Below are positions 1-64,000 of a DNA stretch of 64,000 nt, in pieces. This stretch comes from Pseudohongiella sp. O18. Lineage in GTDB: Bacteria; Pseudomonadota; Gammaproteobacteria; Pseudomonadales; Pseudohongiellaceae. The notes below the pieces were generated by a model. The model was given only the letters and a program-made list of their open reading frames with translations. It was not told the origin of the DNA and ran no database searches. Both the position numbers and the translations under genes were made by a program. Where the stretch lies: the NCBI RefSeq assembly GCF_021729085.1, contig NZ_JAJSAR010000001.1, forward strand, positions 310,001 through 374,000, given 5' to 3'. Each line of letters starts with the position of its first letter. Within the stretch, counting starts at the first letter, position 1.

Positions 1-758
1 TCCGGGCCTGACTGAGGCATGTGTCCCATATCAAGAGAGAGTTTATTGCTGATCCCAAGTGCCTGCATTTCATCGTTCGTCCAGCAGGTGCCATCCACCA
101 TCAGGCAATCGGCCTGCTGCATGAACGGCAGCAGATGTGGTTCAATTGATGCCAGCCCGGGCGCATAAAAAAGCTTCTTGCCGCTGCGCGTGTCTTCCAG
201 CTGGATACCAATATTGTCACCTTCGTGCGGGTCGTGACGGTGCGGAGAGAATGGCGGCGCCTTGCTGCTGAGTGGCACAGCCGTAATGCGGATGTCATCA
301 ATACCTTCTACTTCAAAGCTACTGCCCGCTGCTGTGGGAATCTGATGCCAGGTCACACCACAAAAATGCCCCAGCACATTGAATATCGGGTTGCCCCTGG
401 TCAGATCCTCGTGGACCATGTCCGTGCAATAGATATCCAGTGGCGTTTTGCCTTCCCTTAGCATGAACAGGCCAGTGGTGTGATCGATCTGCGCATCCAT
501 CAAAACAATGCCACGTATAGCGGTGTCGCGAATCGCGCGCCCAGGCTGCAACTCAGGGAACTGTTGAAACTGCGCCAGAATGTCGGGTGATGTATTGAAC
601 AGCAGCCAGTTGATGTTATCGCTGCTGACCGCAATTGAAGACTGGGTGCGAGCTGTGGCTTTGATAGTACCTTTGCGCAAACCATCACAGTTCGGACAGT
701 TGCAATTCCACTGCGGAAAGCCGCCGCCCGCAGCGGAACCCAGGACATGAACTCTCAT
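1..758 (-). CDS. pqqB: PqqB, PQQ biosynthesis protein (partial, C-terminus outside window)
   Basis: About 252 N-terminal residues of a roughly 300-residue protein are visible; the gene runs off the left edge. The start MRVHVLGSAAGGGFPQWNCN is the family hallmark, with the CNCPNC cysteine cluster following. PqqB has a metallo-beta-lactamase fold and is assigned as the hydroxylase that oxidises the tyrosine part of the cross-linked Glu-Tyr intermediate in pyrroloquinoline quinone synthesis (family knowledge). The ATG at 758 is preceded by an AAGGA Shine-Dalgarno on the minus strand. It lies downstream of pqqA and is separated from it by a strong terminator-like hairpin, so its expression probably depends on read-through. 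pqqC, D and E would be expected beyond the left edge. No oddities seen in the visible part. Confidence 0.95.
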   Translation of the reverse strand, partial: MRVHVLGSAAGGGFPQWNCNCPNCDGLRKGTIKATARTQSSIAVSSDNINWLLFNTSPDILAQFQQFPELQPGRAIRDTAIRGIVLMDAQIDHTTGLFMLREGKTPLDIYCTDMVHEDLTRGNPIFNVLGHFCGVTWHQIPTAAGSSFEVEGIDDIRITAVPLSSKAPPFSPHRHDPHEGDNIGIQLEDTRSGKKLFYAPGLASIEPHLLPFMQQADCLMVDGTCWTNDEMQALGISNKLSLDMGHMPQSGP

Positions 759-773
759 AGGGTATCCTTGGCC

Positions 774-819
774 AAAAACAAAGAGAAAGCAGTCATTGGC
801 GCCGGCTGCTTTCTCTTTG
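774..819 (-). terminator. Intrinsic terminator/attenuator between pqqA and pqqB
   Basis: On the minus strand a perfect 14-bp stem (819-806 pairing with 792-779, loop 805-793) is followed at once by TTTTT (778-774). It lies 22 bases after the pqqA stop and 15 bases before the pqqB start. This is the right place to terminate most pqqA transcripts, giving more precursor peptide than enzyme. The hairpin is seen directly; the attenuation role is inferred. Confidence 0.85.
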
Positions 820-841
820 TGGTTTCACCATTAATTGAAAA

Positions 842-913
842 TTAACGGTTGGCGAAGTACATGGTGACTTCAAAGCCATAACGCATTTCGGTGTAAGCAG
901 GTTTAGTCCACAT
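842..913 (-). CDS. pqqA: PqqA, PQQ precursor peptide
   Basis: A 23-residue peptide beginning [18 protein letters not shown] and ending YFANR. The conserved E-x3-Y motif is present as Glu15 and Tyr19; these are the two residues that the radical SAM enzyme PqqE joins by a C-C bond to make the PQQ skeleton (family knowledge). Length matches the family (22-29 residues). A GGAG Shine-Dalgarno sits 8 bases before the ATG. It is the first gene of a minus-strand pqq operon and is followed by a strong hairpin before pqqB. The ORF is too short for usual length cut-offs but the identity is not in doubt. Confidence 0.96.
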
Positions 914-1166
914 AGTGTAATCTCCGTGGTAAATGGGTTTTCCCGGCTAAGCGGGGCTACGGCGCCAGAAGAACACATCGACCGGCGTCTGAAGCATCTC
1001 GATTGTTGCCCTGACGGGAGTGTTCAGGCAGCCGCATTATCAGCAATTGCGACTCATGATTTTCATTAGATTGCGCCGCCCACTATTGGCAAAACCATCT
1101 CAACCCTGTAAAAAAGTGCCGTCTTCATAACAACTTACAAGCCATTCCGAATAGCCAGGGGGTCAT

Positions 1167-2120
1167 ATCAACACGCTTTATCCACATATTGAGCCCTGTG
1201 AGAAACAATGGATCCAGGTATCGCCAAGCCATTCACTCTACGTTGAACGTTGCGGACGCAAAGGCGGGTACCCTGTTGTGTTCCTGCACGGTGGGCCCGG
1301 CAGTCAGATCAACGCCAATCACCGACGCTATTTCGATCCCGAGTTCTTCGACGTTGTGCTGTTCGACCAGCGCGGCTGCGGGCAGTCTCGACCGGCGGGG
1401 GAAACACGCGACAACAACACTCAGGCACTAATCAAAGACATTAACGCTCTGAGAGAGATTCTTGGCATCGAAGGCAGGATGATGCTGTTTGGCGGTTCCT
1501 GGGGCAGCGCGTTGGCACTCGCCTATGCGCGAAAATTTCCACAACATGTGGCTGCCATGATTCTGCGCGGCGTGTTCCTGGCGACAGACGAGGAAGTAGA
1601 GTGGTTCACCAACGGCCTGTCACGCTTTGCTCCAGCCGCATTCCAGCAGTTGACCGACGGTATGTCAGACAACCTGATCCAGTCATATCATGAAGCCGTG
1701 TTCAGCAGTGATGAAAGACTCGCGAGCGAGGCAGCTGTGCGCTGGGTAAACTATGAAATGCAGATTATGAGCATCGGTGTTGAGTCAAACGGGCAATCTT
1801 CGGCAACGGAACTGCAGCCGAGTCAGGCCTTATTGAATCGTGCCAGAATCCAGTTGCATTACCTAAAGCATCACTGTTTTATGGCGGATGTTTCATTGCT
1901 GAACAGTGCAGCGTCTCTCAGCATGCCCGTGACAATCGTTCAGGGCGCGCTGGACATGGTCTGTCCGCCGATCACCGCATGGCAACTGAGCGAGCAACTA
2001 CCTAACGCCCGCTTTCGCCTGGTAGGCAAGGCCGGGCATAGCGGACTTTCCGATAGCATGGCCAGCGCATTACGCGAAGAAACAGATGCGATGCGCGACC
2101 TGTTGCGAATCAATGAATAA
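1167..2120 (+). CDS. pip: Proline iminopeptidase, apparent ATC start
   Basis: Alpha/beta-hydrolase of peptidase family S33 that removes N-terminal proline from peptides. Counting from 1167 it has 317 residues, the normal family length, with the oxyanion HGGPG at 41-45, nucleophile elbow GGSWGS (Ser111), Asp263 and His291. The N-terminal NTLYPHIEP motif normally follows the initiator Met, but here that codon is ATC, 4 bases after AGGGGG at 1157-1162. The frame is closed by TAG at 1152, and there is no ATG, GTG or TTG before GTG at 1278. Starting at 1278 would lose 37 conserved residues and begin just before HGGPG. So either initiation is at ATC, or there is a base error or mutation. It lies 9 bases before the sensor kinase gene and is divergent from pqqA; a role in processing PqqA remnants is possible but unproven. 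Confidence 0.85.
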   Translation: MNTLYPHIEPCEKQWIQVSPSHSLYVERCGRKGGYPVVFLHGGPGSQINANHRRYFDPEFFDVVLFDQRGCGQSRPAGETRDNNTQALIKDINALREILGIEGRMMLFGGSWGSALALAYARKFPQHVAAMILRGVFLATDEEVEWFTNGLSRFAPAAFQQLTDGMSDNLIQSYHEAVFSSDERLASEAAVRWVNYEMQIMSIGVESNGQSSATELQPSQALLNRARIQLHYLKHHCFMADVSLLNSAASLSMPVTIVQGALDMVCPPITAWQLSEQLPNARFRLVGKAGHSGLSDSMASALREETDAMRDLLRINE

Positions 2121-2129
2121 GAGGCTGAT

Positions 2130-3548
2130 ATGAATCTGCGCTTTCGGGTTGGCCTGAGTATTTCCCTGGTCGGCATCGCCTGCCTGGCGGTCATGGCCTA
2201 TATGCTGATTGATTACAAGCGCCGATCAATAGACCAGGAGATTGAGGCCGGCACCCGGGTTGCCATTCAACTGCTGCAGGCTATCACGCCCTCACCGCTG
2301 GAGCTGGCACAAATATCAGACCCCATGGCCAGCCTGGTTGATTACATGAGAAATGTCGGTCGTGTGCGCGCCAATGAAGTACGCATCTATGACACCAATA
2401 ATCAACTCATATACGAGTCCCCGCCCTCGGACTACAAGCAGGGCCGGTGGGCTCCCGACTGGTTCAGTGCCCTGGTGGCTCCGGATACCAGTGAAGTCAG
2501 GCTGCCAGTTCCTGGCGGCTCCATACTGATTACACCCGACTCCTCTAGATCCGTACTCGACGCCTGGGATGAGCTTTGGCAGTTTGCTCTGTTTGTGCTC
2601 GCCATCATAATCCTGCTGAATATTGCGGTCTACCAGATTCTGGGCCGCACGCTAAAACCACTGAACGACATCGTCACGGCTCTGACTGAAATGGAACGAG
2701 GCAACTACGATGTCCGACTTCAGCACTACGACCTGCCTGAATTCAATGCGATCTCTCAGACTTTTAATCGCATGGCCTCGTCGCTGCAGGAGGCACTGAT
2801 TGAAAATGCCCGGCTCGCCCGGGAAGAGCAGCAGCGTCTGGCTGCAGAGAAAGAGCTGGAACAGAACCGACGTTTCACGCAGTTGATACAGGTGAAACTT
2901 GAGGAAGAGCGCCGCGCGATTGCCAGAGAGCTGCACGACGAACTTGGACAATGCATTACTGCCATCAAGACGGTCGGCACCACCATTGCCAACCGCAGCG
3001 ACTCTGAAAACGAAGAAACCCGACGCAATGCAAGAACCATTATTGAGGTGGCATCACATATTTATGATGTGGTTCACTCGATGATCCGCCAGCTACGACC
3101 CAGCGCGCTGGATCACCTGGGATTGAATGATGCCATCGACGACCTGGTCTCGCAGTATCAGAAACAGCATCCTCAACTCAATATCGTGCTGACCACTGAG
3201 GATGCACTTAATCAGTATAATGAAAACGTTAATATCACTGTCTATCGTGTGGTGCAGGAGTCGCTGACCAATGTGGTCAAACACGCCGATGCCGTAAATG
3301 TCCAGGTGTCATTGTCGATGCAGGCAGAAAAGCATGAGGCGCAAAAGGCGGATCGCCTCAAGATCGTCATCCGCGATGACGGCAAAGGGCTCAGTGAGGA
3401 CTTTGCAGAGACTCGCCGTTTCGGTCTGGCAGGTATCAAGGAACGCGTGCAGGCTTTCGGCGGCGAAGTCAGCTTTGAGTCCAAGCCTGAGAGCGGAACA
3501 ACCATCCGCGCTGAACTACCCGTGGGTCAGGAAGAAATGAAGCCATGA
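2130..3548 (+). CDS. NarL-type sensor histidine kinase, MoxY-like
   Basis: Membrane sensor kinase of 472 residues: TM1 about 8-28, periplasmic region 29-150, TM2 about 151-171, HAMP about 172-225, coiled coil to 260, HisKA_3 phosphoacceptor helix with ARELHDELGQ (His269), and a HATPase domain with N-box QESLTN (Asn381) and DDGKG at 416-420. The periplasmic part (bound by YESPPSDYKQG and SRSVLDAWDEL) looks like the LapD/MoxY N-terminal domain; this is recognition by eye. MoxY kinases control methanol oxidation, a PQQ-dependent process, which would fit the pqq genes next door. It overlaps the response regulator by 4 bases (ATGA), so the pair is translationally coupled; the iminopeptidase is probably the first gene of the operon. 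Confidence 0.9.
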   Translation: MNLRFRVGLSISLVGIACLAVMAYMLIDYKRRSIDQEIEAGTRVAIQLLQAITPSPLELAQISDPMASLVDYMRNVGRVRANEVRIYDTNNQLIYESPPSDYKQGRWAPDWFSALVAPDTSEVRLPVPGGSILITPDSSRSVLDAWDELWQFALFVLAIIILLNIAVYQILGRTLKPLNDIVTALTEMERGNYDVRLQHYDLPEFNAISQTFNRMASSLQEALIENARLAREEQQRLAAEKELEQNRRFTQLIQVKLEEERRAIARELHDELGQCITAIKTVGTTIANRSDSENEETRRNARTIIEVASHIYDVVHSMIRQLRPSALDHLGLNDAIDDLVSQYQKQHPQLNIVLTTEDALNQYNENVNITVYRVVQESLTNVVKHADAVNVQVSLSMQAEKHEAQKADRLKIVIRDDGKGLSEDFAETRRFGLAGIKERVQAFGGEVSFESKPESGTTIRAELPVGQEEMKP

Positions 3549-4183
3549 AAAAGATTAGTGTCATGTTGGTGGACGATCATGCTGTCGTCCGCATGGGCTT
3601 CAAGCTATTGCTGCAAGGCTCCGATGATATCGAGGTACTCGGGGAAGCCCAGAGCGGCGAAGATGCGCTGAAACAGCTTCAGACACTGGCTCCCGATGTT
3701 CTGATCATGGACATCTCCATGCCAGGCATGGGCGGGCTGGAAGCCATCGGTAGAGTGCTTGCCAAATATCCGCAACAGAGAATTCTGGTGCTGTCAGCAC
3801 ATGAAGATATCATGCATGCCCGCCGTGTACTTAAAGCGGGTGCGTCAGGCTATGTGACCAAACGATCGGCAGCTGATGTATTAATGCAGGCGGTTCGTGC
3901 TGTGTACAAGGGTCAGGTCTATCTGGAACCGGAGGTTGCCCAGGCGATGGCCGTTGAGCAGGTCTCAGGTTCAAAGAATCCACTGGATGCGCTGAGCGAA
4001 AAAGAGTTCAAGGTTTTTCTGGAACTTGCCAAAGGTCGGTCCGTGCAGGAAATAGCCGATGCCATGTCATTGAGTCCCCGCACTATCGGGACTCACCTGT
4101 ACAACATCAAACAGAAACTCAATGCCTCGAACAGTGCCGAGCTGGCAATCATCGCGATACGGGCTGGACTTATCAAACCCTGA
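3545..4183 (+). CDS. LuxR/NarL-family response regulator
   Basis: Response regulator of 212 residues with a receiver domain (acidic pair Asp10/Asp11, phosphoacceptor Asp56 in LIMDISMPG, conserved Lys near 107 in VTKRS) and a C-terminal LuxR-type helix-turn-helix (about 145-205; EIADAMSLSPRTIGTHLYNIKQKL). The DNA-binding output implies it is a transcription factor phosphorylated by the overlapping kinase. It is followed by a strong bidirectional terminator. By position, likely targets are the pqq operon, the iminopeptidase operon, or PQQ-dependent dehydrogenase genes; that is inference. Close relatives include the UvrY/GacA, MoxX and AgmR-type regulators, and the sequence alone does not choose among these. 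Confidence 0.92.
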   Translation: MKKISVMLVDDHAVVRMGFKLLLQGSDDIEVLGEAQSGEDALKQLQTLAPDVLIMDISMPGMGGLEAIGRVLAKYPQQRILVLSAHEDIMHARRVLKAGASGYVTKRSAADVLMQAVRAVYKGQVYLEPEVAQAMAVEQVSGSKNPLDALSEKEFKVFLELAKGRSVQEIADAMSLSPRTIGTHLYNIKQKLNASNSAELAIIAIRAGLIKP

Positions 4184-4259
4184 GACCAGGCTGTCAGGCA
4201 GAGAAATCCCGACACTTTCTTCTCACGATAAAATTATATCTTTGTACCACACCCAAATG

Positions 4260-4283
4260 AAAAAGGCCCCGAGGGGCCTTTTT
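4260..4283. terminator. Bidirectional intrinsic terminator
   Basis: Hairpin of AAAAAGGCCCC and GGGGCCTTTTT arms around a 2-base centre, giving a U-tract on both strands. It separates the rightward response-regulator gene from the leftward TonB-receptor gene, so it can serve both. Confidence 0.9.
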
Positions 4284-4359
4284 GCATGAGTCTTTACGTC
4301 TCGCAGTCAGTGGGCGCCCGATCAGACCATTGCAGATCAGACGCCCATCACTTGCGGTA

Positions 4360-7335
4360 TTAGAACTCGTATACCGCGCGGGCGTAGATTGAGCGACCCA
4401 TTGGATCCTGCAGCTCACCCATGACGCCGGCGAAGTCCGGAGTACGCTGAGCCTGACGATCGAACAGGTTGCGTGAACCCAGTGTGAACGCCAGCTCACC
4501 GCCGTACAGGTTGTAGCCGCGGTAGGTGTAAGCCAGGTCGAAGTCTGTCCAGGCGCGGATTTCACCGCCTACGATAGACGGGTTTGGATTGGTGTTGGCA
4601 AACCAGGCGATGATACGTGTGTAGTCAGTGCCGTCCCAGTCCGTAGCACCGACGTAGCGTACAGTGCCCGTGACCGCGTGATTGTCGAGCGTCCAGCCAA
4701 TGCGCAGGTTGGCTTTCAGCTCGGGCAGCGCCGGTGCGGTACCGGTCAACAGGTTGGTTTTTCCAACACCATCAATGACCGGGCTATCAACGTCGTCCTG
4801 ATACAGGAACTCATCAATATAGGTAGCCTGCAGGTTGAAACGCAGATCACCCCAGTCACGCAGACTCATATTGTAGTTACCCTGGATGTCATACGCGGTT
4901 ACTTTCACGCTCTGAGCGTTCACGCTGCCAGGTGAAGTAACCTGCAGAATAGTACCCAGGTCGTTCGGGTCACGAATGATGTCCGGGTTGCTCAGACCAC
5001 TGTTCAGCCACGCCTGCAGCTGCGCACGTGATGGCTGGTTCGCCGCACCTACACCACTTCCGGTAAATCCGGACCAGGCTTTGAAGGCTTCAAAGTCGGC
5101 ATTCATGACCTGCTGGCCAGTGATACCCACAATACGGTTTTCAAAGTCTGTCTCGTTCCAGGTGACTGACATGTCGAAGTTGCCAAATGCCAGGTCGAAA
5201 CCGAGCTGCTGTGAGGTAGACACCTCGTTCTCCAGATTGGGGTTACCACCCGAACAGGCCGTGGTGAACGCCGAGAACGACGAGAAGCGGTCTGTTACCG
5301 TTGACAGACCACAGCTAACCGGGTCCAGCAACTGGGCAATAGTTGGTGCGATGAACGCATCACCGGTGGTGGCACGCAGGCTTAACCAGTCAGTAGCCGC
5401 CCATGTCACACCGAATTTCGGGTCGGTAGACTCCTGACCTGTGCTGAAGTCTTCGCGACGTACCGCCGCTTCCACTTCAACGTTGCTCAAGACTGGCAGA
5501 GCCAGCTCGAGGAAGTAGGCATCCACCTCACGGCTACCTGATGTGACGTTTTCTGGTATCGGGCTGCCGATCCAGGTAACACCACGAATCTCATGAACTG
5601 ACGGCGTGTTGGTGTACTTATCGTCACGACGCTGATAACCCACCGCGGCACCAATGGTACCGCCCGGCAGCTGCAGGCTGCTTGGGAATATTTCACCGTT
5701 CAACACGATATCGATGGTGTTCAGCCATTCTTCACTCTCTTCCTTGGAACGTGCAGCAATGGCATTCATCACATGAACAGAGTTGTTGTTGGCCTGATCC
5801 ACTACAAAGAAGGGGTTGTAGCAGGCATCGCGGTCGTTGACCACGTCACAGGCAAGTCCCTGGTTCATCGCGGTGATGTCGTAGTTCTGGTTCGACATGT
5901 AGCGAATCTTGTTGTAGTTCTGGGCATATGCCGCCATACCTTCCCAGCCTTCCAGCATGGGCACTGTAAAGTCGGCCTGCAGCATGAAGCGGCTGTTATG
6001 GTCTGTCAGGTCAGAGATGTTGTCCATGTCCTGGGTATGACCGTCTGATGGTGTATGCGTCTTGTTGATCGGACGCAACGTACGTGGACGCACGTCCTCA
6101 CGCAGTGGCACACCGTTTGGTGTGGTGCCAGATACAATATAGTCCATCAAGCCGTCGTTGTTACGGTCAACGCTGCCGCGATCTGGCACGCCATCGCCAT
6201 TGGTGTCCACACCGTAAAGCTGCGCACCGGCCGAGTTTCTGGCCATGAAGGGGTTACCCGGTATCTCACCCCGGATAGTCATCAGTTCACCAATCCGTGA
6301 GTTACCCGGGTTGGAGGTTGACGTGAACGCACGCTCAGCCATACGAGTATTGAAATACTGCGCACGAAGAGTCAGGTCGTCGCTGACATCCCAGGTGGCA
6401 TTAGCGAAGATGGAACCGGTTTGTGATGGTTCCCGGTAGCTACGTGTGTCACCGAAATCGAAGAAACAGGTGGTGCCGAACAGCATGCCGTACGGGTTGT
6501 TGTTAGCGCCAGCGACATATGACTGACGCTCCGATGCCGGCGCACAGTTAGGATCAGGACGGTTCGCGCGCGCGCCCGTGTATTGCCCGTTGGCATCTCG
6601 CACAGGCACCACATAGTTACCTGGCGCGTTAGACGAATAGTTCAGACCGGCCTGAGCCAGATAGGGCCGTTCATCCCAGCCCAGTCGGCTGTTCTGACGG
6701 TACTGCCCGGCAAGCACCAGGTTCAGGTCACCGATGTCGGTACCCCACAGCATCTGCAGTGACTCTTCATCGTAGTCACCGCGGGAATCCTGTTCACCAT
6801 AGGCTTCAATCTTGACGCCATCGTAAGAGGTAAACGGAACAAAGTTGACCACACCGGCCACCGCTTCGTTGCCGTACAGTGCCGCAGCACCGTCAGCCAC
6901 GATATCAATGCGCGAAATGGCGATCGTGGGGATCATCATGTTGACGTTTTCGTTGGCTATACGCTTGCCGTCCATCAGGGTCAGCGTAGAGCGAGGGCCA
7001 AGACCACGCAGGTCAATGTTGGTGCTGCGTGAACTGGTACCCTGAATAGTGTTGGTAACGGATGAAGAAGGACCACCGACGAAAGACATGTTCTGAATAA
7101 CTTCGCCGAGGTTCATGGTACCTTCGTCCTGAAGATCGTCAGCCGAAATCTGGGTGACCTGGGAGGCCTGGGTGAAACCTTCGCTTCGACGGATAAAGGA
7201 ACCGGTGACAACCACCTCTTCCACTTCGACACCGCTTTCCTGCTGTTGAGCAAAGCCCTGACCAGCCAGCGGAAGTAATGAAAGGGAGATTGCTGTGCAG
7301 AGAAGTCTGCGCCGATGGGGCACGTGGAATCGCAT
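4360..7335 (-). CDS. TonB-dependent outer-membrane receptor
   Basis: Receptor of 991 residues with a signal peptide (cleavage near AQG/FAQ, residue 28), a short TonB-box-like segment (VEVEEVVVTG, about 34-43), a plug domain (about 55-165, with LRGLGPRSTLTLMDGKR and AALYGNEAVAGVVNF), and a long beta-barrel ending in the C-terminal aromatic signature ARAVYEF. It would import a large substrate through the outer membrane using TonB-ExbBD energy. The plug and barrel style fits the large receptors that marine gammaproteobacteria use for peptides, carbohydrates or siderophores; the substrate cannot be told. A good AAGGAG lies 6 bases before the ATG. It is divergent from a 2OG-Fe(II) oxygenase gene, a pairing seen around other TonB receptors. 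Confidence 0.93.
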   Translation of the reverse strand: MRFHVPHRRRLLCTAISLSLLPLAGQGFAQQQESGVEVEEVVVTGSFIRRSEGFTQASQVTQISADDLQDEGTMNLGEVIQNMSFVGGPSSSVTNTIQGTSSRSTNIDLRGLGPRSTLTLMDGKRIANENVNMMIPTIAISRIDIVADGAAALYGNEAVAGVVNFVPFTSYDGVKIEAYGEQDSRGDYDEESLQMLWGTDIGDLNLVLAGQYRQNSRLGWDERPYLAQAGLNYSSNAPGNYVVPVRDANGQYTGARANRPDPNCAPASERQSYVAGANNNPYGMLFGTTCFFDFGDTRSYREPSQTGSIFANATWDVSDDLTLRAQYFNTRMAERAFTSTSNPGNSRIGELMTIRGEIPGNPFMARNSAGAQLYGVDTNGDGVPDRGSVDRNNDGLMDYIVSGTTPNGVPLREDVRPRTLRPINKTHTPSDGHTQDMDNISDLTDHNSRFMLQADFTVPMLEGWEGMAAYAQNYNKIRYMSNQNYDITAMNQGLACDVVNDRDACYNPFFVVDQANNNSVHVMNAIAARSKEESEEWLNTIDIVLNGEIFPSSLQLPGGTIGAAVGYQRRDDKYTNTPSVHEIRGVTWIGSPIPENVTSGSREVDAYFLELALPVLSNVEVEAAVRREDFSTGQESTDPKFGVTWAATDWLSLRATTGDAFIAPTIAQLLDPVSCGLSTVTDRFSSFSAFTTACSGGNPNLENEVSTSQQLGFDLAFGNFDMSVTWNETDFENRIVGITGQQVMNADFEAFKAWSGFTGSGVGAANQPSRAQLQAWLNSGLSNPDIIRDPNDLGTILQVTSPGSVNAQSVKVTAYDIQGNYNMSLRDWGDLRFNLQATYIDEFLYQDDVDSPVIDGVGKTNLLTGTAPALPELKANLRIGWTLDNHAVTGTVRYVGATDWDGTDYTRIIAWFANTNPNPSIVGGEIRAWTDFDLAYTYRGYNLYGGELAFTLGSRNLFDRQAQRTPDFAGVMGELQDPMGRSIYARAVYEF

Positions 7336-7671
7336 ATATCACTCCTTAGTATTTTTATTGTCTGAGACGTATCTATACTGCCAGGACGCGACAATCGGAG
7401 TGCGGAGGTCGTGGGTAGCAAACCTTTAGCCCGTCACCAATCGTAACGCCAGTTCCTACCACAAACTTCTGGAACGCTTGAATAATCCCCCAATAAAGGA
7501 ATAATTGCAACAGCCTGTAACAATTAAGATGAAATGTGTCTGCTTATTGCCACAGATGTATGTATAGAGAGATGAAAAACTGGACGAGCGCCCGTTTCAA
7601 TTATATCTTCTTCCACACGTATCAGCGGTCTTGGAAGACCACGTATCACACACAAAAATAAGGAAAAAATC
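7336..7671. promoter_or_regulatory. Divergent intergenic region with paired CACGTATCA repeats
   Basis: This 336-base gap separates the divergent TonB-receptor and oxygenase genes and must hold both promoters. The clearest structure is a direct repeat CACGTATCA at 7616-7624 and 7640-7648 (24 bases start to start), flanking a small inverted repeat GGTCTTGGAAGACC (7627-7640), all just before the oxygenase Shine-Dalgarno. This could be an operator or an RNA element. I see no convincing -35/-10 pair. Confidence 0.45.
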
Positions 7672-8271
7672 TTGCAGATAATTCCGCAGCCACTGTTTCC
7701 AAGCATGGTCTGGAGCACTCGCTTCGATGACCATGCAACACTCAACGCCGAGTTGATGAAATTGATACATCAGATGCAGGAAAAGAACCCGGCGGGCGTG
7801 CAAAACACCAACGTCAAAGGCTGGCAGAGCCCCAACAACCTGCAGACGCTGCCAGAGTTTAATCCAATTAACCAACGCATCCTGCAGGCATGTCAGCGAA
7901 TTGGTGAATCGATTCATTTTATGCCTAACCTAAGCTACCTGCATCAGGCCTGGGTCAACGTCAGTCCGCCAGGTGCCTCAAATAAGATCCACTACCATGC
8001 CAACTGCCATTTCAGTGGCGTCTACTACGTCAGCCTGAAAGCACCGGAGTGCGGCAGCATTTATTTTCGCGACCCAAGAGTTGCATCACGGATGATGACC
8101 TATCCAGTCACCCAGCTTTCAGAATTCACTGCCGAAGAAATCCAGATGAAACCGGAGGAAGGGCGGCTATACATATTTCCGGGCTGGCTGGAACATGGCG
8201 TGGAGGAGAACAGGAGTGATCGTGACCGGATCAGTATAAGCTTTAACGTGCTGGCAACGCAGCAGCGCTGA
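7672..8271 (+). CDS. Putative 2OG-Fe(II) oxygenase (TIGR02466-like)
   Basis: Protein of 199 residues resembling the TIGR02466/2OG-FeII_Oxy_5 family by its ordered motifs: AWVNVSPPGASNKIHYHANCHFSGVYYV (here split by position 102-129, with candidate iron ligands in the HYHANCH stretch), YFRDPR, and EGRLYIFPGWLEHGVEEN followed by RISISFN near the C-terminus (second His and the 2-oxoglutarate-binding Arg). Members are cytoplasmic oxygenases of largely unknown substrate. The start is TTG, preceded by AAGGA 7 bases upstream; no ATG lies in a suitable place. It is divergent from a TonB receptor, suggesting a shared uptake or iron-related role, but that is only context. Confidence 0.78.
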   Translation: MQIIPQPLFPSMVWSTRFDDHATLNAELMKLIHQMQEKNPAGVQNTNVKGWQSPNNLQTLPEFNPINQRILQACQRIGESIHFMPNLSYLHQAWVNVSPPGASNKIHYHANCHFSGVYYVSLKAPECGSIYFRDPRVASRMMTYPVTQLSEFTAEEIQMKPEEGRLYIFPGWLEHGVEENRSDRDRISISFNVLATQQR

Positions 8272-8320
8272 CTTGTTCAGGCAATTCGCCAGGCTTTAGT
8301 ATTACACCTGGCCCGTAATA

Positions 8321-8346
8321 TCGCGCAGACAAATCTGGCTGCGCGA
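8321..8346. terminator. Inverted repeat between convergent genes
   Basis: TCGCGCAG (8321-8328) and CTGCGCGA (8339-8346) form an 8-bp stem with a 10-base loop between the convergent oxygenase and gamma-glutamyltranspeptidase genes. There is no U-tract, so termination is only possible, not shown. Confidence 0.4.
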
Positions 8347-8376
8347 ATTATGCCAGCGTTGGGAGCGCAGTTATCA

Positions 8377-10146
8377 TCACTCCGGTTGACCCGCCGCCAC
8401 GGTGCCCTCACGTCGTGGATCGGCCGCACCGACCAGACCATCATCGGTCACCAGAATGACATGCAGACCAGAGTTCTCTCCCTCACTTTCCTGCACATTG
8501 TAGCCAGCAGCACGCAACTGGTCGGCAAGCTGCTGGCCCGGTTCAACACCAATTTCCACGCGCACAGTCTCGCCGCGGGCAATAATGTTCGGGAAGTCGA
8601 TGGCCTCCTGCACACTCATGCCCCAGTCAACAATTCCCAAGACTGTTTTAGCCGTGTACGCAGGAATTGAATTACCGCCCGGCGATCCCGTCACCATGTA
8701 CAACTGCTGATCTGCATCGAGAATTACCGTGGGTGACATGGAAGAACGGGGCCGCGCGCCAGGACGAATCATGTTCGCCTGTTCAGGTTCATCTGGTCGG
8801 TAGTCTCTGGAAAAGTCCGTCATTTCGTTGTTCAGCAGGAAACCAGCTGCCCAGCGACTGGAGCCGAACGGTGACTCAACAGTCATCGTGGCGGAGACTG
8901 CATTACCTTCGCTGTCCACAATGGAAAAATGTGTGGTGCCGGCCGCTTCCAGCGTCCGGTCAGGTGCCCACACGGCCACCACATCCGTGTTCAGCACTGC
9001 TGACGGGTCACCATGCATAGGAGTCGCACCTGGCTCAGCCGGGCTGAGGCCACGATGTTCGAGATATTCCGGATCGAGCAACAGGTCCAGCGGCACATCA
9101 ATGCGATCGGGATCGCCGAAATAATGATCCCTGTCCGCATAGGCCAGACGCTGGGCATCAACAAACGCGCGGACACGATCCTGTTGCGTGGCATTGTCGG
9201 GGAGCAGATGGTCATACAGATTAGCTACCATGATCTGCATGGCGCCCGATGAGGGTGGCGTGGCAGAGCAGATATTCAGATCGCGCCAGGGCCCGCAGAT
9301 GGCAGGTCGCTCAACTGCGCGGTAGGCCGCGATGTCATCCATGGTCATTGTACCACCCAGTGGCGCAGCCTGAGCTGCAGCCACCATCGCCTCGGCAATC
9401 TCACCTGAGTAGAAAGCTGCTGGTCCTTCATCAGCTACACGTTGCAATGTCAACGCATACTCCGGATTGGGTATCACCATGCCAGCCTGTAAAGGCTCAC
9501 CATTGGGATAAAAATACTCGGCGGCCCCGGGGTTTTCATCCAGGTTGGTGATCTGTGCCATTTGTGGCAGGTAACCGGCCATTTTTTCCGAAACCACAAA
9601 ACCCTGGGAGGCAAGCTCGATGGCTGGTTCAAACAGAGTTGCCCATGGCAATTTGCCATAAGTGTCGTGGGCCAGTTTGTAGAGCGCAATGGTGCCAGGC
9701 ACGCCAACTGAGCGACCGCTTTGCCAGGCATCAAGATATCCGAGTGGCTCACCGGCTTCTGTAAACATGTTTGCCGTCGCGGCAGCAGGCGCGGTCTCAC
9801 GGCCATCCAGGAATCGCACCTGCTGACTTTCCTGTTCGTAAACAACCATAAAGCCACCACCACCCAGTCCCGAGCTCTCTGGCTCAACCAGACCAAGCAC
9901 TGCATGGGCAGCAATCGCAGCATCAACAGCATGCCCGCCTTGCTCCAGCATAAGTGCAGCAGCATCGGTGGCGTATGGATTGGCGACGGCGGCCATGTAA
10001 CCATGTGGCCATGCCGCCGCACCATCGACTGGCGCCTGCTGGTCGGGAGCGGGTGTGTCGTTTACAGATGTTGAATCAGGCGAAGACGGCTGCTCGGAAC
10101 AGGCAACCAGAATTGAGAGGCTCAAAAGTAACAGAGGAAATTTCAT
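8377..10146 (-). CDS. ggt: Gamma-glutamyltranspeptidase, lipoprotein
   Basis: Ntn-hydrolase of 589 residues that cleaves the gamma-glutamyl bond of glutathione and related compounds, self-processing into two subunits. Thr404 in TTHFSIVD is the expected nucleophile and new N-terminus of the small subunit; Arg116 (DGRETAP) is the substrate-carboxylate ligand; SPGG and PSSG loops are present. The N-terminus MKFPLLLLSLSILVACSEQ has a lipobox with Cys16, so the enzyme is probably a membrane-anchored lipoprotein. That start at 10146 is chosen over an upstream in-frame start because it begins the lipoprotein signal. A second GGT lies at 44.5 kb. Here DGRETAP replaces the more usual DFREMAP, a mild departure. 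Confidence 0.92.
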   Translation of the reverse strand: MKFPLLLLSLSILVACSEQPSSPDSTSVNDTPAPDQQAPVDGAAAWPHGYMAAVANPYATDAAALMLEQGGHAVDAAIAAHAVLGLVEPESSGLGGGGFMVVYEQESQQVRFLDGRETAPAAATANMFTEAGEPLGYLDAWQSGRSVGVPGTIALYKLAHDTYGKLPWATLFEPAIELASQGFVVSEKMAGYLPQMAQITNLDENPGAAEYFYPNGEPLQAGMVIPNPEYALTLQRVADEGPAAFYSGEIAEAMVAAAQAAPLGGTMTMDDIAAYRAVERPAICGPWRDLNICSATPPSSGAMQIMVANLYDHLLPDNATQQDRVRAFVDAQRLAYADRDHYFGDPDRIDVPLDLLLDPEYLEHRGLSPAEPGATPMHGDPSAVLNTDVVAVWAPDRTLEAAGTTHFSIVDSEGNAVSATMTVESPFGSSRWAAGFLLNNEMTDFSRDYRPDEPEQANMIRPGARPRSSMSPTVILDADQQLYMVTGSPGGNSIPAYTAKTVLGIVDWGMSVQEAIDFPNIIARGETVRVEIGVEPGQQLADQLRAAGYNVQESEGENSGLHVILVTDDGLVGAADPRREGTVAAGQPE

Positions 10147-10263
10147 AACAGGGCATTTTCCTGCAGCGGATGATACGTTGACGTAATCCGTTGAGGGTAT
10201 AGCCCTTTGCGCTCGGCGACAAGCCCCGCCGCGTCCCTGCGGCTGCCAGGAACTCGCCACCAT

Positions 10264-10291
10264 CAGGGCCGGCGGTATGCGGCTGGCCCTG
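10264..10291 (-). terminator. Hairpin downstream of outer-membrane protein gene
   Basis: CAGGGCC (10264-10270) pairs with GGCCCTG (10285-10291), with weaker pairing inside, 25 bases after the stop of the leftward outer-membrane protein gene. No U-tract follows. Confidence 0.45.
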
Positions 10292-10316
10292 AGGCGGAGT
10301 CATTACAAGAGGCGAA

Positions 10317-10913
10317 TCAGAAGTTCAGGCGCAGACCAGCGATCACGCCTTCGGCTGCGTCGCCCTCATCACCGTCAAAATAGCCGATAGAAAGCGAGAA
10401 TGCAGGCGTCAGATAGAATCGTGCATCGGCGCGATAGCCAATTTCCTGCTCGAAATCGTCACCATCGATATAATTCACCATACCCTCCAGCTCAACATTG
10501 TCGGTCAGCATGGCACGAATGCCGGCATCTATACCAAAACCATCGGCTTCAACAGTACTGCCACCGATATCCAGCTCACTGCGAATATACTTGGCACCGA
10601 CGACCACATCTGCCTGCTCACTGAGGGGCGCGTGCACACCCAGGCCGGCGCTGTAGTTCATCAGCTCTGGCTTGCCGGTCCACTGCTGGAAGAAATAGTC
10701 CTCATCGTTTTCTGAGGTTGATGCCGTGCCCTTCAGGAACAGCGACTGCCCCAGACCGATACTGGCCTCAACGCCATAACCTGAGAAATCTTCGCCGAGC
10801 AACTCACCCTGGGTGTATTCCAGACCCAGGTAATTGTAGCTCGGTTGCGCCGCAGCGGCCGTTGCGCCCAGTAGTGACGCTACACTCAGTGCCAAAAGTG
10901 TCTTGTACTTCAT
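10317..10913 (-). CDS. Small outer-membrane beta-barrel protein
   Basis: A 198-residue exported protein: Sec signal peptide (about 1-22, ending AAAAQP), then alternating polar/aromatic strands and a C-terminal phenylalanine in GLRLNF, typical of outer-membrane barrels. It resembles the YadA-unrelated porin-family/OmpA-barrel-like proteins of 8 strands, but I cannot name a subfamily or function. Repeated acidic turn sequences (SENDED, DGDDF, DGDEGDAAEG) may be surface loops. The start at 10913 has a GAGAG-type Shine-Dalgarno and begins the signal peptide; an upstream in-frame ATG adds only a charged 10-residue extension. It is followed by a possible terminator and then the GGT gene in the same direction. 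Confidence 0.8.
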   Translation of the reverse strand: MKYKTLLALSVASLLGATAAAAQPSYNYLGLEYTQGELLGEDFSGYGVEASIGLGQSLFLKGTASTSENDEDYFFQQWTGKPELMNYSAGLGVHAPLSEQADVVVGAKYIRSELDIGGSTVEADGFGIDAGIRAMLTDNVELEGMVNYIDGDDFEQEIGYRADARFYLTPAFSLSIGYFDGDEGDAAEGVIAGLRLNF

Positions 10914-11042
10914 AGTGTCTCTCTCCATTTGATGATGATCCATGTCGTGCTGATACTGAAACCGTAACGAGTCACGCAGGGTTTTTATTCCACATAATCA
11001 CAGCCACAGGATGGGAAGACAGATCAATATTGAGGTCTGGTT

Positions 11043-11088
11043 AAACAAATAACCCCCGATCCGGCACCGGATCGGGGGTTATTTGTTT
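11043..11088 (-). terminator. Strong intrinsic terminator, perfect 22-bp arms
   Basis: A 46-base palindrome with arms 11043-11064 and 11067-11088 (centre CA). The upper stem ACCCCCGATCCGG is GC-rich and the base is A/T-rich (AAACAAAT/ATTTGTTT), the usual form of a rho-independent terminator. It is placed 22 bases after the stop of the leftward dehydrogenase gene. Confidence 0.9.
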
Positions 11089-11109
11089 ATTCGCCTGGCC
11101 TTCAGCAAA

Positions 11110-12288
11110 TCAGTTCGCTGGTTCGAGCCTCACAATGGCAGTTGGCTGACGTGAGCGGTCTTCAATAGCCAGATAGATATAACCATCCGGGCCCTGACGG
11201 ATGTCACGCACGCGCCCGATACCTGGCACCAGGGTTTCTTCCGTCACCGCGGCACTGCCATCCGGCGACAGCGTAATGCGGGCAACCTGCTCGCCGCGCA
11301 GCGCGCCAGAGAAAACACTGCCGTTCCAGCGTGGGAACTGGCTGCCGTTGTAGATCATCAGGCCCGAGGTGGCGATGGAAGGTACCCAGTAGTGAATCGG
11401 GTCAACCATGCCTTCCTGACTCAGCGTCTCGTGGATGGGTGTACCCGGACCGTAGTTAACGCCGTGGCCAACCACTGGCCAGCCGTAGTTCTGTCCAGGC
11501 TGAATGACATTCAACTCGTCGCCACCCTGGGGGCCGTGCTCAGTCATATACATGACGCCGGTAACCGGATGGAACGCAAGCCCCTGTGGGCTGCGATGGC
11601 CATAACTGTAGATCTCAGGTGCGTAACCGGACATTCCCGAGAAGGGGTTGTCGGTCGGCGTTGAACCATCATCGTTCAGACGCACTATCACGCCCTGATG
11701 ATTGGTGGTTACCTGCGCTGGATGGCTCTCCAGGTCACCACTTGGCGGGGCCTGGCGATCACCCAGAGTCAGGTACAGATAGCCGTCAGCATCAAAAGCC
11801 AGGCGGCCACCGTAGTGACTCGCACCCTGGTGATCGGCAACAAAAATCTCTTCAACGTCCACCAGTTCGTCGTTGACGAAACGGCCACGCACAATCGCCG
11901 TGGCGGACGCGCCTTCACCCTGGGGCTTGGAGAAACTGAGGTAGAGTAACTGGTTATTGGCAAAATCCGGGTGCGGCAACACATCAAAGAGGCCGCCCTG
12001 CCCGCGCGAGAATACTTCCGGCACACCAGGCACTGATCCCTCCAGTACCTCGCCATTGCGGACAATCCGCAGGTCGCCGTACTTCTCGGTGACCAGCATG
12101 TCGCCATTGGGCAACCAGTTCATTGACCAGGGGCTGATGACGCCATCAGCGTAAGGGACAACGCGAAAATCGTGCAGCACAGATGGCTGGACACCCTCGA
12201 ATGGCTCCAGGTTCTGGGCCTGAGCCGAGCTGAACATACCGGTCAGCAGACCGATGACCAGCGCCTTTTTTACCAATGTACGTGACAT
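11110..12288 (-). CDS. Secreted PQQ-dependent sugar dehydrogenase (soluble aldose dehydrogenase type)
   Basis: A 392-residue protein with a Sec signal peptide (cleavage near AQAQN) and a six-bladed beta-propeller of the glucose/sorbosone dehydrogenase family (GSDH). Typical elements are SPWSMNWLPNGDMLVTEK, GGQLFD-like RGQGGLFDVLPHPDF, ASHYGGRLAFDADGYLYLTLGDR, YSYGHRSPQGLAF, MTEHGPQGGDELN and the NYGWP motif. These proteins oxidise aldoses in the periplasm using PQQ and calcium, like E. coli YliI (family knowledge). The pqq genes 10 kb away would supply the cofactor. Two close ATGs exist; 12288 is preferred because AAGG is 9 bases upstream, against 3 bases for 12294. A strong terminator follows. 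Confidence 0.9.
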   Translation of the reverse strand: MSRTLVKKALVIGLLTGMFSSAQAQNLEPFEGVQPSVLHDFRVVPYADGVISPWSMNWLPNGDMLVTEKYGDLRIVRNGEVLEGSVPGVPEVFSRGQGGLFDVLPHPDFANNQLLYLSFSKPQGEGASATAIVRGRFVNDELVDVEEIFVADHQGASHYGGRLAFDADGYLYLTLGDRQAPPSGDLESHPAQVTTNHQGVIVRLNDDGSTPTDNPFSGMSGYAPEIYSYGHRSPQGLAFHPVTGVMYMTEHGPQGGDELNVIQPGQNYGWPVVGHGVNYGPGTPIHETLSQEGMVDPIHYWVPSIATSGLMIYNGSQFPRWNGSVFSGALRGEQVARITLSPDGSAAVTEETLVPGIGRVRDIRQGPDGYIYLAIEDRSRQPTAIVRLEPAN

Positions 12289-12588
12289 ATTCATTCACCT
12301 TTCTTTGGTTGGTTACAACAGGGTTAATCGTGAATTCTTGTTTCAGGGCCCGGCTTGTGAACTTATGCCATTCACAATCAGTTACTTATCCTGATGCGGT
12401 CCCGACTTTTCGGAATCCCTATAATGCACCATTAATACGTCGCTTGGCGAGACCAGGACCACCGCAATGCGGTGAGACGAATTAGTCATGACAATCGGGT
12501 ACTTGAGCTGGTAGCTTATCCCCGTGGGTCAGCACCCACCACTCGAACGCGACACAAAGACGACTCGTCACTATAAAGGAGACAGGAC
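12289..12588. promoter_or_regulatory. 300-base gap with candidate -10 and structured leader
   Basis: On the plus strand TATAAT occurs at 12420-12425, with no good -35 at the usual distance. Between it and the ATG at 12589 are two hairpins: CACCGC-AAT-GCGGTG at 12460-12474 and GTGGGT-CAGC-ACCCAC at 12524-12539, then AAAGGAG. A structured leader of about 155 bases for the small membrane protein is plausible. The left part must contain the promoter for the leftward dehydrogenase. Confidence 0.4.
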
Positions 12589-12783
12589 ATGGGAATTGAA
12601 GTCGGTGGTCTGCTCGGTTTGATCTGGTTGTGTATCATCATATGGGCAATCATCAAGGTAGCCCAGAGTTCAGCATCGGGCCTGGCGAAGCTGCTGTGGA
12701 TACTGCTGCTGTTGTTCGTGCCACTCATTGGATTGATTCTGTTTCTGCTGCTTGGACCTCGGCCCAGCAGAGCTGCGCTTTAG
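12589..12783 (+). CDS. Small PLDc_N-type membrane protein
   Basis: A 64-residue protein with two hydrophobic segments (about 6-25 and 34-55) ending LGPRPSRAAL. The pattern GLIWLCIIIWAI...LLWILLLLFVPLIGLILFLLLGPR matches the PLDc_N domain (phospholipase D nuclease N-terminal membrane segment) that occurs alone as a small membrane protein in many bacteria; the individual function is unknown. AAAGGAG lies 9 bases before the ATG, so translation should be efficient. It stands alone behind a long leader and is followed by a hairpin before the DUF488 gene. Confidence 0.85.
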   Translation: MGIEVGGLLGLIWLCIIIWAIIKVAQSSASGLAKLLWILLLLFVPLIGLILFLLLGPRPSRAAL

Positions 12784-12788
12784 AGCCT

Positions 12789-12825
12789 GCTGCTCCCAGC
12801 CAGCAATTTACTGGTTGGGAGCAGC
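12789..12825 (+). terminator. Hairpin after the small membrane protein gene
   Basis: GCTGCTCCCA (12789-12798) pairs with TGGGAGCAGC (12816-12825), a 10-bp stem 5 bases after the stop codon. Only a weak U-rich tail (CTTGCTGTTCC) follows. Confidence 0.5.
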
Positions 12826-12842
12826 CTTGCTGTTCCTGAACC

Positions 12843-13430
12843 ATGTTCACCATCGGATACGCCACCAAACCCATTGAGCAGTACATTGCCCAGCTGCATC
12901 GCTACGGAATCAATGTCGTCGCCGACATTCGCTCGGTTCCCTTCAGCAAAGCGTTTTTTGACTATCACCAGGATGCGCTGCGCGAACATCTGCGCGCCGC
13001 AGGGATTCGTTATGTGCATCTGGGGCCGGAGCTGGGACCACGCTCAAAGGACCCGGCGCACTACGATGGCACCGGTCAGGTTCAATTCGACCGCCTGATG
13101 CAGTCTGAGCTGTTCCGGCAGGGTGTCCAACGCCTGTCCGACGGTGTCCGCAAGGGCTTTCGTATCGCCATGACCTGCGCCTGCAAGGATCCGGCTATCT
13201 GCCACCGAAGCCTGCTGGTTGGCTGGGCGCTGCAGCACCTGGAAGGCCGGAAACTGCAGCACATCCTGCATGAGGGCGAGCTGGAGTCCCAGCTTGAGCT
13301 GGAGCAGCGTCTGCTGCGCCTGACCGGCACTGTGCCCGACATGCTGACCGGCGAAAAGGCAGCGCTGCGGCTGGCCTACGAACGCCAGTGCCAGGCCTGC
13401 GCTTACCGAAAGCCTGCTACACCCGCGTGA
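12843..13430 (+). CDS. DUF488 family protein
   Basis: A 195-residue cytoplasmic protein of the DUF488 family: N-terminal FTIGYATKPIEQYIAQL, then VVADIRSVPFSK, YVHLGPELGPR and the CACKDPAICHRSLL motif near residue 118-131 that is typical of the family. Biochemical role is unknown; members are often described as uncharacterised with conserved Cys and His. The C-terminus carries an extra CQACAYR motif. It overlaps the convergent PhoD gene by 14 bases. Confidence 0.88.
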   Translation: MFTIGYATKPIEQYIAQLHRYGINVVADIRSVPFSKAFFDYHQDALREHLRAAGIRYVHLGPELGPRSKDPAHYDGTGQVQFDRLMQSELFRQGVQRLSDGVRKGFRIAMTCACKDPAICHRSLLVGWALQHLEGRKLQHILHEGELESQLELEQRLLRLTGTVPDMLTGEKAALRLAYERQCQACAYRKPATPA

Positions 13431-15045
13431 GCTGGTGAGATCCTGCAGCAGTCGTCAGTACTGCACCCGGCTGCACGCTATATTCACGCTCTGTCACTGT
13501 CGTAACAAAATGCCAGCTGGCTGTTGCCTGTTCTGGAGTAATACCCACCTCAAGCCAGCCTCGACCATTTGCTTTCATGTACTTCAATTCTGGCGATGCG
13601 GCCAGAGTTGCCTGCTCAACCTGCGCATCCGGCAAAGGCAGGAAATTCTCAAACCCTGGCGAGCTGACACTGGGGGTGCCCAGCTCTACAGCCACAGGTG
13701 TGCCAGTGTCGTTATGCAGGTCAAAGGCCCATGAGCTATGCGTATCTCCTGCCAGTACGACAACATTGTTGGCATGTTCTTCTATCGCCTGGAAAACACG
13801 TTCGCGATTGGCCGGGTAGCCGTCCCAGGCATCCAGATTGAACGGCAGCCCCATCTGGCTGCGGGCCCGCAGCATGCCGTATCGACCGTTGATCAGCGCA
13901 TCGCGACTATCCAGCGGCAGCTCACTGTCAGCAAACTGAGGCACGAATAATTTGCCCATCAGCAGCTGCTGCCCCAGCACCTGCCAGGGAATTCCAGCCT
14001 CAGCGGAACGCCTCAGCTCATTCTCCAGCCACTGCTCCTGCTCAATTCCCATAATCGTGCGGCTGTCATCGCTCAGCTGGCTGCGCAGTACATCAATCGA
14101 CATCTCATGGGTCAACTGCTCATCACGCCCGACCAGGCGGGTGTCAAGCATGATCAGTGAGGCCAGATCACCAAAGTCGAAACTTCGGTAGATGATGCCC
14201 CGTTCAAGTGAGCCTTGCTCGCGGATCGGCATCCATTCATAAAATGCCTGTATAGCCGCTCGCCGTCTGTCCGCGAACGGACCTTCGCCATCGTTGTGAT
14301 TTTCGGCACCACTGTGCCAGGTATTATTGGTTATCTCATGGTCATCCCATACGCAGATGAATGGGTGCGCCAGATGCACTGCCTGCAGATCCTCATCCAT
14401 ACGATACAGGCCGTAACGTGTGCGGTAATCCTCAAGACTGACGATCTCGTGTTCAGGTTGAACATTGCGTCCCTTCTCCAGCATTTCGGGGTTGGCGTAA
14501 CCGCCCTCGGCATATTCGTAAATGTAGTCGCCCAGATGCAGCACGGCGTCATACTGGCGATTTGCTACCTCGCGATAGACATTGAAGTAGCCCTGCGGAT
14601 AGTTGGAGCAGGACAGCACCGCCAGACTTATCCGCTCAACGCCAGTGGCTGCCAGGGTGCGCGTGCGGCCGACCGGGCTGAACACCCCACCTGCGGTAAA
14701 TCGATAGTAGTAGGACTGACCCGCTGACAGACCATCGGCATCGACCTTGACTGTGTAATCCCGAGTGGCATCAGTTTGCACCTCACCTTCGGAGACAATG
14801 TTGGCGAATGCCTCGTCTGTTGCCACCTGCCACTGCACAGACAGGCGCTCTGCTTCGCCGCTGCCGGGCAGCACGCGCGTCCACAGAATGACGCGATCCT
14901 GCAGTGGATCGCCACTGGCAACACCATGCGTAAAATGTGCTGCCGCCGCTGCGCTTACCGGGAATCCACGCAGCGCCAGCACACCCAGCGTGGCAGTTGT
15001 GGCCCAGAGAAAATGGCGGCGATTGAATCGAATGGGGGTGCTCAT
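13417..15045 (-). CDS. phoD: Alkaline phosphatase D-type metallophosphatase, Tat-exported
   Basis: A 542-residue PhoD-family phosphodiesterase/phosphatase. The N-terminus has a twin-arginine signal (NRRHFLWATTATLG, residues 8-21), so it is exported folded to the periplasm. An N-terminal Fn3-like domain (about 38-130) precedes the metallophosphatase domain with LHLGDYIYEY (about 175-184), WDDHEITNN (about 232-240) and VVLAGDTHSSWAFD near residue 437. The family uses Fe3+ and Ca2+ to release phosphate from esters such as phospholipid head groups or teichoic acids. GGAG lies upstream of the ATG. It probably helps phosphate scavenging. No Pho box was identified. Confidence 0.92.
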   Translation of the reverse strand: MSTPIRFNRRHFLWATTATLGVLALRGFPVSAAAAAHFTHGVASGDPLQDRVILWTRVLPGSGEAERLSVQWQVATDEAFANIVSEGEVQTDATRDYTVKVDADGLSAGQSYYYRFTAGGVFSPVGRTRTLAATGVERISLAVLSCSNYPQGYFNVYREVANRQYDAVLHLGDYIYEYAEGGYANPEMLEKGRNVQPEHEIVSLEDYRTRYGLYRMDEDLQAVHLAHPFICVWDDHEITNNTWHSGAENHNDGEGPFADRRRAAIQAFYEWMPIREQGSLERGIIYRSFDFGDLASLIMLDTRLVGRDEQLTHEMSIDVLRSQLSDDSRTIMGIEQEQWLENELRRSAEAGIPWQVLGQQLLMGKLFVPQFADSELPLDSRDALINGRYGMLRARSQMGLPFNLDAWDGYPANRERVFQAIEEHANNVVVLAGDTHSSWAFDLHNDTGTPVAVELGTPSVSSPGFENFLPLPDAQVEQATLAASPELKYMKANGRGWLEVGITPEQATASWHFVTTVTEREYSVQPGAVLTTAAGSHQLTRV

Positions 15046-15143
15046 GACAAGTCTCCTGATCTCAAGGCAATAAGCAGAGACCTGTCAATCTATTAGCGTC
15101 GCGCGACAGCTTTATGACAGCCATCGCGCGAGCGTTGATCTTC

Positions 15144-17732
15144 CTATTCGGTGGTGGCCGCGTTGATGGTGTGTCCAAAGAACACAGCATTCATGAACAG
15201 CCGGGTTGTGCCGTACCAGAAGGCACGGAAGTTAGGATTGTCGGTCATCGCAATGACGCGACCACTGCCGTGTCGACTGACTACAACGGCTGCGGTTCCC
15301 GCAATCTTCTCAAGATTCTGCTCGGAGATATAACCGCTGGACAGAGGATCATCTGTGTAGACCAGCGGTGTTGCATAGGGATTGTCAGCCACCGCCATGA
15401 ACTGGGCGTTGTCACGGAACAGCTTGATGCCGGAATGATTGTAGCCGTAACCAAGCGGATGGGTCAGATCCAGTTCCGCATTGAATATGCTGCCACTGAT
15501 CAATTGCTCACCGCTGACCTGCTCTTGCGATGCGTACGGTCGACGACCGGCGTCCTCATCTTCCGGCTCCAGCAGCGTTATGTTGGCGATTTCCTCGCGC
15601 GCGGCCCAGCTCAATGCGGTTTTGTAAACGATCAGGGTTCCACCCGCAGACACCCACTCCTTGATTTTATCCGTTGGCAGGGAGTTGTAATTGCCGCTTG
15701 GCAGGACCAGCACATTGTAGCGATCAAGATCTGCATCGCGAATGGTTGGCAGAGTCAGCAGTGAGACCGGAATCTGATGCTTCTGGTCAAACACATGCCA
15801 GGCTTCGCCTGCCTCGGATGAGCGCACACCGTCGCCGACAGCAATCGCAACCTCGGGCTTGCGCAGAGCCATGTGGGTGCGGCTGCCAAGATCGACACCA
15901 TCTACACTCAGGCCACCGTTGAGCACCGAGACGTCAATGCCATCCTGCTCGGCAATCGTCTGCATCAAGTCACGAATTGCGGCACCATCCACGTCCTGAG
16001 GCCCAGCAGCGACCAGAATGGTGCCATAGTCAAAGCGTCGCTGACCGTTCTGCGTTTGTGCTGTGAAAGGCTCGCTGGCAACTCTTGCCCGAACGCCGGC
16101 GTCGAGCAGTCGGAACGCGGCCCGTGGCGCATAGAATTCGTCCCACTCGAACGCGTACAGATAGGCATCGGCTGCGCTTTCCAGCATTCCGCGCGGTGGC
16201 GACTCCACTTCGACGGCCGCACCCAACAGCTGTTCGCCGAACTGTCGACCTGACAGTGTCGCAACAGGGGTGTTGAATGCAGACGGAAATGTCCAGGTGG
16301 AGATGTCGTAGAAAAGGTTGTCTGGGAATTCAGTGCGATACTCAAATACCGACTCGATCAGCCGGAACTGATCCTGCGCCAGTGGCACAACGTATGCGCC
16401 GCCTGCCTCGAACCTCTGGTCACCGGTCTCTACATCACTGGCCAGCGTGTATACATCTATCTGATGCCGACGCAGTATCTCGGCCATTCGATAGGCAGAA
16501 GCACGGTCACGGGCATCACCGAATACATAGGCACGTACCTCAGCATCTGCCGCCAGTTCACGCGATTCTTCGTAGAAAGCCCGCTGATAGCTCAGCAGCT
16601 CTTCGCGCAGGCTTACCGCGCCTTCGAGGGTCGACAGTGAGGCCAGAAACTGGTTCTGGATAGTGAACGGAAAGCGCAGGATACCGTTCTCTGTCTCCCG
16701 GGCATGTCCGCGAGAACTCGCCTGCTCAAACAGAATGCCAACACCGCCGGTCACATCCGGATAAGTGGAACCTTTACCGTAATAGAAGTCATCAAAACTT
16801 TCGCGAGTGTAGAACAGCCGCTTGTCGGCTTCCAGAATATCGGCATGGAACTCCGCAATCTGGCCGGTAAGCTCCTGATTGCGCTGCGGCGTGATCGGAT
16901 GAGTTCGCGAGGGGATACCAGGCTGAAAGAAGAATGTTGCGTCCGACCCCATCTCATGGTGATCAGTCAACACGTTCGGGCGCCAGCGATAATAACTCTG
17001 CAGTCTGGCGATACTTTCTGGATGCTGCAGTGGCAACCAGTCGCGATTGAGGTCGAACCAGTAATGGTTGGTACGCCCACCTGGCCATGGCTCATTCTGT
17101 TCAAGATTCTCGGGATCGGTGCTGAGTTGTATGCCACGACGGCTGTTGACCCAGTTGGCAAACCGGTCCATGCCATCCGGGTTGAATGCAGGGTCTACCA
17201 GAATCACGGCTTCGTTCAGCTGACGCTCGATTTCCGTACCCTGAGCTGCCGCCAGATGGTACACATAAAGCAGCGCTGCATTGACGCCGCTGGGTTCGTT
17301 ACCATGCACGCTGTAACCCTGGTACAAAACAACCGGCATATCGCTGATATCGTTGTCACTGTCAGCCTGAGTGAGTGCCAGGTGGTTGCGACGTATCGAC
17401 TCGATATTGGCATGATTCTCGGGCGAGGTAATTGTCAGCAACAGCAGTTCACGGTTTTCGTAGCTGCGCCCGGTTCGTTCGATCGTAACCCGGTCAGAAG
17501 CCTGTGCGACAGCGTCCATATATCGAACGACCTGATCATGACGCACGTGCCACTCGCCTGGCACCATGCCCAGCACCTGCTCCGGCGTCGGTATGTCCGG
17601 ATCGTAGCTGACACCTTCCGGCAGGTAGTAATCCATTTCTGCCCGGGCATCGGCAGGATTCTGAGCCTGGGCTGCTGCGGCAACACTCAGTAGCAAAAAT
17701 ACATATTTAGCAATTGCGTAAGCAGGTTTCAT
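15144..17732 (-). CDS. M14-family zinc carboxypeptidase, secreted
   Basis: An 862-residue exported protein (signal peptide 1-23). Residues about 40-380 form an M14 carboxypeptidase domain: SVHGNEPSG gives zinc ligands His143 and Glu146, LTDHHEMG (about 256-261) the third ligand, and GILFEQAS Glu336 the likely catalytic acid. The remaining 480 residues form an additional region, including a GATase-like segment with LPTIRDADLDRYNVLVLPSGNY, as in other large bacterial M14 proteins. It should trim peptides outside the cytoplasm. AGGA lies 9 bases before the ATG. It is transcribed in the same direction as PilZ upstream, but spacing (17 bases) leaves an operon possible rather than certain. Confidence 0.88.
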   Translation of the reverse strand: MKPAYAIAKYVFLLLSVAAAAQAQNPADARAEMDYYLPEGVSYDPDIPTPEQVLGMVPGEWHVRHDQVVRYMDAVAQASDRVTIERTGRSYENRELLLLTITSPENHANIESIRRNHLALTQADSDNDISDMPVVLYQGYSVHGNEPSGVNAALLYVYHLAAAQGTEIERQLNEAVILVDPAFNPDGMDRFANWVNSRRGIQLSTDPENLEQNEPWPGGRTNHYWFDLNRDWLPLQHPESIARLQSYYRWRPNVLTDHHEMGSDATFFFQPGIPSRTHPITPQRNQELTGQIAEFHADILEADKRLFYTRESFDDFYYGKGSTYPDVTGGVGILFEQASSRGHARETENGILRFPFTIQNQFLASLSTLEGAVSLREELLSYQRAFYEESRELAADAEVRAYVFGDARDRASAYRMAEILRRHQIDVYTLASDVETGDQRFEAGGAYVVPLAQDQFRLIESVFEYRTEFPDNLFYDISTWTFPSAFNTPVATLSGRQFGEQLLGAAVEVESPPRGMLESAADAYLYAFEWDEFYAPRAAFRLLDAGVRARVASEPFTAQTQNGQRRFDYGTILVAAGPQDVDGAAIRDLMQTIAEQDGIDVSVLNGGLSVDGVDLGSRTHMALRKPEVAIAVGDGVRSSEAGEAWHVFDQKHQIPVSLLTLPTIRDADLDRYNVLVLPSGNYNSLPTDKIKEWVSAGGTLIVYKTALSWAAREEIANITLLEPEDEDAGRRPYASQEQVSGEQLISGSIFNAELDLTHPLGYGYNHSGIKLFRDNAQFMAVADNPYATPLVYTDDPLSSGYISEQNLEKIAGTAAVVVSRHGSGRVIAMTDNPNFRAFWYGTTRLFMNAVFFGHTINAATTE

Positions 17733-17749
17733 AACAGATATCCTACGGG

Positions 17750-18466
17750 TTACAAATTGTCTTTTAATAGATTCTGGTACACCATGTTCGTCAGGTACAG
17801 TTTTTCTTTTTGTCTGAGGTCAACAAACTGCACCCCATAGGCTGTGTCAGCCTCGCCCGCATTGATCGCTTTGACTCTTGCTTGGATCTTCATAAGAACA
17901 TCCATGCCAGAAGGATTGATGCGAAAGGCAATTTTGATTTCATCCTCCAGCACCATGGCATCCTGACGGCAAATCAGTCTGGCCCCTCCACTACTCAGAT
18001 CGACGATACGAGCCGAATGTTTACCCGCATTAGTCTCGATAGTCGCCACTATGTCAACAGCGACTCGGGCCGACTCCCTTATGCGCATTGACTGAACGGA
18101 TTCCGGATACGCCAGATGCAGGTATGCGAACGGGGACAGATTGGATTTCAGGATCTGGCTTCTGTAAGCCACAGCATCACGCCCGATAAAGCAGCGAACC
18201 AGAACCTGCTGGCCTTCCCTGAAAAAAAGCAGTTTGCCGTTACTTTTTGGGGTTGCAGCCATAACACTCAGTGGCGCATGAATACCTATGACTTTAGCTT
18301 GATAACGCTCCGGCTTACCCACCCCGAGTGTCTGTATCTGAATCATGTCCCCGGGCGACAGTTTAAAACTGTCCAGCATTGACTCATTTGCTTCCCTGTC
18401 TGACGACGGACTTTCAGTAGCCGCGTTGTTAGCACCTGAATTCTCTGATTTATTTTCCAGCGCCAT
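17750..18466 (-). CDS. PilZ-domain protein, YcgR-like
   Basis: A 238-residue cytoplasmic protein with an N-terminal flagellar-brake-like beta domain (about 35-120) and a PilZ domain (about 126-235). The c-di-GMP binding signature is intact: R130xxxR134 and D156-LSSGG. It should act as a c-di-GMP effector, probably on motility or surface behaviour, by analogy with YcgR. The first 30 residues are polar and low-complexity. The only flagellum-related gene nearby is the chemoreceptor at 56 kb, so the target is unknown. A diguanylate cyclase occurs at 39.8 kb. No clear Shine-Dalgarno is visible before the ATG. Confidence 0.88.
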   Translation of the reverse strand: MALENKSENSGANNAATESPSSDREANESMLDSFKLSPGDMIQIQTLGVGKPERYQAKVIGIHAPLSVMAATPKSNGKLLFFREGQQVLVRCFIGRDAVAYRSQILKSNLSPFAYLHLAYPESVQSMRIRESARVAVDIVATIETNAGKHSARIVDLSSGGARLICRQDAMVLEDEIKIAFRINPSGMDVLMKIQARVKAINAGEADTAYGVQFVDLRQKEKLYLTNMVYQNLLKDNL

Positions 18467-18562
18467 TTTTTATCGTTCGTCCATCATTGTTGTTATTCTC
18501 TATTTAAGACTGCGATTTTATTTACCGCTTGTCAATTCATCGTGTGACATCAAACATCTGGT

Positions 18563-19330
18563 TTACTGCTCTTTTCGGGCATCACGAATAATGTCATAGG
18601 CATTGGTAATATCGCGTGCTTTGCGCTCAGCCATTTCGCGCATATTGTCGGGCAGGCCCTGGCTGGCCAGCTTGTCAGGATGATTCTCGTTCATGAGCTT
18701 GCGATAGGCACGTTTCACTTCGGCGTCACTGGCCGATTCGGGCACACCAAGAACCTGGTAGGCATCTGCCAGTTTCTGGCGCGTCGATACACCGCCACTG
18801 CCAGCCTGCCCCATACGCAGCATGGACTCCAGTTGAGCAACCTGAGACTCGGGCAGGCCCAGCCCGCGAGCAATACGCAGCAACATTTGATGCTCTGCCG
18901 GATGTACCTGGCCATCTGCAGCGACGGCACTGATCTGCACCTGCAGAAACATGCGCAGCAATGCTGGGTGTCCCCTGCTAATCTGACGGAACTGGCGCAG
19001 CTCGCCATCCAGGTCGAACTCGCTCTGTTTGCCGCGATTGAACGCCTTAATCGCTGACTGGCGCTGGTCGGCATTCATGCGCAGCTGACCAAACATGGTC
19101 TCTGCAGCTTTGACCTCGTTCTGCGTAACAACACCGTCTGCTTTGCACAGCGCGCCCATTACCGCAAACATGGAGTCAAGGTACGCAGACTGTACCTGAA
19201 TCAGTTTGGGCCCGGCACTTTGTTGCAGCCAGGCACGCACCAGCAGCGCGATGACAGCACCAAACACAAAACCTGCCGGGCCACCGAACAGCAATCCCAC
19301 AAATCCACCTATCAACACGCTGGTCAGCAT
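18563..19330 (-). CDS. djlA: DjlA-like membrane-anchored J-domain co-chaperone
   Basis: A 255-residue protein: glycine-rich N-terminal membrane segment (about 5-32), TerB-like helical domain (about 50-165), and a C-terminal J-domain (about 188-252) with the HPD tripeptide in NENHPDKLASQ. This order is that of E. coli DjlA, which stimulates DnaK at the inner membrane. The gene overlaps the upstream RNase J-like gene by 7 bases, indicating translational coupling. The residues and domain order are clear; the cellular role is taken from the family. Confidence 0.93.
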   Translation of the reverse strand: MLTSVLIGGFVGLLFGGPAGFVFGAVIALLVRAWLQQSAGPKLIQVQSAYLDSMFAVMGALCKADGVVTQNEVKAAETMFGQLRMNADQRQSAIKAFNRGKQSEFDLDGELRQFRQISRGHPALLRMFLQVQISAVAADGQVHPAEHQMLLRIARGLGLPESQVAQLESMLRMGQAGSGGVSTRQKLADAYQVLGVPESASDAEVKRAYRKLMNENHPDKLASQGLPDNMREMAERKARDITNAYDIIRDARKEQ

Positions 19331-20691
19331 GGTCTCTCCACCTTGTTTAGTTGTGCGCGCCGTTCATCCAGCCAGAGCCGGCCTACTGGCGCAAATCCTC
19401 TTTCCACACGGCCATTGACAACATCGAAAAGGTCGCCGTTCTGCCCCAGTAATGAAAATGGGACGCCTGATGCCTGTGCGATATCAGCATTGCATTTCAT
19501 ATGCCACCGTTCACCATGAACGGGAATGGCGATGCGTGGCAGCACCCATTGATACATCTGTTTAAGCTCATCAGCATAGGGGTGACCCGAAGCGTGCAAG
19601 GCACGATCTGAGTGATCAGCATGGACAACGCGAATCTGTTTGTCAGTCAACGCACGAATCAGACCCTCGACATCACCCTCGTTGCCCGGAATCGTTTTGG
19701 CACTGAAGATGACAGTATCTCCAGATGTCAGCTCAAGATCCGGATGATCGCCTGCGGCCAGCCGGTGCAATGCGGCCCTCGGCTCGCCCTGACTGCCCGT
19801 GGCCAGCACCAGGACATCGCTGGCTGGCAGATATGCCAGGTCCCGCACATCAACCGGATTGAAATAGGTATCCAGATAACCCGCAGAACGGGCACAGGAA
19901 ACCATGTTGTGCAGAGAGCGCCCCATCAAGCCAAGGTAACGACCGGCAACGTGCGCTACGTTGCCCATGGTCTGCAAGCGCGCAATATTACTTGCAAAAC
20001 ACGCCACTACTACCCGGCCGGGAGCATCCCTGACAGTTGCCAGCAGGTCCTCGAACAACTCTGCTTCCGAAAGCGAATGTCCCTTCTGCGGGGCGTTGGT
20101 TGAGTCGCACACAATGGCATCCACACCCCGGTGAGCCAGTTTAGTAAAATCGCTGCGCTCCAGAGCCGGCCCCACAACAGGAGCAGCATCCAGTTTCCAG
20201 TCGGCAGTATGGAGCACCTGTCCAGCCTCGGTGCTGATCAGCAAGGCGCAGGTTTCAGGCGTTGAATGAGTTATGGAGATCCAGCGCACCTGAAACGGAC
20301 CTATCGATATCTCCTCGCCTGGCAGCACCGTGTACACAGGCGCCTCTATTCCTTTCTCGCGAAGCTTTCTCAGCAATACCTGGCGCGTGAACGGCGTGGT
20401 GTAGACAGGACAGCGAAACTGATCCCAAAGGTGGGCGATGGCGCCTATATGGTCTTCGTGAGCGTGGGTGGCAATCAGACCGGCAAGACGCTCAGTGCGA
20501 TTGCTGATGAACAGGGGGTCGGGCATTTCAACCCGGTTGAGGCCACCAGACTGCTTCTCGAAGGTCACGCCGCAGTCGACCATCAGCCATTGACCGGCAT
20601 GGCCATAAAGATTGAGGTTCATGCCGATTTCACCACAGCCGCCCAGCGGTAAAAACCAGAAATCGTTTGAGGAGGGTATCATGGAAGCCAT
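19324..20691 (-). CDS. RNase J-like metallo-beta-lactamase ribonuclease
   Basis: A 455-residue beta-CASP protein: LGGCGEIGMNLNLY at the N-terminus, metal motif HAHEDH at 76-81, SITHSTPETCALL, HTADWKLD, and C-terminal HASGHPYADELKQMYQWVLPRIAIPVHGE, typical of RNase J. RNase J enzymes are 5'-3' exo/endoribonucleases, common in Firmicutes and alphaproteobacteria and found in some gammaproteobacteria. At 455 residues it lacks much of the C-terminal dimerisation domain of the roughly 555-residue Bacillus enzyme. No strong Shine-Dalgarno precedes either the ATG at 20691 or the one three codons later. It is upstream of and overlaps djlA. Confidence 0.85.
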   Translation of the reverse strand: MASMIPSSNDFWFLPLGGCGEIGMNLNLYGHAGQWLMVDCGVTFEKQSGGLNRVEMPDPLFISNRTERLAGLIATHAHEDHIGAIAHLWDQFRCPVYTTPFTRQVLLRKLREKGIEAPVYTVLPGEEISIGPFQVRWISITHSTPETCALLISTEAGQVLHTADWKLDAAPVVGPALERSDFTKLAHRGVDAIVCDSTNAPQKGHSLSEAELFEDLLATVRDAPGRVVVACFASNIARLQTMGNVAHVAGRYLGLMGRSLHNMVSCARSAGYLDTYFNPVDVRDLAYLPASDVLVLATGSQGEPRAALHRLAAGDHPDLELTSGDTVIFSAKTIPGNEGDVEGLIRALTDKQIRVVHADHSDRALHASGHPYADELKQMYQWVLPRIAIPVHGERWHMKCNADIAQASGVPFSLLGQNGDLFDVVNGRVERGFAPVGRLWLDERRAQLNKVERPC

Positions 20692-20717
20692 GTTACCACT
20701 GCTGCCATGACGGGTGT

Positions 20718-20753
20718 AACTGGCGCCGTGACGAAGCCGCCACGGCGCCAGTT
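20718..20753 (-). terminator. 13-bp hairpin after the DUF305 fusion gene
   Basis: AACTGGCGCCGTG (20718-20730) and CACGGCGCCAGTT (20741-20753) form a perfect 13-bp stem with a 10-base loop, 7 bases beyond the stop of the leftward gene. There is no U-tract on either strand. Confidence 0.6.
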
Positions 20754-20760
20754 CGGTGCT

Positions 20761-23238
20761 TTACTGCAGGCGTGCTGCGATACCTTCCAGCGTATCAGCC
20801 AGGCCGTCGTAGCGGCGTTGAGTGGCTCCACTGCTGTCATTGGCAGCGCTTGCAAAGCGGGCAGCCAGATTGGTCAACTGCTGCGCAGCATCAGCGCTGT
20901 TGTTCCCGGACTGCAGAGCCGAATCAGCCTGGGCCAGAGCGTCATTCAGCGCCGCCGCCAGACCCGCGTCAATCACATTGCTGCGCTGCAGCTGATCGAG
21001 GTAGGCACGCGCAACAACCGGCTCAGCAGGCCATTCCAGACGGCTTTGCGTCTGTACGTTGACGATACCGCCGCTGGACAGCAGCGAGGCTGCCGCCAGT
21101 TCGTTCTCAGACAGGTAGTCACTGGGGGCCAGCTCGAATACATCCAGGCCTCGCGCAATTTCAGTGCCGTAGATATAACCGTTGTGCCAGTACGCAGACC
21201 AGTAACCACCCATTACCAGCTCTTCTTCATCGATTGGACCACGATCGAAGAACGCGATTTCAACTGGGTTGGAGGAGTCGGTAAAGTCCACCACTGAAAT
21301 GCCACCCTGATACCAGGACTGCGCGAGAATATCGCGGCCCGGCACAGGCACCAGCGAGCCATTGTGCGCTACACAGTTTTCCTGCTCGCTTTGCGGCGCT
21401 GGCAGCTTGTAGTAGCTGCGGAACTGCAGCTTGCCATCAACGATATCGTAGATAGCATCGGCACCCCATGTGTCCGGATCCTGCGCACGACAACGGGCAC
21501 GTGAACCGCCACCCCATTCATCAGTGAAGATCACCTTGGTGCCGTCATTATTGAATGTGGCCGAGTGCCAGTAGGCGAAACCGGTGTCCACCACCTGGTC
21601 CAGTCGCTGGGGATTCTCCGGATCAGAGATATCCAGAAGGATGCCATTGCCTGAACAGGCACCTGCTGCCAGGCCCAATTCCGGGTAGGCCGTGATGTCG
21701 TGGCAGTGGTTGGTCTCGGCGGTGCGCTGTGTTCCGGGGCCGTGATCGCCACCCTCCCACAGACCGGCGAGCACGCCCGAATTCGGGTCAGAGAAAATGA
21801 ACGGACTGTTAACAACACGCGCGTCCTGCGGACTGGCCAGTGGCACTTCGATCACATCGATGCGGAAACGTGATGTCTCCGGATTCTCGAAGGGGTTGTC
21901 ATTCGCACAGCCTTCCAGCTCTTCGCCATCTCGGACGACGCTGGTACCTGAGTTGTAAACCAGAATGCGGCTGTCATCTTCGGGGTCAGGTATCACTGTA
22001 TGAGTATGCGAGCCGCGACAGGTCTGTACGGCCGCCACCTGACGTGGTCTTGTGATGTCACTGACATCAAAAATTCGCAGACCACGGAAGCGCTCATCAC
22101 TGATCGTATCGGCGATGCCCTGCAATCCGCAATCCAGTCGACCACGTGTCTGCTCCACTGACATGATCAGCAGGTTTTCAAACAGTGTCACGTCACCCTG
22201 ACCGCCCGGGCAGACTACTGAAGCCAGCAATTCCGGGGATACCGGATTATCGATATTGTAGATATTGAAGCCGTGATAGTTACCTGCAACCACCTGATTT
22301 CCAGAGAACGCCAGGTCAGTATTGGCAAAGTCCAGCAGGCTGGGACGTGGTTCGGCTTCTTCGTCATCATCTTCGGCAGCAACCTGCTGTCCACCAGATG
22401 CCAGCGCTCTCACGCGGCTCATTGGCAGGCCGGCCGGATTCTCGGGATCATAGAAACCCTCAGGCTTGGACAGAGCAGCAACCAGATTCATATTCATGGA
22501 GGCCTGACCAGCGTCCTGGAAGCCAGCAGCCAGATTGACGCGTGGGTCGGGGGAAAATCCGGCCAGCATTAATTCCATTCGCTCGATCTCGGCGGTCTGA
22601 TCCGATGTGACCTCGTTGGCGAACTCAAAGAGCACGGAACTTTGTGCCGAGCCCCGCTGGTCCAGAAGGTCTTCCACCATGGCAACCGCACCCTCGTGGT
22701 GTTTGATCATGAATTCAAGGAACAGCGAATCAAACTCGGCGCCCTCGGCTGCCTCCAGCCGATCCATTTCTTCCTCGGTTATCATGCCGGGCATCAGACC
22801 GGTGTGATTGCGTCCGTGGTGCATGCCGTGGCCACCGTCAGGCAGCTCGGTCGGCTCACCGCGTTCTTCCAGCCAGTCCTGCATCAGGGCAATTTCATCG
22901 TCCTGAGACAGGGCGATACGTTCAGCCAGCTGCATGATTGAATCACGTTGCGCACGATCTGGAACCAGGGCAGACATTTCGATGGCCTGCTGGTGGTGCG
23001 CAATCATGCCCTGCATGAAGCGCACGTCGGCCTCCACGTACTCCATGGTGGCCAGATTCGTCGCCTCAGCGGCCGTCAGCTCACGGCTGTCCTGGCCAGG
23101 CGCTCCTGGCTGGATGATTGGAACCTGCTGCGCAAAGGCAGAAGCGGAAAAGGATGCAATTGCGACCAGCAGTGTGGCTCGTGCGCAGCGCCGAAAGCGA
23201 ATTGAGCATTCGGCGGACAATGAATTGGACAGTGACAT
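20761..23238 (-). CDS. DUF305-LVIVD beta-propeller fusion protein, exported
   Basis: An 825-residue exported protein. After a signal peptide (about 15-37, ending ASAFAQQ) comes a DUF305 ferritin-like helical domain (about 60-240) with two His pairs, MIAHHQQAIEM and MIKHHEGAVAM, and a His-rich insert (GGHGMHHGRNH). A linker leads to an LVIVD-type beta-propeller (about 300-730) with repeats such as NYHGFNIYNID, LRIFDVSD, GILLDISDPENP and ISVVDFTDSSNP. The last 85 residues are an alanine-rich helical tail similar to FIMAH-type domains. DUF305 proteins are linked to metal or stress handling but are poorly understood. The start at 23238 has GGAG upstream and fits the signal peptide. Function unknown. 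Confidence 0.85.
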   Translation of the reverse strand: MSLSNSLSAECSIRFRRCARATLLVAIASFSASAFAQQVPIIQPGAPGQDSRELTAAEATNLATMEYVEADVRFMQGMIAHHQQAIEMSALVPDRAQRDSIMQLAERIALSQDDEIALMQDWLEERGEPTELPDGGHGMHHGRNHTGLMPGMITEEEMDRLEAAEGAEFDSLFLEFMIKHHEGAVAMVEDLLDQRGSAQSSVLFEFANEVTSDQTAEIERMELMLAGFSPDPRVNLAAGFQDAGQASMNMNLVAALSKPEGFYDPENPAGLPMSRVRALASGGQQVAAEDDDEEAEPRPSLLDFANTDLAFSGNQVVAGNYHGFNIYNIDNPVSPELLASVVCPGGQGDVTLFENLLIMSVEQTRGRLDCGLQGIADTISDERFRGLRIFDVSDITRPRQVAAVQTCRGSHTHTVIPDPEDDSRILVYNSGTSVVRDGEELEGCANDNPFENPETSRFRIDVIEVPLASPQDARVVNSPFIFSDPNSGVLAGLWEGGDHGPGTQRTAETNHCHDITAYPELGLAAGACSGNGILLDISDPENPQRLDQVVDTGFAYWHSATFNNDGTKVIFTDEWGGGSRARCRAQDPDTWGADAIYDIVDGKLQFRSYYKLPAPQSEQENCVAHNGSLVPVPGRDILAQSWYQGGISVVDFTDSSNPVEIAFFDRGPIDEEELVMGGYWSAYWHNGYIYGTEIARGLDVFELAPSDYLSENELAAASLLSSGGIVNVQTQSRLEWPAEPVVARAYLDQLQRSNVIDAGLAAALNDALAQADSALQSGNNSADAAQQLTNLAARFASAANDSSGATQRRYDGLADTLEGIAARLQ

Positions 23239-23308
23239 GTTATTCAGCTCCGGGAAAAATTCGGGAATCCCGCCAAGAATAAAACGGTTGGGCGCTGATA
23301 ACAACGGT

Positions 23309-23803
23309 TCAGCTCAGTTGTTTGACCATTAACACATGCGGGACTGTGACCTCGGTGAACACGTCACCAAGCGCCTTGTAACCCATGCGTTCGTAGAACC
23401 CCTGTGCACTCACTCGTGCGTGCAGACTGGCTTCCAGCATACCTGCGTCACGAATTAACTGTTCTACCTGCTGCATCAGGGCGCGACCCAGGCCCATGCC
23501 GCGGCAGATCTCAGCTACCGCCATTTGACGTAGTTTCACGCGTTGTTCACCGAGGGGGACGGCGACCAGGCAGGCAAGCGGACGGTCATTGGTATCCAGA
23601 AACGCAAAATGATGCTGCCCCGATTCCTGTTTCAGGTCTTCGTCCCATATTGACAGACCCAGGGGTGCTCGCAGACTCTGGTCACGTAACTCCAGCGTCT
23701 GGTAGTAGGCGTCGCTGCCGTAGAGAATATGCTCCAGCTCGAGAGCCTCGACATCAAGCTCGACGGACTGGCCAGTTTGCTCAGTTGTGGTAGTGTGTTT
23801 CAT
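23309..23803 (-). CDS. GNAT family N-acetyltransferase
   Basis: A 164-residue GNAT protein of the ElaA/YjcF-like type. The acetyl-CoA signature is seen in LRQMAVAEICRGMGLGRALMQQVEQ (motif A RxxGxG/A form, about 92-116), followed by LHARVSAQGFYERMGY (motif B). Residues 24-34 (LEHILYGSDAYY, LRDQSLRAPLG) match the N-terminal region of this subfamily. Substrate unknown. It is divergent from the D-aminoacylase gene with a 51-base gap that must contain both promoters. Confidence 0.85.
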   Translation of the reverse strand: MKHTTTTEQTGQSVELDVEALELEHILYGSDAYYQTLELRDQSLRAPLGLSIWDEDLKQESGQHHFAFLDTNDRPLACLVAVPLGEQRVKLRQMAVAEICRGMGLGRALMQQVEQLIRDAGMLEASLHARVSAQGFYERMGYKALGDVFTEVTVPHVLMVKQLS

Positions 23804-23854
23804 ATCCCGTGACCATCTCTAGACCGATGGCCGATTTTAACGTAGATTTCAGAC

Positions 23855-25504
23855 ATGATAATAAAAATACATCGCTCAGTACTCCTCTCAATTGTGGCCG
23901 CTCTCCTGGTTGCCTGCGGCGACAGCCCGGCGCCTGACTCAGCTACGTCCAGTCCAGCCCGGTACGACCTGGTATTGCAAGGCGGCACGCTCTACTCCGG
24001 CGCCGATGAGCCTCCCTTCATTGGTGATATCGCAATTAACGGCGACCGCATCGCAGCCGTCGGCAATCTGGGTGAATACCAGGCGACGCAGGCGATAGAC
24101 GTAACTGGTCTGGCCGTCATGCCTGGCTTTATCGATATTCACAGTCATGCACTGTCGGATCAGCCCGATCAGGGCATCTTTGGCTGGCCTGATGCCGAAA
24201 ACCTGATTCGCCAGGGCGTCACAACGGTGATTGAAGGCAACGACGGCAGCTCGCCCGTACCTCTCGAACCCAGCTTTGAAGCCATTGCAGCGCTGCCACC
24301 GGCCATCAACTTCGGCAGCTTTATCGGCCATGGTTCGATACGAGCGCTGGTCGTTGGCGAAGACGACCGACCACCCACCGAGGAAGAGCTCGAACTGATG
24401 CGCGAACAGGTTGCGCTCGGCATGGAACAGGGGGCGTTTGGTCTGTCGTCGGGCCTCATCTACGCACCCGGCCGTTTCGCCGACACCGACGAAGTGGTGG
24501 AGCTGGCACGTGTCGCCGGGCAATACAACGGCATGTACATCAGCCACATGCGCGAGGAGGGCCTGGCGCTCCTCGATAGCGTAGCAGAGACAATCCTGAT
24601 CGGTGAAGAAGCGGGGCTGCCCACACAGCTGACCCACCACAAGGTCGTAGGAGCCCCCATGTGGGGTGCCTCAGCAGACAGTCTGCGACTAGTTGACGAA
24701 GCCATTGAGCGCGGCGTCGATGTCTCCATAGACCAGTACCCTTACACAGCGTCGTCCACCAATCTGATGATCCTGTTCCCCGGCTGGGCGCTGGATGGCG
24801 GGCGCGAAGCTCTGCTGGCCCGCATGGCCGACCCGTCCCAGCGGCAGCGACTGCGCAATGACATTATCTACAACATAGAGGTAGATCGTGGCGGAGACGA
24901 CCCGGCTAATGTTGTGCTGGCAGGTTGCCCGCACGACGAAAGCCTCAATGGCATGAATCTTAGTCAGGTTCTGCTTCAACAGGGCCAGGAGGTCAGCAAG
25001 GCCAACGCGGCCGAACTGCTGATGGACTTGGTCGCTGCAGGCAACTGCAGCGCCGTATTTCATGCCATGGTTGAGGAGGATGTGCACAATATCATGCGCC
25101 ATCCACGCACCATGATTGCATCGGACGGCGGTGTGGAAGGACCTTCCAGCCGTGCGGTACATCCCCGCAACTACGGCACCTTTGCGCGACTGATTGGTCA
25201 TTACGCCCGCGATCTGGAAGTGATTCCCGTGCACACTGCCATTCACAAAGTAACGCAGATGCCTGCGCAGCGCCTGAATATGACAGACCGTGGCATACTG
25301 GAACCAGGTGCTGTTGCCGACATTGCCGTGCTCGATATTGCCCGAGTGCGGGAACTGACCACCTTTGCCGATCCCCATCAATATTCGGAGGGCGCGGCCC
25401 ACGTTCTGGTCGCCGGCGAGCTGGTATTGAATGATGGCGCAATGACTGGTGCACGACCCGGGCGTATCGTCCGGTCATCTGATTACAGATCTGCTGCTCA
25501 ATAG
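23855..25504 (+). CDS. N-acyl-D-amino-acid deacylase-type amidohydrolase, lipoprotein
   Basis: A 549-residue amidohydrolase. The N-terminus has a lipobox (LLVACGD, Cys22), so it is probably tethered in the periplasm. Metal ligands appear in MPGFIDIHSHALSD (HxH, about 96-98), with further motifs GVTTVIEGNDGSS, YISHMREEG, TQLTHHKVVG and IASDGGVEGPSSRAVHPR near the C-terminus. These fit the D-aminoacylase/dihydroorotase-like branch, which removes acyl groups from N-acyl-D-amino acids or cleaves related amides. Together with the D-transaminase at 46 kb it suggests use of D-amino-acid derivatives such as cell-wall fragments. The exact substrate cannot be read from the sequence. Confidence 0.87.
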   Translation: MIIKIHRSVLLSIVAALLVACGDSPAPDSATSSPARYDLVLQGGTLYSGADEPPFIGDIAINGDRIAAVGNLGEYQATQAIDVTGLAVMPGFIDIHSHALSDQPDQGIFGWPDAENLIRQGVTTVIEGNDGSSPVPLEPSFEAIAALPPAINFGSFIGHGSIRALVVGEDDRPPTEEELELMREQVALGMEQGAFGLSSGLIYAPGRFADTDEVVELARVAGQYNGMYISHMREEGLALLDSVAETILIGEEAGLPTQLTHHKVVGAPMWGASADSLRLVDEAIERGVDVSIDQYPYTASSTNLMILFPGWALDGGREALLARMADPSQRQRLRNDIIYNIEVDRGGDDPANVVLAGCPHDESLNGMNLSQVLLQQGQEVSKANAAELLMDLVAAGNCSAVFHAMVEEDVHNIMRHPRTMIASDGGVEGPSSRAVHPRNYGTFARLIGHYARDLEVIPVHTAIHKVTQMPAQRLNMTDRGILEPGAVADIAVLDIARVRELTTFADPHQYSEGAAHVLVAGELVLNDGAMTGARPGRIVRSSDYRSAAQ

Positions 25505-25548
25505 GGAACAAAAACTCACTACAGACATTAAATGCGACAACACCACCT

Positions 25549-26133
25549 ATGTATAAAGGGCTCTGGTTAACCGCGTTACTGATGATACTGGTCGCTCCCT
25601 CCGCACGAGTGAGCGCCCATGGCAGCGTAGTGGATGCTGGCGAGGGCTGTACCATATTCATGGACTTCTACAGCGCGCACTTTACCGTCTTTCAGCCCGA
25701 GCGGTCTGGCCATCGTGAATACTGTGAAGATCTGCCGGCAACAGGTGAGAGCGTTTTTGTCATGGAATATCTGCATGACTCGCTGCGCCAGGTACCCGTC
25801 GAATTCAGGATTATTCGCAATACCACTGAGCTGGGCCGCTTTGTCAAACTAACGGACGTTCAGGCACTGGGCGACCTTGACGACATCACGGTTTTCTACC
25901 AGTCCGTTGGCCCCCAGCCAGATGGCGTATTGACGGTAATGCACAGCTTCCAGGATGCGGGCGATTTCATAGGTGTGGTCTCTGCACCACACCCGCAGCA
26001 GGACCGCATGTATCATGCCGTCTTTCCATTCAGTGTGGGCGACCCGGCACTGCCAGTCTGGCTTTGGGTACTGATCGTAACCGGATTATTGCTTCTCGCC
26101 TGGCGATACCGAAACACACGGGGAGTTCGCTAA
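25549..26133 (+). CDS. Exported protein with C-terminal membrane anchor, unknown function
   Basis: A 194-residue protein with a signal peptide (1-23, SVSAH-like ARVSAHG), an extracytoplasmic domain of about 140 residues, and a C-terminal transmembrane helix (about 168-187, LPVWLWVLIVTGLLLLAW) with a short basic tail. The domain has two cysteines (CTIFMDFYSAHF and HREYCEDLP) and scattered His, including the predicted mature N-terminal His. A mature N-terminal His can bind copper in other families, but this is only a suggestion. Its stop overlaps the next ATG (TAATG), and the dihaem gene follows, so the three form an operon. I do not recognise a named family. Confidence 0.75.
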   Translation: MYKGLWLTALLMILVAPSARVSAHGSVVDAGEGCTIFMDFYSAHFTVFQPERSGHREYCEDLPATGESVFVMEYLHDSLRQVPVEFRIIRNTTELGRFVKLTDVQALGDLDDITVFYQSVGPQPDGVLTVMHSFQDAGDFIGVVSAPHPQQDRMYHAVFPFSVGDPALPVWLWVLIVTGLLLLAWRYRNTRGVR

Positions 26134-26537
26134 TGACCGCCAACAGGATTAGGGATTGGTTGACAGGCCTTGCTCTGGTGCTGGCTGTATCTACGGCACA
26201 AGCCGCGACTGTGCAGACACAATCCACACCCAGCGGCCTGCAGATCGAGATGCAGAGCCAGCTGCAGCCGCTGACAATCAATCAGATGCATGACTGGGTC
26301 ATATCGTTGACCGACACACAGGGCCAGGCTGTCAACAATGCCGATATAACTGTCACTGGGGGCATGCCGACACACGACCATGGCCTTGCCACCACTCCTC
26401 GTATAACACAGCAGCTCGGCGACGGGCAGTATTTATTGCAGGGTGTACGCTTTCACATGCCCGGCCTATGGCAACTGGAACTATTGATTCAAATTGAGGA
26501 GACCACCTATCGGGCACAAGTCGAGTTGAACTTGTGA
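26133..26537 (+). CDS. YtkA/FixH-like exported protein
   Basis: A 134-residue exported protein (signal peptide about 1-24, STAQA/A). The mature part is one immunoglobulin-like beta domain with DWVISLTDTQGQAV, ADITVTGGMPTHDHGLATTPRI and FHMPGLWQLELLI, the pattern of YtkA-like (PF13115-type) proteins. The GMPTHDHG motif and FHMPG are the conserved Met/His sites; this family is suspected to handle copper. It starts in a TAATG overlap with the previous gene and precedes a dihaem peroxidase-like gene by 16 bases. Alternative upstream starts exist in frame but would delete the signal-peptide position. Confidence 0.8.
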   Translation: MTANRIRDWLTGLALVLAVSTAQAATVQTQSTPSGLQIEMQSQLQPLTINQMHDWVISLTDTQGQAVNNADITVTGGMPTHDHGLATTPRITQQLGDGQYLLQGVRFHMPGLWQLELLIQIEETTYRAQVELNL

Positions 26538-26553
26538 ACAGGCAGGTACCGTA

Positions 26554-27831
26554 ATGCCCCGGAAATCAAAACTCGTCGGCGTCCTGTTATTATCTGCGCT
26601 CACCTATCTGGCCTGGCAGTGGGTGCCTGTGCCATTGCCTTCACATTGGAGTGATGAGCAACGCGCTTTGATCGAATCTCTGGCACTCTCGCAGTTGCCG
26701 CCGCTGCCGGATGATACCGGGAATGCAGTTGCTGATGACCCGCTGGCCGCCAGATTCGGCCACCAGCTTTTCTTCGACACCCGTCTCAGTGCCAACAATG
26801 AAGTTTCCTGTGCGACCTGTCACATGCCAACAGCCGGGTTCACCGACGGCAGACGCGTTGCCGTTGGTATCAGCGCAACCGAGCGCAATACCATGCCGCT
26901 GGCAGGTGCTGCCTACAGCCGCTGGTATTTCTGGGACGGACGCAAGGACAGTCTCTGGTCGCAGGCGCTGGCACCGCTGGAAGATGCACGCGAACACGGT
27001 ACGACCCGGATGGAAGTGGCACGACTGATCAGCTCCACTGACAGCTATCGTGACAGCTACGAACAGTTATTCGGCGAACTGCCTGCTCTGGAAGACAGTG
27101 ACCGCTTTCCGTCGCGGGCCTCGCCGCTGGGAGATGAGCAGTCGAAACTGGCCTGGCAGCGGATGGACGAATCTGACCGGCATGAGGTCTCATTGATTTT
27201 TGCCAATATTGGCAAAGCGCTGGCCGCCTATCAGCGCAAATTGCTGCCTGGCCCAGCCGCGTTCGATCACTACGTTGCTGACCTGCAGCATAGCAGCAGC
27301 GTTACTGACAGTTCAGCCATGTCTCGCGCGCAGCTGGCAGGACTGAAACTGTTCATCGGCAAGGCTCAGTGCATCAACTGTCACAACGGCCCCCTGTTCA
27401 CAAACAATGACTTTCACAACACCGCTGTGCTGTCTGCACCTGGCGTCCTGCCGGCGGCGGGCCGCTCCGAAGGGCTGAGACTGGCCCGCAGCGACCCGTT
27501 CAACTGCACAGGCAAGTTCAGTGACGCAGATGCCAGCGAGTGTATCGAACTGGAGTTTGCACGCGGCGGCGATGACATGATTGGGGCACAGCGAACTGCC
27601 AGCCTGCGCAACCTGGCAGACTCGGCACCTTACATGCATGCCGGGCAGATCGCGACACTGGAAGAGGTGATTGATCACTACGTCGCCGCCGACATAGCTG
27701 TCATCGGTCACAATGAAGCGAAGCCTCTGAATCTGCGGGCCATTGAAAAGCGTCAATTACGAGCGTTTCTTGATGCGCTGAACGGCGATCTGGCTACAGA
27801 CGAGCAGTGGCTGAATGCACCTTCCAGGTGA
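26554..27831 (+). CDS. Dihaem cytochrome c peroxidase/MauG-family protein
   Basis: A 425-residue periplasmic protein with an N-terminal membrane segment (7-25) that may remain as an anchor. Two c-type haem sites are visible: CATCH at 86-90 and CINCH at 273-277. Typical CCP/MauG landmarks include GHQLFFDTRLSANNEVSC, RNTMPLAGAAYSRWYFWDGR, QALAPLED and TASLRNLADSAPYMHAGQIATLEEVIDHY. Classical members reduce peroxide; MauG and MbnH members instead oxidise residues in a partner protein. It is the last gene of a trio with two small exported proteins, one of which could be a substrate or electron partner; this is inference. It ends convergently, 23 bases from the symporter gene. Confidence 0.88.
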   Translation: MPRKSKLVGVLLLSALTYLAWQWVPVPLPSHWSDEQRALIESLALSQLPPLPDDTGNAVADDPLAARFGHQLFFDTRLSANNEVSCATCHMPTAGFTDGRRVAVGISATERNTMPLAGAAYSRWYFWDGRKDSLWSQALAPLEDAREHGTTRMEVARLISSTDSYRDSYEQLFGELPALEDSDRFPSRASPLGDEQSKLAWQRMDESDRHEVSLIFANIGKALAAYQRKLLPGPAAFDHYVADLQHSSSVTDSSAMSRAQLAGLKLFIGKAQCINCHNGPLFTNNDFHNTAVLSAPGVLPAAGRSEGLRLARSDPFNCTGKFSDADASECIELEFARGGDDMIGAQRTASLRNLADSAPYMHAGQIATLEEVIDHYVAADIAVIGHNEAKPLNLRAIEKRQLRAFLDALNGDLATDEQWLNAPSR

Positions 27832-27854
27832 CGAACAGCTGCAACGCAATACAT

Positions 27855-29024
27855 CTATACGCTCGGTTGTGCCTTCTCAACCGGACCATCGCTGTGATCC
27901 ACCAGCAATGACAGAGCTCCATCACAGGTGACATTGCAGGCCGTGCCAAAGCTGTCCTGTGCCATGTAAAGGGCAATCATCAGCGCAAGTGCAGTTTCCC
28001 CAAATCCAAGCATCGACCCCAGCAAACCGACCGCCGACATCACTGCGCCGCCTGGCACACCCGGTGCGGCCAGCATCACCACACCCAGCGTCAGTACAAA
28101 GGGAATCATCAGGGAGAGCGGTGGAATATCAAGACCACTCTGCATGCTGATGACGGCTACGGCGCAACTGACGATTGTGATTGTCGAACCTGACAGATGC
28201 ACGGTTGCAAACAGCGGCACGGTAAAATCGGCAACCTGTTCACGCACACCATTCCGCTTGCTGGACATCAATGACACCGGAATGGTGGCGGCACTGGACA
28301 TGGTACCCAGCGCAGTAAAATAGGCTGGCAGCATATTGCGAATCAACCTGACCGGTGACTGACCCGTGCGCAACCCGGCAATTGAAAACAGTGTCACGAT
28401 CCAGACCCAGTGCAGAATCACCGCCATCGCCAACACCACCCCGAAGGTTCGCAGGGTGACAAACACCGTGCCTGCGGCGGCCATCTCGGCAAACACACCT
28501 GCAATGTATACTGGCAGCAGTGGAATAATCGCCTTCTCGAGCAGCCACTGAATAATGTCCCGCCCCTGATCAGCCAGCTTTTGCAGGCCCTCAGCACGCG
28601 TTGCGCTGATGCCAAGCCCCATGATGAACGCCAGCATCAAGGCCGTCATTACATTAAACAGCGGCGGGATAGTCACCGTGACGTAGGGCTCCAGAACCAC
28701 GGCGCCGTCCCCGTTCAGCACATCGGGCGCGGAGGTAAGACCAGGCACAATCAGCGCAGCAACAATAAAAGCGGCCGTACCTGCGATCAGCGTCGACAGA
28801 TAGGCAAAGCCAAGCGAGCGTCCCAGCATCCGGCCGGAATTTCGCGGTAGCGCGGCAATGCCGCTGCTGATATAAAAAAGTATCAATAGCGGAATGGTAA
28901 AAAACAGCAGCTCACCAAACAGATCCTTGACCGTGACAAGAATGCGGGTCAGACCCTGCGGCGCCAGCAGCCCCAGCAATATACCCAGCACAATGCCGGC
29001 CAGCAGTTTAATGATGAGCTTCAT
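27855..29024 (-). CDS. Dicarboxylate/amino-acid:cation symporter (DAACS)
   Basis: A 389-residue membrane protein of the SDF/GltP family with about eight transmembrane helices and the two re-entrant hairpins. Signatures include LLFFTIPLLILFYISSGIAAL, SAATIPVSL (the SSAATLP serine-rich hairpin), NGVREQVADFTVPLFATVHLSGST and TLGVVMLAAPGVPGGAVM. It should import glutamate, aspartate or C4-dicarboxylates with Na+ or H+. The start at 29024 (MKLIIKLLAGIV) has AGGA upstream and begins the first helix; a longer in-frame start exists but adds an unlikely 33-residue polar extension. Substrate specificity is not readable. Confidence 0.9.
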   Translation of the reverse strand: MKLIIKLLAGIVLGILLGLLAPQGLTRILVTVKDLFGELLFFTIPLLILFYISSGIAALPRNSGRMLGRSLGFAYLSTLIAGTAAFIVAALIVPGLTSAPDVLNGDGAVVLEPYVTVTIPPLFNVMTALMLAFIMGLGISATRAEGLQKLADQGRDIIQWLLEKAIIPLLPVYIAGVFAEMAAAGTVFVTLRTFGVVLAMAVILHWVWIVTLFSIAGLRTGQSPVRLIRNMLPAYFTALGTMSSAATIPVSLMSSKRNGVREQVADFTVPLFATVHLSGSTITIVSCAVAVISMQSGLDIPPLSLMIPFVLTLGVVMLAAPGVPGGAVMSAVGLLGSMLGFGETALALMIALYMAQDSFGTACNVTCDGALSLLVDHSDGPVEKAQPSV

Positions 29025-29181
29025 ACTATGGTTCCTGGAGTCGGTTTCTAGAATAGACCGGTCGATACTACCACGCGCTACGGCACCCGATAAGCCGTTC
29101 AACGCAATTGCCAGCGACTGCAATTGAGTCTGATCAAAGGGTGGATTATGATCAGTTCACAATAATGACAGGGGAACTTTC

Positions 29182-30432
29182 ATGAAAGCACTATCAATGC
29201 CTCAGATGCTGCGCCACACGGCGCTGGCAACCGCCCTGCTGCTTGGTTCGGCGTGGGCCGCGGCACAGGACAGCAGCTCAATCAAGATGATCGACGCCGA
29301 TAACTTTGGCATTAGCGATCAGGAAATTGCCGAGATTCGTGCGCAGATGCAGGCAGCCGTTGATGGCAACCATATCGCCGGCGCCCTCTTGCTGGTTGGC
29401 AATGACGACGGCGTAGGCATGCTGGAAACCGTCGGCACTCAGGGTCCGGGCGACGATACACCCATTGATGCTCAAACCATTTTCCGAATTTACTCGATGA
29501 CCAAACCCATCATCAGTGTCGCCGCCATGTCCATGGTCGAAGACGGCCTGCTTAGCGTTGATGACCCGGTCAGCAAGTATTTTCCCGAATTCGCAGAAAT
29601 GCAGGTCATCAACAATGAAACCGGCGAGCTGCGTCCGGCCGAAAACGTGATGACGGTTGAACACCTGCTGACTCATAAATCGGGACTGGTTCAGTCAATT
29701 TTCGCGGCCGGAACCCGGCTTGGAGAAATGTATGAAGAGGCACTTCCCGCTGATGGCAGCCTGAGCAACCGCGAGTTCGGTGCCACCATCGGTCAGTTGC
29801 CATTGCTGTTTGAGCCAGGCACCGCATGGCACTACGGGCACTCGACAGATACGCTGGGCGCCGTACTGGAAGTGGCTGCCGGTCAGCCTCTGGATCAGAT
29901 CCTTAATGAGCGGATTTTTGAACCGCTGGGCATGGACGAAACGACATTCTTCGTGGACCCTGCAAAATCGGCTCGCATCGCCGAGCCCATCCATGGGGAA
30001 ATGACGGACAATACCGTTGCTCGCGCCCATCTGTCTGGCGGCGGCGGACTGAACTCCACTACTGAGGACTATGTCCGTTTTGCGCAGATGCTGCTGAACG
30101 ATGGTGAGTATCGCGGTGCACGCATACTGGAAGAAGAAACGCTCGAGTGGATGAAAGAAGAGCGCATCACGCCTGATGTATCCCGTGAATACTTCTTTTA
30201 CGGCAATCGCGGTGGTTGGAGCATGGGCTTCCACCTGCAACCGAATGATCCGGCCAACCCTGATGCCGGCAGCAACTTTGGCTGGCGCGGTATAGGCGGC
30301 ACACTGTTTGCGGTTGACCCCTACAACGACTACTTCATGATTTACATGGAGCAGAAACGTGGTGGCCCCCGTGGCGCACCGTTCGACAACAGCACTGCAC
30401 AGCGCGTGGTACAGCAGGCCATTAGCAACTGA
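29182..30432 (+). CDS. Beta-lactamase-fold serine hydrolase, exported
   Basis: A 416-residue exported protein (signal peptide 1-28, WAAAQD). Serine hydrolase of the class C beta-lactamase/D-aminopeptidase/esterase group: SMTK puts the nucleophile at Ser105 and base Lys108, and YGHS at 218-221 gives the second motif. LSGGGGLNSTTEDYVRFAQMLL and GWRGIGGTLFAVDP mark the C-terminal region. Members of this group act as esterases, D-peptidases or beta-lactamases, so substrate is open. GGGGAA lies before the ATG and a strong terminator follows. A second such hydrolase lies at 51-52 kb. Confidence 0.87.
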   Translation: MKALSMPQMLRHTALATALLLGSAWAAAQDSSSIKMIDADNFGISDQEIAEIRAQMQAAVDGNHIAGALLLVGNDDGVGMLETVGTQGPGDDTPIDAQTIFRIYSMTKPIISVAAMSMVEDGLLSVDDPVSKYFPEFAEMQVINNETGELRPAENVMTVEHLLTHKSGLVQSIFAAGTRLGEMYEEALPADGSLSNREFGATIGQLPLLFEPGTAWHYGHSTDTLGAVLEVAAGQPLDQILNERIFEPLGMDETTFFVDPAKSARIAEPIHGEMTDNTVARAHLSGGGGLNSTTEDYVRFAQMLLNDGEYRGARILEEETLEWMKEERITPDVSREYFFYGNRGGWSMGFHLQPNDPANPDAGSNFGWRGIGGTLFAVDPYNDYFMIYMEQKRGGPRGAPFDNSTAQRVVQQAISN

Positions 30433-30452
30433 TTCGTATCGAATCACTCAAC

Positions 30453-30480
30453 AAAAAGGGGCTTAAGGGCCCCTTTTTTT
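30453..30480 (+). terminator. Intrinsic terminator of the serine hydrolase gene
   Basis: AAAAAGGGGC (30453-30462) pairs with GCCCCTTTTT (30469-30478) around a 6-base loop, and the U-tract runs to 30480. It lies 20 bases after the stop codon. Confidence 0.9.
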
Positions 30481-30767
30481 ATCTTTCATTTTCGCTAAAG
30501 CATTGGCCTGCATTACAACTTTTGGTCAATCCCACCACTCTCGGCTTTACTAAAAATCGTCTAAGAATCTGTTTTCCCTAACTTTATTTTTTTGGCCCCG
30601 ATCTTGCTATCTCTATCATGCAGAGGCTGGCATCAAGCTGCTGATTCCGACCAGACGATGAAGCACCATCAGTCAATCGATACAGCAGAAACTTTTTTAC
30701 CAGTCGTTAAACGTTTCCGGCAATAGCTACGTCTATCGCTAATGTTCAATAAAAATTCGAGAGATTG
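30481..30767. promoter_or_regulatory. Control region of ABC exporter operon
   Basis: AT-rich gap of 287 bases. It contains the sigma-54 promoter match listed separately at 30592-30608, an A/T tract just upstream of it (30571-30593), and about 150 bases of leader before the adaptor gene. Enhancer sites for a sigma-54 activator would be expected about 100 bases upstream, but I could not pick out a convincing palindrome. Confidence 0.5.
30592..30608 (+). promoter_or_regulatory. Sigma-54 promoter candidate
   Basis: TTGGCCCCGATCTTGCT has the invariant GG (30594-30595) and GC (30606-30607) exactly 10 bases apart, as required for RpoN -24/-12 promoters, and matches TGGCACG-N4-TTGCW except at two positions. 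It would start transcription near 30619. Confidence 0.65.
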
Positions 30768-32042
30768 ATGAAGATTTCCGATACAACCTCCCAGGATACG
30801 ATCCTGGAGCCACGTCCGCGACGCACCAGACTGCTGTGGATCTCCTTTGGTGCTGCAGTATTGCTGATGACCGTCTGGATGACCGCACCAGCAATTCAGC
30901 GCTGGAGCCAGGCACAAGAATCTGTTTCCGAGTCCCGCCTGAGGCTGGCCACTGTCACCCGTGGCGACTTTGTACGGGATATCTCCGTGCAGGGCCGCGT
31001 CGTGGCAGCGGTCAGCCCCGTTTTATATGCGAGTGACATGGGCACTATCACCTTTGCCGTGGAATCTGGAGACAGTGTCAGAAGTGGTCAGGTCCTCGCC
31101 ACCATCGATAGCCCTGAACTACAGAATCGCCTTCTGCAGGAAAAATCACGCCTGGCATCTCTGGAAGTTGAATATCAGCGACAGAATATCAGCACCCAGC
31201 AGCAACAGCTGGAGAACCAGAAAGCTCTGGATTCAGCAGGTATCACACTTAAAGCATCGCGCCGCGAACTTGCACGCGCGCAGCAGGCCTTTGACCAGGG
31301 CGCCTATACAGCGGTGGAACTCGACAGAGCCAGGGATGACCTTGAGACGGCAGAGGTTCTCCACCGTCACGCCGAGATGGATGCCGAACTGGACAATAAT
31401 CGACTTGAGTTTGAACTGCAGACCCGCCAGCTGGACGTAGACCAGCAAAAACTGCTGGTGGAGGACGTTGAGCGCCAGGTCAACTCCTTAACCCTGATAT
31501 CTCCGGTCGACGGCATTGTCGGCAACCTGCTGGTCGATCAGAAGACCAATGTCATTCGCAATCAACCGGTCATGAGTGTTGTAGATCTGTCTGCTTTCGA
31601 AATTGAGGTGCTGGTACCAGAGTCCTACGTGGACGACCTGGCAATCGGCATGGTAGCTGACGTGCGCAGTGGCAACCAGGTCAACAACGCCACCCTGGTA
31701 GCGATATCCCCCGAGATTATCGACAACCAGGTCACCGCCAGACTTCGCTTTGAACAGCCAGTTCCCGACGGCCTGCGACAGAACCAGCGTCTTTCCACAC
31801 GTATCCTGCTTGAGCAGAAGCAGGACGTGTTGATGGTACCAAGAGGACAGTTTGTGGAAAGCGGCAACGGACGCGTTGCCTACGTAGTGCGCGATGGAAT
31901 GGCGTACCGCACGCCAATCGTGATGGGCGCAACCAGCCTCAGCAGCATTGAAATACTCGACGGCCTGCAAGCGGGTGACACCATCGTGGTATCCAGCACC
32001 GATCTGTTTAATGGTGCGGATACAGTACTGATCAATAACTAA
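30768..32042 (+). CDS. HlyD/RND-type periplasmic adaptor of ABC exporter
   Basis: A 424-residue membrane-fusion protein: short cytoplasmic N-terminus, one transmembrane helix (about 22-44), lipoyl/barrel-sandwich halves (VLYASDMGTITFAVESGDSVRSGQVLATID and ISPVDGIVGNLLVDQKTNVIRNQPVMSVVDL) flanking a long coiled-coil hairpin (about 115-230), then a beta-barrel domain. It would connect the inner-membrane ABC transporter to an outer-membrane channel such as TolC; no channel gene is adjacent. ATG at 30768 follows GAGAG; a TTG one codon earlier is less likely. It is first in a four-gene operon with the ATPase 12 bases downstream. Confidence 0.9.
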   Translation: MKISDTTSQDTILEPRPRRTRLLWISFGAAVLLMTVWMTAPAIQRWSQAQESVSESRLRLATVTRGDFVRDISVQGRVVAAVSPVLYASDMGTITFAVESGDSVRSGQVLATIDSPELQNRLLQEKSRLASLEVEYQRQNISTQQQQLENQKALDSAGITLKASRRELARAQQAFDQGAYTAVELDRARDDLETAEVLHRHAEMDAELDNNRLEFELQTRQLDVDQQKLLVEDVERQVNSLTLISPVDGIVGNLLVDQKTNVIRNQPVMSVVDLSAFEIEVLVPESYVDDLAIGMVADVRSGNQVNNATLVAISPEIIDNQVTARLRFEQPVPDGLRQNQRLSTRILLEQKQDVLMVPRGQFVESGNGRVAYVVRDGMAYRTPIVMGATSLSSIEILDGLQAGDTIVVSSTDLFNGADTVLINN

Positions 32043-32054
32043 GGAGAACAAGAC

Positions 32055-32747
32055 ATGCTCAAAATGACCGGCATAAACAAGGTGTTCCGAACTGACACAG
32101 TCCAGACCCATGCCCTGCGCGATTTTTCGCTGCACGTCGAAGAGGGTGAGTTTGTCACGATCACCGGGCCTTCGGGCTGCGGCAAAACAACCTTCCTCAA
32201 TCTGGCAGGCCTGCTTGAAACCTACACATCGGGACAGTACCTGCTGGACGGTGAAGATGTCTCCAGTCTCAGTGATGCGCAACGGGCAAGACTGCGCAAT
32301 CAGAAAATAGGATTTATCTTCCAAAGCTTTAATCTGATGCCTGATCTGAATCTGTTCGACAATGTCGATGTTCCGCTGCGTTATCGCGGTGTCAGTGCAA
32401 AAGTCCGCAAGGAGCGCATCGAGAATGCCCTGGCAGCTGTCGGCCTGGCTAATCGCCAGCGCCACCTGCCGTCCCAGCTTTCCGGTGGTCAGCAGCAGCG
32501 AGTCGCCATCGCGCGAGCCCTGGTTGGCGAGCCGCGCTTCCTGTTGGCCGACGAGCCAACCGGCAACCTCGACTCCAATACCGCCGAAGGCGTCATGGAG
32601 TTGCTGGAGCAGATCAATCAGCAAGGCACCACCATAATCATGGTGACACATGACCCTTCACTGGCAGCAAGAAGCCATCGCAATGTTCATATTCTGGACG
32701 GTCAGATAAAAAGCGATGATCGCAACAGCAAAGCCCGCGCGGCCTGA
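32055..32747 (+). CDS. ABC exporter ATPase (MacB/LolD-like)
   Basis: A 230-residue ATPase with Walker A GPSGCGKT (38-45), Q-loop [11 protein letters not shown], signature LSGGQQQR (about 138), Walker [13 protein letters not shown], and H-loop [12 protein letters not shown]. This is the MacB/LolD/FtsE group, which drives FtsX-type permeases in mechanotransmission rather than classic alternating access. AAGGAG lies before the start. It is the second gene of the adaptor-ATPase-permease-permease operon. Confidence 0.94.
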
Positions 32748-32762
32748 ACCGGGAGACTAGCC

Positions 32763-34070
32763 ATGTTCATGTACTATGTCAGACTCGCCGCGCTCAGCTA
32801 TCGCCGCAACCCGATCCTCAGCTCACTGATGGTGCTTGCGGTCGCGGTCGGCGTTGGCGCCTATATGGTGGTGTTCACACTGAACTACGTGCTGGGGGGC
32901 GACCCGATTCCGCACAAGAGTGACCAGCTCTACCACATCCAGTTCGACTACGGCGATCCTGACGTCGTCGATTTTGAGCCACCACCTCAGCTCACCTACC
33001 GTGATGCCGTTGAGATGCTGGAGCAAAGCAACGATTTGCGACGTACTGCCACGTCGAAATTTGTCGCCATCCTTGAACCGCCGGGCAATGATCTGCGGCC
33101 ATTTTTTGTGAATGGCCGTGGTAGCTCGGCGGATTTTTTTGCGATGTTCGACGTCCCATTTCAATATGGTAATGCCTGGGATCGCGCCTCGGATGACGGC
33201 CAGCGCCAGGTAGTTGTCTTGAGCCAGGAACTTAACGAGAGACTTTTTGGCGGTGCCGACTCGGTGGGTGAAACCATCAACATGGACGGCCTGGTCTTTA
33301 CCGTTATTGGCGTGCTGGACTACTGGACACCCACACCCAAGTTCTACGATGTCAATAACGGTCCCATCGACATTGGCGAAGAAGCCTACATCCCCTGGTC
33401 ATTGATCGCCGGTCAGCAATTGCGTCGCTCAGGCAACACCAACTGCTGGGCAGCGCCGGAGAACTCAAGCTTCGAAGCCTTCCTGAATGCCGAGTGTGCC
33501 TGGGTTCAGTTCTGGGTGGAGCTGCCGGACCAGCAGACTTTCGACCGCTACCAGAACCTGGTCAATAATTATGTTGCCCAGCAGCGTGAGTTCGGCCGTA
33601 TGCAGTTCCCGGTAGACAAGCGGCTTTACGACGTCAACGAGTGGATGGTCTATAACGAAGTGCAGCCAGATGAAACACGGATACTTTCAGCACTTGCAGC
33701 GATGTTGCTGGCGGTGTGTCTGCTGAACACAGTCGGGCTGTTGCTCTCCAAGTTTCTCGGCAAATCTGGTGAAATCGGTGTCCGTCAGGCTCTGGGAGCC
33801 GGCAAGGGATCGCTGTTCATACAGCATACTATTGAAGCAGGCTTTATTGGCGCCCTGGGTGGCGTGCTGGGCCTGGGCGTGGCTGCCATCGGCCTGGAAG
33901 GCATCAAGATATTGTTGGGGCCGGAAGCGCCCACGCAATGGATCACGATCAATTTTACGGTAATCGCCGTGACCATCCTGCTGGCCATTGTCAGTACGAT
34001 TATCGCCGGGCTGTATCCGATCTGGCGTGCATGCAATATCAACCCCGCCATTCATCTGAAGACGCAATAG
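32763..34070 (+). CDS. ABC exporter permease, FtsX/MacB-type (first)
   Basis: A 435-residue permease with one N-terminal transmembrane helix (about 17-40), a large periplasmic MacB_PCD-type domain (about 45-300), and three C-terminal helices with the FtsX motif SGEIGVRQALGAGKGSLFIQHTIEAGFIGALGGVLGLG. It carries extra cysteines in the periplasmic domain (NTNCWAAPEN and NAECAWVQFW), which could form a disulfide. The next gene is a paralogous but clearly different permease, so the transporter is probably a heterodimer. GGGAG lies before the ATG. Confidence 0.9.
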   Translation: MFMYYVRLAALSYRRNPILSSLMVLAVAVGVGAYMVVFTLNYVLGGDPIPHKSDQLYHIQFDYGDPDVVDFEPPPQLTYRDAVEMLEQSNDLRRTATSKFVAILEPPGNDLRPFFVNGRGSSADFFAMFDVPFQYGNAWDRASDDGQRQVVVLSQELNERLFGGADSVGETINMDGLVFTVIGVLDYWTPTPKFYDVNNGPIDIGEEAYIPWSLIAGQQLRRSGNTNCWAAPENSSFEAFLNAECAWVQFWVELPDQQTFDRYQNLVNNYVAQQREFGRMQFPVDKRLYDVNEWMVYNEVQPDETRILSALAAMLLAVCLLNTVGLLLSKFLGKSGEIGVRQALGAGKGSLFIQHTIEAGFIGALGGVLGLGVAAIGLEGIKILLGPEAPTQWITINFTVIAVTILLAIVSTIIAGLYPIWRACNINPAIHLKTQ

Positions 34071-34079
34071 GAGACAAAC

Positions 34080-35291
34080 ATGGAACTGGGACCTATTACC
34101 CGCGCACTGCTGCGCAACAAGCTGGGTGTCATCCTGATTGCGCTGCAGATAGCCTTTACGATGACAGTCATCGTCAATGCGGTTTACATCATCAGTGACC
34201 GCGCTGCCAATATGGCGCGCCCCAGCGGTCTGGACGAAGCCAACACCTTTCATATCAGCAGTATCGGTTACGGCAACAGCTTTAATGAAAGTGTCGTCGT
34301 CGATGAAGACCTGAATATGATCCGGCAACTGCCCGGCGTGATCGATGCTATGGTCACCAATCAGATTCCGGTCAGCGGCAGCGGCTCTTCAAGCGGTTAC
34401 AGCCTGGAGCCGGGCCGACGCGATATGCTGGTACCCGCCGCCATCTACCGTGTGGATGATCACTTTCTGGAGGCCATGGATCTCAGCCTGGTTGCAGGTG
34501 TCCCATTCACACCGCAACAGATTGTGCGACGCACACCCACGGACGAGCGTCAGCCTACTGAGACAATTCTGTCTCAGGCAATGGCCGAGTCCTTGTATCC
34601 TGATGACTGGCGGCAGGCGCTCAACCAGAATATCTACGGACCTGATGGTTCGGCACTGCGCGTGGTCGGCATCGTTGATCGATTACAGGCACCGTGGCCA
34701 ACATTCACCTACGTTGAAAATTCAATGCTGACGCCCGAAATCACACTTGATAACAGCACCACCTATCTGGTTCGCACCGAACCAGGCTACCGGGATGAAC
34801 TGATGGTAGAGGTCGAAGAGCGTCTCGCGGCCGCGCCACATCAGCGAATATTGCGCAACAACCAGTCGCTGGAGTACACCCGGACCGAGAGCTATCGCAT
34901 TGACTCCCTGATGACCACGATTCTGAAAGTTGTTATCGGCACATTGATGTTCATTACCGCGATGGGAATCGTTGGACTGGCAGTATTCAGTATCAATCGA
35001 CGTCGCAAACAGATCGGGACACGTCGGGCACTGGGCGCGACGCGCTTCAGTATTCTGCGTTATTTCATGACCGAGAACCTGATCATCAGCGCGGCAGGCG
35101 TGACGCTTGGCGCCATCATGACTGTCGGGTTCAACATGTTTCTTGTGCAGACCTTTAACATGCCGCGTATCGACTGGTTCTATGCACCGATAGGTATGCT
35201 GGCGCTGCTGTTGCTGGGGCAACTGGCGGTTATCGGACCGGCGCGGAGCGCCGCTGGCATAACACCGGCACTGGCAACCCGGTCGGTTTAA
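34080..35291 (+). CDS. ABC exporter permease, FtsX/MacB-type (second)
   Basis: A 403-residue permease with the same topology: N-terminal helix (about 13-36), periplasmic domain (about 45-275) and three C-terminal helices with INRRRKQIGTRRALGATRFSILRYFMTENL. It starts 9 bases after the first permease with AGGAG before the ATG. Two distinct FtsX-type subunits with one adaptor and one ATPase is a known arrangement for peptide or antimicrobial exporters in gammaproteobacteria, usually under a sigma-54 activator. No cargo gene is visible next to it. Confidence 0.9.
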   Translation: MELGPITRALLRNKLGVILIALQIAFTMTVIVNAVYIISDRAANMARPSGLDEANTFHISSIGYGNSFNESVVVDEDLNMIRQLPGVIDAMVTNQIPVSGSGSSSGYSLEPGRRDMLVPAAIYRVDDHFLEAMDLSLVAGVPFTPQQIVRRTPTDERQPTETILSQAMAESLYPDDWRQALNQNIYGPDGSALRVVGIVDRLQAPWPTFTYVENSMLTPEITLDNSTTYLVRTEPGYRDELMVEVEERLAAAPHQRILRNNQSLEYTRTESYRIDSLMTTILKVVIGTLMFITAMGIVGLAVFSINRRRKQIGTRRALGATRFSILRYFMTENLIISAAGVTLGAIMTVGFNMFLVQTFNMPRIDWFYAPIGMLALLLLGQLAVIGPARSAAGITPALATRSV

Positions 35292-35296
35292 GGGCA

Positions 35297-35317
35297 CACT
35301 GTGAGAAACTCACAGTG
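35297..35317 (+). promoter_or_regulatory. Perfect hairpin before DUF3429 gene
   Basis: CACTGTGAG-AAA-CTCACAGTG: a 9-bp perfect stem with a 3-base loop, starting 6 bases after the permease stop and ending 10 bases before the next ATG, overlapping the ribosome-binding region. It may reduce read-through or mask translation of the DUF3429 gene. No U-tract. Confidence 0.5.
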
Positions 35318-35327
35318 AGGGTCTGCT

Positions 35328-35768
35328 ATGAAAATGCCATTGCCAATGACATCGAAACTGGCGCTGCTGGGCACCCTGCCGTTTGTGCTGTGCGCCATTT
35401 TTCTTGCGCTGGACATCCTCAGCCTGCCATTTCTGGGGAGCGTGCCGGGACTGTTGAGCAGTTATACATTGGTAATCGCAGTGTTTATGTGTGGCGTCCA
35501 CTGGGGGCAGTATCTCCAGCAGCCCAGTGGACAATTCACCAACCTGTTCATTATCAGCAACATCCTTACCGTGATGCTGTGGGTCGCCTGGCTGATCCTG
35601 CCCGTCGACATTTTCCTGATGCTCGCACTGCTGGTGTTTATCGGGCTGTTGTATATCGATACACGACTCAGGCTGCGTGCGGTCATCAGTAAGACCTATT
35701 TCCGCACGCGCCTGATTGTCACTTCCGTGGTTGCCGTGTTCCTGCTGCTGTCCATCTACGTCATATAG
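35328..35768 (+). CDS. DUF3429 family membrane protein
   Basis: A 146-residue inner-membrane protein with about five hydrophobic segments (around 12-30, 42-58, 74-90, 92-110 and 126-145). It fits the DUF3429 family, including the conserved FMCGVHWGQYL motif in the second segment. Function is unknown. It follows the ABC operon in the same direction by 36 bases, with a hairpin in between, so co-expression is possible but may be damped. It is convergent with the MHS transporter, 4 bases apart. Confidence 0.8.
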   Translation: MKMPLPMTSKLALLGTLPFVLCAIFLALDILSLPFLGSVPGLLSSYTLVIAVFMCGVHWGQYLQQPSGQFTNLFIISNILTVMLWVAWLILPVDIFLMLALLVFIGLLYIDTRLRLRAVISKTYFRTRLIVTSVVAVFLLLSIYVI

Positions 35769-35772
35769 TGGC

Positions 35773-37161
35773 TTAGCTGTGAATATCGGTGCCGTGGGTT
35801 TCCGTCAGCAGCCACACCGATCCCAGCGTCAACGCACCAGCCAAAGCAATGTAGACAGAGACAAAAAACACGCCATACTCTGTCCATAGCAGGACTGCAA
35901 TCGTGGGTGCCAACGCGCCGCCGACGATGGCACCAATCTGGTAACCCAGCGACGCTCCCGAGTAACGCACATGCGTTGAGAACAGTTCGGTAAAAAACGC
36001 TGCCTGCGGTCCATACTGCATCCCCATGAAGACAAGGCCGCCAGTGATAGCCAGCAGAATCATGGCAAAGTTACCGGTATCTATGAGAGGGAACAGCGCA
36101 AAGCCCCACAACCCGGTCAACAGTGCACCGAGCATGAATATTCGACGCCGGCCATGACGATCAGAATAACCGGCCGCCCAGAACTGGAATGGCACCTGAA
36201 TGGCTGAGCCAATCAGTACCGCCGCCAGCAGGGTGTTGCGCGACAGCCCCACGCCATCAGGACTGCTGCCATAGGCCACAACAAACGCAATAAGAATATA
36301 AAAAGTGACCTGGATAGACAGGAAGGCACCCGCCGCCAGACAGATGCGCCCAGGGTAAAGTCGCAGGGCCTCTAGCACGGGCGAACGAACGGGCCCGGGC
36401 GGACTGTCGGCAATCACCTCCGCCAGTGCTTCCTCGGGTGACTGCAGCGGCTCACCGCTGGTCAGGCTGGACTTCTGGCTTGCCCGTTGCTGCTTCAGTC
36501 GAGCCAGCTCTTTGAACGCCGGTGTATCCTCAAGATGCAGCTGGACATACATGGAGATGCCTATCAAGACAATGCTGGCCAGGAACGGCACCCGCCAGCC
36601 CCAGCTCATGAAGGCCTCTTCAGACACAGAATAGCTGATACTCAGGAAAGCCAGATTCGCCAGAATGACCCCGATCGGCGCACCAGCCTGGGCATAGGCT
36701 CCATACCAGCCACGTTTATTTGCCGGTGCTGACTCGGTAACGAGCAACATGGCACCTCCCCACTGACCGCCGATGGCCAGGCCCTGTACAAAGCGCAGGA
36801 TGATCAACGTCAATGGCGCCAGCGCGCCAGCCGTTTCGTAGCTCGGCAGCAGGCCAATCAGTGTCGTCGCCACGCCCATCATCATCAGCGCAATCACCAG
36901 AACCCGCTTACGACCGATGCGGTCGCCAAAGTGACCAAAAATGATTCCGCCGAGTGGCCTGGCAATAAAGCCTATGGCAAAGGTGCTGAAGGAGGCAATC
37001 AGTGCCACCGTGGGTGGCATATCAGAGGGGAAAAACAGTACTGGAAAAACAATGGCCGCTGCGGACGCGTACAAAAAGAAGTCATACCATTCGATGGATG
37101 TACCCGCCAGCGAGGTCAGAGCGACTTTGCGCATACTGGCTTTGGTATCGTGCTCGTTCAT
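35773..37161 (-). CDS. MFS metabolite:H+ symporter (MHS family)
   Basis: A 462-residue major facilitator with 12 predicted helices. MHS-family signatures: TSLAGTSIEWYDFFLYASAAAIVFPVLFFP at the N-terminus, GFIARPLGGIIFGHFGDRIGRKR at the 2-3 loop, and RFVQGLAIGGQWGGAMLLVTE in helix 4. The central loop (about 215-255) is long and charged, as in the shikimate, ketoglutarate and proline/betaine transporters. It should import an organic acid or compatible solute with protons; substrate unknown. GAGG lies before the ATG. Confidence 0.92.
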   Translation of the reverse strand: MNEHDTKASMRKVALTSLAGTSIEWYDFFLYASAAAIVFPVLFFPSDMPPTVALIASFSTFAIGFIARPLGGIIFGHFGDRIGRKRVLVIALMMMGVATTLIGLLPSYETAGALAPLTLIILRFVQGLAIGGQWGGAMLLVTESAPANKRGWYGAYAQAGAPIGVILANLAFLSISYSVSEEAFMSWGWRVPFLASIVLIGISMYVQLHLEDTPAFKELARLKQQRASQKSSLTSGEPLQSPEEALAEVIADSPPGPVRSPVLEALRLYPGRICLAAGAFLSIQVTFYILIAFVVAYGSSPDGVGLSRNTLLAAVLIGSAIQVPFQFWAAGYSDRHGRRRIFMLGALLTGLWGFALFPLIDTGNFAMILLAITGGLVFMGMQYGPQAAFFTELFSTHVRYSGASLGYQIGAIVGGALAPTIAVLLWTEYGVFFVSVYIALAGALTLGSVWLLTETHGTDIHS

Positions 37162-37266
37162 GCTTACCTCATTTACTGTTATTGTTATGGGCTGTTGCAG
37201 CGAGCAGGAAGGCCAGTGATGACCGCACTGACAGCCACCACTTCAAGCATCATTCTACGTTCAGCA

Positions 37267-37881
37267 TTATTCTTCGCGCTGATAGTGTCCCATCAGCATA
37301 CCGGTGCCCAGAATATGACCTTCTATCGCCGCAAGCAAGTCAGCCTTGTTGAGGCCCTCGGGCAGATTCAGAGCGGTATCCAGCGCATAGATACGGAAGT
37401 GATAGGCGTGCAGCTTGCCGTCCACCGGCGGACGCGGGCCAAAGTATCCAGTCTGGCGTATGCCGTTGATACCGTTGATCATACCGGCCAGGGCGGGAAC
37501 CGTAGTAACCTGCGCGTCACGCGGCAGCCCTTCAGGAATTTCACCAGCCGCAGCGGGAATGTTATAGGCAACCCAGTGGACAAATGGCTGGGGCGTCGGT
37601 GCAATCGGATCGTCCATTACCAGGGCCAGCTGCTCAGTACCTTCCGGGAGATCAGCCCAGGTAATCTGTGGCACCAGATTGTCGCCATAGGCGGTATAGG
37701 CCAGCGGTATGGTGCCATGGTGATCGAATGCACTGCTGCCCACAGTGATCGTGTCTTCCATCTCGGCCATCGCTGACATCTGATGGTCCTGCGCGGCAGA
37801 CACATGACTGAGTGTCAGGGCAAAAAGAGCGGATGCCAATATCGCTGGTGCGCGCCATTGAAGCAAAGTGTGTTTTAACAT
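37267..37881 (-). CDS. YbhB/YbcL-type PEBP protein, exported
   Basis: A 204-residue phosphatidylethanolamine-binding-family (Raf kinase inhibitor-like) protein with a signal peptide (about 1-30). Family motifs: SPQI-like NLVPQITWADLPEGTEQLALVMDDPIAP, PFVHWVAYNIP, GYFGPRPPVDGKLHAYHFRIYALD, and a C-terminal HILGTGMLMGHYQ. Bacterial members are small-ligand binders with no settled function. GGAG lies before the ATG. It stands alone, divergent from the ABC transporter at 38 kb. Confidence 0.92.
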   Translation of the reverse strand: MLKHTLLQWRAPAILASALFALTLSHVSAAQDHQMSAMAEMEDTITVGSSAFDHHGTIPLAYTAYGDNLVPQITWADLPEGTEQLALVMDDPIAPTPQPFVHWVAYNIPAAAGEIPEGLPRDAQVTTVPALAGMINGINGIRQTGYFGPRPPVDGKLHAYHFRIYALDTALNLPEGLNKADLLAAIEGHILGTGMLMGHYQREE

Positions 37882-38008
37882 GATCGGGTCTCCTTAATGA
37901 GTGACGCAATCAGCATAGTGCAGCGCTGCCAGCGACTCAACTTGGTTCAGCCGAGTTGCGACCAAAGGGGAGCTTGCCGCGCCGAACATTGCATGACAGA
38001 CTTCTGCC

Positions 38009-39766
38009 ATGACAAACCCGCCTGATCGTAATCAATCTCCCCTACTACAAGCTCTTCGGTTTGTACGCCCATACTCACGCCAGATTCTGCTCGCTCTGCT
38101 GGCACTCATCTTCACGGCAGCCATTACACTGGGCCTGGTGCAGTATGTTCGCATCATCGTTGATGCAGGTTTTGTCGCAGGCTCCAGTCAATCACTGGGC
38201 ACGGCAATAACCGGGTTTGTTGTGGTCGCCCTGCTGCAGGCATTCGGCACCTTTGCTCGCTTTTACTGGGTGTCCTGGCTGGGTGAGCGGGTGACGGCAG
38301 ATATTCGCCAGGCAGTGTTCGGTCACCTGCTGTCTTTGCATCCGGGTTATTTTGAGGATAACCGCAGTGGCGAAATACAGTCGCGGATTACGACAGATAC
38401 CACTTTGCTGCAGACCGTCATAGGTTCCTCTGCCTCCATCGCCTTGCGCAATCTTTTGCTGCTGATCGGTGGTGTCATCTTTCTGTTCATTACGAACCCA
38501 CGTCTGACTTCAGTAGTGTTGTTGTGCATACCTCTGGTAATCGGTCCTATTGTCCTGTTCGGTCGACGCGTCAGAAAGCTATCACGTCACACGCAGGACG
38601 AGATCGCCAGCGTTGGGGCATACGTTGGTGAAAGCATTCAGCAGATAAAAACCGTTCAGGCCTACAACCACCAGGCCACTGACAGACGTCACTTTGCTGA
38701 ATACGTCGAACGGGCATTTGATGTCGCACTGGCACAGGTTAAAGCCCGCTCCATCATGATTGCTCTGGTCATGACCCTGGTGTTTGCGGCGCTGGCGGCG
38801 ATGATCTGGGTTGGTGGCCGGGACGTGATCAGCGGACGCATGACAGCAGGTGAACTGACCGCCTTTGTTGTTTACGCAGTCATGGTGGCCTCTGCCGTGG
38901 GCGCGATCAGCCAGGTAATTGGCGACCTGCAGAGAGCTGCGGGCGCAACCGAGCGACTGATGGAGCTGCTGAACGCCGAGTCGCTGATTACCACGCCAGA
39001 CCCGGTGGTACCGCTGCCCGCAGAGATCGCCGGCCAGCTGGCCATCAACAGACTGAAATTTACTTACACGACACGGCCTGGACAGCCAGCTATCGACGGG
39101 TTGGATCTGAGCGTCCCGGCGGGCTCCAGCCTTGCACTGGTCGGACCCTCCGGCGCCGGCAAATCGACACTCCTCGACCTGGTTTTGCGCTTTTACGACC
39201 CTGACAGTGGTGAAATTCTGCTCGACGGCATCAATATCCGTCATGTTGACCCACTTGATCTTCGCCAGCATATCGCTCTGGTAAGCCAGCAACCGGCGAT
39301 GTTTACCGGCACTGTGATGGAAAACATCCGTTATGGACGTCCTGATGCCAGTGATGCCGAGGTTCACGCGGCAGCCGAGGCGGCCTATGCCAGCGAGTTT
39401 ATCGAACGGCTGCCAGACACCTGGCACAGCTATCTGGGAGAGGCGGGTATTCGGCTGTCCGGCGGTCAAAAGCAGCGCCTGGCCATCGCCCGCGCCATCC
39501 TGAAAAACCCCCGCATCCTCTTGCTGGACGAGGCTACTAGTGCATTGGATGCCGAAAGCGAGTCAAACGTCCAAATGGCTATTGAGAAGTTGATGCCCGG
39601 GCGCACCACCATCATCATCGCTCACCGTCTGGCGACGGTCAGGAATGTCGACCGCATTGCGGTCATGGATAAAGGACAACTAGTGGCACTTGGCAGTCAC
39701 GATGAACTGATGGCAACTAACGCGCTGTACGCTCGCCTTGCCAATTTACAATTCTCAACAAATTGA
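38009..39766 (+). CDS. ABC transporter, fused permease-ATPase (MsbA-like)
   Basis: A 585-residue half-transporter: six-helix exporter membrane domain (about 20-315; GYFEDNRSGEIQSRITTDTTLLQ is the typical coupling-helix region) and an ATPase domain (about 340-580) with Walker A GPSGAGKST (near 379), signature LSGGQKQR (near 488), Walker B ILLLDEAT and H-loop IIIAHRLATVRN. It should act as a homodimer exporting a lipid or amphipathic compound. The family matches the lipid A exporter-like group seen in proteobacteria beside MsbA. It stands alone; the diguanylate cyclase gene starts 59 bases downstream in the same direction. Confidence 0.92.
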   Translation: MTNPPDRNQSPLLQALRFVRPYSRQILLALLALIFTAAITLGLVQYVRIIVDAGFVAGSSQSLGTAITGFVVVALLQAFGTFARFYWVSWLGERVTADIRQAVFGHLLSLHPGYFEDNRSGEIQSRITTDTTLLQTVIGSSASIALRNLLLLIGGVIFLFITNPRLTSVVLLCIPLVIGPIVLFGRRVRKLSRHTQDEIASVGAYVGESIQQIKTVQAYNHQATDRRHFAEYVERAFDVALAQVKARSIMIALVMTLVFAALAAMIWVGGRDVISGRMTAGELTAFVVYAVMVASAVGAISQVIGDLQRAAGATERLMELLNAESLITTPDPVVPLPAEIAGQLAINRLKFTYTTRPGQPAIDGLDLSVPAGSSLALVGPSGAGKSTLLDLVLRFYDPDSGEILLDGINIRHVDPLDLRQHIALVSQQPAMFTGTVMENIRYGRPDASDAEVHAAAEAAYASEFIERLPDTWHSYLGEAGIRLSGGQKQRLAIARAILKNPRILLLDEATSALDAESESNVQMAIEKLMPGRTTIIIAHRLATVRNVDRIAVMDKGQLVALGSHDELMATNALYARLANLQFSTN

Positions 39767-39825
39767 CGTAGGCCTGCGGGTCTGTAAGACTGCACCCATC
39801 AATAAACCTGTAAACCTGAGCACCT

Positions 39826-41409
39826 ATGACCTGGTGGATATTGCCTTCATTATTGGGCACGGTGATCTGTCTGTACGTGACCCGTCAAACCAGCATGTTC
39901 ATGCGGCCTCCCGCCGGACAGTACATGGCCGCCATGGGTGGCATGGTAGCCTGGTGGTGCGCAGGTCAATGGGCAAGTCTATTGTGGCAGAACCTGGATT
40001 ACCGCTATTTCATCGCACAGCTGCAATATGTCGCCATTGCATCAGTGCCAGTGCTCTGGTTTTCCGCGTCGCTGTGTTACGCCGGCTATGACCGGATCGT
40101 CAGGCGCTGGGCCCCTCTGATCTGGATACCACCCGCTGTCACCATTTTGTTGGCGTTCACCAACAGCTATCACGGTCAGCTCTGGGCTGATTTTCAGCCG
40201 CGAACCGACTCGGTAGGCCTGGATATCACCTACGGCCCCTGGTTCAAAGTTTACGTCGCCTACAGTTACAGCGCGGTCACCATAGGTACGGTGATTCTGG
40301 CCAACCGAATTGGTTTTCTGCCGGGTCACCGGCGGCAGTTTTTTTACGTGATCTCAGCGCCTCTGATGGTCCTCACACTTAACCTGCCCTTCATTTTCGG
40401 AGTGCAGCTGCTACCCATAGATCCGACGCCTCTGGGGTTCGCCCTTGCCAGCCTGATTCTGATGTCAGCGCTAAAGCACAAAGTGTTCTCTGTCCTGCCA
40501 ATCGCCAGGCGGCACATCCTCGACAAACTCGAAGATGGTGTCATTACCATTGATGATCAGGGGCTTATCGCCGATGCTAATGCCGCAGCAAAATCCTTGC
40601 TCGGCGCTGAGGCTATCGTGTTTGGCAAACCTCTGTCAGATGCCCTGCCGAAGGGTGCATTAGCAACGGGAACGGATCACAGCGAGACCCGACTGACAGA
40701 CGGTCGATGGCTTGATATACGTATGAGCCCAGTCCAGAGTCTGGACGGACCGGCCAAAGGTCAGATCGTGCTGTTGCGAGACATCACTCGGGATAAACAC
40801 TTGCAACACACGGTTGAACAAACACAACATACCCTGGAATCGCTAAACAGCCGATTGCAGGCACAGGCCCACACGGATGATCTGACGCAGCTGTCCAACC
40901 GGCGTCATTTATACCAGCGGATGCAGGAAGAGTGGTCACGGAGCGAGCGAAGAAGCCAGCCGGTTTCTCTGATACTGCTGGACTTTGACCACTTTAAAAA
41001 ACTTAATGATTCCTACGGGCACCAAACCGGCGATCAAGTGCTGGCTCAGGCAGCTACGCTGATAAGACAATCCATTCGCCCAGAAGACTTAGCATCGCGC
41101 CACGGCGGTGAAGAACTTGCTGTTCTATTGCCGGATACCGCACTGGAGGATGCCGTGGAAGCAGCTCAGCGCATTCAGCAGACAATCAGTGATCACAAAT
41201 ACAGTTCTACCGACGGCCAGGAATTCTCTCTCACAATCAGCGCCGGGGTCGCTTGCCGTGAGCCTGAAGATGGCTCCGTCGACGCTCTGGTGGCGCGTGC
41301 TGACAGCGCTCTGTACCACAGCAAACGGACCGGTCGAAATGCAGTCAGTGTAGCAGGACACAATGATGTACAGCGCCTGGGAGCTGACCACAAACAGATC
41401 AGCGCATAA
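39826..41409 (+). CDS. Diguanylate cyclase with 7TM sensor and PAS domain
   Basis: A 527-residue protein: N-terminal histidine-kinase-type 7TM region (about 1-215), PAS-like domain (about 222-325; LEDGVITIDDQGLIADANAAAKSLLG), coiled coil, and GGDEF domain (about 355-520) with an intact GGEEL active site near residue 428 and LDFDHFKKLNDSYGH for metal and substrate binding. It should make c-di-GMP in response to a membrane or internal signal. The RxxD inhibitory site is not obvious five residues upstream of GGEEL (the stretch reads DLASRHGGEE). The PilZ protein at 18 kb is one possible receiver. It overlaps the convergent methyltransferase by 11 bases. Confidence 0.92.
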   Translation: MTWWILPSLLGTVICLYVTRQTSMFMRPPAGQYMAAMGGMVAWWCAGQWASLLWQNLDYRYFIAQLQYVAIASVPVLWFSASLCYAGYDRIVRRWAPLIWIPPAVTILLAFTNSYHGQLWADFQPRTDSVGLDITYGPWFKVYVAYSYSAVTIGTVILANRIGFLPGHRRQFFYVISAPLMVLTLNLPFIFGVQLLPIDPTPLGFALASLILMSALKHKVFSVLPIARRHILDKLEDGVITIDDQGLIADANAAAKSLLGAEAIVFGKPLSDALPKGALATGTDHSETRLTDGRWLDIRMSPVQSLDGPAKGQIVLLRDITRDKHLQHTVEQTQHTLESLNSRLQAQAHTDDLTQLSNRRHLYQRMQEEWSRSERRSQPVSLILLDFDHFKKLNDSYGHQTGDQVLAQAATLIRQSIRPEDLASRHGGEELAVLLPDTALEDAVEAAQRIQQTISDHKYSSTDGQEFSLTISAGVACREPEDGSVDALVARADSALYHSKRTGRNAVSVAGHNDVQRLGADHKQISA

Positions 41410-42139
41410 GTTCGTAGATGCTCATATTGACCGCACTGGCAAGATTTAGTGAGTCAATGGCACCACTGCCCGGAATCGAATAAACGGTCGCACCTGTCAT
41501 TGAAATCAAATCCGATGGCAGCCCTCGTGCCTCATTTCCAAATACCAGGCAACGGCTGTGTCGGAACGCTGCCGACTTCAGCGACTCGCCCTGCATGCCG
41601 AGACAGGCGATATCCGCGTGGCGCAGCTGCAGCTGCCCGGGCGTAATGTCACATTCAACAGGCACATGGAAGATTGCCCCCATGCTGGCACGAACCACCT
41701 TGCTATTGAATGGATCAACACTGCCCGGACTTAGCAGACAACGAAAACCACCGAACCACGCCAGTGTGCGCAGTATGGTGCCCAAATTGCCGGGATCCTG
41801 TATTTCATGAAAGTAGACTGAGCGTTCCGCTTTTTCCGCTGCCCCACTGCAAGACTGAATCGCGGCTATTGGCACACAGGCTATGATTCCCTGCGGTGAG
41901 CGCGTATCTGACAATTTGCTCATGAGTGCATCGCTGACCACACGTTTTCGAAGACGTCCTGGCCAGCCTTCAAAACGCTCTGTTACCAGCAATTCACTCG
42001 CCTGCAGGGCAACATTGAACGCAGAAGCTTTCTCCAGCTCCTGAACCAGATGCTCACCCTCCGCAAGAAAATATCCCGCCTGCTGACGGTACTTTTTCTG
42101 GTGCAGCTTCCTGATCAGGTCTGTCGTCAATTCACCCAT
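41399..42139 (-). CDS. TrmH/SpoU-family RNA methyltransferase
   Basis: A 246-residue SPOUT methyltransferase that uses SAM to 2'-O-methylate rRNA or tRNA. Motif 1 (QDPGNLGTILRTLAWFG, about 114-130), motif 2 (LVFGNEARGLPSDLI, about 195-209) and motif 3 (IPGSGAIDSLNLASAVNMSIYE) are clear. The N-terminal substrate-binding domain (KLHQKKYRQQAGYFLAEGEHLV) is that of the RlmB/TsnR group. Two starts are possible: ATG at 42139, or GTG at 42145 directly after the flavoprotein stop; both share the same upstream AAAGG. It lies downstream of the COG2509 gene and is probably co-transcribed. Target base unknown. Confidence 0.88.
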   Translation of the reverse strand: MGELTTDLIRKLHQKKYRQQAGYFLAEGEHLVQELEKASAFNVALQASELLVTERFEGWPGRLRKRVVSDALMSKLSDTRSPQGIIACVPIAAIQSCSGAAEKAERSVYFHEIQDPGNLGTILRTLAWFGGFRCLLSPGSVDPFNSKVVRASMGAIFHVPVECDITPGQLQLRHADIACLGMQGESLKSAAFRHSRCLVFGNEARGLPSDLISMTGATVYSIPGSGAIDSLNLASAVNMSIYELMR

Positions 42140-42145
42140 TAGCAC

Positions 42146-43765
42146 TCAGCCTTTGTGTCCCTGTGTCATCGCCAACGCGACTGCTTCAGCAACCTTGATA
42201 CCATCCACACCAGCCGACAGAATACCACCAGCATAACCGGCACCCTCTCCCGCCGGATACAGGCCTCGCGTGTTCAGACTCTGCAGACTCTGCTTGTCGC
42301 GTGTCAGCCGGACCGGAGATGACGTTCTTGATTCAATACCCGTCAGCACAGCGTCGTCCCGATCGAAACCACGAATCTGTCGCCCAAACACTGGCAAGGC
42401 CTCGCGAATTGCATCAATCGCATACTCAGGAAGGGCACTGTCCAGCGAGCCTAATCTAATGCCAGGCTTGTAAGAAGGGATCACGTCACCCAATTTTTCG
42501 GATGATTTCCTGCGAATAAAATCTCCTACCAGTTGCGCCGGCGCACTGTAGTCTTCGCCACCCAGGTGATAGGCCTGAGTTTCCAGAGCCTCCTGTAAGG
42601 CAAGCCCTGCCAGCGGGCCACCCGGGAAATCCTGCTCCGGACTGATGCCAACAACAATACCGGCATTGGCATTGCGCTCATTGCGTGAGTACTGGCTCAT
42701 GCCGTTAGTCACAACACGACCGGTCTCTGAGGTCGCGGCCACCACAGTGCCACCCGGACACATGCAGAAACTGTAAACAGACCGTCCATTTTTTGCGTGA
42801 TGAACCAGCTTGTAATCCGCCGCACCCAGTGCCGGGTGCCCCGCGTATTTGCCCAGCCTGGCCTTGTCGATCAGGGACTGCGGGTGCTCAATGCGGAAGC
42901 CTATCGCAAACGGCTTGGCTTCCATGAATACACCACGCGCGTGCAACTGACGGAAAGTGTCCCTCGAGCTGTGACCAAGCGCCAGCACAACATGCCTGGA
43001 CATGATCTGTTCGCCCGACTCCAGGACCACGCCTTCCATACCGTCGTCGCCTGTCAGAAAGTCCACTACCCGGCTTTCAAAGCGTATCTCGCCGCCCAAT
43101 GACTCAATCTGTTTACGCATGGCTGCCACGACTCCGGTCAAACGGAATGTGCCGATATGCGGCTTGCTGACGTACAGTATCTCCTCAGGTGCGCCGGCCT
43201 GCACAAACTCCTGCATGACTTTGCGACCATAGAATTTTGGGTCTTTGATCTGACTGTACAGCTTGCCATCAGAGAACAGACCGGCACCGCCCTCACCAAA
43301 CTGGACGTTGGACTCAGGCGTCAGTTGTCGCTTGCGCCAAAGCGCCCAGGTGTCCTGTGTGCGCTGACGAACATTGCGGCCACGCTCCAGCACGATGGGC
43401 CGAAAGCCCATCTGCGCCAGAATCAGTGCCGCAAACAGGCCGCAGGGGCCAAAACCAACGATGACGGGGCGATCGGTCAAATTCGCAGGCGCGCTGGCAA
43501 CCTGATAGTAGTTCGTGTCCGGTGCTGGCCTGATATGCGTGTGATTGACTGCAGCAGCCAATACAGCGGCCTCATCTCGCACTTCAACGTCGACAATATA
43601 GACAAAGGTAATTTCACTGTTCTTTTTGCGCGCGTCGTAACTGCGCTTGAACACAACGATATTGAGGAGATCCTCCTGAGGGATGCCAAGTCGTTGCGCG
43701 ATGGCGGCTGGCAGGGCCTCGGGGGCATGGTCGAGCGGCAAAGCAAGTTCAGTCAAGCGAATCAT
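42146..43765 (-). CDS. COG2509-type FAD-dependent oxidoreductase
   Basis: A 539-residue flavoprotein. After an N-terminal domain of about 95 residues (MIRLTELALPLDHAPEALP ..., VFKRSYDARKKN) is the FAD-binding site VIVGFGPCGLFAALILAQMG and a following ERG; VALGHSSRDT and GEGAGYAGGILSAGVDG complete the FAD-binding elements. This is the uncharacterised FAD-dependent dehydrogenase family COG2509, often called NAD(P)/FAD-dependent oxidoreductase. The reaction is unknown. The ATG at 43765 gives the family N-terminus; the frame is open to 43831 but only with a TTG. It is divergent from rlmE. Confidence 0.88.
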   Translation of the reverse strand: MIRLTELALPLDHAPEALPAAIAQRLGIPQEDLLNIVVFKRSYDARKKNSEITFVYIVDVEVRDEAAVLAAAVNHTHIRPAPDTNYYQVASAPANLTDRPVIVGFGPCGLFAALILAQMGFRPIVLERGRNVRQRTQDTWALWRKRQLTPESNVQFGEGGAGLFSDGKLYSQIKDPKFYGRKVMQEFVQAGAPEEILYVSKPHIGTFRLTGVVAAMRKQIESLGGEIRFESRVVDFLTGDDGMEGVVLESGEQIMSRHVVLALGHSSRDTFRQLHARGVFMEAKPFAIGFRIEHPQSLIDKARLGKYAGHPALGAADYKLVHHAKNGRSVYSFCMCPGGTVVAATSETGRVVTNGMSQYSRNERNANAGIVVGISPEQDFPGGPLAGLALQEALETQAYHLGGEDYSAPAQLVGDFIRRKSSEKLGDVIPSYKPGIRLGSLDSALPEYAIDAIREALPVFGRQIRGFDRDDAVLTGIESRTSSPVRLTRDKQSLQSLNTRGLYPAGEGAGYAGGILSAGVDGIKVAEAVALAMTQGHKG

Positions 43766-43854
43766 GATCAGTCCTGGCCGGCGACACCGGCAGAGGTTTA
43801 TAGACGGATATGCTATGCTCTGACCCGTCAAAAGTCACTCTTCGAACGTAAATT

Positions 43855-44478
43855 ATGGCCCGATCCAAAAGCAGTGGCCGTTGGCTCAATGAGCATGTCA
43901 ACGACCCATACGTCAAACAGGCCCAGCGCGACGGTTATCGCTCGCGAGCCAGCTACAAGCTGATAGAGCTGATCGACAAAGACAGGCTTATCAAGCCTGG
44001 CATGCTGGTGCTGGACCTTGGCTCAGCGCCAGGCGGCTGGTCACAGGTGGTCGCACCAATGGTCGAACCCAAAGGCCGCGTGATAGCCTCCGATATCCTG
44101 CCCATGGACTCCATCGCTGATGTTGATTTTATTCAGGGTGACTTCACTGAACAGGAAGTGTTCGATCAGATCATGGCCAGCCTGGGCGGGCAGCAGGCCG
44201 ATCTGGTGATGTCGGATATGGCACCAAACATCAGTGGTGTGAATGCGGCTGATCAGGCAGCTTCGATGTACCTGGTGGAACTGGCACTGGATATGGCCCG
44301 TGAAGTGCTGAAACCTGGGGGTGATTTTGTCGCCAAGGTATTTCACGGCGAAGGTTACGACGACTACGTCAAGGATGTACGCAGCAGTTTCAACAAAGTT
44401 GTAATCCGCAAGCCAGATGCCTCCCGCGCTCGTTCACGGGAGGTGTATCTGGTGGCTAAAGGCTTTAACGGCGCTTAA
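43855..44478 (+). CDS. rlmE: 23S rRNA (uridine-2'-O)-methyltransferase RlmE
   Basis: A 207-residue enzyme that methylates U2552 in the A-loop of 23S rRNA on the 50S subunit. The SAM site [14 protein letters not shown] is at 52-65, and the K-D-K-E catalytic tetrad is intact as Lys35, Asp121, Lys161 and Glu196. The N-terminal [20 protein letters not shown] is the family signature. In many gammaproteobacteria rlmE sits before ftsH; here it stands alone between a divergent flavoprotein and a convergent GGT that it overlaps by 4 bases. Confidence 0.96.
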
Positions 44479-46178
44479 TAGCCCACTGCAGCGCTGTCAC
44501 CCTGACGCGAATCTGCTGAACCGTGCACAATGCCTGTCTCCCAGTCGTGATAGACACCCATTGCAGAACCCTGGCTGCCTCGCACGCGGACAGTGTGGCC
44601 TTTGGCTTCGTAGAGGCGGATGGTATCCGGTGAGAACATCAGCTCTTCCATGCTGGTGACATCGGGCAGCCACTGGTGATGAATGCGGCCAGCTTCAACA
44701 GCCTGCGCCACGTTCATGTCGTGATCGATCATGTTCAGGATCACCTGCAGCGTCGTATTGATGATCGTGCGGCCACCCGGGCTGCCGATGGCCAGCACGG
44801 GACGCCCGCCTTGTGCGACGATGGTAGGAGACATGCTGGACAGCATGCGCTTTTCAGGCGCCAGCAGATTGGGCGGCGTACCGATCTGCCCGTCTCTGGT
44901 GGTGACACCTGGCACTGGATTGAAGTCGCCCATTTCATTGTTGAGCAGATAACCACCACCCTCAGCCACAATTCGTGAGCCGTAGCTCTGCTCCAGCGTG
45001 TAGGTCAGCGAGACCATATTGCCTTCGGCGTCCACAACAGAAAAGTGGGTCGTGTCTTCGCTCACATAAACCTGGGAGAAGCGACTCTCATCGCTGATTG
45101 AGGCACGATCCATATCAATGCTGGCACGCAGGCTGTCAGCGTAGTCTTTACTGATGAGACGGTCTACCGGCATATCAGGATTGAAGTCCGGATCACCGAG
45201 AAATTCGGCACGACTGGCGTAGGAGCGACGCATGGCTTCGGTCAGCACATGCAGATACTGCGCCGAGTTATGCCCCATCTCGGCAAGGTCGAAGCCCTCA
45301 AGAATATTCAGCATCTGGATGATACCAACACCACCGGAGCTGGGTGGCGGCATACTAATCACATCATAACCACGATAGCTGCCGCGCACCGGTTCGCGCT
45401 CAATAGCCTCATAACGCGCCAGATCTTCCTCAGTAATCAGACCACCATTGGCCTGCATGAAGCTGGCCAGCATGCGGGCGTTCTCACCGCGATAGAAGCC
45501 ATCGTGTCCCTCATCACGGATGCGCTCCAGCGTGCGCGCCAGATCTGGCTGCACCCAGGTGTCACCCAGCTGATAATGTGAGCCATCTGCCTTGCGGAAG
45601 ACGGCGGCAGAGGAAGGGTACAGGTCCCAATTGGCCTGATTGCGGTTAAAACCATCGTACAAAGCGTATGTGACGGGAATGCCATCTCGCGCCAGCCGTA
45701 TCGCCGGCTCTACCAGCGCCGCCCATGGCAGATTACCCTGCTTCTCATGTGCCAGCACAAGTCCAGCAACGGTGCCCGGCACACCAACCGACAGGAAGCC
45801 GCGGTGCTGCATGTTGGTACTTTGTCCGTCGGCGCCCACGTACATTCGCTCAGTAGAGGCCAGCGGTGCTTTCTCGCGGAAATCGAAGGTCGTTGCGTGC
45901 CCATCAGCTCCGTGGTAGACCATAAAGCCACCACCACCAATATTGCCCGCTGTCGGCCAGGTAACGGCCAGTGCGAATGCCGTCGCAACGGCAGCATCAA
46001 CGGCATTGCCGCCCTGCTGAAGAATATCAACGCCTACTTCTGACGCCAGGCGAGACGCGCTGGTCACGATGCCATTCTCGACGCGAAGCGGGGTACGACC
46101 TCCTTCGGCGAACAATGTGACCGGCAATAGGACAACCAGCGCAATGACAAATGCGCGGGCTAAAAGACTCTTTTGCAT
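44475..46178 (-). CDS. ggt: Gamma-glutamyltranspeptidase, periplasmic
   Basis: A 567-residue enzyme with a Sec signal peptide (about 1-24). Nucleophile Thr376 in [12 protein letters not shown], substrate-binding Arg101 in DFREKAP, PPPSSGG (278-283) and [10 protein letters not shown] are all in place, closer to the E. coli enzyme than the copy at 8.4 kb. It should hydrolyse or transfer gamma-glutamyl groups from glutathione in the periplasm. GAGG lies before the ATG. It follows the D-amino-acid transaminase gene in the same direction, separated by a hairpin. Having one lipoprotein and one soluble copy suggests they differ in location or substrate. Confidence 0.94.
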
Positions 46179-46196
46179 AACAACCTCGTCAGTTGA

Positions 46197-46214
46197 AGGT
46201 TAGCCCCCTAACCT
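46197..46214 (-). terminator. Small hairpin between transaminase and GGT genes
   Basis: AGGTTAG (46197-46203) pairs with CTAACCT (46208-46214) around CCCC, 12 bases after the transaminase stop. It may attenuate read-through into the GGT gene; no clear U-tract. Confidence 0.4.
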
Positions 46215-46226
46215 GACAAGGTTATA

Positions 46227-47093
46227 CTATTTTCCGTCCGCTTCCGCCAGCAGACTGGCAACATACAGCTCGCGCAAACGTGCAGCAATTTCGCCCGGTC
46301 TGCCATCGCCGATAGCAGTGCCATCCACGTGAGTCACTGGCAACACAAGGGTCGTGGCGCTGCTCAGGAAAGCCTCATCCGCATGAAGAGCTTCCTCGAC
46401 AGAGAAGGGACGCTGTTCCAGCGCCATGCCGTGCTGATTGATCAGCTCGAGAATAACCCGGCGACGGATACCCGGCAGAATGCTGTTGGACAATGCGCGC
46501 GTGATGATACAGCCATCCTTGACGATAAACGCCGACGACGAAGCGCCTTCGGTAATGCGCCCGTCTTCAACCATCCAGGCTTCAAAGGCGCCCGCACTCG
46601 CTGCCTGTTGCTTGGCCATACACTGCGCCAGCAGGTTCAGCGATTTGATGTCACGACGCTTCCAGCGCAAGTCTGGCACTGTCACGACCTTGACGCCTTT
46701 GGCCGCCAGCGGATTATCCAGTAGCGCGCGCCTGGCCGTGTAAGCCATCAGGGAGGTTGGCGTGTCGGCCGGGTAGGCAAAATCACGCTCGGCCACGCCG
46801 CGGGTGACCTGAACATAAACACTGCCTTCAACCAGCTCATTATGCGCGATCAGTGTCCGCAGCATCTCAAGATAGGCCTCTGGCTCGCAGGGCCAGGCCA
46901 TGTCAATTTCATTGAGGCTGCGGTTCAGCCGCTCTACCGAGTAGTCTTCGTCGACCAGTTTGCCACGAATGACCGGGATCACCTCGTAGACTCCGTCACC
47001 GAACAGAAAACCGCGGTCAAACACAGAAACTCTGGCCTGCGACTGCGGCAGATATTCGCCGTTCAGAAATACGATGCGCTCCTGACTGCTCAT
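46227..47093 (-). CDS. dat: D-amino-acid transaminase (class IV aminotransferase)
   Basis: A 288-residue PLP enzyme of fold type IV. The PLP lysine is Lys150 in RRDIKSLNLL, with FLFGDGVYEV (30-39), YVQVTRGVAERDFAYP (93-108) and EGASSSAFIV near residue 180. YVQVTRGVA(E)RxFAYP is typical of D-alanine/D-amino-acid transaminases rather than branched-chain ones. It interconverts D-amino acids and 2-oxo acids, using D-Ala or D-Glu, and may supply or recycle cell-wall D-amino acids. AGGGAG lies before the ATG. It is upstream of a GGT gene, suggesting a link between peptide breakdown and amino-acid use. Confidence 0.87.
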   Translation of the reverse strand: MSSQERIVFLNGEYLPQSQARVSVFDRGFLFGDGVYEVIPVIRGKLVDEDYSVERLNRSLNEIDMAWPCEPEAYLEMLRTLIAHNELVEGSVYVQVTRGVAERDFAYPADTPTSLMAYTARRALLDNPLAAKGVKVVTVPDLRWKRRDIKSLNLLAQCMAKQQAASAGAFEAWMVEDGRITEGASSSAFIVKDGCIITRALSNSILPGIRRRVILELINQHGMALEQRPFSVEEALHADEAFLSSATTLVLPVTHVDGTAIGDGRPGEIAARLRELYVASLLAEADGK

Positions 47094-47125
47094 GGTCCAA
47101 CTCCCTGATTAATTGCTGCCGACTA

Positions 47126-49120
47126 TTACGGCTGTTGTTCTGATTCGATCCAGGCTTCGACACGTTCAGCCAGCAAGGGCAATGGCAGTGAGCCCGCTGT
47201 CAGCACGGCGTCATGGAAGCCACCCCAGCTAAAATCGTCTCCCAGCTCCTGCCGGGCCAATTCGCGAAGCTCCAGAATGGTCATCATACCGATCTTGTAG
47301 GACACCGCCTGGCCTGGCCATACGATGTAACGCTCCACTTCGGGCGTGATATCACCTTCGGTCATCGGAGTATTGGCCATCATGTAATCAATCGCTTCCT
47401 GGCGGGTCCAGCGCAGATGATGAATGCCGGTATCTACGACCAGTCGCGCAGCACGGAAAATCTCGTAGCTCAGGCGCCCGAAATCCTTGTAGGGATCCGT
47501 GAAGAATCCCATGTCCTTGCCAAGCTGCTCGGCATACAGCCCCCAACCTTCAACATAGGCAGAGTAAAACGTCAGACGCTGCAGCATGGGCAGCTCCTCC
47601 AGCTCCTGCGCCAATGCCAGCTGGAAGTGGTGACCTGGGGCGCCTTCATGGTAGGCCAGCGATTCCATAAGGTAGGTCGGGTTGTCATTCATATTGGACA
47701 GGTTGACGTAATAGTAACCTGGTCGCGAGCCATCCAGCGCCGGCTGATTATAAAATGCACCCGTCGCTGTTGCTTCACGGAAAGGCTCAACTGCGCGCAC
47801 TTCAAGCGCTGCTTCTGGCAGCGTGTCAAAGTACTGCGGCGCCACTTCCATGACCTGTTCGATCATTGCGGTTGAATCATCCAGATACTGCTGTCGCCCC
47901 TCCGGCGTATTGGGCAGATAGAACTGCGGATCAGTACGCAGGTATTCAAAGAATTCCGCCAGCGTGCCGTCAAATCCGACCTCTGTCATGATCGTGCGCA
48001 TTTGGTCCTGGATACGTGCGACTTCAGCCAGACCAATATCGTGAATCTGCTGGGCACTCAAGTCATCACGCGTGGTAAACAGGTTCAGCTGGCTGGCATA
48101 AAATGCTTCGCCATTGGGCAGCTTCCATACGCCGTCGCGACCATCGGACTGCGACTCCATGTCACGCAGCGATGCCATATAACGCTCCACAGCGGGTGCA
48201 AATACCTCAGTCATGGCGCTACTGGCGGCTGTCTTGAGCTCTTCCGCACGCTCTTCAGTTACATCCAGCGCATCTACTTTTGCATTGAAGTCTGCCAGCA
48301 GTGCACTAGGCTCCTCAGCGTTGCCAAACTCTGCACCAGTTACCATTGCCTGCGCAGAACTCAGCAGCCTTGGATAAGCAAAGGATGGCAGCAGGACGCC
48401 CTCTGCGGCACGCCGCTCCGCTTCTTCAATCACGCTGTTGATGACAGTATCCAGGCCCTGCAGCCGCGACACGTAGGCATCGGCATGCGCTTCACTGCTG
48501 ACACGGTGGTTATTGATCAGAAACGTGACCAGACTCGACAGCACATCCTGCATTGGAGAAAACGCATACTGACTGTCTCGCACCTGAAACTGCCGATCGT
48601 CCATCTGCCATTCAAACTCCATAAACCGGTAGGTCAACTGCTCCTGTGGCGTCAGCGCTTCAAGCGAGAAATTCTCACGCATCTCAGCCAGGTAGCGCTG
48701 TGTGCGCTGGTGCGCATCAATGGCACCCTGATCTGAAAAATCGTCCCACTGTCCGTAGGCTTCAAGGTCATCGTCGATCATGCCGATCTGCGTTTTGAAC
48801 AGCGGTGAGGCTTCCAGCTCCTGCTGGAAGACATCCTCCAGAAAAGTCTCAAACTCCTGGCTTGCGGGACTACCTGTTGCACCCGTGCGCATATCACTGG
48901 CGGCGTCGGCCACCTGTTCGCTGATTTCGACAGCCGGTGCATTCGATTCTGGTTCTGAGGGTCCGCAGGCGACCAACACCATTGCCAGGCCAGCCAGTAG
49001 AAAAAACTGCGCCAGAGGCTTGCGTATACCTGTCAGTGACAGACTCGCGCGTGACGACGGCAATCGGGCAAAGGAAGTGAAAGTAAATCGTGAAAACAGA
49101 TGTTTGATTAGTTGCATCAT
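47126..49120 (-). CDS. DUF885-family metallopeptidase-like lipoprotein
   Basis: A 664-residue DUF885 protein. The lipobox LVACG (Cys about 52) implies membrane anchoring, though the n-region before the hydrophobic stretch is unusually long at about 35 residues. The C-terminal half has the expected metal site YHEGAPGHHFQ (HExxxGHH type), SAYVEGWGLYAEQLG and YIVWPGQAVSYKIGM. DUF885 proteins are believed to be zinc-dependent peptidases of a gluzincin-like group, with few tested members. The first of two adjacent ATGs is used, with GGAG 8 bases upstream; the frame is open further to a TTG at 49183, but no Shine-Dalgarno supports it. Confidence 0.85.
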   Translation of the reverse strand: MMQLIKHLFSRFTFTSFARLPSSRASLSLTGIRKPLAQFFLLAGLAMVLVACGPSEPESNAPAVEISEQVADAASDMRTGATGSPASQEFETFLEDVFQQELEASPLFKTQIGMIDDDLEAYGQWDDFSDQGAIDAHQRTQRYLAEMRENFSLEALTPQEQLTYRFMEFEWQMDDRQFQVRDSQYAFSPMQDVLSSLVTFLINNHRVSSEAHADAYVSRLQGLDTVINSVIEEAERRAAEGVLLPSFAYPRLLSSAQAMVTGAEFGNAEEPSALLADFNAKVDALDVTEERAEELKTAASSAMTEVFAPAVERYMASLRDMESQSDGRDGVWKLPNGEAFYASQLNLFTTRDDLSAQQIHDIGLAEVARIQDQMRTIMTEVGFDGTLAEFFEYLRTDPQFYLPNTPEGRQQYLDDSTAMIEQVMEVAPQYFDTLPEAALEVRAVEPFREATATGAFYNQPALDGSRPGYYYVNLSNMNDNPTYLMESLAYHEGAPGHHFQLALAQELEELPMLQRLTFYSAYVEGWGLYAEQLGKDMGFFTDPYKDFGRLSYEIFRAARLVVDTGIHHLRWTRQEAIDYMMANTPMTEGDITPEVERYIVWPGQAVSYKIGMMTILELRELARQELGDDFSWGGFHDAVLTAGSLPLPLLAERVEAWIESEQQP

Positions 49121-49237
49121 GATGGACGCTCCAGGCGGAAAGTTGGGAGCAAAAGACACAGGCGGGTGGAGCATAAACTGCAAGGCATCAACATTGGGAG
49201 GGTCACTGGCACATCAAAAAACAGCCTCAACCCGATC

Positions 49238-49261
49238 AAAAAAGGGAGCCGAAGCTCCCTT
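49238..49261 (-). terminator. Intrinsic terminator with UUCG tetraloop
   Basis: On the minus strand AAGGGAGC (49261-49254), loop TTCG, GCTCCCTT (49249-49242) and a run of T continuing to 49238. The C(UUCG)G loop and 6-base U-run make this a strong terminator for transcripts coming from the right, that is, for the small-peptide unit and any read-through from nhaC. Confidence 0.9.
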
Positions 49262-49381
49262 TCCGTGACGCCTGGTTCCAATGGAACCAACTCTTGATTC
49301 GCAAACTACGTGTCATCCGCTTACCACATATTATCGGATGGCTGATGATCCGTTGTCCACTGAGTCAAGAGTGGAGTGTTA
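49262..49381 (-). other. Structured 3' untranslated region of the small-peptide transcript
   Basis: About 120 bases between the 25-residue ORF and its terminator with several small inverted repeats on the minus strand, for example GGTTCC-ATT-GGAACC, TCCACT...AGTGGA and GGAT...ATCC. Long, folded 3' regions of this kind can act as regulatory RNA. No further convincing ORF with a ribosome-binding site is present. Confidence 0.4.
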
Positions 49382-49459
49382 TCAACCCAGCAGGACGTTA
49401 CTTCCTGCCAATTTAATACCACCAACATCCATTGAAACCGTAGCCATATCACTAGACAT
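49382..49459 (-). CDS. 25-residue small protein with very strong ribosome-binding site
   Basis: A 25-residue ORF starting MSSDMATVSMDV and ending AGSNVLLG, followed by TGA. The start is preceded by a 12-base Shine-Dalgarno fully complementary to the 16S rRNA 3' end, with 7 bases between AGGAGG and ATG. A sigma-70-like promoter lies 40-69 bases upstream of the start codon and a strong terminator about 120 bases downstream, so this looks like an independent gene with high translation. The peptide has no cysteine, no aromatic residue, one lysine and no signal peptide; it is mildly hydrophobic at the end. I do not recognise it. It could be a small regulatory protein, a peptide precursor, or the coding part of a dual-function RNA. 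No modifying enzyme is adjacent. Confidence 0.6.
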   Translation of the reverse strand: MSSDMATVSMDVGGIKLAGSNVLLG

Positions 49460-49460
49460 T

Positions 49461-49472
49461 GGATCACCTCCT
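49461..49472 (-). promoter_or_regulatory. Fully complementary Shine-Dalgarno of the small gene
   Basis: AGGAGGTGATCC on the minus strand is the exact complement of the conserved 3' end of 16S rRNA (GGATCACCTCCT). Twelve paired bases is far more than the usual 4-6 and decides the start at 49459. Confidence 0.85.
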
Positions 49473-49498
49473 CTTCTTTCTCAGTTGAACATGGACTC

Positions 49499-49528
49499 AG
49501 AGTAAAACCCGATGCCAAAAGCTGTCAA
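49499..49528 (-). promoter_or_regulatory. Sigma-70-like promoter for the small gene
   Basis: TTGACA (49528-49523), an 18-base spacer, then TACTCT (49504-49499), which keeps T1, A2 and T6 of the -10 consensus. Transcription would start near 49492, leaving a 5' leader of about 33 bases. It is just beyond the nhaC stop codon. Confidence 0.55.
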
Positions 49529-49536
49529 CCTTTAAT

Positions 49537-50946
49537 TCAGCTAATTTTCGCTTTCAGCAAACCGATGCCCAGGCCTGCCATAATTAACGAAACGATCGGG
49601 TTGAGATAATTAAGAAACGCATAAGGCAGGTAGTCCAGCACCGGCACTCCCAGCGTCGCCGCATAAAAAGCGCCCGCCGTCGTCCAGGGAATGAGACCGG
49701 TGCTCATTGTCGCCCCCTCTTCGACTGTGCGCGACACCATCACACGATCCAGCCCCAGGGCTTCGTATGCCTTGCGGAACAACTGGCAGTTCAGAATGAT
49801 GCTGATATAGGCTTCACCCATGGCCATATTCGAGGCGACCCCGGACACCAGAGTTCCGGCGATCAGTGCAAGCCTGCTGCGCAGACGGGCGATGACACCT
49901 TTAAGCAGCTCCGGCAGGATTCCTGATTGAAACAGCAGCCCCCCCAGCGCCAGCGCCATAATGGATAGCAGCAGTGTCCAGCTCATGCTCAACAGCCCGC
50001 CGCGGCCCAGCAACTCATCAAGCATGATAATACCGGTCTGCCCCGGTGAATTGCTCCACAGACTGTTGAGGACAGTCGCAGGATCGCCACCTTGATAAAT
50101 CATCGCCACTGCGACGGCGGTGACGATACTTGCACACATGCATACTTCGGCGGCGTAGCGTCGCAGGCTGAGACCCAGCATGACTATCAGGGGCAGCAGC
50201 GTTGGTATCAGGCCAAGCGAATACTGGGACGACAGTCCCTGCTGAATTTCGACAATGCTGGCCTGTGGCAGGTCCTCACCGGCATAACGCATTCCCAGCC
50301 ACAGAAACACCAGAAAACTGATTACAAAGGCCGGTACCGTGGTGTACAACATGGCACCTATATGGCGAAACAGCGTTGTCTCGGCACTCATCGCCGCCAG
50401 ATTGGTGGTATCGGAAACTGGCGACATCTTGTCGCCAAAGGTCGCTCCACAAACCACCATGCCGGCTACCAGAGGCAGGGGAATGGACAAAGCCGAGCCA
50501 ATACCGATCAACACCACGCCCAGCGTGCCTGCCGTCCCCCACGAGGTCCCGGTTGCAACTGACATCAGACTGCACAACACCAGGCCAGCCGCCAGAAACC
50601 AGGAGGGCTGCAATAGATTGAGACCATGAAAGATCAACGCAGCAACCGTGCCACTGTGCATCAGCGCAGCAATCAGAAAACCAATCAGCATGAAGATATA
50701 AAGGGCGGGCAATGCACGCACAATGCCTGCATTCATCATCTCGCGAATGGCCTGATAGTCATAACCCAGTAGGCGCACATGAACGGCTGTCCACATCAGA
50801 CACAGGAACATCAGACTATGCAGGCTGATCGAAAAGGCAAACAGACCAACAGCGATGATTATCAGTATGCCGCCAAAGCATACCAGGCTCTGCCCAAAGC
50901 CAGGGCTATGTAACGGCGAGCGTTCCTGAGAGTCTGGCGTCGGCAT
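49537..50946 (-). CDS. NhaC-family Na+/H+ antiporter
   Basis: A 469-residue membrane protein with about 11-12 helices. NhaC signatures: ATGTSWGTAGTLGVVLIGIG (about 142-161), GMVVCGATFGDKMSPVSDTTNLAA (about 172-195) and C-terminal GATMSTGLIPWTTAGAFYAATLGV. It should exchange cytosolic Na+ for H+, or a related organic pair such as malate/lactate. It begins 5 bases after the serine hydrolase stop, so the two probably form an operon. No clear Shine-Dalgarno is visible, consistent with coupled translation. Confidence 0.9.
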   Translation of the reverse strand: MPTPDSQERSPLHSPGFGQSLVCFGGILIIIAVGLFAFSISLHSLMFLCLMWTAVHVRLLGYDYQAIREMMNAGIVRALPALYIFMLIGFLIAALMHSGTVAALIFHGLNLLQPSWFLAAGLVLCSLMSVATGTSWGTAGTLGVVLIGIGSALSIPLPLVAGMVVCGATFGDKMSPVSDTTNLAAMSAETTLFRHIGAMLYTTVPAFVISFLVFLWLGMRYAGEDLPQASIVEIQQGLSSQYSLGLIPTLLPLIVMLGLSLRRYAAEVCMCASIVTAVAVAMIYQGGDPATVLNSLWSNSPGQTGIIMLDELLGRGGLLSMSWTLLLSIMALALGGLLFQSGILPELLKGVIARLRSRLALIAGTLVSGVASNMAMGEAYISIILNCQLFRKAYEALGLDRVMVSRTVEEGATMSTGLIPWTTAGAFYAATLGVPVLDYLPYAFLNYLNPIVSLIMAGLGIGLLKAKIS

Positions 50947-50951
50947 TTGGC

Positions 50952-52154
50952 TCAGTCTGCCAGCATGTCATCAACTGCCCGGAAGAAGGCGTCACGATGA
51001 CGGGCAAACATGGCGCCGGTGGCCTGGGGCCAGGCTCCCTGTATCACGATGGCGAGATCCTGTTCAGGGTTAAGATAGATCGCCTGACCGAAAATGCCGC
51101 TGGCACGGAACGTATCGTCGCCATTCAGCCACCAAAGATAGCCGTAGTTGTCGCTGCCGGGCGAAGGACTTGTGGAATCCTCTATCCAGTTCGCAGGTAC
51201 CACTCGGGTCCCATCATGAAGCTGGCCATCATTCAGGACTAACAGTGCCAACCGACCCCAGTCGCGCAGGACCGGGGCAATACAGCAACCGCCTAGCTCG
51301 CCACCATAAGGGCCATGACTGATCCAGGTCGCGTCTGCCTCCATACCCCAGGGTTGCCAGATTTTGTTGGTGAGATAAGCGGAAAGGTTATTGCCAATGG
51401 CGGCGCGTACGATGGCACCCGCCAGATTGGTCTCACCCGTGTTGTAGTTGAAGCGCTCACCTGGCGGCGCAATACGCGGTTTGCTGCCCATGAACTTCAT
51501 CAGTTCCAGCATGTCCCCAGGCGAGGTCGCTACATCCGACTGCGGGTCGGCATAGTCTTCGTTCCAGTCGGTACCCGACGCCATCTGCAGCACATGCTTG
51601 ACTGTCACACCCTCATACGATGTGCCCTGCAACTGAGGCAGATAATCGGTGACCGGATCATCAACACTGTTGATATAACCATCCTGTATGGCGGCCCCGG
51701 TCAGCAATGACACCACCGACTTGGTCATCGAGAACGACACCCAGCGAGTCTCCTCATCATTGCCAAGTCCGTAGCGCTCCAATGCTATTTCGCCATCCTT
51801 TAATATCAACACACCACCCACATGGTTCATCACCATGTAATCCTCAAGTGAGTACTCGCTACCCTCCACCTGATAGCGAAGCATGGAGAAATCGCGCGGA
51901 TCACGAGGCAGCTCCAGTACCTCGTCGCCTTTGTAGATATGGCGAACCGGGCTAAGCCGATGAGTATTTCTAAAGCCAGCAATCTGCTCATCACCCTGCC
52001 AGAACAGGATACTGCCGCCAGTCGGCAGATTGGCATCGTCATCAGCGGGGTCAACAAAGCGAGGCTGCTGTGCAAGAGCGGTGGTGGCAAGACTCAGGCA
52101 ACTGATACACAATGACAGGCCAAGGGCGAGGCGCGGGACGTTTATAGTTCTCAT
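50952..52154 (-). CDS. Beta-lactamase-fold serine hydrolase, exported
   Basis: A 400-residue exported protein (signal peptide 1-29, ALAQQ). The SxxK motif is SMTK with Ser142 and Lys145, and YNTG (237-240) is the second catalytic motif. LGGCCIAPVLRDWGRLALLVLNDG and NYGYLWWLNGDDTFRASGIFGQAIYLNPEQDLAIVIQ are typical of the class C-related esterase/6-aminohexanoate-dimer-hydrolase group. The sequence differs clearly from the hydrolase at 29-30 kb. It is upstream of nhaC. Substrate unknown; hydrolysis of amide oligomers or esters is possible. Confidence 0.87.
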   Translation of the reverse strand: MRTINVPRLALGLSLCISCLSLATTALAQQPRFVDPADDDANLPTGGSILFWQGDEQIAGFRNTHRLSPVRHIYKGDEVLELPRDPRDFSMLRYQVEGSEYSLEDYMVMNHVGGVLILKDGEIALERYGLGNDEETRWVSFSMTKSVVSLLTGAAIQDGYINSVDDPVTDYLPQLQGTSYEGVTVKHVLQMASGTDWNEDYADPQSDVATSPGDMLELMKFMGSKPRIAPPGERFNYNTGETNLAGAIVRAAIGNNLSAYLTNKIWQPWGMEADATWISHGPYGGELGGCCIAPVLRDWGRLALLVLNDGQLHDGTRVVPANWIEDSTSPSPGSDNYGYLWWLNGDDTFRASGIFGQAIYLNPEQDLAIVIQGAWPQATGAMFARHRDAFFRAVDDMLAD

Positions 52155-52347
52155 TGGCAGGTCTCCAGCATGCGGGGTGATCGTCGAATTCTGCAGATTA
52201 TCCCAGTAATGCGAACCATGCCAGCGTCTGTAATCCTGACGTCACTATCGTTGGCATACAATCGCGTCCGTTGATCATTTGGCAGTCGCACGTGACAAAT
52301 CTGCTATTGGTCCGGTCCCGTTGCTCATTGATTGTCAGGAAACCGTA

Positions 52348-53274
52348 ATGAACCCAATGCCAGAAGCCGTATCCACATTGAATAGACGACCTCAACACAA
52401 GCGCCAGCAGCGTTCCACCATTGATCCGGTAGGACTCTCCGCGCCAGAAATGGCACATGAGGGAGCGCTGCTGGCACAATTTCTCAGAGACAATTCACCG
52501 GTCACCATCCTGACAGGGGCCGGCATCAGTACCGCCTCTGGCATCCCGGATTACCGTGACGAACACGGCAACTGGAAACGCAAACAACCGGTTCAGCACC
52601 AGGAGTTCATGCAAAGCCTGGACGTTCGGCGCCGCTACTGGGCACGCAGCCTGGTCGGCTGGCCGGTCATGCAGAACGCCGCACCCAATGGCGCACACCT
52701 GTTCATTCAGACGCTGGAGCAGCAGAGCATGGTGCACCAGGTAATCACCCAGAATGTAGACCGCCTGCATCAGAAGGCGGGCAGCGCGCGGACCATCGAT
52801 CTGCATGGCCGGGCTGATGAGGTGATATGCATGTCATGTGGCGAGCGGCATAACCGTCATGACTGGCATCAGGTATGCGCCTCACTCAACCCGCACTTCG
52901 GAAACCTGCAGGCAGATGTTGCCCCGGATGGCGACGCCGATCTGGAAATGGATTTCTCCGGTTTCAATGTACCGGACTGTCAGCAATGTGAAGGTATCAT
53001 GAAGCCCGACGTAGTATTTTTTGGTGATAATGTGCCGCGCCCCAGAGTTGACGAGTGCTTTAAGGCCATCGATGAGAGCCGGGCCCTGCTGGTGATCGGC
53101 TCATCCCTGATGGTGTATTCCGGTTTCCGATTCGCCAGGCATGCCAGTTTGACAAACAAGCCTTTGGCTATCCTGACCCGCGGTCGCACACGCGCCGACG
53201 AGCTGGCCACGCTGAAACTTGATGCCGATATCAGCATGACATTGCAGCGTGCATCTGCTGAGCTGACGGACTGA
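52348..53274 (+). CDS. Sir2-family NAD-dependent protein deacetylase
   Basis: A 308-residue sirtuin: GAGISTASGIPDYRD (57-71), TQNVDRLHQKAG (134-145), catalytic His153 in DLHGRADEV, zinc cysteines C161/C164 and C211/C214, and VVFFGDNVP plus GSSLMVYSGFRFA. It removes acyl groups from lysine using NAD. The first 40 residues are polar and lack a domain, longer than usual for bacterial CobB-like proteins. ATG at 52348 has AGGA 8 bases upstream; an in-frame upstream start is unlikely. A striking 18-bp hairpin begins directly after the stop codon. Confidence 0.93.
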   Translation: MNPMPEAVSTLNRRPQHKRQQRSTIDPVGLSAPEMAHEGALLAQFLRDNSPVTILTGAGISTASGIPDYRDEHGNWKRKQPVQHQEFMQSLDVRRRYWARSLVGWPVMQNAAPNGAHLFIQTLEQQSMVHQVITQNVDRLHQKAGSARTIDLHGRADEVICMSCGERHNRHDWHQVCASLNPHFGNLQADVAPDGDADLEMDFSGFNVPDCQQCEGIMKPDVVFFGDNVPRPRVDECFKAIDESRALLVIGSSLMVYSGFRFARHASLTNKPLAILTRGRTRADELATLKLDADISMTLQRASAELTD

Positions 53275-53332
53275 GTCTGATGCGGCCGCCAGCCTGCCCG
53301 GTAACTGGCAGCAACTGGCGGCCGCATCAGAC
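53275..53332. terminator. Long inverted repeat between convergent genes
   Basis: Arms 53275-53292 and 53315-53332 are perfect 18-bp inverted copies (GTCTGATGCGGCCGCCAG), with a smaller nested TGCC/GGCA pair in the 22-base loop. It starts at the base after the sirtuin stop and ends 17 bases before the convergent gene's stop. Without a U-tract it is an unusual terminator, or a transcript-end protecting hairpin. Confidence 0.6.
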
Positions 53333-53349
53333 GCAATCAGACACATCTG

Positions 53350-54546
53350 CTATTCGGACACCTGGCCTGCTGGCGGCTCACTGCACTCTTCACACATCAC
53401 GTTCGGTATAGGCGCACCCTGCAGCAGTCCGGCCAGCCAGTCGACAAAGCGGGTACCATCCACTTCGTAGGTGTAGACATCCGGTCGCAACAGGATGGTG
53501 TGCATGGGGCCACCTGCCACATAAAATCTAAAGTCAGGAATAGCCGCACTGATCTCCTGCAGATTCTGCATCAGCAGAGGCTGCAGAGATTCCGTTGGTG
53601 TTCCGCCCAGCGCCAGGAATTGCTTCTGGACGTTGTCTTCGGCATTGTCATATGAGGCAAAGCGGATATTCGGATTCTCCTGCTGTGCTCCAAGATACAG
53701 GTGATGGAAGCTGAACTCATCAGCGGGAATGCTGGCGATATAGTCCAGGTCACTGACCACCCGATCCACTGCCCAGACATCATATGGGCTGAAGTTGGCA
53801 AACCCACGGTAGCCGCCTGAGGCATCACCCAGCTGCACAATGTCAGCCTGGGGGTACTGTTCAGCTATTTTCACGGCATAAAAAGGTGACGGAATGGAGC
53901 CGGCACTGGAGCCCGTGACAAACACCTGTGCGGGGCCCTGAACATGTTCGTATAACCAGTCCAAAGCCGCGTTGGCATTGACCATGCCACGGTGACGAAT
54001 ATGCAGTGCGTGCGCCGCATGCTGGTCAAAAGCCGGCATCTCGTAATGCTGTTCGGTATCACCAAGATGGACGTCACCCGAACAGTACGGAGCATAGACC
54101 ATTGTATAGTCAGCCAACGGATTGCTTACCTGATCGAGTGCCAGAATCCCGTGTGCACGCGACGGATCGGTGTTCACCAGGTTCACTTGATAACTGGGCT
54201 GGATATCCGGGTCGCAGTTGCCACCTTCCCAGCAGGCACCACCGCCCTCGAGGTAGAACATCACGCGGGCCGGATCTCCCTGTTTGACAAAAAACTGATA
54301 CGCGGACCCATCGGAGCAGACGGTATTACCAGCTGGTGCAATGGCATTCCAGCCTTCGCTAAGGCCTTCGAAATTGGCCTGCGCCATCTCGTGTTCGCCA
54401 TGATCCATTGAGTTTCCGGTCATTGTTTCCGTGGCGGTGTCGGTAGTGGTGTCACTGCCGCAGGCCACCACTCCAGTCAGTATCAACCCACCCAGAAACG
54501 CCAATGCCAATGCTTTTCGCATTGAGTTACGCATCAAATCAATCAT
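53350..54546 (-). CDS. Pectinacetylesterase-family lipoprotein
   Basis: A 398-residue protein with a lipobox (GVVACG, Cys29), then a Thr/Ser-rich linker and an alpha/beta-hydrolase domain. Pectinacetylesterase/Notum-type motifs: RVMFYLEGGGACWEGGNC (about 94-110), YTMVYAPYCSGDVHLG, and the nucleophile motif VTGSSAGSIPSPF (near residue 215). Plant and animal members remove acetyl from pectin or palmitoleate from Wnt; marine bacterial members are untested. Many Cys are present (including CEECSEPP near the C-terminus), suggesting disulfides. Substrate therefore unknown. Stand-alone gene. Confidence 0.85.
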   Translation of the reverse strand: MIDLMRNSMRKALALAFLGGLILTGVVACGSDTTTDTATETMTGNSMDHGEHEMAQANFEGLSEGWNAIAPAGNTVCSDGSAYQFFVKQGDPARVMFYLEGGGACWEGGNCDPDIQPSYQVNLVNTDPSRAHGILALDQVSNPLADYTMVYAPYCSGDVHLGDTEQHYEMPAFDQHAAHALHIRHRGMVNANAALDWLYEHVQGPAQVFVTGSSAGSIPSPFYAVKIAEQYPQADIVQLGDASGGYRGFANFSPYDVWAVDRVVSDLDYIASIPADEFSFHHLYLGAQQENPNIRFASYDNAEDNVQKQFLALGGTPTESLQPLLMQNLQEISAAIPDFRFYVAGGPMHTILLRPDVYTYEVDGTRFVDWLAGLLQGAPIPNVMCEECSEPPAGQVSE

Positions 54547-54608
54547 CGTATGTACCTGTTTTTGTTGTCTAATATCGAAAAGTTGTAATGCGTTCAGTTT
54601 TCACTTAG

Positions 54609-54992
<384 letters not shown>

Positions 54993-55013
54993 GTCATTGC
55001 CTGGAGCCTTCTT

Positions 55014-56279
55014 ATGACTACCGCGACCCGCCCGAACACAGAGCGTCAAAACCGCAGCCTGGTAGGGCGTGACCCATGGAGCATTCCCCTGGACGAGATC
55101 GATCTGGCGCATCCAGGGATCTGGCAGGCCAACGAGTTTTTACCCTTCATGGCCCGCATGCGTCGTGATGCGCCCGTCCACTATTGTCCGAACTCGGCGG
55201 TTGGCCCTTACTGGTCAGTGATGAAATATCAGGACATCATGACCGTCGAGGCTGCTCCGCATATTTACAGCTCTGAGCCAACCATTGGCATCGTTGACGT
55301 GCTGCCCGAATACAGCCTGCCGATGTTCATTGCCATGGACCCGCCCAAACATGACGAGCAGCGCAAGACGGTACAGGGCGTTGTGGCACCGGCCAATCTC
55401 AAGAATCTTGAAGGCCTTATCCGCCAGCGTGTCGGGGCCATTCTGGACAGCCTGCCTGTTGGGGAAACCTTCAATTGGGTTGATCTGGTGTCGCGTGAAT
55501 TGACCACACAGATGCTGGCAACGCTGTTCGATTTTCCATTCGAGGAGCGCCACAAGCTGCCCTACTGGTCGGACGTTGCCACTGCCATTCCCGGTGCTGG
55601 CGTTGTCGACAGTTATGAAGAAAGCCTGCAGATCCTGCAGGAGTGCCTGGCACGCTTTAGTGAGCTATGGCGCGAGCGCGCCGCCAAGCCGCCAGGCAAT
55701 GACCTGATCTCAATGCTTGCCCATGGTGAGTCCACCCGCAACATGCCGCCGCGCGAGTTTCTGGGCAACCTGATACTGTTGATTGTGGGCGGCAATGACA
55801 CCACCCGCAACTCGATTACCGGTGGCGTGCTGGCCCTGAATGAAAACCCCGACCAGTATCAGAAGCTGCGTGAGAATCCCGCATTGATTCCCTCGATGGT
55901 GTCAGAAATCATTCGCTGGCAGACGCCGCTGGCCTATATGCGCCGCACTGCCAAATGCCACACCGAGCTCAATGGCCAAAAGATACGCCAGGGCGATAAG
56001 GTGTTGTTGTGGTACGCCTCGGGCAATCGGGATGGCGACGCGATAGAAAATCCCGACTCCTTTATCATTGATCGTCCGCGTGCGCGACAGCATCTCTCAT
56101 TTGGCTTTGGCATCCATCGCTGCATGGGCAACCGCCTGGCAGAAATGCAACTGCGCATTCTCTGGGAGGAGATCCTGAAGCGCTTCCATACGGTCGAAGT
56201 GACTGGTGAGCCGACCCGCATCTACTCCAGCTTCGTCAAGGGTTACACTGAGTTGCCAGTTCGTTTACACCCTTTGTAA
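55014..56279 (+). CDS. Cytochrome P450 CYP153-type alkane hydroxylase
   Basis: A 421-residue soluble bacterial P450. Heme motif FGFGIHRCMGNRLAEMQLR with ligand Cys370, I-helix GGNDTT (259-264), ExxR as EIIR (298-301). The motif wording and the C-terminal SSFVKGYTELPVRL strongly resemble CYP153, which hydroxylates the terminal carbon of medium-chain alkanes (and some fatty acids). The gene follows its ferredoxin, matching the usual operon order (ferredoxin, CYP153, with reductase elsewhere). This fits growth on hydrocarbons in the sea. A 10-bp hairpin follows. No obvious oddities in the active-site regions. Confidence 0.93.
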   Translation: MTTATRPNTERQNRSLVGRDPWSIPLDEIDLAHPGIWQANEFLPFMARMRRDAPVHYCPNSAVGPYWSVMKYQDIMTVEAAPHIYSSEPTIGIVDVLPEYSLPMFIAMDPPKHDEQRKTVQGVVAPANLKNLEGLIRQRVGAILDSLPVGETFNWVDLVSRELTTQMLATLFDFPFEERHKLPYWSDVATAIPGAGVVDSYEESLQILQECLARFSELWRERAAKPPGNDLISMLAHGESTRNMPPREFLGNLILLIVGGNDTTRNSITGGVLALNENPDQYQKLRENPALIPSMVSEIIRWQTPLAYMRRTAKCHTELNGQKIRQGDKVLLWYASGNRDGDAIENPDSFIIDRPRARQHLSFGFGIHRCMGNRLAEMQLRILWEEILKRFHTVEVTGEPTRIYSSFVKGYTELPVRLHPL

Positions 56280-56290
56280 CACAGGCAGCC

Positions 56291-56317
56291 GCGCCAGGCT
56301 TTCAAGTAGCCTGGCGC
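56291..56317 (+). terminator. 10-bp hairpin after the P450 gene
   Basis: GCGCCAGGCT (56291-56300) pairs with AGCCTGGCGC (56308-56317), 7-base loop, 11 bases beyond the stop. No U-tract. Confidence 0.55.
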
Positions 56318-56412
56318 GCGCTGATTCATCAAACTGCCACACCAGTCCATTAAGCTAGGCTGAGGTTGTTGTCTCTGGACAATTAGTCCGGAATGTCTCA
56401 GGAGTTTAAGAT

Positions 56413-58062
56413 ATGGCTGGAAGCAGGCTCACCCTATCGCGCGCCTCTTTGACCACCAAGTTGTTTGCTGGTTTTGCTCTCATTTTGATTGTCATCGTCG
56501 CGCTGGCCGTTGGCAGCTGGAGCAGTCTGACCAGAATCGACGACAATATCTCTCTCAATGTTCAGAGCTACGAAATTCTCGACGACAAATCGACCCTGCT
56601 GGCCAGTATTGTCACCATTGAGTCGGGGATGCGCGGCTTTGCGCTGACGGGTAATGAGACCTTTCTGGAGCGACTGGACCAGGGCAGCAGCGATTTTCGT
56701 GAAGCCATGCAGCGTCTGCAGCAGGCAACCGCCGGTGTGACGGCCCAGCAGCAGCGACTCGACGAAATCAGCACAGTCTTTGAAGACTGGTTTGCCAACG
56801 ATATTGACCCCATTATCGACATGCGCCGCCGCATCGAACATGGCTTTTTCAACCCGCAACGCATGACCGACCGTATCGCTGAAGCGCGCGACAAGGTCAA
56901 AATGGACCGCATGCGTGAGTTGCTGGAAGGCATGACCTTAGACGAGCAGGCGCTTCTGTCTGAACGCCGTAATGAGATGGCTCAGAGCCAGTCACAGGCC
57001 ATCTACATCCTGCTCGGGTCCAGTGTATTCGCCATCATTCTCGCGGCTCTGGTAGCCAGTGGCCTGAGCCGATCCATCATCAACCGCCTGTCACGGCTGG
57101 TTGCTGTCACCCGCGAAATCGCCGATGGGCACCTGGACGTTCAGGCTGATCAGAGCGGTCACGACGAAATCGCCCAGCTGGCGCATGCAGTAGGCCACAT
57201 GCAGAACAGACTGTGCAGTATGATTACTGACATACACGCCAATGCCGAGAAGCTGTTGCTGGCCGCCGAGCAGGTCTCGTCATCTTCAACCCAACTCTCT
57301 GTGTCAACGCGGGATCAGGCTGAAGCAGCCACCACCATGGCGGCCACGGTAGAGCAGCTAACAGTAAGTATCAGTCATGTCGCCGAGAACGCCTCTGAGG
57401 CGCGGCGCCTGTCCTCGGTTTCCGGGCAAAAGTCAGAAGAGGGCGGTGCGGTCATCCAGCGAACGCTTCATGGCATGGGACAGATTGCCAGCACAGTCCA
57501 GCAGACCGCTGAACGCATTACAGTACTGGGCAAACACTCCGAGCAGATTTCCGGCATTATTCGAGTCATTCAGGAGATCGCCGAGCAGACTAACCTGCTG
57601 GCCCTGAATGCCGCCATTGAAGCAGCCCGTGCCGGTGAGCAGGGACGCGGCTTCGCTGTGGTCGCAGACGAGGTTCGACTGCTGGCACAACGTACCAGCA
57701 AATCAACTCATGAAATCGCTGACATGATTCAGCTGATCCAGTCTGGTACACGTGACGCTGTCAAACAAATGAACGATGGCGTCAAGCTGGTCAACTCCGG
57801 CGTTGAACAGGCCCAGGAAGCTGGCGATGCCATCGTGCAGATCCGTCGCAGTGCCGATGAAGTTTTGCAGGTTGTAGATCAGATTTCCGGCGCGCTGCAG
57901 GAGCAGGACTCAGCCACGCTGGATGTATCGCGTCATGTGGAGCGCATTGCAGGGATGTCCGAGCAGAACAGTGTCGCGGTAGCAGGTGCGGCTGACGTCG
58001 CGCAATCTTTGCATCAGCTGGCAACCGGCCTGGGTACACAGGTAGCGCGATTCCGGCTTTAA
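56413..58062 (+). CDS. Methyl-accepting chemotaxis protein with CHASE3-like sensor
   Basis: A 549-residue chemoreceptor: TM1 about 18-36, periplasmic helical CHASE3-like domain (about 40-190; [19 protein letters not shown]), TM2 about 196-216, HAMP 217-270, then a long signalling coiled coil whose hairpin tip contains [35 protein letters not shown] (split across about 388-423). It would send signals to CheA/CheW and so control movement. The ligand is not known; the neighbouring CYP153 operon invites a link to hydrocarbons, but this is speculation. AGGAG lies before the ATG. A hairpin follows. Confidence 0.93.
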
Positions 58063-58068
58063 AGTGAA

Positions 58069-58094
58069 CACCCCGGCCAGCTCAGGCCGGGGTG
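58069..58094. terminator. Hairpin between convergent MCP and fabV genes
   Basis: CACCCCGGCC (58069-58078) and GGCCGGGGTG (58085-58094) form a 10-bp GC-rich stem with a 6-base loop, between two convergent genes. The U-tract is missing. Confidence 0.6.
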
Positions 58095-58134
58095 CAAGAC
58101 TTCACAGTTCAAGTCAGTGCAAAGCACATAAAAG

Positions 58135-59346
58135 CTAGACTGTCTTGAGATTGACCTCTGTCGCCACGTCGGCTTCGTAGTCCACGTCGCTGCGCTCAAA
58201 ACCAAACAGCTTGAGAAACTCGTGTTTGTAACCGGCGTAGTCGGTCAGTTGGAACAGATTGTCGTTGTTCACTTTTTCCCAAAGCTGCTTGCACTCACCC
58301 TGCACATCGTCACGGAGTTCCTTGTCGTCCATGCGCAGACGGCCAGCCTCATCGACGTCCAGCGCATTGCCATCCGTGCGATAGAGTTGCTCGGTGAACA
58401 AGCGGTTCAGTTGCTCGATGGTACCTTCGTGCAGGCCCTTCTCTTTCATCACCTTGTAAACCAGCGCGATATACAGCGGCATTACCGGGATGGCTGCCGA
58501 AGCCTGTGTCACCACAGACTTGAGCACCGCCACATTGGCACCCCCGTCGTATTTCTCGGACAGAGATTTATCCAGGGCGTGGGCCGCACGATCCAGATCT
58601 TCCTTGGCCTTGCCAAGAGCACCATGCCAGTAAATCGGCCAGGTCATTTCGGTACCGATATAGCTGAAGGCAACTGTGCGGGCGCCTTTTGCCAACACGC
58701 CAGCCTTGTCCAGTGCCTGCATCCACAGCTCCCAGTCCTGACCGCCCATTACGGCGATGGTATCGGCGATCTCCTCGTCACTGGCTGGCTCGACTTCGGC
58801 GTGGATTATCTGGTCTTTGTTGGTATCAATCGCGGTTGATTTGTATACCTGACCAATAGGCTTGAGCACCGAACGTTTCACTTCGCCGGTATCAGGCAGG
58901 CGACGCACCGGCGAGGCCAGCGAGTAGATGACTAGATCGACCTGCTCCAGATCCTGTTTGATCACATCTATGGCCTGCTCACGCACCTCGTGCGAGAAGG
59001 CATCCCCGTTGATGGATTTGGCATACAGGCCGGCTTTATGCGCTTCTTCCTCGAACGCCCAGGTGTTATACCAGCCGGCGGTACCGGGTTTGGTCTCCGT
59101 GCCAGGCTTTTCAAAGAAAACACCCAGTGTCGCTGCCTGATAGCCGAAGGCCGCGGTAATACGCGCAGCCAGACCATAGCCGCTGGAAGCACCGATCACC
59201 AGCACTTTGCGCGGACGTCCAGCGTCACTTTGGGCCCCAGAAACTTCCTTCTGTGTGGTCGCGATCTGGTCCTGTACGTTTTTATAACAGCCCGTCGGGT
59301 GGGTCGTAGTGCAGATAAAGCCGCGGTATTTTGGTTTTATAATCAT
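58135..59346 (-). CDS. fabV: FabV-type trans-2-enoyl-ACP/CoA reductase
   Basis: A 403-residue NADH-dependent enoyl reductase that makes saturated acyl chains in type II fatty-acid synthesis; FabV enzymes are resistant to triclosan. Family markers: [20 protein letters not shown] at the start, [14 protein letters not shown] (about 49-62) for [15 protein letters not shown], and the Y-x8-K catalytic pair in the [14 protein letters not shown] region (about 235-250). Length is the usual 400. It overlaps the upstream GNAT gene by 4 bases, so translation is coupled. The pairing with an acetyltransferase is probably incidental. Confidence 0.96.
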
Positions 59347-59876
59347 GACTTGTCCTCAATATCAGAACCCGGCACAGTGCCTGGGTTCGCTTCCGTTCCT
59401 GCCGCAAATGACATCAGTGCGTCTCCGTCCAGTCGATAACGAATCCATTCGCTTTGCGGGCGTGCTCCAATTGACTCATAAAATTTGATGGCGGGTTCGT
59501 TCCAGTCCAGCACACTCCACTCGAATCGACCACAACCCAGCGCTACCGCCTCGCGGGCCAGATATTGTAACAAAGCCTTGCCCGCCCCCACGCCACGGAA
59601 TTGCGGCGAGACGTAAAGATCCTCAAGATACAGGCCATTACGGCCCTGCCAGGTGGAGTAGTTAAAAAAGTACACAGCAAATCCCACTACCTGGTCGTCC
59701 AGATAACAGAGCAGAGCACGCACCGACGAGTCCGGGGCAAAAATGCTGGCTTTCAGCTCTTCTGGGGTAGTCACGACTTCGTGCTCGGCCTTCTCGTAGA
59801 TGGCTAGCTCACGAATAAAGTGGTAAATGGCCGGCGTATCAGCGGCCACGGCGGGACGAATCAGTATGTCAGCCAT
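59343..59876 (-). CDS. GNAT family N-acetyltransferase (diamine-acetyltransferase-like)
   Basis: A 177-residue GNAT. N-terminal [24 protein letters not shown] and the motif A/B region [32 protein letters not shown] followed by [19 protein letters not shown] match the spermidine/spermine acetyltransferase-like group. Substrate is probably a small amine or amino-acid derivative. It overlaps fabV by 4 bases, which indicates coupling. The last 25 residues are Gly/Pro/Glu-rich and outside the fold. Confidence 0.87.
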
Positions 59877-59989
59877 CAGTGCAATCCTGTGTGACCGTAT
59901 TCGGTTGCGATGTTTTCAGGGCGCACAGTGTACCAGAGTGTCTGCCGCAGGGCTTGTTTCAGGACCGCTGCGGCCGTCATGGCGACCAC

Positions 59990-61264
59990 TCACTGCAGCG
60001 GTGCACTGCCACGTGAGACGTCCATGATCATGCGGCTAAGCAGGTACAGCCGCGGAATTACCGAATCCAGATCGACATACTCATCGTTGTTGGAGTGGGC
60101 ACCAAATCCGCGCAAACCAAAGCGTTCGATGACCGGCGCCTGAGTTTCCAGCGCCGCGAATGCCGCATCGGTGCCACCGCCCTCTGCCTCATCATTCACA
60201 ACCAGTGTCATGCCCATTTCAGCATAAACCTGCTGAGCATGAGCGGCCAGGCTGCGGGAGGCCTCAGTGGCGGTCAATGGTGGGCGGCGATTCTCGAAGG
60301 TCACGGCAACCTGAGTGTCGGGGATCAGCTGATTGGCGATACGCTCCTGAATACGGCTTTCCAGGCGTTCAAAATCTTCCTGGCGCAGCATGCGGATATC
60401 TGCCGTTACCACGGCTTCCGCCGGTATGACATTCCGCACCGTGCCGGATTCGGCCAGCGTCCAGTTAACCTTCAAACCGGTCTCCGGGTCCGACAGGTCC
60501 CTCAGCTGCAACATCTGATGAGCCATTTCGTAAAGGGCATTGCGACCCAGCTCGGGTGCAGCGCCGGCATGCGAGGCCCGACCCGTAACCGTCATTGTCG
60601 CTGCCCCGATGCCGCTGGTGGCCAGCGACAGGGAGTCGTTATCCATGCGCGTCGGTTCAACAGAGAACACAACGTCATGCTCAGTTGCCAGTCGCGTGAT
60701 AGTGCTGCGCGAACCTGGCGAGCTGATTTCCTCATCGCCATTGATCAATACGGTCAGCGTGCCGTACTCATCAAAGCCCATATCGCGAAGCATGGCAATG
60801 ACATGCAGAATCACCGCCACGCCCTGCTTGTCGTCGGATATACCCAATCCATAGGCGAGGTTGCCATCAATGCGGAAGGGCTGTTCATCGATCATACCTG
60901 CCGGGTAGACCGTATCCATATGCGCTATCAACATGATGTCGCGCTCGCCCCGGCCTTCAAACCGGGCATGTACCATCGGGCCAATCTGTTCCGGAGTATC
61001 AAACATTCGGTAGACATCCTGATTGGCATCCAGCAGCTCGACTTCACCACCCATCTCGCGCAGGCGTCCGGCGATCAGATTGCCCAGTTCCACCAGCCCT
61101 TCGTAATTGCCACTGCCCGATTCAATTTCGACCACTTCCTGAAGCGTCGATATGAAGTCATTTTTCTGCGCTTCAGCGGCAGCAAACACTGCCATGTTGG
61201 GTTGTTGCGCGGTGGCAGGCAGACTCAAAACAACCATCAGGGCAAACAATAGGCGGCGCAACAT
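59990..61264 (-). CDS. M20-family glutamate carboxypeptidase-like peptidase, exported
   Basis: A 424-residue exported zinc peptidase (signal peptide 1-19, PATAQQ). M20 motifs: HMDTVYPAG (first zinc His and catalytic Asp, about 115-123), LGISDDKQG (bridging-Asp site, about 139-147), INGDEEISSPGS (catalytic Glu), and C-terminal HSNNDEYVDLDS. It resembles CPG2-type carboxypeptidase G2, which removes C-terminal glutamate, but could also be an aminoacyl-peptide or acyl-amino-acid hydrolase. Such exported peptidases would help the cell use peptides. The gene stands alone. Confidence 0.9.
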   Translation of the reverse strand: MLRRLLFALMVVLSLPATAQQPNMAVFAAAEAQKNDFISTLQEVVEIESGSGNYEGLVELGNLIAGRLREMGGEVELLDANQDVYRMFDTPEQIGPMVHARFEGRGERDIMLIAHMDTVYPAGMIDEQPFRIDGNLAYGLGISDDKQGVAVILHVIAMLRDMGFDEYGTLTVLINGDEEISSPGSRSTITRLATEHDVVFSVEPTRMDNDSLSLATSGIGAATMTVTGRASHAGAAPELGRNALYEMAHQMLQLRDLSDPETGLKVNWTLAESGTVRNVIPAEAVVTADIRMLRQEDFERLESRIQERIANQLIPDTQVAVTFENRRPPLTATEASRSLAAHAQQVYAEMGMTLVVNDEAEGGGTDAAFAALETQAPVIERFGLRGFGAHSNNDEYVDLDSVIPRLYLLSRMIMDVSRGSAPLQ

Positions 61265-61297
61265 CGCGATCTCCAGGCAAAAAACAATTAATAAGGG

Positions 61298-61597
61298 TCA
61301 GGGCGCAGGTGGCCACAGTTTATATCTGTTGAGATACCACAGGGCCAGCGGCAGCTCAAGCAGGATGTAACAGCACAGCGCGAACCAGAACCAGTTGAAC
61401 GACAGCCCCATCACCATGATTTCGACGTTGGTGTCCATGTACAGGGAGCCGGCAACGGTCATCGCCACCACAAAAGCAAACAGATCATTCACCGCCAGCT
61501 TCTGCAGGTTGTCACGGACGATAACGGGGAACAGCACCAGGTAGCACAGAAGCAGAATCACACCATTGATCACGATAATGGTCATGGCGGGAGACAT
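61298..61597 (-). CDS. Small membrane protein, unknown function
   Basis: A 99-residue protein with about three hydrophobic segments (around 6-26, 38-52 and 62-88) and a short polar C-terminus ending LWPPAP. No family recognised. Its ATG is one base from the SDR stop codon, so the two are translationally coupled, and it may be needed with the SDR. The last 10 residues are rich in Leu, Trp and Pro. Confidence 0.75.
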   Translation of the reverse strand: MSPAMTIIVINGVILLLCYLVLFPVIVRDNLQKLAVNDLFAFVVAMTVAGSLYMDTNVEIMVMGLSFNWFWFALCCYILLELPLALWYLNRYKLWPPAP

Positions 61598-61598
61598 G

Positions 61599-62354
61599 TC
61601 AGTTCCTCAGGTACGAAGCGCCATTGGCATCGATAATGGCGCCCGTGAGATATTCCGCATTGTCACTCGCCAGAAACGCTACCACACTGCCGATTTCGTC
61701 TGGCCGCCCAATACGCCCCAATGGCGACTGCGCGGCAACACCATCCCAGCCCTGTGCGCGGATTCGCGGGGAGGCGGCGGGTGTTTCTGTCCAGCCGGGT
61801 GCCACGGCGTATACACAGATACCTTTGGGTCCCAGAGCCTGCGCCAGGGACTGGGTGGCAGAATTCAATGCTGATTTGGCGGCGCCGTAGGCAGGTGCGG
61901 TCGGCTCACCACGGAAGGCGCCACGTGAGGTGATATTAATGATGCGGCCAGAACCGCGTTTAATCATGGACTGGGCAGCCAGGAAAGCCAGATTGACGGG
62001 GCCCATCAGGTTCAGCGCCATACTGTGCTGCCATGACAGCTGCCACTGTGAGAACATGTCACCGTCAATGGTCTGATTGGTGAACTGTCCTGCCGCATTC
62101 ACCAGAACATCAATCCGCCCCAGCGATGACACAACCTCGTCCATCAGCCGACTGGCCTGCTCTGGCTCAGAGACATCCGCCTGAAACAGCTGATGTCCGG
62201 TACCGTCCAGCGTCGTCAGCATCTGCTCTGCTTCTTCGCGGCGACTGCGATAATTGGCGGCGATGATAAACCCGCGTGTCGCCAGCGCCTCTGCGCAGGC
62301 CTTGCCGATGCCGGTTGCTGCACCAGTCACCAGTGCCACTTTCTGTTCGTTCAT
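61599..62354 (-). CDS. Short-chain dehydrogenase/reductase
   Basis: A 251-residue classical SDR: cofactor site TGAATGIGKA (10-19), NAAG (about 88), catalytic Ser in NITSRGAFRGEPTAPAYGAAKSALN with the Y-x3-K (YGAAK) motif at about 154-158, and PGWTET. The Arg-containing NYRSRREEAEQ after beta2 suggests NADP preference. Substrate is not readable. It is coupled with the small membrane protein downstream, so the two could be a unit. Confidence 0.92.
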   Translation of the reverse strand: MNEQKVALVTGAATGIGKACAEALATRGFIIAANYRSRREEAEQMLTTLDGTGHQLFQADVSEPEQASRLMDEVVSSLGRIDVLVNAAGQFTNQTIDGDMFSQWQLSWQHSMALNLMGPVNLAFLAAQSMIKRGSGRIINITSRGAFRGEPTAPAYGAAKSALNSATQSLAQALGPKGICVYAVAPGWTETPAASPRIRAQGWDGVAAQSPLGRIGRPDEIGSVVAFLASDNAEYLTGAIIDANGASYLRN

Positions 62355-62396
62355 ATGCGTATCTCTTTGGTCGTGATTAGTCAGGGCCCTGAACTG

Positions 62397-62945
62397 TCAG
62401 AACACTTTCTGCCAGTAGCCAACATCCAGCCAACGCCCTGCCTTGAAGCCAATCTCACGAAAACAGGCAATCTGCGTCATACCCATGGACTCGTGCAATG
62501 CGACACTGGCGGCATTGGGCAGTGCAATCCCACCGACGGCCGCATGCACGCCAGCGGCCTGCAGTCGCTCAAACAAATGGGTATACAGCACCCTGCCCAG
62601 ACCCTGGCCGTGCCAGTCACGATGCACATAAACCGTTATTTCTACCGAGTACCGATAGGCCACACGCTGCTTCCAGCGCGTTGCATAGGCATATCCCAGA
62701 ATCATCCCGACTGACTGTTCGCTACCAGGCTCACCAGCAGACCGTGCAACCAGCCAGGGCAAACCCAGTGCGGCTACATCACTGATCCGACCCGCCATTT
62801 CGATTTCAGTGACCGGCTGTTCTTCAAAGGTGATCACTGTATTGGCGACATAGTAGTTATAAATCGCGGCAATCTGCTCCGCATCAACCACCTGGGCCGC
62901 TTCAACGAGAATCGGGCGCATCTGTTCTGGGGCGGATTCAGGCAT
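62397..62945 (-). CDS. GNAT acetyltransferase, PAT-like
   Basis: A 182-residue GNAT. AQQIAAIYNYYVANTVITFEEQPVTEIEMAGRI-type N-terminus (about 18-50) and VEITVYVHRDWHGQGLGRVLYTHLFERLQAAG, IALPNAASVALHESMGM and WLDVGYWQKVF match phosphinothricin acetyltransferase-like (PAT/MnaT) enzymes. Members acetylate L-amino acids or their analogues such as phosphinothricin or methionine sulfone. The start is placed at 62945, where the ATG overlaps the MscS stop by 8 bases; the frame is open further upstream but is then out of register with coupling. Real substrate unknown. Confidence 0.87.
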   Translation of the reverse strand: MPESAPEQMRPILVEAAQVVDAEQIAAIYNYYVANTVITFEEQPVTEIEMAGRISDVAALGLPWLVARSAGEPGSEQSVGMILGYAYATRWKQRVAYRYSVEITVYVHRDWHGQGLGRVLYTHLFERLQAAGVHAAVGGIALPNAASVALHESMGMTQIACFREIGFKAGRWLDVGYWQKVF

Positions 62946-63942
62946 CGGGATCAGCCTTCCCGGCTGGTTTTTTAGTGGTCTTTTTTGCTGGCTGCGAACG
63001 CGCCTGTCTGGTTGACGCCGCAGAGCGTCGCCGCTGTGATGTCTCTGAAACCTGACCGTCCTCGCCTTCCGCTGCAGCATCGTTTAAGGTCTGATCACCT
63101 CGACTGAAGTCTCGACTCAACAGCACGTCCGTCAATATCGACTGTTCCACAAAGCCGCGCTCGCCCGATTTCACCGGCACCCTGACAATCAGATGCACCT
63201 CTCCGGCGGTTGGTACCTGAATTGTTACGCGCGGATCAACGGACGGTACTTCCAGCCCCCGTCGGATGCTGATGCGGTTCATGTAGCGGCGTACCTCTTC
63301 GAGATAACTGCCACAATGCCGCTGTGCCGAGGCCAGAAATGCCTGCTGTGCCTCATACCATTCATCTTCGCGGCGAAAAGGCACGGTAAAGACATGAAAA
63401 ACGTAATCATGCGTAAAGCTTTCATTGATCACCGGATCCGATACGAACATGGAATTCGGGATGACCACGGTGCGCCCGGTGCGCTGATGGGTATATTTGC
63501 CGGGCCCGACTTCCATGATGGTCGTCGCCAGCAGGTTCTGATCAATCACATCGCCACGGAAATCCTTGACCTGTATTCGGTCCCCGAGGTCGAATGAACT
63601 GGAAATGGTTTTCACCATTGAGCCAATCATACAAAGAATCAATTCTTTGGTAGCCACCACAAAGGCTACAGCAATCGCGACGATCGACAGCGCGAGTGTC
63701 CTAAGCTCCTCGCCCCAGATAATGATCAGGCCCAGCGTCAGCAGCAGCACCATTGCACTGCGGGTCTGCACCATCCAGCGGCGCCGCATCTCCGTCGATG
63801 ACACATGTTTGACGATGTAGCGATTGACCAGCGCACGCAGTGCGATGACACCAACGATCAGTATCACCGAACTGGTGATCAGACTCAGCAGAGAGTGTGA
63901 GACTACAAAATTACTGACAGTGGATTGGATCTGCTCCCACAT
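62938..63942 (-). CDS. MscS-family mechanosensitive channel with basic C-terminal tail
   Basis: A 334-residue inner-membrane channel: two N-terminal helices (about 18-40 and 62-82), a pore helix of MscS type (VAFVVATKELILCMIGSMVKTIS, about 92-115), then the beta-domain start SFDLGDRIQVKDFRGDVIDQN and a C-terminal alpha/beta domain. The last 35 residues are Arg/Lys/Ala-rich, like a histone H1 tail, which is not part of the channel fold. It would release osmolytes during hypo-osmotic shock. It starts directly after the stop of the gene at the right edge and overlaps the GNAT gene, so it is in an operon. Confidence 0.88.
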   Translation of the reverse strand: MWEQIQSTVSNFVVSHSLLSLITSSVILIVGVIALRALVNRYIVKHVSSTEMRRRWMVQTRSAMVLLLTLGLIIIWGEELRTLALSIVAIAVAFVVATKELILCMIGSMVKTISSSFDLGDRIQVKDFRGDVIDQNLLATTIMEVGPGKYTHQRTGRTVVIPNSMFVSDPVINESFTHDYVFHVFTVPFRREDEWYEAQQAFLASAQRHCGSYLEEVRRYMNRISIRRGLEVPSVDPRVTIQVPTAGEVHLIVRVPVKSGERGFVEQSILTDVLLSRDFSRGDQTLNDAAAEGEDGQVSETSQRRRSAASTRQARSQPAKKTTKKPAGKADPDA

Positions 63943-64000
63943 TTACTCGCCCACCCTGATGTTCTGTTTGCTGCTGAAAATGTTCAAGGCGTCAGGAACA
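63943..64000 (-). CDS. C-terminal end of an unrecognised gene (partial)
   Basis: Only the last 18 residues are visible (ending FSSKQNIRVGE) before TAA, whose last base adjoins the ATG of the MscS gene. That exact adjacency suggests a real upstream gene in the same operon. The fragment is too short to identify. Confidence 0.55.
   Translation of the reverse strand, partial: VPDALNIFSSKQNIRVGE

Follow-up and report, generated by a model that had tools for sequence, protein, structure and literature searches.

The unit on the minus strand at positions 49238-49528 of the window (the whole 64-kb stretch of DNA that was analysed) is, judged against its relatives, a free-standing structured mini-mRNA of the dual type and not a classical micropeptide gene. 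We read it in this way because relatives share its reading frame, its ORF length and a pair of long-range helices, P1 and P2, the amino acids beyond an initial MSS are free to change, and the neighbouring genes vary. Comparison of sequences establishes the anatomy of the unit, the covariation of P1 and P2, selection on frame and length, an unconstrained peptide and the lack of a fixed neighbour. Since evolution has kept the fold of the RNA and the length of the frame but not the peptide, it is probably the act of being translated that matters.

Architecture of the transcription unit

The unit sits between two ordinary genes (Table 1). The first-pass annotation had described it as an independent transcription unit with a TTGACA-N18-TACTCT promoter and an ORF of 25 codons, followed by a structured region and, at the end, a UUCG-loop terminator. 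All of these elements are present where they had been placed, and with a promoter and a terminator of its own the unit indeed appears independent. The caveat concerns the -10 box, which is weak by consensus: TACTCT agrees with TATAAT at only three of six positions, and it was missing from the output of a consensus promoter scan. Despite this weak match, TTGACA and the TACTCT-like box are kept throughout the genus, and the transcript likely starts near 49492. The predicted 264-nt transcript folds far better than shuffled sequences (z = -5.36; 0 of 200 shuffles as good).

Table 1. Features of the unit, in window coordinates.
Feature	Positions	Strand	Sequence	Basis or remark
-35 box	49523-49528	-	TTGACA	shared by every aligned member of the genus and by most of the family
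-10-like box	49499-49504	-	TACTCT	18-nt spacer to -35; TACTCT-like box conserved in genus
Extended Shine-Dalgarno (SD)	49460-49472	-	AGGAGGTGATCCA	complementary over 13 nt to the 16S 3' end of the same genome, TGGATCACCTCCT
ORF	49382-49459	-	MSSDMATVSMDVGGIKLAGSNVLLG + TGA	25 codons; frame selected across relatives
Start codon; stop codon	49459-49457; 49384-49382	-	ATG; TGA	sequence
P1 5' strand	49448-49452	-	GUGAU	ORF nt 8-12; covariation analysis
P2 5' strand	49428-49439	-	GGUUUCAAUGGA	codons 7-11; covariation and fold
P3 hairpin	49381-49418	-	UUGGCAGGA...UCCUGCUGG	second half of ORF and stop; predicted, MFE fold
P4, optional large hairpin	49290-49372	-	ACUCUUGA...UCAAGAGU	reduced in length or missing in relatives
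P2 3' strand	49274-49285	-	UCCAUUGGAACC	forms palindrome GGUUCCAUUGGAACC with preceding bases; self-folding possible
P1 3' strand	49265-49269	-	GUCAC	adjoins terminator on its 5' side; covariation analysis
Intrinsic terminator	49238-49262	-	AAAGGGAGC-UUCG-GCUCCCUUUUUU	9-bp perfect stem; counterpart in relatives

Distribution and conserved plan

Of 56 related genomes, 29 gave a match to the unit in a DNA search. Within the genus, 13 of its 14 other members are among these, and the only member without a match is represented by a genome that is 72% complete. The ORF and the SD, whose lack of conservation in close relatives had been named beforehand as evidence against the gene, are both conserved. 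In the genus and its relatives the plan begins with TTGACA, the TACTCT-like box, UUCAACUG, an A-rich stretch and (A)AGGAGGUGAUCCAAUGUC[U/G]AGUG, and continues with a short ORF starting with MSS, a variable hairpin region, GGUUCC[A/G]UUGGA.CC, UCACG and the terminator.

The retrieval pattern GGAGGTGATCCAATGTCNNG has 18 fixed bases, made up of the SD, ATGTC and a single G alone. It matched at least 118 stretches of the genome collection, against about 7 expected by chance. Nearly all of them are ORFs of 18-35 codons with an MSS start, in Alpha- and Gammaproteobacteria. R1, a sequence model built on the 41-nt core, added genomes of Caulobacter, Sphingomonas, Rhodobacter and Mesorhizobium type (51 of 299 in the phylum), and in one Rhizobiaceae-type family 63 of 81 genomes carry the unit, each in one copy. 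The core, the fixed-length ORF, P1/P2 and the terminator are all jointly present in divergent genomes. A phage or mobile origin was rejected, as viral contigs gave zero exact core matches. Copies in metagenome-assembled genome records labelled Klebsiella pneumoniae, Rheinheimera and Rhodoferax (L064, L104, L123) look misassigned; the peptide and SD region of L123 are identical to those of a Pseudohongiella-genus genome (L014).

Reading frame and peptide

The frame set by the start codon is truly under selection. In 79 divergent sequences (less than 55% alike downstream of the core; milder cut-offs agree), codons 5-18 contain no stop in frame 0, whereas stops occur in 41 sequences in the +1 frame and in 31 in the +2 frame. 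The length is fixed as well, with a stop at codons 20-30 in 89% of the ORFs as compared with 12% in the other frames, and all three stop codons are in use. Neither these features nor P1 and P2 had been part of the retrieval pattern.

Selection is thus seen on the maintenance of the frame and not on the amino acid sequence. Residues beyond MSS are essentially unconserved across clades, and pN/pS is near neutral, with a value of 0.68 for the genus and values of 0.77-1.21 for three further sets, so that the excess of synonymous substitutions proposed as a check on the peptide is not found. The motif GGAGCAGCC of the alphaproteobacterial copies lies 52-59 nt from the ATG and is fixed by nucleotide position irrespective of frame: it is read in all three frames (as EQP, GAA and RSS) and falls past the stop in three sequences. 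The Ser3 codon is AGT in 95 of 97 sequences, which likewise indicates a constraint on the bases. That the 25 residues are the purpose of the gene, as the first-pass annotation implied, is thus not supported. A Pfam search with the 25-residue peptide gave no match. The Sphingomonas-type copies L207-L210 share a nearly identical 18-aa peptide (MSHGSAMGSVQFVRETRR) and form the sole clade in which the peptide appears conserved.

A functional micropeptide would consist of the 25 residues, or perhaps mainly of their MSS[D/E/G] start, acting on a cellular target, with the strong SD providing high output. Such a role would agree with the maintained frame and length, with the extreme SD and with the sequence VSMDVGG, which is shared within the genus. 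The Sinorhizobium meliloti peptide SEP1, which is acidic, 23 aa long and conserved in Rhizobiaceae, showed the top translation efficiency of 54 new sORFs (PMC10117765), and the 23-24 aa MSNEIS.. peptides encoded by Rhizobium-type relatives of the RNA are candidate counterparts; homology of SEP1 to the peptide of the unit is plausible, as a lead only. The near-neutral pN/pS, the free residues past MSS and the nucleotide-level constraint on GGAGCAGCC and Ser3 argue against this explanation, and we consider it unlikely.

Complementarity to 16S rRNA

The 12-mer AGGAGGTGATCC at 49472-49461 is the sole mismatch-free copy in the window, for which plain base counts predict about 0.008 perfect copies. 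The 16S rRNA of the same genome contains GGCTGG and has the 3' end GGCTGGATCACCTCCTTAAA, and the complementarity therefore covers 13 nt, i.e., the 12-mer and the next A. The 12-base match to the anti-SD noted earlier is hence confirmed and even one base longer. In alphaproteobacterial copies the complementarity reaches 16 nt, GAAAGGAGGUGAUCCA against UGGAUCACCUCCUUUC, the latter taken from the S. meliloti 16S 3' sequence (PMC6943124). The SD region belongs to the less paired parts of the RNA, with a mean unpaired probability of 0.48 (AUG, 0.62), as compared with 0.27-0.29 for the 5' strands of P1 and P2.

An extended and rather accessible SD could also serve without any translation, as a non-coding decoy that binds the 3' end of 16S rRNA by 13-16 bp in order to titrate 30S subunits, keep them in store or check them; the ORF would then be incidental. 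A pure decoy would have no need for the exclusion of stops in the start-codon frame only, nor for a fixed ORF length, and in Rhizobium variants carrying GGAAGGTGATCC the perfect 16S pairing is interrupted. We therefore regard a decoy as decidedly improbable, the length of the complementarity and the low pairing of the SD notwithstanding.

Some copies differ around the SD. The large-genome Rhizobium-type copies (L244-L249, L252) have GAAAGGAAGGTGATCCAATGTCTAATGAGATT, in which an extra A breaks the SD, and their peptides of 23-24 aa start with MSNEIS. The Hyphomonas-type copies L197 and L198 have an SD-to-ATG spacing that is one base shorter (GGAGGTGATCCATG). In L063 and L163, an SD-complementary element (GGGGCAGCCTCCTTTTC, GGAGCAGCCTCCTTTC) that resembles the 16S 3' end is located past the stop and could pair with the SD of the same RNA.

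Long-range helices P1 and P2

Helix P1 joins ORF nt 7-14 to bases adjoining the terminator, with sequences that are clade-specific: GUGAU:GUCAC in the window, and GUGAGAUU:AAUCUCAC, GAAAG:CUUUC, CAUUGUC:GACAAUG and CACCAAA:UUUGGUG elsewhere. The mean P1 helix score is 12.45, compared with 10.07 when partners are swapped between sequences (sd 0.25; maximum of 200, 10.88). Helix P2 pairs codons 6-11 with the stretch directly 5' of the P1 3' strand, and comprises 12 pairs in the window (GGUUUCAAUGGA:UCCAUUGGAACC). Its energy is -18.3 to -18.5 kcal/mol versus about -11.3 (sd 0.3-0.4) when partners are swapped, whichever redundancy cut was applied, whereas another part of the ORF, taken as a control, gave almost no such pairing signal.

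Within the gamma clade, 92.8% of the P1/P2 cells are paired, as against 32-59% when the strands are slid. Column shuffles reached the covariation score in 7 of 500 cases, and pairs changed on both sides were not above shuffles; because these controls are only moderate, the case for covariation leans on the comparison across clades. The 3' strand of P2 could alternatively form a palindromic hairpin, in the gamma clade only. A simple palindromic 3' hairpin (GGUUCCAUUGGAACC) was rejected, since pairing with codons 7-11 fits better and covaries.

Genomic neighbourhood

The genes around the unit differ from locus to locus, with 119 Pfam families in 100 neighbours and mixed strands; Vut_1 transporter genes recur among them (5 of 100). 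The downstream gene is co-directional in only 43 of 95 loci, and a conserved co-directional downstream gene, which would mark a leader or attenuator, was not found among them. With neighbours so mixed in family and orientation, we conclude that the RNA does not act as a leader. A cis-acting leader peptide or attenuator for the next gene would account for a terminator preceding that gene, and local arrangements of this kind do occur: the RNA is often upstream of dat in the genus Pseudohongiella, and in Rhodobacteraceae-type loci it immediately precedes arfB in the same orientation. With so many unrelated downstream families, attenuation is for the most part refuted at the level of the family and seems hardly probable at all.

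The arfB linkage was noted for L063, L065, L151, L158, L196, L199 and L200, among others. In 19 loci the gene lies within a distance of about 0.25-1.6 kb from the RNA, and by organism label or peptide type every one of these is of Rhodobacterales or Hyphomonas type. The 19 matches in 1.16 Mb of loci compare with about 0.3 expected at one per 4 Mb. The E. coli arfA mRNA carries a stem in its coding region, and ArfA is a conserved functional protein. By analogy, the unit might be a bait or sensor for ribosome rescue, in which RNase III would cut the stem and leave a stop-less mini-mRNA that stalls the ribosomes loaded on it. Like arfA mRNA, the window RNA is a tiny mRNA with a long stem in its coding region, here combined with a very strong SD; it has no homology to arfA, and its cleavage by RNase III is hypothetical. 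The linkage to arfB is confined to the alphaproteobacterial types just named, where it may be ancestral gene order, and in gammaproteobacteria no rescue gene adjoins the unit. A rescue function is therefore very unlikely.

Relation to CC2171 and other known RNAs

At the gathering threshold, an Rfam search of the window and 14 loci left the unit unmatched, and the Caulobacter RNA CC2171 (RF01867) emerged only in relaxed searches. On the window unit the relaxed scan gave 12.7 bits at 49387-49483, which is not significant (gathering cut-off, 75), and because it falls below the curated cut-off we do not file the window copy as RF01867. Among the loci tested, only the Caulobacter-like L205 and L212 reach the cut-off (79.5 and 78.6 bits). 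Other alphaproteobacterial relatives score 27-70 bits, with 28.9 for a Hyphomonadaceae locus, and the intermediate loci form a continuous bridge from 79.5 to 27 bits. Two further matches in the Pseudohongiella genome itself were rejected: L164, which scores better than the unit, lies inside a coding gene and has no SD core, and the core is missing from the lower-scoring L165 as well.

CC2171 and the window unit are both single free-standing genes with a 5' core AGGAGGUGAUCCA[A/G]UGUC (also given as GAAAGGAGGUGAUCCA[A/G]UGUC) and a P1-like helix that links bases shortly behind the start codon to bases shortly ahead of the terminator, with compensatory changes across clades (CAUUGUC:GACAAUG versus GUGAU:GUCAC). 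They differ in that the window unit has its own P2, P3 and P4 sequences, and Rfam files the CC2171 family as a non-coding sRNA. Sequence comparison places the window unit as a distant relative of CC2171, to which it is linked by the intermediate loci, by the core common to both and by an identical P1 topology. The earlier statement that the peptide matches nothing known is in this respect incomplete, as the broader family includes an Rfam sRNA.

Transcripts of relatives have been described. CC2171 itself is catalogued as a Caulobacter sRNA, and MH_s33 of Mesorhizobium huakuii is a 215-nt RNA-seq product annotated as RF01867 (PMC5596092). Its Rfam annotation suggests that it is the same unit, an expressed RNA of the same Rfam family, and Mesorhizobium-type genomes carry the unit with a 23-codon ORF; no ORF was noted for MH_s33 in that paper, and its host belongs to another bacterial class than the window organism. 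A further hint is that two Caulobacter 'ncRNAs', whose names are absent from the text, proved to be translated (PMC4117421).

Among the options of the first-pass annotation, a dual-function RNA comes closest to the present reading, and the peptide-centred ones are unlikely. Spot 42/SpfP, SgrS/SgrT and RNAIII are dual-function sRNAs of regulatory size with a short ORF. The window RNA resembles them in being small and in having a short ORF that looks translated, but its ORF codons build a conserved stem with the 3' region, and its peptide is free while the ORF length is fixed.

Translation as a possible switch input

We favour, at about even chances, a translation-gated RNA switch of which the peptide is largely a by-product, because the exposed SD sits below a stem that the ORF itself forms and the stop precedes the 3' strand. 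The near-perfect SD and the AUG would be exposed where a long stem is open at its base; in this stem, codons 3-11 (P1 and P2) pair with bases just 5' of the terminator and the remainder of the ORF is apical. A ribosome held by the strong SD would have to invade the stem, would translate some 25 codons and would stop short of the 3' strand, thereby freeing it. The RNA would in this way have two states, closed when untranslated and open when translated, and would report on the capacity for initiation or on its own translation; the output would be the freed 3' strand or an altered stability of the RNA. We infer that ribosomes translate the ORF in Pseudohongiella, which the conserved frame supports indirectly, and that the opening is the regulatory event. 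As most ORF codons are predicted to lie inside stable structure, the fold could also block translation altogether.

For the proteobacteria-wide set of stand-alone RNAs, we tentatively propose that the ORF, fixed in length and free in sequence, serves only for opening by the ribosome, and that the RNA may be a trans-acting riboregulator that senses initiating 30S subunits through its near-perfect complement to the anti-SD; we hold this to be possible, though somewhat doubtful.

Implications

The Caulobacter RNA listed by Rfam as non-coding appears to be only a small part of a family that extends across Alpha- and Gammaproteobacteria. Neither length cut-offs nor tests of peptide conservation would detect genes of this kind. 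Selection on the ribosome-binding site, the frame and the length of the ORF, but not on the peptide, points to translation as a physical input of an RNA switch.
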